A stretch of DNA of 30,529 bases from a virus, in the IMG/VR virus record IMGVR_UViG_3300037485_000830, positions 1-30,529 of that record. One strand, given 5' to 3'. A program made the position numbers and the translations under genes. The notes beneath the pieces were generated by a model. That model saw only the letters and a program-made list of their open reading frames with translations. It was not told the DNA's origin and ran no database searches. Position 1 is the first letter of the stretch, and each line of letters starts with the position of its first letter. Below, one piece after another: positions 1-30,529 of this stretch.

Positions 1-127
1 CAAATTTACGATTTATTGCCATCATAAACAACGCCATTATAGTAACATCTACCATCAACTATGATATTAGGTTGTGCATAAAATCGCACCTTATCGCCCT
101 CAATCCAAAAATGTACCGTTACAAACC
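1..127. repeat. Terminal direct repeat, copy 1 (circular assembly overlap)
   Basis: Bases 1-127 are identical to 30403-30529. The copy includes the 3' end of the metallophosphoesterase gene and, read on the minus strand, a promoter (-7 box TAAATTTG, bases 1-8; TTG at 29-31) that serves the gene starting at 30398. A length of exactly 127 is the usual largest k-mer of common short-read assemblers, so the repeat most likely marks a circular contig rather than a biological terminal repeat. Confidence 0.95.
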
Positions 128-863
128 CATTCTGCCAATCTGCTACTACTCCAGTAGGTAAGTATTCCACTTGGTTTGTTAATCGCATACACCCACTTTC
201 AAGCCATACATAAGGGGCTTTTCTATTAGTCATATACTTTGAGTTTAACCTATGAGTATGCCCTGAAGTACCTGAACTCATATAGTCCTTTATATTCTGC
301 TCGGCTGCGTTTTTTGCTAATTTTAATCCGTGTACTACATCGAAAATATCAAATAAAGTATAAACATCTGTGGGGTCGTAAACTATACCTAATTCTTTTA
401 ATTGTAACATTTCCTCGAATTTTGTACTTTCAAAATGCTTGTATAAAATAGCAAGGTGTTTTAGTTGTTTTTCCCCTAATAAATTAGGTTTTGTAACCCT
501 TTCGTCGTGGTTTCCAAGTCTTACCCTTATCTTTGCATTTGTAGAGGCTACAAGTGGCTTTAAAATCTGTTCTGTGGTATATTCTATTTCTCCTACTTCT
601 GTATATCCAGTAAGTATTCCATCTGGGTAAAGTTTTTGAGTATGTTTAGATAAATAAGGCATATCAACTATATCTCCATTTAAAACTACCTCATCAAATT
701 TATTATGCTGCAAAATTCTATTTACGCATCGGTTTGCTCTTAAGTCCGTAAGCCATCCGTGATGGTCTGAAGTAAACAAAACAGAGTAAAGTTTTTTATC
801 CCAAAGTTTTTTATTCTGCCAGTGATTAGCTTCATTGTCTTTCATTCGAGGTCTTTTGTTCAT
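6..863 (-). CDS. Calcineurin-like metallophosphoesterase
   Basis: A 285-residue protein of the calcineurin-like phosphoesterase superfamily, which hydrolyses phosphomonoesters or phosphodiesters with two metal ions. The metal-binding motifs appear in order: D33 and H35 (SDHHG), GDIVD at 63-67, GNHDE at 117-121, and GHTHR at 201-205. A further H178 lies in the VVHG segment. Its phage substrate (nucleotide, nucleic acid end or other) cannot be told from sequence. The ATG overlaps the TGA of the upstream 45-residue gene as ATGA, so the two are probably translationally coupled. The 3' end holds a promoter for the next gene across the circular junction. Confidence 0.9.
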   Translation of the reverse strand: MNKRPRMKDNEANHWQNKKLWDKKLYSVLFTSDHHGWLTDLRANRCVNRILQHNKFDEVVLNGDIVDMPYLSKHTQKLYPDGILTGYTEVGEIEYTTEQILKPLVASTNAKIRVRLGNHDERVTKPNLLGEKQLKHLAILYKHFESTKFEEMLQLKELGIVYDPTDVYTLFDIFDVVHGLKLAKNAAEQNIKDYMSSGTSGHTHRLNSKYMTNRKAPYVWLESGCMRLTNQVEYLPTGVVADWQNGFVTVHFWIEGDKVRFYAQPNIIVDGRCYYNGVVYDGNKS

Positions 864-997
864 AAGTTCCGTGAGTAAAGTGAAATTTCTATATCGTTTG
901 CTAATGTTATTTCATCTTCTGATACGATTCCCTTGATGATAGCGTAATACGTTATCAATCCATTCCATACAACTATATCCATATTGTCGAACTGCAT
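860..997 (-). CDS. Small protein of 45 residues, unknown function
   Basis: An open frame running from ATG at 997 to TGA at 860 encodes 45 residues (MQFDNMDIVV...), rich in acidic and aliphatic residues. A second in-frame ATG at 982 would give 40 residues. The stop overlaps the metallophosphoesterase start as ATGA, which supports it as a real coupled gene. The -7-like box TAAATTGC (1003-1010) ends five bases before the first ATG, which favours the longer form and a nearly leaderless message. I do not recognise the family. Confidence 0.6.
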   Translation of the reverse strand: MQFDNMDIVVWNGLITYYAIIKGIVSEDEITLANDIEISLYSRNL

Positions 998-1002
998 CGA
1001 AC

Positions 1003-1064
1003 GCAATTTACAATTGAAATATTACTTAAACAAGTATTTTCTAATATTTAGAATTGTTCTAAAT
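1003..1064 (-). promoter_or_regulatory. Promoter A with upstream 19-bp palindrome
   Basis: The palindrome ATTTAGAATTGTTCTAAAT (1046-1064) is perfect over 8+8 bases around a 3-base centre. A -7-like box TAAATTGC lies at 1003-1010, 35 bases downstream on the minus strand, with TTG 20 bases before it. The box is imperfect against TAnnTTTG. The same palindrome-to-box distance recurs at three other promoters (23880-23940, 26432-26493, 29397-29457), which is the main support for this call. Confidence 0.6.
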
Positions 1065-1079
1065 TGCAAAATGATTGAG

Positions 1080-1532
1080 TTAGTTACTATAATACAATTC
1101 TGCTTCGGCTTTTCTTCTTCTCGTAAGCCCAGAGATTTCTTTACCACCTGCTTTATTCCATCGTATGAACTGATTAAAGATAGCTTCGCTTGTTGGTAGT
1201 GCCTTAACTAATTTAAGAAGCGTAGAAGCCTTTAAATTGCCTAATCCACAATTATAAGCAAACGATACCAAAGCATCAAATTGGTTTTGATTTAACTTTG
1301 TTTTACCTATTAACTCATTCACTCCCTTAACAAACTTTTGCAAGTCGTGGTTTAAATACTCTTTTGCTTGGTCTAACGTGATAGGTTTATCAGTCATTGA
1401 TACCTTTACTCCATTTGGGTAAATTGTGGTCCCTACTCCAATAGTCGGTAGCGAGATACTATCGAGGTAAGGCTTTGTTCTAACCCCCTCAAAAGCAATA
1501 ATAAACTCTATACCTTTTTTGCTTATATTCAT
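1080..1532 (-). CDS. Endolysin, GH24 lysozyme (T4/lambda-type muramidase fold)
   Basis: A 150-residue GH24 lysozyme that cuts the glycan chains of peptidoglycan at the end of infection. The family triad E-x8-D-x5-T is visible as E15 (FEG), D24 (YLD) and T30, followed by the IGVGTT turn. The length is normal for the family and there is no separate wall-binding domain. There is no signal peptide or N-terminal anchor, so export should depend on a holin. The ATG overlaps the end of the small membrane protein gene at 1529, so it is the last gene of a lysis cassette that includes two membrane proteins and a lipase. Confidence 0.95.
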   Translation of the reverse strand: MNISKKGIEFIIAFEGVRTKPYLDSISLPTIGVGTTIYPNGVKVSMTDKPITLDQAKEYLNHDLQKFVKGVNELIGKTKLNQNQFDALVSFAYNCGLGNLKASTLLKLVKALPTSEAIFNQFIRWNKAGGKEISGLTRRRKAEAELYYSN

Positions 1533-1735
1533 TTCGAGTGAACTGATTTAGTATTAGTCCAAAACTTAATCCCTACTAAAAGAATTGTCAAACCAAATCC
1601 TACCCAATATTTAGGGGTATCGCTAATAGGCATTGAATCCACCATCGGTTGGATAGCTACTAACAACACAAGGGCAAAGTCGCCAACTTGTCGCCAATAC
1701 TTCGGTGTAGGTGCATAAAAATCTTTTCTTATCAT
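1529..1735 (-). CDS. Small two-helix membrane protein, probable holin
   Basis: A 68-residue protein with two hydrophobic segments, about residues 17-34 (VGDFALVLLVAIQ region) and 44-59 (YWVGFGLTILLVGIKF). Size, two membrane spans, a charged C-terminus and position directly before the lysozyme gene fit a class II holin, which would permeabilise the inner membrane at lysis. It overlaps the genes on both sides by 4 bases. Holins are too diverse in sequence for homology to be seen by eye, so the call rests on topology and context. Which of the two small membrane proteins is holin and which is a modulator is unknown. Confidence 0.7.
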   Translation of the reverse strand: MIRKDFYAPTPKYWRQVGDFALVLLVAIQPMVDSMPISDTPKYWVGFGLTILLVGIKFWTNTKSVHSK

Positions 1736-1983
1736 TTTAAATAATCTTTAAGTAATGGTAAAATCTTTGTCCCTAATGGAATAGTTCCTAATGAAAACAT
1801 CCCGATAATCATCCACAAATATTTATCTAATTTTTTTAATTTACCCTCTATTGTTTCAATTCTATGAATTAAACCATCGCCATTAAACTTATCTCCTACT
1901 AATGCACTTTCAATTCTCTCTACTGCTTTTATACAATAGGTCATCTGTGCATTCATCTCTTTTAGTTGGTCTATTTCACTCAT
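1732..1983 (-). CDS. Coiled-coil plus C-terminal membrane anchor protein, XhlA-like lysis accessory
   Basis: From ATG at 1983 the protein has 83 residues; an in-frame ATG at 1989 would add two. The 1983 start forms an ATGA overlap with the lipase stop and is preferred. The N-terminal 55 or so residues are charged and heptad-like (MSEIDQLKEMNAQ...), followed by one membrane span (YLWMIIGMFSLGTIPLG) and a lysine-rich end. This topology resembles XhlA/hemolysin-type lysis accessory proteins, which are often encoded next to a holin and an endolysin. The similarity is one of shape only. Confidence 0.6.
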   Translation of the reverse strand: MSEIDQLKEMNAQMTYCIKAVERIESALVGDKFNGDGLIHRIETIEGKLKKLDKYLWMIIGMFSLGTIPLGTKILPLLKDYLK

Positions 1984-2612
1984 AACCATTTTATATATTC
2001 ATCAATATCGTGGTCGTAAAAAGGGTTAAATTTTTGCCCCTTACTCCACGCTTTTAAATGTGATTTAACCTTATCGAAAAACTTTATTTTATTCCATTGT
2101 TTGCCATTGTAATCTATGTAAACTAACTCCCCTATATGCTCATATCCTAAAATCTTACTTGGTAGTTGTGTAACTATATCGTTATTGTTTCTTACTCTTA
2201 TATGGTTAGCTTTAGCCGTTGTGTGGTTATGTGTAACCATCGGGCATCCAAAGGTTATAACTTGAATGTGTGGAATGTAGATAGCAGAAATCAAAGCCAA
2301 TGCAGCACCATAGGAATGACCTGTGAAGTACAAAGGTTTATCGGGTAGGTTATCTCTTAACTCTCTTGCGATTAAATCCCACGACTTCTTAAATCCCTTG
2401 TGCATATTCCCGTAAGCAGTATTTGTAAATCCTGCCTGAACATTAAAAGCCCAATCTTTCGTTTCATCAGTACCACGAAAAACCACCACACACGCTTCGC
2501 CAACTTCAAGTATATATGCTTGAATACCTTTCTTATTAATGGTGTGCAGAACCTTATGCTCAAACACACCACTATAAGCACCTTTACTTATCTTCGCTAA
2601 TTCCTTTAACAT
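1980..2612 (-). CDS. Class 3 lipase-like alpha/beta hydrolase
   Basis: A 210-residue alpha/beta hydrolase of the lipase class 3 type. The FRGTD segment (45-49), typical near the oxyanion hole in this family, is followed by the nucleophile elbow GHSYG (98-102, Ser100). D145 in the NNNDIV segment and H201 near the C-terminus (DHDIDEY) complete a plausible catalytic triad. No signal peptide is visible. It sits first in the lysis cassette, directly before two membrane proteins and the lysozyme. A role in breaking host membrane lipids during lysis is an inference from position; cell-entry or other roles are possible. Confidence 0.85.
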   Translation of the reverse strand: MLKELAKISKGAYSGVFEHKVLHTINKKGIQAYILEVGEACVVVFRGTDETKDWAFNVQAGFTNTAYGNMHKGFKKSWDLIARELRDNLPDKPLYFTGHSYGAALALISAIYIPHIQVITFGCPMVTHNHTTAKANHIRVRNNNDIVTQLPSKILGYEHIGELVYIDYNGKQWNKIKFFDKVKSHLKAWSKGQKFNPFYDHDIDEYIKWL

Positions 2613-2730
2613 CTAATGTTTGTTGAAGTTTACCGATAGAGTTTGCAATCATTACTGCGTCTTGTAAAGAGTAACACCCTTTTTGTTGTGCGATTTCTAT
2701 CGCTTGTACTAAAACTTTTAAATCTTCCAT
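2584..2730 (-). CDS. Small helical protein of 48 residues, unknown function
   Basis: ATG at 2730 opens a 48-residue frame (MEDLKVLVQAIEIAQQ...) ending at TAA 2584. It fills the gap between the tail fibre and lipase genes and overlaps the lipase start by 29 bases. The sequence looks like two amphipathic helices around a GCYSLQDA turn. No membrane span, signal peptide or metal motif is present. The family is not recognised. Confidence 0.65.
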   Translation of the reverse strand: MEDLKVLVQAIEIAQQKGCYSLQDAVMIANSIGKLQQTLDVKGISEDK

Positions 2731-2742
2731 ATTATTTATAAA

Positions 2743-4725
2743 TTACATTGCTGAATGTGTTACTTTTTTCCACCCAGTGCCATCATAAAAACATAAAGTT
2801 GCTAAAGTTGTGTTAAATACAACCATCCCTGTTGCAGGAGTTAAAGCATTTATCTCTGTTGTTGTTTTATTGCCTATTGTTACACTTGAACTAAAGGTTG
2901 CTGCTCGAGTAGCTTTAGTAATTGTTAATGCCGATACTCCTGCTGTAGAATCTCTTATTGAAAATTCACCACTTGCACCAGAAACATTACTACTTACTAA
3001 CCAAGCTTGTAGTGAAGCTCCAGTACCAGTAGTCATAACTAAACCTGCGATAGCATTACTATTATTAGCAGTTACTCTATAGTAAGTTGAGCCATTCTGA
3101 ATAGTAGTTAAATCGCCTACCATTGTCATACTTGAACCTAATGTTACTGCACCTGTAATCCTTGCCGTACCAGTTACTTGTAGTTTTTCCCCTCCGTCAG
3201 TAGTAGAGCCTATAAGGAAATTACCATTACTTTTTATCGTTGCTGCGTATGTCCCCCCAGAAAATGGATTACCACCTTGTGAAGCAGATACTATAAGGTT
3301 TAAATCGCCTCCACTAAACGCATTTGATGCAATAGCCCAATTCCTATAAGTTACTGTTGCTGTAGAATTATCTAATCTATACCCTGTATATGCACTTGAT
3401 GAATTAATAGTTAATACCGTAGATGTACCATTTAATGTTAACCCTGCAAATGTAGGAGTACTACTTGTCGCTATACTTTGTGGCAAACTCAATGTTATAG
3501 AACCTGAAGCGTTTGTAACCGTTACTTGGTTAGCTGTTCCTGTTATCGTTGCCCTTGTAAAACCTGTACCATTACCGATGTCTATTTGTCCATTTGTAGG
3601 GGTAGCCGTTAACCCTGTACCACCCGATGAAATAGCTAAAGCCGTTCCAAGTGTTACTGCTCCTGTTACCGATAGCGTTGAAATTAAAGTAGTACCACCT
3701 GTTATACTTGCAGCATTTCCACTTCCACTTGATTTAACAACAGTTAAAGCCTCTCCTGCTCCACCTTTTGTAATTGATGCAGCGACACCACTACCACTTG
3801 CGTGATTAATAACTAAATCAGAAGCCGTTAAAGAATGTGTGCCTAAATCAACATTAGTAGTAGCACCTGTATAAGGCACTGCACTAACATCTGCTGCACT
3901 TAACGTTACTATTCCTGTATATCCATTAACCGAAACTACTGCATCGGTATTATCTACTTTTTGCCAAGTCGAACCATTAAAGATAGCCCAATCTCCTAAT
4001 TCCCAAGATGTAATTCCATTTAGGTTTGTTGAACCTGCAACCGAAACTACATAGTAAAATCCTTGCGTTCCAACACTTGAGGTTAAAGTAGGTGTATTTG
4101 TAGAAGCATTCCAAGTACCTTGATACTCCACACCACCTGCTAATCCGTTTACTTGATTTTGTAACTTACCTATACCCGTTAATATTGAATCGGTAGATAG
4201 TACGGCAGAGCCACTAACAGATAAACCTGTTAATACTTTACCAACTACTGAACTATTTTTTAATGTCGGACTTGCATAGTTACCCTCTAATTCCCCACCT
4301 GCTGCGATACCCTCAATCGTAGTTAAGTAAGTACTATTATCGTAACTCAAAGTAGTTCCACTTGCCTTTACAAAGCCAGTTCCGTTGATTTGCGTTTGCT
4401 GAATTGCAGTTGCTATATCAGTTGTAATATCATAGCTTACATTATCTCCATTTGAAGCATTTACTGCTATCTCATCAAGTTTATTTACTGCTACTGCTTC
4501 AACAACTAAAACCAATGTGCTTGTTACTGCGTTGGTAATAGTATATTTTTGCCCTATAATTAATTCCGAAGCACTAATTAAAGTCTGTAATGCAGACCTT
4601 GTTAAACTTCTATTAAATACATTTTGAGCCTTTATATTAGCGAAGTCTACTGGACTTCCTGACATTAAAACATCATCTTTTTCAAGGTATGTTAGCTCTA
4701 CGGTTGGGTCGTTAAATTGTGGCAT
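2743..4725 (-). CDS. Tail fibre / receptor-binding structural protein
   Basis: A 660-residue protein rich in Ser, Thr, Gly, Ala, Asn and Val, with many short repeats such as TGAVTLG, LSVTGAV, GGTGL and GTARITGAVTLGS, typical of beta-rich trimeric phage fibres. A segment near 200-260 (EYQGTWNAS...FYYVVSVAG...WELGDWAIFNGSTWQKV) resembles the carbohydrate-binding-like modules found in such fibres. The end (MVVFNTTLATLCFYDGTGWKKV) is a common closing motif of flavobacterial phage fibres. I see no S74 chaperone domain at the C-terminus. Position after the connector genes and before the lysis genes fits a host-recognition role. Confidence 0.85.
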   Translation of the reverse strand: MPQFNDPTVELTYLEKDDVLMSGSPVDFANIKAQNVFNRSLTRSALQTLISASELIIGQKYTITNAVTSTLVLVVEAVAVNKLDEIAVNASNGDNVSYDITTDIATAIQQTQINGTGFVKASGTTLSYDNSTYLTTIEGIAAGGELEGNYASPTLKNSSVVGKVLTGLSVSGSAVLSTDSILTGIGKLQNQVNGLAGGVEYQGTWNASTNTPTLTSSVGTQGFYYVVSVAGSTNLNGITSWELGDWAIFNGSTWQKVDNTDAVVSVNGYTGIVTLSAADVSAVPYTGATTNVDLGTHSLTASDLVINHASGSGVAASITKGGAGEALTVVKSSGSGNAASITGGTTLISTLSVTGAVTLGTALAISSGGTGLTATPTNGQIDIGNGTGFTRATITGTANQVTVTNASGSITLSLPQSIATSSTPTFAGLTLNGTSTVLTINSSSAYTGYRLDNSTATVTYRNWAIASNAFSGGDLNLIVSASQGGNPFSGGTYAATIKSNGNFLIGSTTDGGEKLQVTGTARITGAVTLGSSMTMVGDLTTIQNGSTYYRVTANNSNAIAGLVMTTGTGASLQAWLVSSNVSGASGEFSIRDSTAGVSALTITKATRAATFSSSVTIGNKTTTEINALTPATGMVVFNTTLATLCFYDGTGWKKVTHSAM

Positions 4726-4726
4726 A

Positions 4727-5122
4727 TTATTCTGTTATTATGTAATTACCTGATTCATCTGTTATCGGTTGGAATTGCTCATCGTAGATTATTTCATCTC
4801 TACCAGCATCTTCCATCGCTATAATTTTAATATATTTTCTTCTCTCGTTTATGATTTGAAAAGCCTGAATTATTAATTCCCTATTTTCAAATTGTATTCT
4901 ATTTTTTTTATTTAAAGGTGGGTAATCCTCATATCGGATTAAAATCTCATAAGATTGATTAAGTGTAATTTGTCCACCATCAATACCCCTTGAACCACTT
5001 AAAGGTGTAACCTTTGCCCACAACGTAATATCAGTACGCTCCGTTGCATCCGTTCCACCACTTCCATTTGGAGTAGTTGAGTAGTTTATTAAACTTATCC
5101 TATCTCGAAGTTTCCCTATCAT
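4727..5122 (-). CDS. Head-tail joining / head closure protein (SPP1 gp16-like)
   Basis: A 131-residue protein matching the phage head-tail joining family: MIGKLRDRISL start, a GSGGTD linker, an ITLWAKVTPLSGSRG strand region and an NRELIIQAFQIINERRKYIKIIA core. Proteins of this family close the portal channel and link head to tail. It overlaps the gp6-like connector gene by 4 bases, the usual pairing. The C-terminal 25 residues are acidic and extend beyond the core. Confidence 0.85.
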   Translation of the reverse strand: MIGKLRDRISLINYSTTPNGSGGTDATERTDITLWAKVTPLSGSRGIDGGQITLNQSYEILIRYEDYPPLNKKNRIQFENRELIIQAFQIINERRKYIKIIAMEDAGRDEIIYDEQFQPITDESGNYIITE

Positions 5123-5634
5123 ATCCCTAATATCGTATTTCGTGAGTAACTTTGTGCCATTCTTTTTGCATCGTTAGATAACTCGTTAAATGTACCCTCA
5201 ATATAGAAGTTTTCCCTATTCTCATAGCTTGTACTTACCTCTTTCATTATGGCTATTTTTAAAGCCTTTGGTAGCGTTGTAAACCCTGTCGTGTATGTTA
5301 TTGTAACACCCGTTGAATTAATGCACCACAAGTACTTATATTCAAGTCCTTTTGTATCGTAACTCAATGTCGTACCTGCATCATTCACACAAGCAGAAAC
5401 AACTGCATTAGGTTGGTAAGGAATTTCAGCCCACCCATCTAATACATCCCATCTACACTTCAAAGTCTTTGCACCAAATGAAAGGTTAGTAAACTTTTCT
5501 AATCGCTCCCTTGCATCGGTTATCATTTCCCCTAATAAAGTATCTTCAGCAGTAGTGGTTATCCTTAAGTAATCTCTTACCTCTGCAACCGTAACTGGCT
5601 CACTTGCCAAATCTGTAATTATTTTTACTTCCAT
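5119..5634 (-). CDS. Head-tail connector protein (HK97 gp6-like adaptor)
   Basis: A 171-residue protein of the HK97 gp6/SPP1 gp15 adaptor type. The N-terminal segment EPVTVAEVRDYLRI followed by a helical DTLLGEMITDARERLEKFTN region is characteristic, and ends with ITYTTGFTTLPKALKIAIMKEV before the C-terminal helices. These adaptors form a ring under the portal. It overlaps the head closure gene by 4 bases and starts where the LamG-like gene ends. Confidence 0.85.
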   Translation of the reverse strand: MEVKIITDLASEPVTVAEVRDYLRITTTAEDTLLGEMITDARERLEKFTNLSFGAKTLKCRWDVLDGWAEIPYQPNAVVSACVNDAGTTLSYDTKGLEYKYLWCINSTGVTITYTTGFTTLPKALKIAIMKEVSTSYENRENFYIEGTFNELSNDAKRMAQSYSRNTILGI

Positions 5635-6362
5635 TATGCCGTTATATTAACTATATCATCATCTATTAACATATCTTCAAAATACATTAAGCCTATTATT
5701 CTATTATCTACTTGTGTTAATGTTCCTTTTAAACTTCCTAAATCTAATCTTTCTAAAATTTCAGGACCTCCATTAGTTTGTGTTGCACTTGGTAATTTTA
5801 ACTCCCCATTTATTGCAATATTCAAAAGATTATTTGCACCACTAAAATCGTAACCTATCGCTATTGAATAAATACCATCGGTATCTAATGGATAATCATA
5901 ATTATTTACATTACTTGGCCCTCCTAATGTTTCAATATAAATATCCCTCGTCATTGATGTTGAACAAGTAAGATAATTCTCTAAAGAATCATCATCATTA
6001 ATACTAAACAAAGTATCAACTTTGGCTGAATCCGATTCATATATTCTCGCTCTTACAAAAATAGTACCCTTTAAGCTACTCCAATTTATTGTGGTGTTAT
6101 ACGCTATGTCTTTCCAACTTCCACCATCAGTTATTAATAAATCAGGGCAAGTATTACTATAATCTACACGAGGTACATTGATAGCCATACTTTCAGTAGC
6201 TCCTGCTTGGTCTATTCTATTTGCAGCACTTGAACGTGTCCATACAAAGTCCCCTGCACCATCCGTTGGCTTCATTGAATACAAAGTACCAGCCTTATAC
6301 CCATTCTTTTTTGTAAGGCTTAAAAATAGCTTTGAATTAGCATATGCTTCGGTCTTTATCAT
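5634..6362 (-). CDS. LamG/concanavalin-like virion protein
   Basis: A 242-residue protein. The N-terminal part has a DFVWTRSSAANRI...INVPRVDYSN...CPDLLIT pattern that recurs in structural proteins of Bacteroidetes phages, where it precedes a LamG-like jelly-roll domain. The rest (IFVRARIYE..., YSIAIGYDFSGANNLLNIAINGE, IIGLMYFEDMLIDDDIV) alternates short strands as expected for that fold. Because it lies between capsid and connector genes, a head decoration or sugar-binding surface protein is likely, but a tail location cannot be excluded. Confidence 0.65.
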   Translation of the reverse strand: MIKTEAYANSKLFLSLTKKNGYKAGTLYSMKPTDGAGDFVWTRSSAANRIDQAGATESMAINVPRVDYSNTCPDLLITDGGSWKDIAYNTTINWSSLKGTIFVRARIYESDSAKVDTLFSINDDDSLENYLTCSTSMTRDIYIETLGGPSNVNNYDYPLDTDGIYSIAIGYDFSGANNLLNIAINGELKLPSATQTNGGPEILERLDLGSLKGTLTQVDNRIIGLMYFEDMLIDDDIVNITA

Positions 6363-6571
6363 TTAGTTTTTACTTTGCCTTTAAATTCCTTTGTTTTCTT
6401 CTCTACCTTAAGTTCTTTTTCCTCGATAATCTCTTTCACTTCCTCAATCTCTTTCAAGTAGCCTACCTTAATAAATTCAAGTATTTTAGGTGTTGATTTT
6501 ACTTCGTAAGTAAACCCTCGTCTGAACCTATCGCCATCGTGGATAAAGTCCATTTTTGATATAACTTTCAT
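6359..6571 (-). CDS. Small conserved-type protein with SH3-like start and lysine-rich tail
   Basis: From the ATG at 6571 the product has 70 residues: a compact MKVISKMDFIHDGDRFRRGFTYEV segment typical of tiny phage proteins encoded between capsid and connector genes, then a highly charged Glu/Lys tail (EEVKEIIEEKELKVEKK...). The frame is open further upstream only to a TTG (6586), which would lie inside the promoter, so the ATG is preferred. The -7 box TATATTTG ends four bases before this ATG, implying a leaderless message. Function unknown. Confidence 0.7.
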   Translation of the reverse strand: MKVISKMDFIHDGDRFRRGFTYEVKSTPKILEFIKVGYLKEIEEVKEIIEEKELKVEKKTKEFKGKVKTK

Positions 6572-6575
6572 AATA

Positions 6576-6609
6576 CAAATATACAAAATTTTGCTAAAAC
6601 TTTTAGCAA
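6576..6609 (-). promoter_or_regulatory. Late-type promoter S1 with palindromic operator
   Basis: The perfect palindrome TTGCTAAAACTTTTAGCAA (6591-6609) lies upstream of a consensus -7 box TATATTTG (6576-6583, minus strand). Four other structural-gene promoters carry the same core next to the -7 box; here it sits about one helical turn further upstream. The palindrome overlaps the last codons and stop of the GIY-YIG endonuclease gene. No TTG is present at the usual distance. Confidence 0.65.
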
Positions 6610-7322
6610 TCTTTGTATTTCCATTTGAAGCCTCCTGCTTGTCTTTTATTACCCTTACAACAACTAACTATATCGCCATTATGAGTATTGGTTACCCTAC
6701 CTGCTTCTCTACAACTATAATAATCTGCTAAATAGTTCATTTTCATATCATATTGAGTAACCGACTTTGATTTTTTAATACGAGTTTCAATAGATACTAT
6801 AGTCCCCATTTTAGTATTACTAATCTTTTTTTTAGTTTCTTCTGAATAAATTTTACCCTTATTAGATAATGCTATTTTATTCTTTGTTTCTTCACTATGT
6901 TTTTTACCTAACATCGTTGGGTAATTACCATTCTTTTTATTAGCTAATCCTATTTTAAATCTATGTTCTTCGCTCATATTGTTTTTATACACAAGCATTT
7001 TAGCTACACTTTCATTACTCATCTTACCACTTTTATCATTTGATTTAGTTAGCCTTAAATTAAGCCCATTAAGCATAGAGTTATACTTATCTTGATAATA
7101 TCTTTCTGCTTTATTAAGTAAATCAATATGGCATAAGCATATTATTTCAAAAGTATGATTTTCAATACCATATTTAATAAAAGACCTATTTAATTTAGAT
7201 TGACCTTTAGATGCGTTTAAATTGCTTTTATACCTTGCAATTCTACGTTTTAAATCTATACTTTGACCTATATAGATTCTACCACTTGGAGAAGTGATTT
7301 TATATATTCCTATCATATTCAT
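6603..7322 (-). CDS. GIY-YIG homing endonuclease with NUMOD3 repeats
   Basis: A 239-residue free-standing homing endonuclease. The GIY-YIG nuclease domain covers about 1-90: GIY at 5-7, YIG at 17-19, the catalytic Arg about R27, and E73 in the AERYYQ helix. NUMOD3-type DNA-binding repeats follow (KKHSEETKNKIALSNKGK, YSEETKKKISNTKMG), then a C-terminal NUMOD1-like module (VTQYDMKMNYLADYYSCREA...GGFKWKY). An in-frame ATG at 7316 is an alternative start. The gene is inserted between the capsid gene and the connector genes, with its own promoter and bounded upstream by the capsid terminator. Confidence 0.92.
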   Translation of the reverse strand: MNMIGIYKITSPSGRIYIGQSIDLKRRIARYKSNLNASKGQSKLNRSFIKYGIENHTFEIICLCHIDLLNKAERYYQDKYNSMLNGLNLRLTKSNDKSGKMSNESVAKMLVYKNNMSEEHRFKIGLANKKNGNYPTMLGKKHSEETKNKIALSNKGKIYSEETKKKISNTKMGTIVSIETRIKKSKSVTQYDMKMNYLADYYSCREAGRVTNTHNGDIVSCCKGNKRQAGGFKWKYKDC

Positions 7323-7336
7323 TAATTAAAGCATTA

Positions 7337-7367
7337 CAAATTTACGAAAAAATGATATAAAAAACAA
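7337..7367 (-). promoter_or_regulatory. Consensus Bacteroidetes promoter for the GIY-YIG gene
   Basis: On the minus strand TTG (7365-7367) is followed after 20 bases by TAAATTTG (7337-7344), a full match to the TTG/TAnnTTTG pattern. It lies 15 bases before the endonuclease ATG. The TTG sits at the very end of the upstream terminator stem and within its T-rich tail. Confidence 0.8.
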
Positions 7368-7394
7368 AGGTGGATACAGTTAAGTACCCACCTT
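7367..7394 (-). terminator. Intrinsic terminator after the major capsid gene
   Basis: On the minus strand AAGGTGGGTAC and GTATCCACCTT form an 11-bp stem with one G-U pair and a 6-base loop, followed by TTTGTTTTTTATAT. It lies 36 bases after the capsid stop codon. It separates capsid transcription from the inserted GIY-YIG gene. Confidence 0.85.
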
Positions 7395-7430
7395 ATATTT
7401 GCTTTAACTAATTGATAGTCAATTATTTAC

Positions 7431-8576
7431 TTATACGTTACCGAGGTCAGCGAAAATTGCTGATGCTGGCATCATCAAATTTATATTTTCGTAACATTCA
7501 ACCCTTGCTGTGACTAAATTTTGTACAAAATTAGTTCCATTTTCGTAAGAGAATGTAACATTTAATCCTTCAACTTCAACTCTTTCGATGAAATCTCTGT
7601 CAATGATTAATACTTTGTCATCAGTTACCCAAGATGCTTCCAATACTGGAGTACCCCAAATAGTAACACCACCACTACCATTTAAGATAATAGCACCTGC
7701 TCCTGCGTAGTAACCTTTTGCAAATGTAGCGATAATTAAACGTGCCATTTGTGATGGGCTAACTAAAGCGAATGATGCGTTATAGTTTGCGTTTTTAGTG
7801 TTTGCAATTAACTCAACAATTTGTTCAACATCATTTGTTGCAGTCATAGTTGTAACACCAGTTGCTGCACCTGAAACCGTAGAGAAGAATGAAGCGTTTT
7901 CTGCTTTGAAGAAATCTCTTAACAACATTCTTGACAATGTACCTTGCATAAAAGGTAATGATTTAGCAAATTGTTTTGAGTAAGTAGCGTAACCTGCAAT
8001 GTATGCGTTTACGGTCTTAACCTCTGTTAAATCGTAGTCAATTTGTGTTTTAGAAGAACCCTCTGTTTGAGCAGAAATAGAACCCTCTGAACCAGTTTCA
8101 CGATATTGTACATAAGTACCTGTTGCACTCGAAACTGAAGGAACTAAATCTCTAAAGTTCAATGCTTGTGCAGGTAAAATTGCTTGACGATTAGAGTAAC
8201 TTGCTACTGAATCTCCAGTTAATGAAGATGAAAGTAACATATTACCTACTGTTTTTAATTGGATTGTATGAGAACCACCTTGCGACTTTAACGCCTTTTC
8301 GATGTTACCCATTTCATTGTCAGCAGCGTCTGCTAATGCTTCGCCAAAAGATTTAGTTTCTACTTTAGTAGATTTACCTTTAGCAACTAAAGCATCTAAC
8401 TCATCTGCTCTTTCAGTAATTTTAGTGATTTGACCTTTAAGGTTTTCAATCTCTACTGATTTTTCTTCTAATTTTGCGTTAACGTCAGTCTTAACTGCGT
8501 TTACTTTTGAATCGAACTCTACTGACTTCGTTTCGATTTGTGATGCTACTGCATCAACTACGTCTTTAATTTCCAT
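7431..8576 (-). CDS. Major capsid protein, HK97 fold
   Basis: A 381-residue HK97-type major capsid protein. Residues 1 to about 75 form a charged coiled-coil delta domain (IETKSVEFDSKVNAVKTD...), which acts as an internal scaffold and is normally removed by the prohead protease. The body begins near the SFGEAL segment and includes typical features such as YVQYRETGSEGSISAQTEG in the E-loop region and the GGVTIWGTPVLEASWVTDDKVLIID segment near the end of the A domain. The upstream protease gene overlaps its start by 11 bases. An intrinsic terminator follows. Confidence 0.93.
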   Translation of the reverse strand: MEIKDVVDAVASQIETKSVEFDSKVNAVKTDVNAKLEEKSVEIENLKGQITKITERADELDALVAKGKSTKVETKSFGEALADAADNEMGNIEKALKSQGGSHTIQLKTVGNMLLSSSLTGDSVASYSNRQAILPAQALNFRDLVPSVSSATGTYVQYRETGSEGSISAQTEGSSKTQIDYDLTEVKTVNAYIAGYATYSKQFAKSLPFMQGTLSRMLLRDFFKAENASFFSTVSGAATGVTTMTATNDVEQIVELIANTKNANYNASFALVSPSQMARLIIATFAKGYYAGAGAIILNGSGGVTIWGTPVLEASWVTDDKVLIIDRDFIERVEVEGLNVTFSYENGTNFVQNLVTARVECYENINLMMPASAIFADLGNV

Positions 8577-9264
8577 TTTTTAATACTCCTTTTAATAATA
8601 AATAGTTAAATAATTCTTTTGCTTGTGCATCCGTTTCATTTATCGGCTCTAAAATTGGAGTGTTAGCTTCTAACGGCTCATTTTCAAGTGATAATAGTAA
8701 TGATTCTACTGCTTTTAATCGGCTATCTGAATAAGGTAAATTGTACATACTTACCAATAATTCTAAAGCATCCTCTTTTTTATTCTTTACGTTTTGTACT
8801 ATTGCTCTTTCGTTTGCAGCCCAATTTGATAAAAACGAGTATTCCCAAAGTTTTACCTCTGTAATTTTCTCAATCTCATTATCCTCATCTATCTGCTCTT
8901 CAATACTCTTAATCGTTTGAAATCCAATACTTAATTCAGCGTTTAAACCATTAGCAAGGAATAACTTAATGTCCTCGTACATATCTCTACTAACCTCTTT
9001 TTTAAGGTTAAATTGAGTAGTCGTAAGAAGTCCGTAGCTATCAGTTCCATTTATCTCTAATGGTACGCCTAACCCTATTCGAGGGTCGTGGTCTTTTAAT
9101 ACTCTAATACGCTTCTTATTCTCTTGGATGGTCTTTGTGAAAGCACCCTGTACGATTACTTCCCTGTCAGCATCTATGTTATTGTAAACACTTGCATAAG
9201 CTATCACGATACCTTTGGCATCATCTAACTCCTTTATCTCGTGTGATACTTGTTTAAACTGCAT
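8566..9264 (-). CDS. Prohead protease (HK97 family, U35-like)
   Basis: A 232-residue serine protease that matures the procapsid by cutting the capsid delta domain. Catalytic residues fit the herpesvirus-type triad: H59 in KDHDP, S112 in ELSIGF and E141 in KLWEYS. The N-terminal AYASVYNNIDADREVIVQGAF motif is typical. The C-terminal 70 residues are variable and helical. A Shine-Dalgarno-like AAAGGAG lies just before the ATG, which is unusual in this genome. It starts a segment driven by late-type promoter S2. Confidence 0.93.
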   Translation of the reverse strand: MQFKQVSHEIKELDDAKGIVIAYASVYNNIDADREVIVQGAFTKTIQENKKRIRVLKDHDPRIGLGVPLEINGTDSYGLLTTTQFNLKKEVSRDMYEDIKLFLANGLNAELSIGFQTIKSIEEQIDEDNEIEKITEVKLWEYSFLSNWAANERAIVQNVKNKKEDALELLVSMYNLPYSDSRLKAVESLLLSLENEPLEANTPILEPINETDAQAKELFNYLLLKGVLKNGN

Positions 9265-9279
9265 ACTCCTTTATTTACA

Positions 9280-9310
9280 CAAAAATACTAATATTTTTAG
9301 CATTTTACAA
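9280..9310 (-). promoter_or_regulatory. Late-type promoter S2 with palindrome in the spacer
   Basis: On the minus strand TTG (9308-9310) is followed after 20 bases by TATTTTTG (9280-9287). The spacer ends with TGCTAAAAATATTAG (9288-9302), a variant of the palindrome shared with four other structural promoters. It lies 15 bases upstream of the protease ATG. Confidence 0.75.
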
Positions 9311-9320
9311 AATTATCTTT

Positions 9321-11540
9321 TTACCCCGTTGTTACTTCTAATTGTCCAGTTGTTGTACTACCGAATTGTTGAGGGAATACACCATTACCCCAAGTGAAGC
9401 CACCGAACCCTGCCTCAAAGTTTGTTTCTATTGTATTCGTTAAATCTTCGTGAATGTTTACACTTGTCGTACTATTTCTATAATCGAATGTAGCTTCTAC
9501 CATTAAGAATTTTGCAGGTATATCGTAAAACTCCCTTAAAAAGTCAGAGCCACAAGTAGTATCTTCTATTGTCCCACCATCTGCCAGTACTCGTGCCTCA
9601 AATGCACCGTAAACATCTGAATAGATACCTACACTTGATGAACCTTGCACCTCAAAGTATTTAGGGTAAGAAATATCTTCGCCATAAATATTACCCACCA
9701 TCTTGCGAGAAATACCCCTATAAAATGATAATATTTCTTTTGCTACTATTGCATTAAGGTAGTTGAAGTTTTCTTCTGTATGGTCATCAAAATGCCTATT
9801 CCATAAAGCATTACAATAAAAAGTATTTGTTGCACCATCTTTAAGACCTAATGCTCCCTCAAATACATACCAATCTGAATCATTAATACCACCGTGAAAA
9901 TAAGATTGCTTTTCAAGTGTTGCCCTTTCAGGATATAGTGTTGCTATAAATCCTAATTCATCAACGGTTTTATACATCAATGGAGTTATACAAAATCTTA
10001 CATTATCAACATAATATCTTCCATTTGAACTTGTAGATGGGTCATATCTATATTTTAAAAACCTTAAACTATATGTAGGGTTTTGATTTTCAATAGGGAA
10101 GTATTGAGTAAATGTTTTTACTTTTACTAATGGACTTTTTTGTGCAAATACTGGTATCCTCCCCGTATTGCTACTTTGAAAGTTACCACCAATATCTATC
10201 TGTGCTTGTGTTGAGAAATCATAAGTATAATTTTGTGATGTTCTGTACTTTACAAGTTGATAATTAAACCCCTCGCCTACTGAACTTGCTTGTGGCATTT
10301 GCCAAGTATCCATTTCAATATATATAGCCCAAAAATCTGCCATACCTAATGCACTTATTACTGGACTATCATATAAATTAATATCCTGCTTAAAATAGTT
10401 TGATATATCTACTGACCCTGCGTTAGATTCAGCAGATTGTATATCTATTAAGTTTTTATCGTAATTTATACCTGTTCTCTGATATGCAATAGTTCTTACC
10501 GTACTTGTAAATGTACCCACATCATACCAATTCGTATGGCTTAAATCCTCCCCAAATCCATAATTAGCAAGTAGATTTTTAGGAATGTATTTATGTTTAA
10601 ATTGTACTCTACCATAAGGCTTATTTAGCGTTACTATTTGGTTTGTATCTCTCCATACTAAATCAGTTCCACCAGTATTGATACTTGAATTTAAGTTTAT
10701 ATCTCCACTTGAAATATAAGTAGTCGCATAGTCATATAAATCGTATGGTACTAAATTACCAGTTCTTGTTCCAACCTCTGAAACATTTAAAACAGTCCAA
10801 GAGCAATCGTTATTGTCTAAATATAAAATTGCACCAATACTTTCTAATAAGTTTTTAAGTATATCGTTTACGTTTCTTGGTTGGTAAGTAGCCCAATCTA
10901 CTCCATTATATTTTGAAGTGTAAATATCATCTAATCGTATCTCTGTTGTATCGTTGTATAAATTCCAAGCCATCTTATAATTAATAAGATTACCTGCGAA
11001 GTTTACTAATTCAATAATAAAATCCTTTACTTGTATCCCCGTTATTGGGTCGTATGTTGGGCATCTAAAAGCATTATCAGCAGTATATTTTTTACCCTTT
11101 AATACTGAAAGGTTATCTGTTGCCGTTAAGCGATAATAGTAAGCATCTTGCCACTCATACTGAATATCAGAATTAATTAAAAAACCTTGCCACTTTAATG
11201 TGCTTGTCGCTCCGTTATCAGTTATCTCGAATAGTTGAACCCTCCAATTATATTCTAATGTAGCATCAAAAAAAGTTGTAGGTGTTGGTATATCAGATGC
11301 AGCATTTAATGGGTAGAATATATTTATCTCTGCTGAACTTGTTTTAATAGGGCTAAATGCGTTATCTTCTGCACTTCTATAAGTTAGTACAAATGGAGCA
11401 TTAGAGCCTTGCATTTCTACTAATGGATAAGTAATAGCAGTATCTTCTTTTTTAGAGAATAGTACTCTATAATACTTTATTTCAGCATCAGCAGTTTTTA
11501 AAGTATCAAATTCTAAAAAGTATTTATCGTTATAAACCAT
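9321..11540 (-). CDS. Tail tip / tail-associated hub protein
   Basis: A 739-residue protein directly after the tape measure gene, where siphophages encode distal tail and hub proteins. The N-terminal part (FLEFDTLKTADAEIKYYRVLFSK, then LEYNWRVQLFEI...KWQGFLINSDIQYEWQDAYYYRLTATD) and a middle ILKNLLESIGAILYLDNNDCSWTVLNV segment match the general plan of Bacteroidetes-phage tail tip proteins, where a hub core is followed by beta-rich carbohydrate-binding-like domains. I see no peptidase or glycosidase motif. It overlaps the tape measure stop as TAATG. Confidence 0.75.
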   Translation of the reverse strand: MVYNDKYFLEFDTLKTADAEIKYYRVLFSKKEDTAITYPLVEMQGSNAPFVLTYRSAEDNAFSPIKTSSAEINIFYPLNAASDIPTPTTFFDATLEYNWRVQLFEITDNGATSTLKWQGFLINSDIQYEWQDAYYYRLTATDNLSVLKGKKYTADNAFRCPTYDPITGIQVKDFIIELVNFAGNLINYKMAWNLYNDTTEIRLDDIYTSKYNGVDWATYQPRNVNDILKNLLESIGAILYLDNNDCSWTVLNVSEVGTRTGNLVPYDLYDYATTYISSGDINLNSSINTGGTDLVWRDTNQIVTLNKPYGRVQFKHKYIPKNLLANYGFGEDLSHTNWYDVGTFTSTVRTIAYQRTGINYDKNLIDIQSAESNAGSVDISNYFKQDINLYDSPVISALGMADFWAIYIEMDTWQMPQASSVGEGFNYQLVKYRTSQNYTYDFSTQAQIDIGGNFQSSNTGRIPVFAQKSPLVKVKTFTQYFPIENQNPTYSLRFLKYRYDPSTSSNGRYYVDNVRFCITPLMYKTVDELGFIATLYPERATLEKQSYFHGGINDSDWYVFEGALGLKDGATNTFYCNALWNRHFDDHTEENFNYLNAIVAKEILSFYRGISRKMVGNIYGEDISYPKYFEVQGSSSVGIYSDVYGAFEARVLADGGTIEDTTCGSDFLREFYDIPAKFLMVEATFDYRNSTTSVNIHEDLTNTIETNFEAGFGGFTWGNGVFPQQFGSTTTGQLEVTTG

Positions 11541-13249
11541 TATACTAACTTATCTAATCTGCCTTGATAATTTTGCAATACTCCGTATAATTTATCTCCT
11601 CTTATCTCAAAATCTACCGTTCCACTATTACTTGAAGTTGTAACTCCACTGCTCACACGCTGCCCTGGTGCACCACCATTACCACCTAATAACCCTCCAG
11701 TTAAATTGCCAAGTATATTACCGAATAATGTAGTGCCTTTACCCACTGAACTCGCAGCTATTCCAAACCCTCCTAATATTGCTGAAAGTATCGAAGCTAC
11801 TGCAATCGCTGCTAATAGCTTTTTAATCATATTTAATATCGCTGCTCCTAATTCACTAAAGAAACTTGTTCCGTTTGTCATTGCAGCCTCAAACGCTGCC
11901 GTTAATCCATTCCCTAATGTAGATACTAATGCTTGTGCTTGTTCGTTGGCTGCTTCTATTTCTTTATCTATTGGCATCCCTCCACCACTCGTATCATCTC
12001 TTTTAGTATTTAGAAACTTTTGAAATGCTGCTTGTGTTTCATCTGTTTTATTTTTTAAGTCCCCATTAATTAAGTCCCTAAAAAATGGATTGCTTACATA
12101 TTCTTCGCCTAATAAACCTAATGATTTAGGGCTTTCTTTATAAAGGTTAAATAACTCTTTTGCAGTTGCTATTTGTTCTTTAGCACCTTGCATAAGTTCT
12201 AAAGGCTCGGTAAATTGCCTACCTGCTGCTTTTGGTTTTGTTGGTGTTCCAAAAGTTTTAGTTAAATCGCTTTTAGGTGTTTTACTTACTTCTTTATTTA
12301 AGTTTTTTTGTGCTTCTGTTACTGCATCTATTTGAACTTTTAAAAATTGGTTACCCGTTGCTAATGCTAATACTCTTGTTCCAAATTCAGTCCAACTTGA
12401 ACTTTCAAATATCTTTACTGCTTCGTTTGCACCATCTACTATCTGCTTAAAAAATACTCCTATGTTCCCTTTTTGTACTGCTTCAGTAAACGAATTATCT
12501 AATCTATTAATTGATGCTTGTAAATTATCTACATTACCAACTATCTTATCCCCAAAACTCTTATTTAATTCTTCTGCTAATTTTGGCAATAACTCTCCTG
12601 CCATTACTTCTCCATTCTCCAACATCTTGCCAAGTTCGGCAGTAGTTACGCCCATCGCTTTAGCTGCGATATTAAACGCTCCTGGCAATCTTTCTCCTAA
12701 CTGACCTCTTAACTCCTCTGCTTGTACCGTACCCTTTGAAATCATTTGAGCCATTGCATTTAAAGCACCCTTTAAATCATCATTAGATAATTTTAGAACG
12801 GCTGCTGCTTTTGCAACGGATTGAAATATATAATCTGTTTGCTCAAGTGATACATTAGCACTTAAAGCACTTGCTGAGAAGTTTTTATAAGAATCAGAAA
12901 CGGCAATTAAGTTTAACCCATATTGGTTTGCAAAATCTGATAGCTTTTTAAATTGCTCTGCTGCTGCTTCACTACTACCCATAATAGCAGTCATTGAAGC
13001 GTTTATAGAATCTAACTTTAATGCTCTATCAAATGATGCACCTAAAGCACTTGTAGCTGCTTGTAAGCTAACATAGCCTAATACTAAATTCTTTACACTA
13101 TTACCAATCTCGCTAAATGAATTATTGATTTGGTTTGCAGAGGTTTTTGTCTTTGATGCAAATGAGTTTAACTCGGCACTTGCTTTGTCAAGACTAGATT
13201 TTAAATCCTTTATGTCAGCAGTCAGCGATACTATTAATTCCTCTTTCAT
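11540..13249 (-). CDS. Tail tape measure protein
   Basis: A 569-residue protein that sets tail length. The N-terminal 130 residues are helical and coiled-coil rich. A typical tape measure domain lies at about 165-235 (GTVQAEELRGQLGERLPGA...MGVTTAELGKMLENGEVMAGELLPKLAEEL). Hydrophobic, glycine-rich membrane-active segments lie near 470-530 (LLAAIAVASILSAILGGFG, LGNLTGGLLGGNGG). At about 0.15 nm per residue the tail would be roughly 85 nm. The start overlaps the frameshifted chaperone gene by 35 bases. Confidence 0.93.
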   Translation of the reverse strand: MKEELIVSLTADIKDLKSSLDKASAELNSFASKTKTSANQINNSFSEIGNSVKNLVLGYVSLQAATSALGASFDRALKLDSINASMTAIMGSSEAAAEQFKKLSDFANQYGLNLIAVSDSYKNFSASALSANVSLEQTDYIFQSVAKAAAVLKLSNDDLKGALNAMAQMISKGTVQAEELRGQLGERLPGAFNIAAKAMGVTTAELGKMLENGEVMAGELLPKLAEELNKSFGDKIVGNVDNLQASINRLDNSFTEAVQKGNIGVFFKQIVDGANEAVKIFESSSWTEFGTRVLALATGNQFLKVQIDAVTEAQKNLNKEVSKTPKSDLTKTFGTPTKPKAAGRQFTEPLELMQGAKEQIATAKELFNLYKESPKSLGLLGEEYVSNPFFRDLINGDLKNKTDETQAAFQKFLNTKRDDTSGGGMPIDKEIEAANEQAQALVSTLGNGLTAAFEAAMTNGTSFFSELGAAILNMIKKLLAAIAVASILSAILGGFGIAASSVGKGTTLFGNILGNLTGGLLGGNGGAPGQRVSSGVTTSSNSGTVDFEIRGDKLYGVLQNYQGRLDKLV

Positions 13250-13918
13250 TTCTTTTAATTGATTCTAAAATCCTATCTCTATCTGCTTCACTTATCTTTT
13301 TCCTTTTTCTTACTGCTATCTTATCAGTCCATAAAGGCATCAACTGACTTGGTGTTTTTTGATGCTGACGGGATACGTTAGTGTTTAAAATAAAGGAATA
13401 CATTACTCTAAACCTATCCCACTCCGTAGCCTCTTTTCTTGCGTGATGAATTACCAATCTTAAATAATCAACAAAGCGTAAATTCCAAAACTCGTCAGGC
13501 ATTAACCCTAAATTGATAATCGCATTATCTAATAAGTCATCCCAACTTACTTTTTTTTTTCTTCTTCACCCTCTGAACTCATCGCCTTTAATGCCTTTAG
13601 CATTTCATTCGTTAAGTTCACAACGCTATTCATAAATTCTTTGATTACTTGTAATTGGTCGGTGTAACTTACATCATCCATTAACATAATAATCTCATCT
13701 TTTGTTAAGTCAAGTACTTTGCCGTTACTCTTACACCATCCTACTAAGCCACAAAGTATAATATCGGCAGTCATTTCAAGTTGTGAGTAATTCTCATCTA
13801 CCTGCTTAATACTGCCAATATCAGTACCCGTGATTTTAGTATAATGTTCTAATGCGTAATTTGCAAATTTTAACTGCCTTACTTCGTTTCCAAGTTTAAT
13901 CTCGATTGTTCCTGCCAT
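13215..13918 (-). CDS. Tail assembly chaperone, long form made by -1 frameshift (gpGT-like)
   Basis: Ribosomes that slip -1 at A-AAA-AAG (13550-13556, minus strand) near the end of the short chaperone gene continue as KVSWDDLLDNAIINLGLMPDEF... to the stop at 13215, giving about 234 residues. The -1 frame has no stop between the slip site and the T-like domain, and the combined length is an exact number of codons after the slip. This copies the lambda G/GT arrangement located between tail tube and tape measure genes. An internal ATG at 13502 could also start a separate 95-residue product, but homology of layout favours the fusion. Confidence 0.85.
13547..13918 (-). CDS. Tail assembly chaperone, short form (gpG-like)
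   Basis: A 123-residue helical protein (MAGTIEIKLGNEVRQLKFANYALEHYTKITG...) encoded between the tail tube and tape measure genes, where tail chaperones that bind the tape measure protein are found. The last residues, EGEEEKKK, are encoded by a run of ten A's that forms the frameshift site. The ATG overlaps the tail tube stop as TAATG. Confidence 0.85.
   Translation of the reverse strand: MAGTIEIKLGNEVRQLKFANYALEHYTKITGTDIGSIKQVDENYSQLEMTADIILCGLVGWCKSNGKVLDLTKDEIIMLMDDVSYTDQLQVIKEFMNSVVNLTNEMLKALKAMSSEGEEEKKK
13550..13556 (-). other. Programmed -1 frameshift slippery heptamer
   Basis: The minus strand reads A-AAA-AAG in the zero frame, the same heptamer that drives efficient -1 slippage in E. 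coli dnaX. It is part of a ten-A run directly before the stop codon of the short tail chaperone. No strong downstream hairpin is obvious. Confidence 0.85.
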
Positions 13919-14322
13919 TATACAATAGGAGAAATTGTTAATGCTCCAGTTCCTGCGAATGATACCGTACCACTTGCTTTATCCCCTTGAGGTCCAGTGT
14001 AAGTTACGTTATCAACATAAGCAGTTCCTACAAATTGTTTATCTCCAGGTACTCCATTTGTGATTGTGATTGACAAAGCAGTTTTAGCACTCCAAGCAGC
14101 CCACATATCTGCAGCATCCCAATTACTTGAAATGAAATCTACATTGATATCAGCCGTTGCACTCCATTCAGAGTTACCTGCTAAAATTTCTTTCATTCCA
14201 CCACTATCTTTGCTCGTAATTTCGAACATATTAGTTGATGCCGTCAACTCGCAATTAGTTAGCTCTGCAACTACTGTTGAGCCAACCTTGATTACCATTA
14301 AATCGCCATTAAATACAGCCAT
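13918..14322 (-). CDS. Major tail (tube) protein
   Basis: A 134-residue tail tube protein with the typical start AVFNGDLMVIKVGSTVVAELTNCELTAS, a repeated beta pattern, and the EWSATADINVDFIS...W segment seen in TP901-1-like tail tube proteins. Copies stack as hexameric rings around the tape measure. It is preceded by late-type promoter S3 and followed by the overlapping chaperone gene. Confidence 0.9.
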   Translation of the reverse strand: MAVFNGDLMVIKVGSTVVAELTNCELTASTNMFEITSKDSGGMKEILAGNSEWSATADINVDFISSNWDAADMWAAWSAKTALSITITNGVPGDKQFVGTAYVDNVTYTGPQGDKASGTVSFAGTGALTISPIV

Positions 14323-14353
14323 ATCTTTATTTTTTAAATTGTTAAACTTTACA

Positions 14354-14384
14354 CAAAAATACTAAAAATTTTAGCAATATTCAA
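14354..14384 (-). promoter_or_regulatory. Late-type promoter S3 with palindrome in the spacer
   Basis: On the minus strand TTG (14382-14384), 20 bases, then TATTTTTG (14354-14361). The spacer contains TGCTAAAATTTTTAG (14362-14376), identical to that of S4. It drives the tail tube gene with a leader of about 30 bases. Its -33 box is only 4 bases from that of the divergent HNH promoter. Confidence 0.78.
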
Positions 14385-14388
14385 AGTA

Positions 14389-14419
14389 TTGTTTAAATTG
14401 GCTTTTATTCGTATATTTG
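14389..14419 (+). promoter_or_regulatory. Consensus Bacteroidetes promoter for the HNH gene
   Basis: On the plus strand TTG (14389-14391) is followed after 20 bases by TATATTTG (14412-14419). It is the only clear plus-strand promoter with a gene downstream, and it leaves a leader of about 95 bases before the HNH ATG. Confidence 0.82.
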
Positions 14420-14437
14420 TAGAAATAAATATGTATT

Positions 14438-14510
14438 CTTGCAGGTAGATATTTATTATAATTAAGGTAACACTTAATAGTCCCCCTTTATCTGCAAGTA
14501 TTGGGGGATT
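14438..14510 (+). ncRNA. Putative pseudoknotted leader of the HNH gene
   Basis: In order along the leader: CTTGCAG (14438-14444); a hairpin ATTAAG/CTTAAT (14461-14466 with 14473-14478, 6-base loop); TCCCCC (14481-14486); CTGCAAG (14492-14498); GGGGGA (14503-14508). The first and fourth elements pair (7 bp) and the third and fifth pair (6 bp), and these pairings cross, giving an H-type pseudoknot that ends about 10 bases before the ATG. Function is unknown; translational control of the endonuclease is an inference. Confidence 0.5.
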
Positions 14511-14518
14511 TGTATTTT

Positions 14519-14995
14519 ATGGAAATTTGGAAGTTAATTAAAGAGTATAATGGATTATACTATGTATCTAATTTAGGTAATATTAAAAATGCAAAGGGTA
14601 GATTAATGAAACAAGGTATATGTGTTAATGGGTATAAAAAAATAAATTTAAATTCTAATACCTCCTATAAGACTTATAGAACTCATAGATTAGTAGCACA
14701 AGCATTTATCCAAAATGATGATAATTTAGCTTATGTAAATCATATAAATGGCATTAAGACTGATAATAGAGTAGAAAATTTAGAATGGTGTACTCCAAGC
14801 TATAATATTAAACACGCTTTTGGTATTGGATTAAAAGTAGGTTTAAAGGGGGATAAACACGGGAAATCTAAAATATCAAATGAATTAGCACAAGAGATAA
14901 TGAATACTAATTTAAGGGTTTCTGAACTTGTTAAGATATATCCATTGAGTTATACCCAATTAGCAAGGATAAAAAAGGGATTGAGAAATTGTTAA
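14519..14995 (+). CDS. HNH homing endonuclease (NUMOD4-HNH)
   Basis: The only plus-strand gene. From ATG 14519 the product has 158 residues. A NUMOD4 module (EIWKLIKEYNGLYYVSNLGNIKN) covers about 1-45. The HNH nuclease covers about 50-105, with H56 and the NHINGIKTDNRVENLEWC core (N74, H75, N83, N87). A C-terminal helix-turn-helix-like region follows (ISNELAQEIMNT...LSYTQLARIKKG). The frame extends to a TTG at 14501, but that lies in the leader structure. Its stop overlaps that of the convergent tail terminator gene. Confidence 0.92.
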   Translation: MEIWKLIKEYNGLYYVSNLGNIKNAKGRLMKQGICVNGYKKINLNSNTSYKTYRTHRLVAQAFIQNDDNLAYVNHINGIKTDNRVENLEWCTPSYNIKHAFGIGLKVGLKGDKHGKSKISNELAQEIMNTNLRVSELVKIYPLSYTQLARIKKGLRNC

Positions 14996-15435
14996 ACTTC
15001 TTGAATTGTGTGATTAAATCTTATTATTCTACTTATTAATACCCCATCAGAAACCAATTCCTCTAAAGTATTTGTACTTTCCAACTCCGATTTTATCATA
15101 TAAAAATCAGGGCTTAAGTCTAAATATCCTGCTTGTCGGGTTCTGATTATTTCGATAATTTGGTTAGCTATATTACTCGCTTCTTTTTTACCTCCGTATG
15201 CGTTTAGATACTTTATTACTACTCTGCATTCAAAGATTACCTCTTGCCCATAACTTGATTTACTTCCTTCGCCTAATTCCGTTGCAAATACATCGGATAA
15301 AATAACGTAGGGCTGCAAAGCATTAGCTGGGATTGATGAACTATCGTATACAGGTATATTACTGCCATTGTAAGACAAAGAGCCATTAAGGGCTTCGTAG
15401 TACTTTGTTTGTAATATATTGATACAATCTTTCAT
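14992..15435 (-). CDS. Tail completion / terminator protein (DUF3168-like)
   Basis: A 147-residue protein of the kind encoded between the gp10-like protein and the tail tube. Residues 1-20 (INILQTKYYEALNGSL), IPVYDSSSIPANALQPYVILSDV and FECRVVIKYLNAYGGKKEASNIANQIIEII follow the DUF3168 tail terminator pattern; such rings cap the tail tube at the head end. The -7 box TATTTTTG ends four bases before the ATG, implying a leaderless message. The HNH gene now separates it from the tail tube gene. Confidence 0.8.
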   Translation of the reverse strand: MKDCINILQTKYYEALNGSLSYNGSNIPVYDSSSIPANALQPYVILSDVFATELGEGSKSSYGQEVIFECRVVIKYLNAYGGKKEASNIANQIIEIIRTRQAGYLDLSPDFYMIKSELESTNTLEELVSDGVLISRIIRFNHTIQEV

Positions 15436-15439
15436 AACA

Positions 15440-15462
15440 CAAAAATACTAAAAATTTTAGCA
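15440..15462 (-). promoter_or_regulatory. Late-type promoter S4 with palindrome
   Basis: The -7 box TATTTTTG (15440-15447, minus strand) directly follows TGCTAAAATTTTTAG (15448-15462), identical to S3. There is no TTG at 19-21 bases, so this copy is weaker or needs help from a bound protein. It lies four bases before the tail terminator ATG. Confidence 0.65.
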
Positions 15463-15463
15463 A

Positions 15464-15907
15464 TTATATAACTTTTTTAACTAACTGATTTATTGCTTTA
15501 ATAAATTCCTTGCGATATTTGTAATAAGCAGGGAATAAATACGGATGTGCTTTGATTGTTCCTTTACCTGTCTTATAATAACTTGTCGCTATTCGTTTCA
15601 TTTCAGGGGTGTAGCTGCCTTGCATTTGTAAGTAACTTTTTCCAGTTCCAAACTCAAAATATGCTGCCATATCCGAACTCCCTCCGTCCCTTGCTTGAAT
15701 GATAAAAGACAAACCACTATCTGCAGGGTTGCCATCTATTTTAATGTTTGCCCAAGTAACATTAGGTGTATTGCTTTGTGCTTGTGCTTGTATCTTACGC
15801 CCGTACTTCTCCACGTTCATCTTTACACCATCCTCAATAGCTTTACCCTTGCGTTTTATCGCATTTGTTACCGTCTGAACTCCTTGAACTTTTAGATAAT
15901 TACCCAT
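15464..15907 (-). CDS. HK97 gp10-like neck protein
   Basis: A 147-residue protein with the HK97 gp10 signature: an N-terminal KVQGVQTVTNAIKRKGKAIE helix region, AAYFEFGTGK in the middle, and HPYLFPAYYKYRKEFIKAINQLVKKV at the C-terminus. This family acts at the head-tail interface or in tail completion. It overlaps the MuF-like gene stop by one base. Confidence 0.88.
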   Translation of the reverse strand: MGNYLKVQGVQTVTNAIKRKGKAIEDGVKMNVEKYGRKIQAQAQSNTPNVTWANIKIDGNPADSGLSFIIQARDGGSSDMAAYFEFGTGKSYLQMQGSYTPEMKRIATSYYKTGKGTIKAHPYLFPAYYKYRKEFIKAINQLVKKVI

Positions 15908-16734
15908 TATTTTTTTATCAAGTCCCCTTTACTATCTTCTTTAGGTAGGTAGATTGTTGAACATTTGCAGTTTATTACATTTTCTGCACCTCCTTTTGGG
16001 TCTCCTGCATACATCATATTGACACCACCTACATTGAAAGGCTTATCCTTGTCAATAGGCTTATTATTCGCTACTGCTAAATGTGTACTTCGTGGTGTTT
16101 TAGGATGGTCGTGATGCCATTTCTTTTCATACAAATAAACGCTTTCATCTATTTGTAAGTCCTTTGCAATCTCTGATGCCATCAATGTTTCAGTCTTGCT
16201 TATCATTAATACCCTTGCTTTCACGTTTATTCTACCTTCTAATCCACTTCCATTACTCCCTAATGTATAGCTTTCAATCCTTTTAGCTAATTGCCTTGTA
16301 GTATCCCCTGCTTCTATTCCATCCGTGAACGCCTTACCTACTAACTTTCTTGTAGTATCGGTTATATCTTTAATGTGTTGGTTGCCTATTGTGTTTAAAT
16401 ACTCTTGCATTTGCCTTTTGAAAATATCTGAGCCAAAGCCAACAGAGATATTACCACTTTCAGGCAAACTCCTCATAAATAACTGATATGTCTTTTTTGC
16501 TGACCTATCGCCAACTATCGAGATAAACTCGTTAAATGCTTGTTGAATGGGTAACGTAGTGATTAACTCCGTACTCATAGCATTAATCAGCACTATCTGT
16601 TGTGTACCCTCTAAAGATGCAATAATAGGCTCTATCTGCTTTTTTAATGCCCTTGTGAATTTAGCATAACCTAACAAATATAGTCGAAGCCTAAATGCTT
16701 CCCATTCTTTTACTATCTTTTCTTCTTTAGTCAT
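15907..16734 (-). CDS. Phage head morphogenesis protein (MuF/SPP1 gp7-like)
   Basis: A 275-residue minor head protein encoded after the portal. The C-terminal MuF-like domain shows KARVLMISKTETLMAS, WHHDHPKTPRSTHLAVANN, and MMYAGDPKGGAENVINCKC, the usual histidine- and cysteine-containing core. Members bind the portal and enter the head with the DNA. The start overlaps the portal gene by 8 bases. It lacks a fused toxin or ADP-ribosyltransferase domain. Confidence 0.88.
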   Translation of the reverse strand: MTKEEKIVKEWEAFRLRLYLLGYAKFTRALKKQIEPIIASLEGTQQIVLINAMSTELITTLPIQQAFNEFISIVGDRSAKKTYQLFMRSLPESGNISVGFGSDIFKRQMQEYLNTIGNQHIKDITDTTRKLVGKAFTDGIEAGDTTRQLAKRIESYTLGSNGSGLEGRINVKARVLMISKTETLMASEIAKDLQIDESVYLYEKKWHHDHPKTPRSTHLAVANNKPIDKDKPFNVGGVNMMYAGDPKGGAENVINCKCSTIYLPKEDSKGDLIKK

Positions 16735-18022
16735 TCGAGTAATCGAAGTTCTTTAAATTAACATCCATAGGAGTTGAAACCTCATCTAATGGTACATAAC
16801 TACTCGGTATGTATATTTTATCCATCAGAGGGTCTTTAGATACTTCTGCGTTCATCATTGTTAACTTTTGGTTAGGAGTAAACCACCACGCCTTATCTAA
16901 TGAGTTAACCATTTCTCCTAAATCCTGTTGCATTTCAGGGAAATGAGCAATCGAATACGCTACACCTTTATCGCTTTCCAAAAAGCAATCATCCAAAGCA
17001 TCCTTTAATAAGTTAAGTAATGGAGTAACCACATTTGATACCAAAGATTTATAGCCCTCCTTTTTATTGTTATAACTCGCTGAACTATTATCGAATAAAA
17101 CAGGGTCTACTCCAAATACTTTACATAATTGATTAGCATCAAACTGAATAGATTTTAACACTTCCATATCTGCAGGACTTAACCCGATTTGTTGATAGGT
17201 TACTGCTCCATTGGTTGCTGAAATCTTTTTAGTGTTATTAGTTCCTGTTATCTTACCAGCAATAAGTTCGTTTAGTTGGCTTATCTGCTCAACACTCATA
17301 GCATTGTTAGGGTCTGCACTTGATAATAAACCTGCTACACCACCATTTAAGAACGCTTTAATCTTTGAGTTAACTGCTTCATTACTTGACTGAATAGTGT
17401 TTAACGCTGCTTCTAATGGACTTTGTCCGTATAGCTGACTACCTGATATATCCCAATCAGGATTAAAATATTTAACGTGAGTTACTTCTTCAGGGGTAAA
17501 GGTAATTTCTTGGTCGCCTATGATTAACTTATACCCTGATACTGGATTCATCCAACCACCACCGATAATCTGCACAAATTGTGATGGCAAATAGTAAAGT
17601 TTATTAACCTTGCCCTTATTTGGTCCTGATATAAAACGAAGTTTGTAGATGTAAATATCCCCTGTAATCAATAGATAAGAAGCTAACGCTTCTATGAATT
17701 GTTGCTGCCTTTCGTTTTCGTTAGGCTTCTTTAGGATTTGATTTAATAGGTCTGTAGGTGGTAAGTTTACCTCTTTATCATCTTTATAAGTTACTGCTCT
17801 GAAGTGAGCATCTGCTGCTTTAGAAGCTATCAACTTAATTATAGCGTACACATCTAAATTCTTTCTGTAGCCCTCCTCAACATAAGTCCTTTTACCTTGT
17901 TGTAAGGTGTAGAAGTAACCTGAAAAGAAACTATAGACTGCCTGATTTAACTTATTTACAACATCGCTGGAATTACTAAAGAAACTTGCTGCTTTATGTT
18001 TAAAACTTTGAAATACATTCAT
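16727..18022 (-). CDS. Portal protein, HK97 family
   Basis: A 431-residue portal protein of the HK97/SPP1 type; twelve copies form the DNA channel at one capsid vertex. Recognisable parts are the N-terminal VYAIIKLIASKAADAHF, the wing segment ALASYLLITGDIYIYKL, GQSPLEAALNTIQSSNEAVNSK and IQFDANQLCKVFGVDPVLFDNS, which is the clip/stem part of the family. Late-type promoter S5 lies 17 bases upstream of the ATG. Confidence 0.93.
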   Translation of the reverse strand: MNVFQSFKHKAASFFSNSSDVVNKLNQAVYSFFSGYFYTLQQGKRTYVEEGYRKNLDVYAIIKLIASKAADAHFRAVTYKDDKEVNLPPTDLLNQILKKPNENERQQQFIEALASYLLITGDIYIYKLRFISGPNKGKVNKLYYLPSQFVQIIGGGWMNPVSGYKLIIGDQEITFTPEEVTHVKYFNPDWDISGSQLYGQSPLEAALNTIQSSNEAVNSKIKAFLNGGVAGLLSSADPNNAMSVEQISQLNELIAGKITGTNNTKKISATNGAVTYQQIGLSPADMEVLKSIQFDANQLCKVFGVDPVLFDNSSASYNNKKEGYKSLVSNVVTPLLNLLKDALDDCFLESDKGVAYSIAHFPEMQQDLGEMVNSLDKAWWFTPNQKLTMMNAEVSKDPLMDKIYIPSSYVPLDEVSTPMDVNLKNFDYSND

Positions 18023-18039
18023 ATTGGAAACAATTTAAG

Positions 18040-18070
18040 CAAAAATACTAAAACTTTTAGCAATAAACAA
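18040..18070 (-). promoter_or_regulatory. Late-type promoter S5 with palindrome in the spacer
   Basis: On the minus strand TTG (18068-18070), 20 bases, then TATTTTTG (18040-18047). The spacer contains TGCTAAAAGTTTTAG (18048-18062), which shares its centre with S1. It separates terminase from portal transcription. Confidence 0.78.
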
Positions 18071-18071
18071 A

Positions 18072-19379
18072 CTACATTGCAACGAAGTCAAACGACTTCA
18101 ACTCAAACCACAAGCGCATCATTAACATATCAGAAATATCTGGGCTTCTACCTAATTTCTCTTTAACCTTGTCTTTAGGCATTACTGCTAATTTATTATC
18201 CTTGTCTGCATTGTGTCGCCAAACGTATTCAAGTTCTTCATTCAATGATTTACGCACATTTACATCATCGCATCTAATAAACATTTCTCTTTTGTTTATC
18301 TTTTCTGCTAACATATAGTAACATTCAGATTTCAGATTTACATAGTTACCTTTTATTGCTCGGGAGTTATTTACAAAGCCCTTGCAGTTTAATGTATCTT
18401 TCACACCACCTCCAACACCATCCTCATCTACTACTACTCTGCTCATTGGTATCCCTTTTACACTTGCTAAACCTCTGATTAAATCCGATATCTCTTTTAC
18501 GTTTTCCTTGCTCTTAATGATTATCTGTTCGCACCTATATCCATTCCATAGCCCTATTACGCTCCTATCTGCTCCGTATCGTGCGATATCTGCAGTAATG
18601 TATAAGTTATCCCCTTTTACGCCCTCATTTGTATAAAGGTCTGAAATTGCATCGTATTCGATTAATGCTAAATCATTATTGTTATATTCCCAGTTACCGA
18701 ATAATAAACGCTCTTTGCTTATTCTATCTAAACTCTGTAAATTCTCAATGTAGTATTGACTAATAAAAGGGTTATCAGTTACTAATGCCTGAATAAATGC
18801 TTTATCTTCGCTTAAATTACCCTCTTTACTTGGTTTGTAGAATGTTTGATAAATAAATCCTTTATCAGGATTACAAGTACCTAACATCTTCGGTATTAAC
18901 CCGTGTTCATCTAATTTGTACCTAATTCTTGACCTTACGATGTTCCAAGCCTTTTCGCTTATCTGGTTACACTCATCTACAAATGCTCCTGAAATCTCTA
19001 AAGAACCTAATTCATCGAAATTAGGGTCTGATGGATACTGCTCTAAATCCTTTAGTAGGATTACCGATTTATTAAAAAAGGTTATGATATTGCTTTGTGC
19101 ATTGTACGAGTAATGCTCCCCTGCTTTTATCCCTTGATGCTTACATACATCAAAAAACGAGTTTAGAGTAGTATCTTTTAGTGTCTTTAGTACTGCACGA
19201 CCTATTAACCACCTTGTTCCTGAATACTTTAAGCAGTTTTTTAATACCCAGTAACAACCAAGAAAACTTTTTGCCGACCCCGCGCCTCCACCAAAAACTA
19301 TCTGCCTTGTTACTCTATCTTCTAACTTATCAAGTGCTTTAGTCTGCTTCTTCGTTAGTATCATAGGTTTTAGTTTCAT
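18072..19379 (-). CDS. terL: Terminase large subunit
   Basis: A 435-residue packaging motor of the PBSX/T7-like terminase class. The ATPase has Walker A GGGAGSAKS (30-38) and Walker B GAFVDE (D135, E136). The nuclease domain has D264 in the ITADIARYG motif and D318/D320 in RVVVDEDG, which would bind metal for cutting DNA. The start overlaps the small subunit gene by 41 bases; an ATG five codons in is an alternative. It ends just before promoter S5. Confidence 0.95.
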   Translation of the reverse strand: MKLKPMILTKKQTKALDKLEDRVTRQIVFGGGAGSAKSFLGCYWVLKNCLKYSGTRWLIGRAVLKTLKDTTLNSFFDVCKHQGIKAGEHYSYNAQSNIITFFNKSVILLKDLEQYPSDPNFDELGSLEISGAFVDECNQISEKAWNIVRSRIRYKLDEHGLIPKMLGTCNPDKGFIYQTFYKPSKEGNLSEDKAFIQALVTDNPFISQYYIENLQSLDRISKERLLFGNWEYNNNDLALIEYDAISDLYTNEGVKGDNLYITADIARYGADRSVIGLWNGYRCEQIIIKSKENVKEISDLIRGLASVKGIPMSRVVVDEDGVGGGVKDTLNCKGFVNNSRAIKGNYVNLKSECYYMLAEKINKREMFIRCDDVNVRKSLNEELEYVWRHNADKDNKLAVMPKDKVKEKLGRSPDISDMLMMRLWFELKSFDFVAM

Positions 19380-19707
19380 TAAAAGTAATACCTAAATCCA
19401 TACCGCCAGTATGTTTTAAAGTAGTACCCAATCTTTCAGCTTCTTCAGGTGTCCCTATTAGCTTATATAATCCCATCTGTAAAGTAGGGTTTTCGCTTTT
19501 ATACCATTTAGAACGCATTGATGTTTTAATTTCTACTTTGTTTTTTTCGAGTGCATCTTTTATAGCGTTAGATTCGTTAAGTTTATGTTCGTAAAAAGTA
19601 GGCTTTGTGCAAGGTAAAAACGCCACCACATCCTCAATAAAGAATAGTTTATGCTTTTCTATCGCTTCTAATGACTTCTTTTCTAACTCATCTGTCTTAT
19701 ACGCCAT
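19339..19707 (-). CDS. terS: Terminase small subunit (putative)
   Basis: A 122-residue protein directly before the large terminase gene. The N-terminal 60 residues contain a helix-turn-helix-like stretch (FFIEDVVAFLPCTKPTFYEHKLNES) that fits DNA recognition of the packaging site. The rest, including MRSKWYKSENPTLQMGLYKLIG, resembles Bacteroidetes phage small terminases. The assignment rests on this pattern plus position. The acidic C-terminus overlaps the large subunit start. Confidence 0.75.
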   Translation of the reverse strand: MAYKTDELEKKSLEAIEKHKLFFIEDVVAFLPCTKPTFYEHKLNESNAIKDALEKNKVEIKTSMRSKWYKSENPTLQMGLYKLIGTPEEAERLGTTLKHTGGMDLGITFNETKTYDTNEEAD

Positions 19708-20776
19708 ATTCTACTCCGTTCTTCTTTATTTTAATATTTGGGTCAAGTTTACGCATTCTATCTACTATTACTTGACAATACTTTGGGTCTAATTCCATTC
19801 CATAGCATTTGCGTTTTAATTGGTGTGCTGCTACCATAGTTGAACCTGAACCACTAAATATATCTAAAATAGGCTTCTCATCTAAAAATTTAATACACCA
19901 TTCCATTACTTTTAATGGTTTCATTGTTGGATGTTCTTTTGTTTCGCCTCCCCAATGGTGTGATAACATTCTGCAATTCTTTCCTACATTAGTCCAAGCA
20001 AGTTCAAATTCACTAAAACTTAAACCATCGTTTTTTTTGTGCCAACATAACCAATCATTTGTTACATCAAGTTTATTTGCAAAATAATTACCACCCCATA
20101 TAATAGCCTTATCAACTAAAACTAAAATATAAAAAAAGTCAGGAACTTCATTATCCCAATCTTCGCCTCTATGAAATTGTTTTTTACCTGTACCAAGTGT
20201 TTGTTTATTTGCTTTAATTCCATATGGAGGGTCAGTTAATAAATTACACTTTTCATTATTAGTTAATAATTCTACCTTTTCAATATCAGTTGAATCCCCA
20301 CATAATAACCTATGCTCCCCTATCTCAAATAAGTCCCCTAATACAATATCGGTTTCTATTCCATTTTCAGGTACTTCAAAATCATCTTCTTCGGCTTCTA
20401 ATTCTTTACCAAAGTCAGGTACATCTAATCCCCAAGCATCAAGTTCTTCTGCATCCCATTCATTTGCTAACATATTCCAATCCCATTCGCCACCTGATAC
20501 GTTATCCTTTATAATGAACTGCTTTTGCTCTTGCTCTGTCAAATCGCTTACTTTAATTATTGGCACTTGTTTAAGTCCTGCGTGAATACAAGCCTTTAAC
20601 CTCATATTTCCACCCAATACTATCATATCATCATTAACAACAATAGGTCTAATTTCAAGCATCTTTGGAAACTCCTGTATTGATGCTACTAATTTTTTAA
20701 ACTTATCATCCTTTATTATACGAGGATTGTTTGGGTTAGATTTAACCTTTTTAATATCAATTAGTTCACTTTTCAT
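19697..20776 (-). CDS. ParB-domain DNA methyltransferase (N6-adenine or N4-cytosine)
   Basis: A 359-residue fusion. Residues 1 to about 115 form a ParB/sulfiredoxin-like nuclease-fold domain (NNPRIIKDDKFKKLVASI, VLGGNMRLKACIHAG). The rest is a beta-class amino-methyltransferase: catalytic motif IV DPPYG at 182-186 comes before the AdoMet-binding motif I DIFSGSGS at 305-312. No restriction enzyme is encoded nearby, so it is an orphan enzyme, probably protecting phage DNA. It is first in the packaging operon; its promoter leaves a leader of only about 5 bases. It overlaps the small terminase gene by 11 bases. Confidence 0.92.
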   Translation of the reverse strand: MKSELIDIKKVKSNPNNPRIIKDDKFKKLVASIQEFPKMLEIRPIVVNDDMIVLGGNMRLKACIHAGLKQVPIIKVSDLTEQEQKQFIIKDNVSGGEWDWNMLANEWDAEELDAWGLDVPDFGKELEAEEDDFEVPENGIETDIVLGDLFEIGEHRLLCGDSTDIEKVELLTNNEKCNLLTDPPYGIKANKQTLGTGKKQFHRGEDWDNEVPDFFYILVLVDKAIIWGGNYFANKLDVTNDWLCWHKKNDGLSFSEFELAWTNVGKNCRMLSHHWGGETKEHPTMKPLKVMEWCIKFLDEKPILDIFSGSGSTMVAAHQLKRKCYGMELDPKYCQVIVDRMRKLDPNIKIKKNGVEYGV

Positions 20777-20781
20777 ACAAA

Positions 20782-20812
20782 CAAAGGTACATAATTACTT
20801 TTATTTACGCAA
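20782..20812 (-). promoter_or_regulatory. Consensus promoter of the methyltransferase-terminase operon
   Basis: On the minus strand TTG (20810-20812), 20 bases, then TACCTTTG (20782-20789), matching TTG/TAnnTTTG. The ATG at 20776 begins five bases after the box, so the message is expected to be leaderless or nearly so. Neither of the two phage palindromes is present here. Confidence 0.78.
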
Positions 20813-20817
20813 TAAGG

Positions 20818-20934
20818 CTATTTTAAGCGTTCTCTTGCTTGTTTAAGTTTAGATAGATACCATTGTGCCAAATTCTGGTAATCTCTCTCTAATCGCTTTA
20901 TTTTAAGCCATTGTATTGTTTGCTTTCTATTCAT
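20818..20934 (-). CDS. Small basic protein of 38 residues
   Basis: ATG at 20934 opens a frame of 38 residues (MNRKQTIQWLKIKRLERDYQ...) ending at TAG 20818. It is strongly basic and predicted helical, with alternating Arg/Lys and Leu/Trp/Tyr. The start overlaps the stop of the upstream zinc-ribbon gene as ATGA, which supports real, coupled translation. It is the last gene before the packaging promoter. Function unknown; nucleic-acid binding is possible. Confidence 0.65.
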   Translation of the reverse strand: MNRKQTIQWLKIKRLERDYQNLAQWYLSKLKQARERLK

Positions 20935-21152
20935 ATCTTTTTCTCTGAATATTTTTCTTCTTTAAAATGTTGCTCATTAGCAGAACATACATCATAGAGT
21001 TTACTAAAAAATAAAAACCTACCAGACATTTTCATTTTTAAATCAGCACCACATTTGGGGCATACTCTTAACTTTAATGCTAAATCTATTCTTTTGGCTT
21101 CTGATGTTCTTTTTTCTTGAATTGCTTCTAATTCTTCTATTGTTGGTTTCAT
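20931..21152 (-). CDS. Small zinc-ribbon-like protein
   Basis: A 73-residue protein with a CPKCG knuckle near residue 31 and a later Cys/His pair (YDVCSANEQHF) that could complete a zinc site. The N-terminal third is helical and charged. No enzyme motif is visible. It is coupled by ATGA to the 38-residue gene downstream. Confidence 0.65.
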   Translation of the reverse strand: MKPTIEELEAIQEKRTSEAKRIDLALKLRVCPKCGADLKMKMSGRFLFFSKLYDVCSANEQHFKEEKYSEKKI

Positions 21153-21156
21153 ATTT

Positions 21157-21282
21157 TTAAAATAAGTATTGATATGCGTTGCTTCTATCTTTCTCTATTT
21201 GTTCTTTTGATAACTTTATCCAATTACCCTTTTTACCTTTTATATGCTTTGCCCCTGCTAAAGGTTTAGTTACTTTTGTCAT
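21157..21282 (-). CDS. Small protein of 41 residues
   Basis: ATG at 21282 opens a 41-residue frame (MTKVTKPLAGAKHIKGKKGN...), basic in its first half and more acidic after a WIKLS segment. The ATG overlaps the TGA of the preceding short frame (21279-21353) as ATGA. Family not recognised. Confidence 0.6.
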   Translation of the reverse strand: MTKVTKPLAGAKHIKGKKGNWIKLSKEQIEKDRSNAYQYLF

Positions 21283-21353
21283 ATTAGTTTTTCTTCAAGT
21301 TCTTTTTCTTTGATTGCTATTTGTTGCTTGATTTTAGAGCCTACAAACCCAAT
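21279..21353 (-). pseudogene. Short coding-like frame without a normal start (possible frameshifted tail of the 21341-21523 gene)
   Basis: After the stop of the 60-residue gene at 21341, the -1 frame encodes 24 residues with coding character (IGFVGSKIKQQIAIKEKELE...), ending in TGA that overlaps the next ATG as ATGA. There is no ATG, GTG or TTG to start it. A single-base deletion or a ribosomal frameshift near 21351 would join it to the 60-residue protein. A real indel, an assembly error and natural frameshifting are all possible. Confidence 0.35.
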
Positions 21354-21523
21354 TTATCTACTTTTAAGGCAAATGCTACAAACTCGATTTTATCCTTATC
21401 CTTTGCTTTTAATTCTCTTCTTATCCTGCTTTCGTACTTTTCAAAGGTTGGATTTTCGGCTACAATTTCAATTTCTCGAAGTTGTCCGTTTACCTTTACC
21501 TTACAAGTCCAGTAGTTTACCAT
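21341..21523 (-). CDS. Small protein of 60 residues, unknown function
   Basis: A 60-residue protein (MVNYWTCKVKVNGQLREIEIVAEN...) that reads as two short strands, then a charged helix rich in Lys, Arg and Glu, ending VDKLGL. It overlaps the lipoprotein gene by 7 bases. The frame may continue after a -1 shift, as described for 21279-21353. Confidence 0.6.
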   Translation of the reverse strand: MVNYWTCKVKVNGQLREIEIVAENPTFEKYESRIRRELKAKDKDKIEFVAFALKVDKLGL

Positions 21524-21747
21524 CTTATTTGTGTTATCCTATACATTTTACCTACTTTATACCCTCCAGTATTTCTCGCATAAGCAGACTTCACACAAGG
21601 GTAAGCCATTTTGCAGTTATACTCAATTTCAAAGTAAGCCCACTTTTCATCAATTCCCACACACTTACCTTTTTCGGTAACCTTTAGTGCATAACTTTTA
21701 CATCCTATCATTCCGATAGCAATTAAGATTAGTAGGAGTTTTCTCAT
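21517..21747 (-). CDS. Small lipoprotein
   Basis: A 76-residue protein with a clear lipoprotein signal: basic start MRK, a hydrophobic LLLILIAIGM stretch, and lipobox MIGC with the acylated cysteine at residue 16. The mature part is about 60 residues and holds four further cysteines (near KGKCVG, YNCKMAYPCV). It would sit on a membrane surface. Small phage lipoproteins encoded with early genes sometimes block superinfection; that role is only a suggestion here. Its position among replication genes argues against a lysis role. Confidence 0.75.
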   Translation of the reverse strand: MRKLLLILIAIGMIGCKSYALKVTEKGKCVGIDEKWAYFEIEYNCKMAYPCVKSAYARNTGGYKVGKMYRITQIRW

Positions 21748-22142
21748 TATGTATTTTGTTTAGTGATTTCTTGTTCTTTTCTTAAATATGCTATCTTTTG
21801 AGTTAAAACATCAATAAAACTTGAAGTAGCAAAGGAATAGTTTTTTAGTTCAGAGTACCTTTCATCAAATCGGTTTTCGGTATCTCGAAATTCTTTTATT
21901 TCTAACTCGGCTCTCATTTGCCTATCTCCCATACTGCCATCTCCGTTAATAACCTTATTCGCATACTCTTGCTTCCTTAAAGCGTAAGCATCGTTATAAC
22001 CTTTATGTGCTGCCGTTTGTACTTCTACAAGGTAAGCTAAATACCCTGCTAACTTTAGATTAAGGTCTATTAATTCAGCGATTGAGTGCGTTTTATTAGC
22101 TTCTGCTATTGCTAACTTTATTTTTTTTATTACATCGTGCAT
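21747..22142 (-). CDS. Helical protein of 131 residues, unknown function
   Basis: A 131-residue, almost entirely helical protein with long charged stretches (HKGYNDAYALRKQEYANKV, RAELEIKEFRDTENRFDERYSELKN). No membrane span, metal site or enzyme motif is visible. The ATG overlaps the stop of the NinG gene. Similar helical proteins occur next to recombination genes in many phages, but I cannot name the family. Confidence 0.65.
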   Translation of the reverse strand: MHDVIKKIKLAIAEANKTHSIAELIDLNLKLAGYLAYLVEVQTAAHKGYNDAYALRKQEYANKVINGDGSMGDRQMRAELEIKEFRDTENRFDERYSELKNYSFATSSFIDVLTQKIAYLRKEQEITKQNT

Positions 22143-22645
22143 TACTTTGTATTTAGTGTATAAAATTCAATCTGTTTTATTAGCCATTCTTTTGAGGGGC
22201 TAAAACTCATATTTTTTTTAGCTTCTAATTCTGCAAACTTTTCAGCACCTAATTCGGATAACATTTTTTGAGTATATACAATGTAATTACCTGACTTAAA
22301 AACATTACATCCTGCACACTGGCATCTGCAGTTATCTTCATCCCACCTTACCGATAAATGCGACCTACTAAAGAAGTGTCCATTTTGCATTGATTTAATC
22401 GGTTTTAAAGTACCACAAGTGTAACACTCTACTAATCCATTAACTTCATATTTTTGTCGTATGTAGAGGCTAAAAAGCGTGTCTAACTTCTTTTTTAAAC
22501 TCGTGATACTTTCAGGCTTCTTTTTCTTCTCTACTTTTTTGCGTTCTATCATATATTTTGCTGGATTTTCTACAATATCGCAAGACTTACACAATCCCCT
22601 TGCCCAAATTCTCTTTTCCTTTTCGCAACGCTTACAAATTTTCAT
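22142..22645 (-). CDS. ninG: NinG/Rap-like recombination protein
   Basis: A 167-residue protein of the NinG (Rap) family, a structure-specific endonuclease acting on recombination intermediates in lambda. Visible features are the N-terminal cysteine pairs C4/C7 and C19/C22, then a central YTCGT...MQNGHFFSR core and CRCQCAGCNVFKSGN, the conserved histidine/cysteine cluster of the nuclease. It sits with the ERF and SSB-like genes in the early cluster, consistent with a recombination role. Confidence 0.88.
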   Translation of the reverse strand: MKICKRCEKEKRIWARGLCKSCDIVENPAKYMIERKKVEKKKKPESITSLKKKLDTLFSLYIRQKYEVNGLVECYTCGTLKPIKSMQNGHFFSRSHLSVRWDEDNCRCQCAGCNVFKSGNYIVYTQKMLSELGAEKFAELEAKKNMSFSPSKEWLIKQIEFYTLNTK

Positions 22646-23276
22646 TTCTATATCTTAAATATTGTTCAATTGATAACATTTTACCATCTACCTCTAAAAA
22701 TCCCTGCAAGTATCCTACCTGCTTTTTAAAGTCTGCAATCCACTCGTTTACTAACTTCTGCTCCTCGCTTAATTCTTTTAACTCCTGAACAATGTACTGG
22801 GCTTTTCTTTTCTCGCTTTGCTTTGCTTTAAACTCTGCTATCATTTTCATTGTCGCATCACTCATTGGCTCTCTCTTTTGTTCCTCTGCTTTTACTCGGT
22901 TTATACTGGATGCTTCAGCAGTTCTATTTTCGCAGTACGTTTCAAGCATCATAAAGAAAGTAGGCATATCAAAACTACCATAGATTTTACCATACTTACC
23001 CATCTTTACATTCTTAATAAATAGTAGCATATCCTCCCATTTTAGAAAAAAGTAATCTGCTAATATAATATTAACAACCTCTTTTATTTCTTCATCGCTT
23101 AAACTCTTATGCTCATCTACCTTATAAATGCTACATACCTCAATAAGTAAAGCAGTAAGGTTAATGGTTATGTTTGAGTTATCCTCGTTCCGAAGTGTTG
23201 CTAAATGCTTCGATTTGGATGTTATTATTCCCTGAAGCGATAATCCTTTCGAGTCTTGAAATTTTACTATCTCCAT
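22632..23276 (-). CDS. Conserved replication-region protein, putative (DUF6633-like)
   Basis: A 214-residue protein. A central segment (WEDMLLFIKNVKMGKYGKIYGSFDMPTFFMMLETYCENR) resembles proteins of Bacteroidetes mobile elements found next to replication genes; DUF6633 is the closest name I can suggest, from memory and unverified. The C-terminal half is a long charged helix. The start overlaps the upstream gene by 98 bases, unusually long for this genome, and no other start codon is available, so the first residues may be wrong. Confidence 0.6.
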   Translation of the reverse strand: MEIVKFQDSKGLSLQGIITSKSKHLATLRNEDNSNITINLTALLIEVCSIYKVDEHKSLSDEEIKEVVNIILADYFFLKWEDMLLFIKNVKMGKYGKIYGSFDMPTFFMMLETYCENRTAEASSINRVKAEEQKREPMSDATMKMIAEFKAKQSEKRKAQYIVQELKELSEEQKLVNEWIADFKKQVGYLQGFLEVDGKMLSIEQYLRYRNENL

Positions 23277-23544
23277 TTTGCTTTAAATATATTTGTTCTT
23301 TTTTTTTACTATCTGAAAATACAAGTCCCTGATATCCTCCTGCTATTGCTTGTTCTATTAGAACTTTTTGATATTCGGGGTTAAACTCCGATAATTTCTT
23401 TATTGCCAGTCTTATCGCTGTTTCTGTTTTGCTTTTCCATTTAGGCTCTTGAACAAGGGTAAGCATCAATTCCGTTTGTTCTGCTCCTATATCAAAGGCT
23501 CTGCAATATACTCTTACAAAGCCTTGCTTAATTTCCGATTTCAT
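23179..23544 (-). CDS. Small replication-region protein (unknown family)
   Basis: A 121-residue protein: helical N-terminus (FVRVYCRAFDIGAEQTELMLTLV), then KKLSEFNPEYQKVLIEQAIAGGYQGLVF, which resembles the end module of phage replisome organiser/DnaT-like proteins (helix, then a GYQGL turn). The last 35 residues overlap the next gene in another frame. Position after the DnaA-like gene fits a replication role, but the resemblance is short. Confidence 0.6.
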   Translation of the reverse strand: MKSEIKQGFVRVYCRAFDIGAEQTELMLTLVQEPKWKSKTETAIRLAIKKLSEFNPEYQKVLIEQAIAGGYQGLVFSDSKKKEQIYLKQNGDSKISRLERIIASGNNNIQIEAFSNTSERG

Positions 23545-23852
23545 AATTCAAATAAAAACATTTGTGTTAATTTAATTAAGTCTTCATTTGCGGTATCCAT
23601 CCAAGTTACTCTATCGGTTTCTACTTCAACACCAGCAAAGTTTTCATACTTGTTCATTCCCTCGCTAAATGCCCAATCAATAAATGTATCAGTCTTGTAG
23701 TGAAATTCGTACTCTTCGCCTTGTACATCTATTTCCACGTTAATTACATCCACCTCATCATTTTCAATGCGTGTAGCGTTGTACACTTCAAAAGATAGCT
23801 TACGACCTTGCGTGATTCTATCTATAAATTCTTTGAGTTCTTGCTTGTTCAT
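23541..23852 (-). CDS. Acidic small protein, unknown function
   Basis: The frame is open from an ATG at 23900 (119 residues), but I prefer the ATG at 23852 (MNKQELKEFIDRITQG..., 103 residues): promoter D ends at 23880, between the two ATGs, and the A-rich CCTAAACAAAATG context is typical of starts in this host group. If the message instead starts further upstream, the 23900 ATG is coupled to the DnaA-like stop as ATGA. The protein is acidic and beta-rich in the middle (VDVINVEIDVQGEEYEFHY). It is not recognised. Confidence 0.6.
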   Translation of the reverse strand: MNKQELKEFIDRITQGRKLSFEVYNATRIENDEVDVINVEIDVQGEEYEFHYKTDTFIDWAFSEGMNKYENFAGVEVETDRVTWMDTANEDLIKLTQMFLFEL

Positions 23853-23879
23853 TTTGTTTAGGTTTTTCGTTTGTTTTTT

Positions 23880-23940
23880 CAAATATCGGTAATATTTCAA
23901 TTCATATTCAAATTATTTGCTATTTGGAATCGTTCTAAAA
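23880..23940 (-). promoter_or_regulatory. Promoter D with degenerate upstream palindrome
   Basis: A degenerate copy of the 19-bp palindrome (23922-23940, minus strand TTTTAGAACGATTCCAAAT) is followed by AGCAAATAA, as at sites B and C. After 34 bases comes GATATTTG (23880-23887), one base off TAnnTTTG, with TTTG 21 bases upstream of it. The site lies inside the 3' end of the DnaA-like gene. The call depends on matching spacing with sites A, B and C. Confidence 0.5.
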
Positions 23941-24328
23941 TATGGCAGTATCTATTATAAAAACTTACCTTATACCTTGAATCAATACTCATCTGGTCTT
24001 TTATCCTATCTCTGTAATAGTTGATAGTAGAATGGTCTTTACCAAATACTCGCCTAATCTCGCAATCCCTAAAACCTAAAAGGTTTAATACATAGGTGCT
24101 TTCTGCTCTTGTATCTACTACTATACGTTTTCGGCAATTATTTTTTACCTCCGTGTAAGATAGTCCGTTTACCTTTGCAACCTCCGTGATGATATCTATA
24201 ATTGATTCTACCGAATGTAACTGGACAATCTTATTCCTAATGTAAAACCTATCATTGATAAGGTTTACTGCCTCTTTAGTTGGTGTTATTCCTACCAGTT
24301 TAAAAAGTTCATCTGCATTTATGTACAT
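23897..24328 (-). CDS. DnaA domain IV-like DNA-binding protein
   Basis: A 143-residue protein. The segment at about 50-115 (KVNGLSYTEVKNNCRKRIVVDTR, RRVFGKDHSTINYYRDRI) matches domain IV of the initiator DnaA, which binds DnaA boxes by a helix-turn-helix; DHSTI corresponds to the DHTTV signature. The AAA+ ATPase is absent. It may bind the phage origin or compete with host DnaA. Its 3' end contains promoter D. It sits between the HTH gene and two replication-region genes. Confidence 0.8.
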   Translation of the reverse strand: MYINADELFKLVGITPTKEAVNLINDRFYIRNKIVQLHSVESIIDIITEVAKVNGLSYTEVKNNCRKRIVVDTRAESTYVLNLLGFRDCEIRRVFGKDHSTINYYRDRIKDQMSIDSRYKVSFYNRYCHILERFQIANNLNMN

Positions 24329-24522
24329 TAGTTTAATTTATAGTTTACAAAATTCTTTCCGTTACTTTCTACTCTTTCGCTTATTATTATTTTACCCTCA
24401 TTTCGTAAAACGTGGATATAATGAGCAAGTCTTGTTATCCGATAATGCTGGATGGCTTCCCAACTTGTTATATTTCCGTATATTTCAAGATGGTTTTTAA
24501 TTAGTTCTAATTGTGTTTTCAT
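24328..24522 (-). CDS. Small helix-turn-helix protein (HTH_39-like)
   Basis: From ATG 24522 the protein has 64 residues (MKTQLELIKNHLEIYGNITS...); seven codons further upstream, another ATG at 24543 is possible. The ITSWEAIQHYRITRLAHYIHVLRNEGKIII pattern is a helix-turn-helix followed by a winged hairpin, as in HTH_39-type phage proteins. A GCCCC/GGGGC hairpin (24537-24552) lies just before the start. It is one candidate for the factor that reads the phage palindromes, though there is no direct evidence. Confidence 0.75.
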   Translation of the reverse strand: MKTQLELIKNHLEIYGNITSWEAIQHYRITRLAHYIHVLRNEGKIIISERVESNGKNFVNYKLN

Positions 24523-24561
24523 TTGTTTAAGGTTATGCCCCACTTAAGGGGCTTGTTGAAA

Positions 24562-24816
24562 TTAAAAAGGTAAAGAAGTTAAATCATCATCAGCATTGGT
24601 AGTTGTCGCTTGTTTTACATAAGTATCTAACTCAATGTAATAATTACCACCTCGTGCCTTTTTGATGTTTAGGTTTACCCAACCATTTTTATCGTGAGCC
24701 TTTAAGAACTCTACTGCATCGGTAACTTTTACCGATAACCCACCTACTACAAATTCAGGTGCTTTGTCGTTTCGTTTGAATACAAAACCATTTGCAAATA
24801 CTTTTTCTTCTGCCAT
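24562..24816 (-). CDS. Small SSB-like protein with acidic C-terminal tip
   Basis: An 84-residue protein: a compact beta-rich body (EKVFANGFVFKRNDKAPEFVVGGLSVKV, WVNLNIKKARGGNYYIELDTYV) and a C-terminus DDDLTSLPF that resembles the acidic tip by which bacterial SSB recruits partner proteins. It lies next to the ERF annealing gene. Full SSB proteins are about twice as long and have an obvious OB fold, so this is a small relative or an analogue. Single-strand binding is inferred from the tip and neighbours. Confidence 0.6.
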   Translation of the reverse strand: MAEEKVFANGFVFKRNDKAPEFVVGGLSVKVTDAVEFLKAHDKNGWVNLNIKKARGGNYYIELDTYVKQATTTNADDDLTSLPF

Positions 24817-25079
24817 TATATTTCTTTTTTTAGTTTTCTGTTAATATCCGTTTGTGAATAATTAAATCCAGCGTTGATAATATCTATTTGAGAATTGTGT
24901 ATCATCGTTCCTAACTGCTCAAATCTTTCAGGTGTTACACTAAATGTTTCAAGTTCCACCTCTAACAATTCCTTAACCTCATTTGAAAGTCCACTACTTT
25001 TTAAAAGTGATAGTAGCCATTCAATTTTACTATCATCTACTATCTCAAATTCGATATTATCTAATTCGCTGAAATCCAT
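24816..25079 (-). CDS. Acidic protein of 87 residues, unknown function
   Basis: An 87-residue acidic protein (MDFSELDNIEFEIVDDSKIEWLLSLLKSSG...), helical in its middle, with no motif I recognise. It is tied by one-base overlaps to the ERF gene before it and the SSB-like gene after it, so it is probably expressed with the recombination proteins and may be a partner of one of them. Confidence 0.65.
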   Translation of the reverse strand: MDFSELDNIEFEIVDDSKIEWLLSLLKSSGLSNEVKELLEVELETFSVTPERFEQLGTMIHNSQIDIINAGFNYSQTDINRKLKKEI

Positions 25080-25609
25080 TATTGTAAAAATTCTTTTTTC
25101 TCTTTAACTAATTTTAAAAACTCGTTATTCTTATGTAAGTTCTTATTATTCAAAAATACCTTTTCTAATTCTTGTACGCTATCGGCTTTAGCAATTAAAT
25201 CAATTACGTTCTTATCTAATTTATCTCCTTGACTTGCTTTGTTACCATCATCATCTTCATCAATATTAAGGTTAAGAATAGCCCCTATTGCATATCTTCT
25301 CTGGTAGGTTATCACACTTCCTGCATCTTGTGGGCTATGTTTTACTGGTTGCATCTCATAAGTGCTTTCCATAAACTCCCCTGATGTATGTTGTAATCTC
25401 GTAGTAAGTTGATATAAGCCAGTAGGGAACTGAATAATGATTAAGCCACAATCAGTCAATGGCTCTGTAATAACGTCTAATATCGTAGCTAATGAAGCGT
25501 ACTTCGATTTAAAAAAAGGGTTATTATCTGACTTGATAATCTTACCTACTTTTTTGTGGAACTCCAAAAGTGCTTTTGGTAGTTGCTCTAATTTTTCACT
25601 TGTTTGCAT
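25079..25609 (-). CDS. erf: ERF-family single-strand annealing protein
   Basis: A 176-residue ERF-type annealing recombinase. The NPFFKSKYASLATILDVI segment near 31-48 and SPQDAGSVITYQRRYAIGAILNL near 91-113 are the core signature, followed by an acidic DEDDDG. ERF proteins anneal complementary single strands and help phage recombination and genome circularisation. A small SSB-like protein and NinG are encoded nearby, giving a plausible recombination set. The C-terminal third is helical. Confidence 0.92.
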   Translation of the reverse strand: MQTSEKLEQLPKALLEFHKKVGKIIKSDNNPFFKSKYASLATILDVITEPLTDCGLIIIQFPTGLYQLTTRLQHTSGEFMESTYEMQPVKHSPQDAGSVITYQRRYAIGAILNLNIDEDDDGNKASQGDKLDKNVIDLIAKADSVQELEKVFLNNKNLHKNNEFLKLVKEKKEFLQ

Positions 25610-25804
25610 TTAATAATCCTCCTTTGTATCTATATGGTTTAAAATTGTTCCTTTTCCGTTGCACTCATCACATTCCTGCTCCCCTATATGCTCGTAACAT
25701 TCTGTACATAGCATTATATCCTCATCATAAGGAGCATCGCAGCAGTTTGTTGTTTCTGATACTCCAGTACCATCGCAACAAGGGCATTCTATTAGTTTTT
25801 GCAT
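25610..25804 (-). CDS. Small DnaJ-type zinc finger protein
   Basis: A 64-residue protein with two CxxCxGxG-type repeats, CPCCDGTG at 7-14 and CDECNGKG near 46-53, separated by further cysteines (NCCDAP, LCTECYEH). The arrangement is that of a DnaJ zinc-binding domain standing alone; no J domain is present. Partner and role are unknown. Confidence 0.78.
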   Translation of the reverse strand: MQKLIECPCCDGTGVSETTNCCDAPYDEDIMLCTECYEHIGEQECDECNGKGTILNHIDTKEDY

Positions 25805-25947
25805 CGTTGTAATTGTTTAATAAATTGTTCGTTTTCTCTTTCTCTTATTTGGTACTTTAAATACTCGCCTTGTAACACCTTGTCAGCGTTTCTGTCGGCT
25901 CTTGCTTGGTTAGTTAGCCTTGTAACTTTTTCTAATCGTTTATTCAT
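25792..25947 (-). CDS. Small basic helical protein of 51 residues
   Basis: ATG at 25947 opens 51 residues (MNKRLEKVTRLTNQARADRN...) ending at TAA 25792. It is highly charged and helical throughout, like a short coiled coil. It overlaps the upstream gene by 8 bases and the zinc finger gene by 13, filling a gap otherwise empty of genes. Family not recognised. Confidence 0.65.
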   Translation of the reverse strand: MNKRLEKVTRLTNQARADRNADKVLQGEYLKYQIRERENEQFIKQLQRCKN

Positions 25948-26170
25948 ATTTTAGTTCTTTTAGTAGTGTGTTTACTCGGTTTCTTAATCTCGCTTTTATT
26001 AGTGCATACGTTCCTAAATTCTTTGAATGAAAGGTTATCGCATTATATAGGTCGTTGTGCATATTGTGGCTTTGTAAGTATTCAATGCTTACCTTTTGCC
26101 TACGAGCAAGGTTTACAAGCATTACCTCGTAATCTTGAAGTAACTGCACTTTTTTAAGTCTATAATTCAT
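25940..26170 (-). CDS. Helical protein of 76 residues, unknown function
   Basis: A 76-residue basic protein, helical in most of its length (MNYRLKKVQLLQDYEVMLVNLARR..., TYALIKARLRNRVNTLLKEL). It overlaps the preceding gene by 11 bases. No motif is recognised. Confidence 0.6.
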   Translation of the reverse strand: MNYRLKKVQLLQDYEVMLVNLARRQKVSIEYLQSHNMHNDLYNAITFHSKNLGTYALIKARLRNRVNTLLKELKYE

Positions 26171-26411
26171 CTTGTAATGTTGTTATAAATTCTTGTAAAT
26201 CGGGATGGTTATAAAATTTCATCCTATCAATAATTGCCAGTTTCTGCGATAAGAATGAAGCATTAAAAAAATCCATTGACATTGTTCGGAATAAATGCTC
26301 ATTATAATCTGCAATGCGACTATCTAATAAAGCATTATCCTCATCAGTAAATAGTGGTGTTAATATACCTTGTACATCTACTACCGTTGTTAGTTCTAAA
26401 TCGTTTATCAT
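26160..26411 (-). CDS. Acidic protein of 83 residues, first gene after promoter B
   Basis: An 83-residue acidic protein (MINDLELTTVVDVQGILTPLFTDEDN...). The helical C-terminal half contains SQKLAIIDRMKFYNHPDLQEFI. It is the first gene of the recombination/replication cluster, behind promoter B. Function not recognised. Confidence 0.65.
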   Translation of the reverse strand: MINDLELTTVVDVQGILTPLFTDEDNALLDSRIADYNEHLFRTMSMDFFNASFLSQKLAIIDRMKFYNHPDLQEFITTLQDEL

Positions 26412-26431
26412 ATTTTGTTTGTTTGAATAAG

Positions 26432-26493
26432 CGAATATACAAAGGGTTTTAATAGGTTGTATCTTTTATTTGCAATTTAGAAGCGTTCTAAAT
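26432..26493 (-). promoter_or_regulatory. Promoter B with upstream 19-bp palindrome
   Basis: The palindrome ATTTAGAAGCGTTCTAAAT (26475-26493) is perfect over 8+8 bases. On the minus strand it is followed by TGCAAATAA and, 35 bases after the palindrome, by TATATTCG (26432-26439), one base off TAnnTTTG. No TTG lies at the -33 position, so this promoter probably depends on the factor bound at the palindrome. Confidence 0.65.
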
Positions 26494-26495
26494 AA

Positions 26496-26693
26496 CTACT
26501 TTCTTTTTTGCTTAAAACTATCTACCTGCTTAAACTTACTTTTACCCTTATCAATCTCATTGGTTATTATAAAGGCTAAATACGATGGCAAGTTCTTTGC
26601 ACTAATCCACCTTTTAGTATTCTCATTATAATACCAGTTTTCTGACTTTGGTATGATGTAAGGGAATTGCTCTTTTAGCCGTTTTAAATCCAT
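26496..26693 (-). CDS. Small basic protein of 65 residues
   Basis: The frame is open from an ATG at 26783, but the ATG at 26693 lies one base after the stop of the upstream gene and avoids an 89-base overlap, so it is preferred. The product (MDLKRLKEQFPYIIPKSENWYY...) ends in a lysine-rich tail; WYYNENTKRWISAKNLPSYLAFI gives it an aromatic core. Function unknown. Confidence 0.6.
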   Translation of the reverse strand: MDLKRLKEQFPYIIPKSENWYYNENTKRWISAKNLPSYLAFIITNEIDKGKSKFKQVDSFKQKRK

Positions 26694-26694
26694 T

Positions 26695-26892
26695 TTAAAC
26701 AATTTCAAAGTGAACAGAGCAATATAGCACATTAGGTCTATTCCCATTATCATCAATAGATATTTCATAATATATCCTTTCAATATTATCTAAATTACTT
26801 TTAAAGCTTTTATATACTTTATATGTATTACCTATTGTAAATTTATCCTTTTTATGGATATCCATTTTATCTGATACTAATTTTACTTTCAT
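26695..26892 (-). CDS. Small beta-rich protein of 65 residues
   Basis: A 65-residue protein (MKVKLVSDKMDIHKKDKFTIGNTYKV...) with the short-strand pattern of an SH3-like barrel, ending NVLYCSVHFEIV. Similar small proteins are frequent in phage early regions. It follows the winged-helix-like gene after a 27-base gap and is followed closely by the 65-residue basic protein. Confidence 0.65.
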   Translation of the reverse strand: MKVKLVSDKMDIHKKDKFTIGNTYKVYKSFKSNLDNIERIYYEISIDDNGNRPNVLYCSVHFEIV

Positions 26893-26919
26893 TTGCCCTT
26901 TTTTAAATATATGTTACTA

Positions 26920-27603
26920 CTAGGAGATTAACCCTATTTTACTACCCAAACAAATCATTGGTTTATTAAGGTGTAATGAATAGTTAGTATTGTTATTATC
27001 AAAAAATTGTGTATAAATTATAGTTCTAAAAATTAACTTTAATTCACTCCACCTAGATAATAGTTTACTTGCTAATCCTTGTGAAATATTTAATAACTTA
27101 CATAGGTGTTTTTGCCCAGTAACAATATAATTTTCTCCTAGTACACGTTGCTTACTTTTTTTAAATAGGTCATATTCTTTTTTAGTGAATTTACCTTTCA
27201 TCTCCGTTTCTTCTGTTACTAGTTTTCTTAATTCTTTTATTGTTTCTGACTGCTTACCTTTGAAAAGTTGTTGATTAAAATTTACCCTTGCTATTGCATA
27301 AAGGTTTTTTTCTACCAATTCGGCAAAATTACCCTCTTTAAATAGCTTTATATGTTTTATGTGTTTTATTGTATCTATTGATTCTAGTATAGTTTTATAC
27401 TTAACTACTTTGAAACCACCTTTAGTTTTAACAATAAGCCCATTATTAAGCCCATAGTTGATTTGTTTTCTAGTGATGTAGTCAGTTACTCCAAGTTTTT
27501 TTGATACTTGATTTAAAGAGCCTAAAATTATCGAATTACGATATTTACTTTTCGCTATAATAGCAAAGCATAAAAATTGCACTTGTGATAATCCTTTAGT
27601 CAT
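26920..27603 (-). CDS. Winged-helix-like DNA-binding protein, possible replication or transcription regulator
   Basis: From ATG 27603 the product has 227 residues. The N-terminal 70 residues contain a helix-turn-helix with wing-like strands (SLNQVSKKLGVTDYITRKQINYGLNNGLIVKTKGGFKVVKY). A second one is likely near 165-200 (KHLCKLLNISQGLASKLLSRWSELKLI). The middle is basic and helical. An upstream ATG (27630) lies in the loop-proximal arm of a leader hairpin and is less likely. The gene stands behind a strong promoter and a two-hairpin leader, suggesting tight control, as for a replication initiator or regulator. The role is inferred. Confidence 0.65.
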   Translation of the reverse strand: MTKGLSQVQFLCFAIIAKSKYRNSIILGSLNQVSKKLGVTDYITRKQINYGLNNGLIVKTKGGFKVVKYKTILESIDTIKHIKHIKLFKEGNFAELVEKNLYAIARVNFNQQLFKGKQSETIKELRKLVTEETEMKGKFTKKEYDLFKKSKQRVLGENYIVTGQKHLCKLLNISQGLASKLLSRWSELKLIFRTIIYTQFFDNNNTNYSLHLNKPMICLGSKIGLIS

Positions 27604-27616
27604 TGGTATTAAATAG

Positions 27617-27655
27617 AAAAAGCCCTGCATATTTGGAGACTTGGCAAGGCTTTTT
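27617..27655 (-). terminator. Terminator-like hairpin II of the kissing leader
   Basis: On the minus strand AAAAAGCCTTGC (from 27655) pairs with GCAGGGCTTTTT (to 27617), 12 bp including one U-G pair, with a 15-base loop, followed by CTATTT. The wobble is a C-A mismatch on the plus strand, so the minus transcript is the better folder. It lies just before ATG 27603 and could end a short leader RNA or allow read-through. Confidence 0.65.
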
Positions 27656-27717
27656 ATTAAAATCTATTTAATTGTTTGGTAATGTATCTATAAGTCTCCA
27701 CACAATAAATACATTAC
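27617..27717 (-). ncRNA. Two-hairpin leader with complementary (kissing) loops
   Basis: Hairpin I (27709-27717 with 27679-27687, 9 bp, 21-base loop) is followed on the minus strand by hairpin II (27644-27655 with 27617-27628, 12 bp, 15-base loop). Loop I carries TGGAGACTT (27692-27700 read in reverse) and loop II carries AAGTCTCCA (27634-27642 read in reverse), a perfect 9-base complement. The promoter at 27727-27756 would start the transcript almost exactly at hairpin I. This can be a leader switch or a short regulatory RNA of about 100 nt. Confidence 0.6.
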
Positions 27718-27726
27718 TAATTGGTA

Positions 27727-27756
27727 CAAAATTAACTATTTAATTCCACTTATCAA
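27727..27756 (-). promoter_or_regulatory. Consensus promoter of the kissing-hairpin leader
   Basis: On the minus strand TTTG, 19 bases, then TAATTTTG (27727-27734); the TTG is at 27754-27756. It matches the TTG/TAnnTTTG pattern fully. The expected start lies just before the first arm of hairpin I. Confidence 0.8.
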
Positions 27757-27951
27757 AATTTATTTTTTATTGAAATTTAAATACATTTTTCATTTATGTT
27801 GCAATAAATAGGCGCATCGTGAGTAAAGTGGGTGCAATGTTGCATTTTTGCAACAATTTAAACTATATGCAATTACTCGTATCTTGGTAAATTTGTATAG
27901 ATTCCGATATTTATTCCGATAATTTAAAGCTATTACTTTAAGTTAGTTAGC
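27757..27951. other. Non-coding, repeat-containing stretch; possible origin or control region
   Basis: No gene is visible in these 195 bases. They hold a hairpin TGTTGC/GCAACA (27838-27843 with 27850-27855), several TTGCA/TGCAA copies between 27799 and 27872, and a 12-bp direct repeat with ATTCCGATA at 27901-27909 and 27913-27921. The stretch is AT-rich and next to a winged-helix gene. An origin of replication is a reasonable guess, with no direct proof. Confidence 0.3.
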
Positions 27952-28197
27952 CTATTTTAAAGCTATCGCTTTACTTAAAATTCCGTTAATCGGTTGCTTA
28001 CCTGCTTTAATTAGTTCTAAATCTACCTTTTTCGCTGCTTCTCGTGCAGTTTCAAAGTAATAGCAAGTATCTTTTCCATTTATTCTTACTTTAGCTTCGT
28101 AGCATTTAAGCCCTGAACGATTGATGATACAATAAACGTATTTAAAGCCAGTATCTTCTTTTAGCCTTGTGGCTGTTTTTCTTTGTCCGTAATTCAT
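27952..28197 (-). CDS. Small AP2-like DNA-binding domain protein
   Basis: An 81-residue protein with an AP2-like fold pattern: strands YVYCIINRSGLKCYEAKVRINGK and CYYFE, then a helix TAREAAKKVDLELIKAG. AP2-like domains bind DNA in mobile endonucleases and integrases; here no nuclease is fused. The ATG overlaps the stop of the methyltransferase gene by one base. It may be a stand-alone DNA binder or the remnant of a homing endonuclease. Confidence 0.65.
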   Translation of the reverse strand: MNYGQRKTATRLKEDTGFKYVYCIINRSGLKCYEAKVRINGKDTCYYFETAREAAKKVDLELIKAGKQPINGILSKAIALK

Positions 28198-28838
28198 TAG
28201 TTTAAGTTTTCTATTGATAAATCAAAATATTCTTTTGTTATTTCAGAGCCTATATAATTTCTATTGTATTTTTTACATACTAAAGCACTTGTACCAATTC
28301 CCATAAAACAATCATATATTAAATCATTTTCTTTAGTAAATTTATGTATAAAATGCTCTGCTACTTCTATTTTCATTACTGCTTTATGCTCTTTAGGCAT
28401 ATTTGAATTAACAGATGTTGTTATAATATTTTTAGTATATGTTGTATTTGATTTTAAACTTTTATCTCCTAAAATAATAAAAAACTCAACTGCATTTGTA
28501 ATATTATTACCACTTGCTGGCATTGGGTTTGATTTTTCCCATATATGAATATCAACAATTTTATCACTAAATAAACCTATTATTTTATATACATCTTTTC
28601 TATTATAAAAATTTGATTGTATATTATAAAATACTTGGTTTTTGGTTACTCTTAACAATTCAGTTATTACATTAATATTAAATTCAAACCAATTATTATT
28701 AATATCATTAAATGATAAATATTTATCATTTCTTTTTCTATTATATGGTGGGCTTGTAAATGAATAATCAACAAAGTTATCAGGCATTTTAGCCATTGTT
28801 TCTAAACAATCCTCGTTGTAAATTTTATTTATTTCCAT
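28197..28838 (-). CDS. Orphan DNA methyltransferase (N6-adenine or N4-cytosine)
   Basis: A 213-residue beta-class amino-methyltransferase. Catalytic motif IV is SPPYN at 29-33; the AdoMet-binding motif I DCFMGIGTS lies at 176-184 near the C-terminus. The central part (KIVDIHIWEKSNPMPASGNNITNAVEFFIILG) fits the target-side region. It differs from the ParB-fused enzyme, and no partner restriction enzyme is present. Its codon use is more AT-rich than its neighbours by eye, suggesting separate acquisition. A stable inverted repeat lies just upstream of the start. Confidence 0.9.
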   Translation of the reverse strand: MEINKIYNEDCLETMAKMPDNFVDYSFTSPPYNRKRNDKYLSFNDINNNWFEFNINVITELLRVTKNQVFYNIQSNFYNRKDVYKIIGLFSDKIVDIHIWEKSNPMPASGNNITNAVEFFIILGDKSLKSNTTYTKNIITTSVNSNMPKEHKAVMKIEVAEHFIHKFTKENDLIYDCFMGIGTSALVCKKYNRNYIGSEITKEYFDLSIENLN

Positions 28839-28855
28839 AAGTTTAAGATTTATTT

Positions 28856-29060
28856 AATGGGGGATTTTCAAAGTGCCTACAACAACATTATTTAATTATC
28901 CCCCCATTCAATGTTAATGATACCTTGACTTTTCAAGACCATACCATCCAAACCCCTTACAAACAATAAAAAATTCTTTTTATTTAAGGGTATAAAGAAC
29001 GCTTCCTTGTCGGGATATTTTAGCGATAGCCTACTCCTTTCGTTTCGGCTACTCGCAAAA
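28856..29060 (-). ncRNA. Structured non-coding region of about 200 nt, possible RNA
   Basis: No gene is visible between 28839 and 29065, but several inverted repeats line up: AATGGGGGA (28856-28864) with TCCCCCCATT (28899-28908); CTTGA/TCAAG (28924-28937); CCCTTA plus AATAAAAA with TTTTTATT plus TAAGGG (28954-28990, 14 bp with one 5-base bulge); and TTTT-GCGA-TAGCC with GGCTA-TCGC-AAAA (29018-29060, 13 bp with two single-base bulges). None ends in a T-run typical of a terminator. Strand is assumed from the surrounding genes; I find no dedicated promoter. Confidence 0.4.
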
Positions 29061-29065
29061 GTTTC

Positions 29066-29365
29066 TTATTGATTATCTTTTTCTATTGTGAACACATATC
29101 CGCTTGGAAATTTCTTTTGGCATTCAGAACCTACTCCCATTATCCAAGCATCAGCATATTCTTTTTTGTCGTTTGCAGGATAAGCATTACCACCCCAAAT
29201 AGAATTGATAAAAAATTTTGGATTTGTGATTGCTCTTCCACAGCACGGGCAGTGGTCTAAATTATTAGAATCTGCTTTCTCTCTATTTCTTTCAAACATA
29301 TCGTCGTTAGAAATAACAGGTATGTCGATAATGTCTTTTGGTTCTACGTTAGTTATATTTTTCAT
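29066..29365 (-). CDS. Zinc-binding small protein, unknown function
   Basis: A 99-residue protein with a CPCCGR knuckle near residue 39 and a later cysteine in WIMGVGSECQKKFPSGYVF, which may complete a metal site. The first 37 residues are acidic and probably flexible. An AAGGAAGG Shine-Dalgarno-like stretch lies in the leader, which is rare in this genome. It is the first gene behind promoter C. Confidence 0.7.
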   Translation of the reverse strand: MKNITNVEPKDIIDIPVISNDDMFERNREKADSNNLDHCPCCGRAITNPKFFINSIWGGNAYPANDKKEYADAWIMGVGSECQKKFPSGYVFTIEKDNQ

Positions 29366-29396
29366 TTTGCGAGTGCCTTCCTTGTGGTTGACGATT

Positions 29397-29457
29397 CAAA
29401 TATACAACGTATTTTTAGTTTGTCAAGGATTATTTGCAATTTAGAATTAATCTAAAT
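29397..29457 (-). promoter_or_regulatory. Promoter C with upstream 19-bp palindrome
   Basis: On the minus strand TTG (29424-29426, within TTGACA), 19 bases, then TATATTTG (29397-29404), a full consensus match. The palindrome ATTTAGAATTAATCTAAAT (29439-29457) ends 34 bases upstream of the -7 box and is followed by TGCAAATAA, as at site B. Confidence 0.78.
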
Positions 29458-29470
29458 AAGGTATAAACAA

Positions 29471-29494
29471 AAAGGTAGCATTTCTACTACCTTT
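29471..29494 (-). terminator. Intrinsic terminator after the spanin gene
   Basis: On the minus strand AAAGGTAG pairs with CTACCTTT (8 bp, 8-base loop), followed by TTGTTTAT. It ends the transcript that runs through the metallophosphoesterase, small genes and spanin, and lies just upstream of promoter C. Confidence 0.8.
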
Positions 29495-29521
29495 CCGACC
29501 TAAACAAACTTTATGAAAACG

Positions 29522-29932
29522 CTACAAATGTACAAATTTTCTAACTAAAACAACTAATAATATACCTAAAATAAATCCAATCAATAACCATCTACCAAAA
29601 TTAGCCTTTATAGGCTCTTTTACTACCTCTTTGGTATCTTTTACCACCTTGACATCTTTCGTTGCTTGTAGGCTCTTATTTTGGCTTTGTTCGGCAATTA
29701 TTCGTTTAATGTGAGTAGTGTATTCTTTTCGCACCGTGTCAAAGATAGTTTCATACTCGAAAATCGTTTGAGTATGTACGCTATCGTGTACAGAATAAAC
29801 CTCTTTAACCACACTATCAATGTGCTGGGTTGTAACGTGCTTACTTTTGCATCCTACCAATGTCATTAGGTATATAATCGCTATGTAGATAAGTAGTAAC
29901 CTATCTATCGCTTTTAGTTTCATATTCATCAA
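29522..29932 (-). CDS. Probable unimolecular spanin (lipoprotein with C-terminal membrane anchor)
   Basis: A 136-residue protein with an N-terminal lipoprotein signal (hydrophobic LLLIYIAIIYLM, lipobox LVGC, cysteine 28), a charged, heptad-like periplasmic part of about 80 residues and a C-terminal membrane span (WLLIGFILGILLVVLV) ending in basic residues. An outer-membrane lipid anchor joined to an inner-membrane anchor is the topology of a unimolecular spanin, which fuses the two membranes in the last lysis step. An in-frame ATG at 29923 is an alternative start. It is some 1.5 kb from the lysozyme gene, counted through the circular junction. Confidence 0.75.
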   Translation of the reverse strand: MMNMKLKAIDRLLLIYIAIIYLMTLVGCKSKHVTTQHIDSVVKEVYSVHDSVHTQTIFEYETIFDTVRKEYTTHIKRIIAEQSQNKSLQATKDVKVVKDTKEVVKEPIKANFGRWLLIGFILGILLVVLVRKFVHL

Positions 29933-30107
29933 TTAAAAAATCTATGTATTGTTTCGCTTTTTTTAAGTCCTCTACTCCGTTTTTTTGCTTATATCGGCAA
30001 ATGTATTTTATTACGTTACCCTCTGAAAAGCCTAATGAGTTATCGGTAATAAACTTTATCGGTTCTATTTTAAGATGGTAGTGATTAGGGTTTATTTTGT
30101 CTTCCAT
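29901..30107 (-). CDS. DUF3310 family protein
   Basis: A 68-residue DUF3310 protein. The family pattern is clear: INPNHYHLKIEPIKFI at the start, LGFSEGNVIKYICRY in the middle, and EDLKKAKQYIDFLI at the end. These small helical proteins are common in phages and sometimes annotated as nucleotide kinase-like; their true role is unsettled. It overlaps the spanin gene by 32 bases. Confidence 0.88.
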   Translation of the reverse strand: MEDKINPNHYHLKIEPIKFITDNSLGFSEGNVIKYICRYKQKNGVEDLKKAKQYIDFLIDEYETKSDR

Positions 30108-30202
30108 TTTTCTGCTTGTTTAGTTCTTATTAGTTTTTTTTTACTTTCAATTTGTGCGTACAAATCTTTTATTTCTTTAATCAGTTTGTCTATTTCATTC
30201 AT
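30092..30202 (-). CDS. Small coiled-coil protein of 36 residues
   Basis: ATG at 30202 opens 36 residues (MNEIDKLIKEIKDLYAQIES...) ending at TAA 30092. The heptad-like Ile/Leu spacing suggests a short coiled coil with a basic tail. It overlaps the upstream gene by 8 bases and the DUF3310 start by 16. Family unknown. Confidence 0.6.
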   Translation of the reverse strand: MNEIDKLIKEIKDLYAQIESKKKLIRTKQAEKWKTK

Positions 30203-30398
30203 CTTCAAATCTAAAAAATTCCAGTCTTTGTTTTATTAGGTCTATTAATGTTCGTTGTATTTCTTTCCCCTCTTGTGGATAAAGGTTAAAATTATTTTCT
30301 TCTAACTTCATAGCCATATCGAAAAAAGTTTCTATTTCCATTAGGGTTTGAGAATCCTCAACCTCTTCAATATCTTCTAAATTTATATCTTCAGCCAT
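30195..30398 (-). CDS. Acidic protein of 67 residues, unknown function
   Basis: A 67-residue strongly acidic helical protein (MAEDINLEDIEEVEDSQTL...). The -7 box TAAATTTG ends four bases before the ATG, so translation from this ATG needs a leaderless message; otherwise the Met at residue 20 (30341) is the start. Function is unknown; such acidic proteins can mimic DNA, but nothing here shows it. Confidence 0.65.
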   Translation of the reverse strand: MAEDINLEDIEEVEDSQTLMEIETFFDMAMKLEENNFNLYPQEGKEIQRTLIDLIKQRLEFFRFEDE

Positions 30399-30402
30399 AT
30401 TG

Positions 30403-30433
30403 CAAATTTACGATTTATTGCCATCATAAACAA
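30403..30433 (-). promoter_or_regulatory. Consensus promoter across the circular junction
   Basis: On the minus strand TTG (30431-30433), 20 bases, then TAAATTTG (30403-30410), matching TTG/TAnnTTTG fully. In the circular genome it lies within the last codons of the metallophosphoesterase gene (bases 1-31) and drives the group of small genes that ends with the spanin. Confidence 0.75.
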
Positions 30434-30529
30434 CGCCATTATAGTAACATCTACCATCAACTATGATATTAGGTTGTGCATAAAATCGCACCTTATCGCC
30501 CTCAATCCAAAAATGTACCGTTACAAACC
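30403..30529. repeat. Terminal direct repeat, copy 2
   Basis: An exact copy of bases 1-127. It carries the last codons of the metallophosphoesterase gene on the minus strand as a partial second copy and shows that the contig closes into a circle of about 30,402 bp. Confidence 0.95.

Follow-up and report, generated by a model that had tools for sequence, protein, structure and literature searches.

In many phages of Flavobacterium-type bacteria, early genes are preceded by a predicted leader RNA of about 110 nt in which the loop of the first hairpin can pair, or "kiss", with that of the terminator hairpin; as the pairing letters vary between phages yet always match, they point to a widespread RNA control device. 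The window, i.e., the whole stretch of DNA analysed, is the 30,529-nt IMG/VR virus record IMGVR_UViG_3300037485_000830, whose main genes lie on the minus strand and whose large terminase is Flavobacterium-phage-like (52% identity to phage 11b).

Anatomy of the Window Leader

On the minus strand, the leader is laid out as a promoter, hairpin I, a spacer, hairpin II, and a U run, followed by ATG 27603. Its features are the following:

27727–27757, minus strand: promoter of the Bacteroidota type, with TTTG (27757–27754), a 19-nt spacer, and TAATTTTG (27734–27727)
27679–27717, minus strand: hairpin I (5' hairpin), 13 bp (27717–27705 with 27691–27679) and a 13-nt loop
27692–27700, minus strand: kiss strand I, TGGAGACTT, in the loop of hairpin I, identified by loop complement and covariation
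27656–27678, minus strand: A/T-rich spacer between the hairpins, containing ATTAAATAG
27617–27655, minus strand: hairpin II, terminator-like, 12 bp (27655–27644 with 27628–27617) including one G-U pair, a 15-nt loop, and a 3' U run
27634–27642, minus strand: kiss strand II, AAGTCTCCA, in the loop of hairpin II, identified by loop complement and covariation
26920–27603, minus strand: gene of a 227-aa protein behind the leader, true start ATG 27603

The sequence-only reading of this DNA had proposed two hairpins with a perfect 9-base loop complement, and this was borne out: TGGAGACTT (27700–27692) and AAGTCTCCA (27642–27634) are perfect 9-nt complements, occurring once within the 30.5 kb (0.14 expected by chance). 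As neither kiss strand recurs in the window, no other phage target is expected within that sequence. Also correct were the remarks that the sole mismatch on the plus strand becomes a G-U pair in the minus RNA and that hairpin II is terminator-like and stands beside the start codon; the hairpin is located wholly inside the leader, with the gene beginning at ATG 27603. The ORF caller had placed the start at ATG 27630, inside hairpin II, a choice ruled out by the homologue at locus L002, which begins at the ATG equivalent to 27603.

The minus transcript folds at −34 kcal/mol, against −16.0 ± 2.8 kcal/mol for shuffled sequences (z = −6.4, with 0 of 200 shuffles as stable), and the plus-strand fold is weaker (z = −2.8). 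A plus-strand origin of the RNA is thus out, given this weaker fold, the C-A mismatch that it would contain, and a promoter and U run that fit the minus strand. The outer stem of hairpin II shows compensated changes among relatives. A terminator scan limited to short loops did not call the window terminator because its loop is 15 nt long. In the fold of the minus transcript, ATTAAATAG (27671–27663, minus strand) can also pair with CTATTTAAT (27616–27608, minus strand), located after the terminator and before the start codon, which would lengthen hairpin II with an 8-nt bulge. The copies forming this pairing are kept in L005, and an extra copy of ATTAAATAG is found in the promoter spacer (27744–27736, minus strand).

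The leader had also been said to start from a consensus promoter. A promoter is indeed present, in the Bacteroidota form TTTG-N19-TAnnTTTG (27757–27727), and not in the E. coli sigma-70 form, of which the promoter scan found none on the minus strand at the window leader. The consensus comes from Flavobacterium psychrophilum, where the −7 box TAnnTTTG lies at −12 to −5 (PMC9723704); the predicted start site is, thus, at about 27722, and a terminated RNA would measure about 110 nt. The same promoter is present in all nine relatives of the window locus. Elsewhere on the minus strand, three near-identical promoters TTTG..TTGCTAAAAnTnTTAGTATTTTTG (9280–9311, 14354–14385, and 18040–18071), each with an inverted repeat GCTAAAA/TTTTAG in its spacer and each 5' of structural genes, look like a shared late-promoter or operator set.

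The Loops Covary among Relatives

As in kissing-loop RNAs, the two hairpin loops are complementary and covary. In order to collect relatives, we anchored the search on the 81-aa ORF upstream of the leader, and not on complementarity, and obtained nine viral loci; a separate scan, made with the promoter sequence, recovered nearly the same set of contigs. Behind the 81-aa ORF, all nine loci carry the same promoter, a hairpin, and then a terminator-like hairpin with a complementary loop. Together with the window, these ten loci hold seven distinct loop pairs, all complementary:

window: TGGAGACTT/AAGTCTCCA
L005: GTGGAACTC
L006: GTGGTTCGT
L003 and L007: GTTGACAG
L004: GTAGAGAG
L008 and L009: GTCGTAAG
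L010 and L011: TGTAGGG

The mean pairing energy of these seven pairs is −13.7 kcal/mol for cognate loops against −5.8 kcal/mol for non-cognate ones, and the cognate assignment ranks best among all 5040 permutations. The window and L005 have nearly identical leaders, yet their 9-nt kiss differs, and the partner strand has changed to match, with compensated one-base indels among the changes when the sequences are read side by side. In all seven types, the kiss strands lie within the loops only, and the terminator stem is never used. The covariation check suggested with the sequence-only reading has, thus, been run, and the independent loop variation that would have spoken against a kissing-loop leader was not seen, as these seven pairs and the nine sequences of a second family described below covary; at the level of sequence, a kissing-loop leader with a terminator beside the start codon is supported. 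One has to keep in mind that single-sequence folding of L002 and L007 (z = −0.7) is misleading, as the kiss is a pseudoknot and, therefore, invisible to ordinary folding. BLAST of the window leader against isolated phages gave no match.

Promoter spacer and hairpins recombine independently: L003 combines the window promoter with the L007 hairpins, and L005 is the reverse. The junction between the promoter and hairpin I is, thus, a recombination point, where relatives have reshuffled the promoter spacer and the RNA with its downstream module.

A Second Family and a General Class of Leaders

We scanned the collection for the stem-loop frame AAACGAAGTNNNNAGCGTTT, whose core is 4 nt, and recovered, besides the window family, a second one of reversed order, where the terminator hairpin holds the motif and the 5' hairpin holds its complement CTNNNNAC. 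Two compact loop frames, AAGTNNNNAG and CTNNNNAC, recur in swapped positions, as expected of a kissing geometry. Among the nine aligned sequences of this second family, kiss cells are 100% paired and five of the eight kiss pairs have changed on both sides; the covariation score is 0.512 against 0.192 for shuffled alignments (reached by 0 of 500 shuffles) and at most 0.153 for slid controls, and counts made on segments cut by hand in four homologous groups agree with it. In most members, the kiss is constant and the stems vary. A strict genome-wide pattern for this family gave no match.

A general descriptor (TAnnTTTG, a 5' hairpin, and a loop-complementary terminator) returned 25 distinct elements at a score of at least 22, against 1.5 per shuffled set, and 13 elements at a score of at least 27, against 0.0. 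The extended list of loci holds 38 matches at a score of at least 20 in 1.46 Mb, of which we judged about 32 to be true. Separately, 13 of 23 terminator-type leaders of NUMOD4/HNH genes have an upstream complement of at least 7 nt to the terminator loop; when only the 5' part was shuffled, the figure was 0.8, with a maximum of 2 in 40 runs. Overall, such leaders number several dozen in Bacteroidota phages, and shuffled DNA gives close to none. In a table of 42 elements assembled by hand, mean pairing energy is −12.9 kcal/mol for cognate and −3.8 kcal/mol for non-cognate partners, and the cognate partner outranks every other one in 33 of the 42 rows, these values being descriptive only since most of the elements were found by complementarity.

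Four further leaders with kisses of 7–12 nt (L156, L173, L195, and L153) have no TAnnTTTG box, and the first three seem to have TTGACA/TATAAT-like promoters; the leader class may reach beyond Bacteroidota phages.

Genes Downstream of the Leaders

The start codon usually lies 7–20 nt 3' of the terminator hairpin, and farther in some replication leaders. Behind the elements, we found HNH and GIY-YIG homing endonucleases, SF2 helicases, DUF1376/DUF4373-like replication proteins (organisers), VirE-like proteins, a DNA methylase, and the winged-helix gene of the window, with gene identities read from the first residues and not by family search. The expectation that the element belongs to the winged-helix gene did not hold, as relatives carry it before other genes or, in three of the ten window-family loci (L004, L010, and L011), with no ORF closely behind. 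At two of these, several hundred non-coding bases follow the element (L010 at about 590–740 and L004 at about 3660–3810); in L010, CAGTACAGAT and ATCTGTACT could pair, and these stretches are possibly another structured RNA, with no Rfam match.

The 227-aa protein of the window is 41–44% identical to relatives behind the same element. Its structure model shows one winged helix with confidence, at the N terminus, and a second one with low confidence, and there is a weak MarR_2 match. A search for relatives with this protein found a single locus among viral contigs and none among 84,980 genomes. As a fold search returned only general winged-helix proteins, none at E ≤ 0.001, to call it a replication initiator would be a guess.

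Several phages carry two or three elements with a different kiss in each. The window itself holds a second one:

14412–14521, plus strand: second element, starting with TATATTTG (14412), hairpin I with CTTGCAG (14438)
14481–14508, plus strand: its terminator, TCCCCC...GGGGGA, loop CTGCAAG (14492)
14519–14995, plus strand: HNH homing endonuclease gene, from its ATG at 14519

Leaders in Cultured Flavobacterium Phages

Flavobacterium phage 11b has one element, at 33,628. With the leader of an HNH-type endonuclease as query, 34 records matched among Baltic Flavobacterium phages, with hosts LMO6 and LMO9, and the kiss is GTCGTCG/CGACGAC in all three records fetched. A second leader of these phages has matches in 46 records and, in the records read, its kiss is GTGGAACG in mumin6-1, GTGAGACG in hattifnatt9-1, and GTGAGAAG in morran9-1. 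Between the mumin and hattifnatt leaders, 12 of the 131 positions are changed, and four of these 12 make up two compensated double changes in the kiss; their downstream modules differ as well (a helicase against a primase). The Baltic muminphages carrying the element were reported without lysogeny genes (PMC7077304), so that a role in lysogenic immunity is not needed. Small annotated ORFs overlap the RNA element at L052 3625–3768 (morran9-1 gp042) and L271 79–174 (snusmum9-1 gp041); both are probably annotation artefacts.

How the Leader May Act

Our preferred reading, to which we give slightly less than an even chance, is that of a cis-acting attenuator leader. RNA polymerase would start at the leader's own promoter and hairpin I would be made at once; about 60 nt later, hairpin II would form as an intrinsic terminator whose end shortly precedes the start codon. 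Its apical loop would then pair with the loop of hairpin I through 7–9 bp, loop to loop and with both stems kept, docking the 5' end of the RNA on the terminator and helping this terminator to form and persist. By default, a compact RNA of about 110 nt would result, and the early gene behind the leader would be expressed only from read-through, when docking fails or is competed away. The layout, the terminator and promoter sequences, the covariation, and the recurrence before early genes are seen in the sequences; transcription, termination, the direction of the kiss effect, and the signal that relieves it are inferred. As the kiss lies in the terminator loop and leaves the stem unused, kiss and terminator are compatible, and these are not classical mutually exclusive hairpins. 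The terminator stems, for their part, look strong enough without the kiss, which might, therefore, do something else.

The same anatomy and covariation would be found if hairpin I caught the emerging terminator loop and hindered closure of the stem, a cis-acting antiterminator in which the kiss turns the gene on and whatever occupies hairpin I turns it off. Kiss strand II should, by our estimate, exit the polymerase at about the time the U run is transcribed. However, the kiss never overlaps the terminator stem, unlike in classical antiterminators, and loops of 10–15 nt leave room for the kiss with both stems closed, so we consider this unlikely.

A trans-acting RNA of identity or dosage is a touch less likely again. 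As phage copy number rises, terminated leaders would build up and kiss those of their own type on other genomes, resulting in feedback and in exclusion of same-type phages, while different types would ignore each other. Such a role has precedents in the P4 CI RNA (PMC4825925) and in plasmid incompatibility RNAs (PMC10724649), and would suit kisses that differ between phages, between the elements of one phage, and, as seen with the second leader of the Baltic phages, at one locus between phages sharing two hosts; it would also suit the fall of 4 of the 12 mumin–hattifnatt changes in the 16 kiss bases (Fisher p = 0.04). Cis pairing should, however, outcompete trans pairing, and the constant kiss and varying stems of most second-family members show that fast kiss turnover is not general. 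Moreover, in the 42-element table, kisses are no more orthogonal within a genome than between genomes, which gives no support to selection against cross-talk, and the kiss type travels with the downstream module, so the differences may reflect linkage only. An extension that we hold to be improbable would make the leaders a widespread phage class whose kiss is an exchangeable identity code for each replication or homing module; same-type leaders would silence each other in trans and phages would diversify the code to escape exclusion, forming an RNA-only incompatibility system of lytic phages.

More improbable still is a stand-alone small RNA gene with its target elsewhere (in the host), the kiss serving only as a fold-stabilising tertiary contact and the place before genes reflecting insertion with mobile cassettes: the element has its own promoter and terminator, is linked to mobile endonuclease cassettes, and has no close ORF at three loci, where this account fits as well, but start codons cluster 7–20 nt past the hairpin and no unpaired target-like stretch is conserved across the families.

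Two other candidates were set aside. A DNA-level role (replication origin or attachment site) is not supported, since the kiss compensation, together with promoter and terminator, points to RNA; a Type III toxin–antitoxin RNA of the ToxI type was rejected, the RNA having no repeats and no constant toxin gene downstream.

Significance and Novelty

We seem to be dealing with a common RNA control element that has gone unannotated, placed ahead of early, replication, and homing endonuclease genes in phages that infect a major bacterial phylum; little is known about how the phages of this phylum control their genes. It comes with a simple, testable rule (when one loop is altered, changing the other should restore function), and the cultured phage–host pairs offer natural allele pairs with two compensated double changes. 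Action of the kiss in trans, if real, would represent a new form of phage–phage exclusion.

The claim that no element with such a layout had been described held: no Rfam family matches at its curated threshold, the best sub-threshold matches being unrelated and at chance level (E 0.14–0.68), and a search of open-licence papers only, which is weak evidence of absence, found none on kissing loops with terminators in such phages. Kissing loops and attenuators are already known; the arrangement, its spread, and the exchangeable kiss appear to be new.

Comparison with Known Systems

In satellite phage P4, the replication genes are held back by premature transcription termination involving the CI RNA (PMC4825925). 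Our leaders resemble this c4-type RNA in having complementary stretches on one same strand. The P4 CI RNA, however, is released by processing and pairs with seqA and seqC, both located outside it, whereas our leaders contain the two partners within a single RNA of about 110 nt, one in the loop of the 5' hairpin and the other in the loop of the terminator; the cultured carriers were reported without lysogeny genes (PMC7077304). The leader has no match to the C4 family of Rfam at the gathering score.

In the repZ leader of IncI-alpha plasmids (ColIb-P9) and the repA leaders of IncB and IncL/M (see the references in PMC10724649), a 5' hairpin loop pairs with a hairpin near the start of the replication gene. 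Formation of this pseudoknot activates translation, and an antisense RNA from the opposite strand competes with it. The likeness is a 5' hairpin loop pairing beside a start codon, with the difference that the partner here is a terminator loop. On the opposite (plus) strand over the window element, no promoter of the TAnnTTTG type was found, and a weak sigma-70-like match is at chance level.

As in attenuators, an intrinsic terminator hairpin with a U run lies between promoter and start codon, a leader organisation shared with trp and pT181-type systems. Those use mutually exclusive hairpins, whereas the extra pairing here is loop to loop and compatible with the terminator: none of the seven window-family types has an antiterminator hairpin using terminator-stem bases. 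Nor is there a conserved leader peptide, the only ATG before the terminator (27713, MYLLCGDL) being ACG in L005.

Finally, stem-loops upstream of the T4-type homing endonuclease genes I-TevI, mobE, and segB are thought to limit expression (PMC3014915), and our leaders likewise place an RNA structure just before phage homing endonuclease genes. In T4, the hairpins conceal the ribosome site and contain a late promoter; in our leaders, a terminator with a U run takes the place of such a hairpin, lies downstream of the promoter, and is kissed by a second hairpin.
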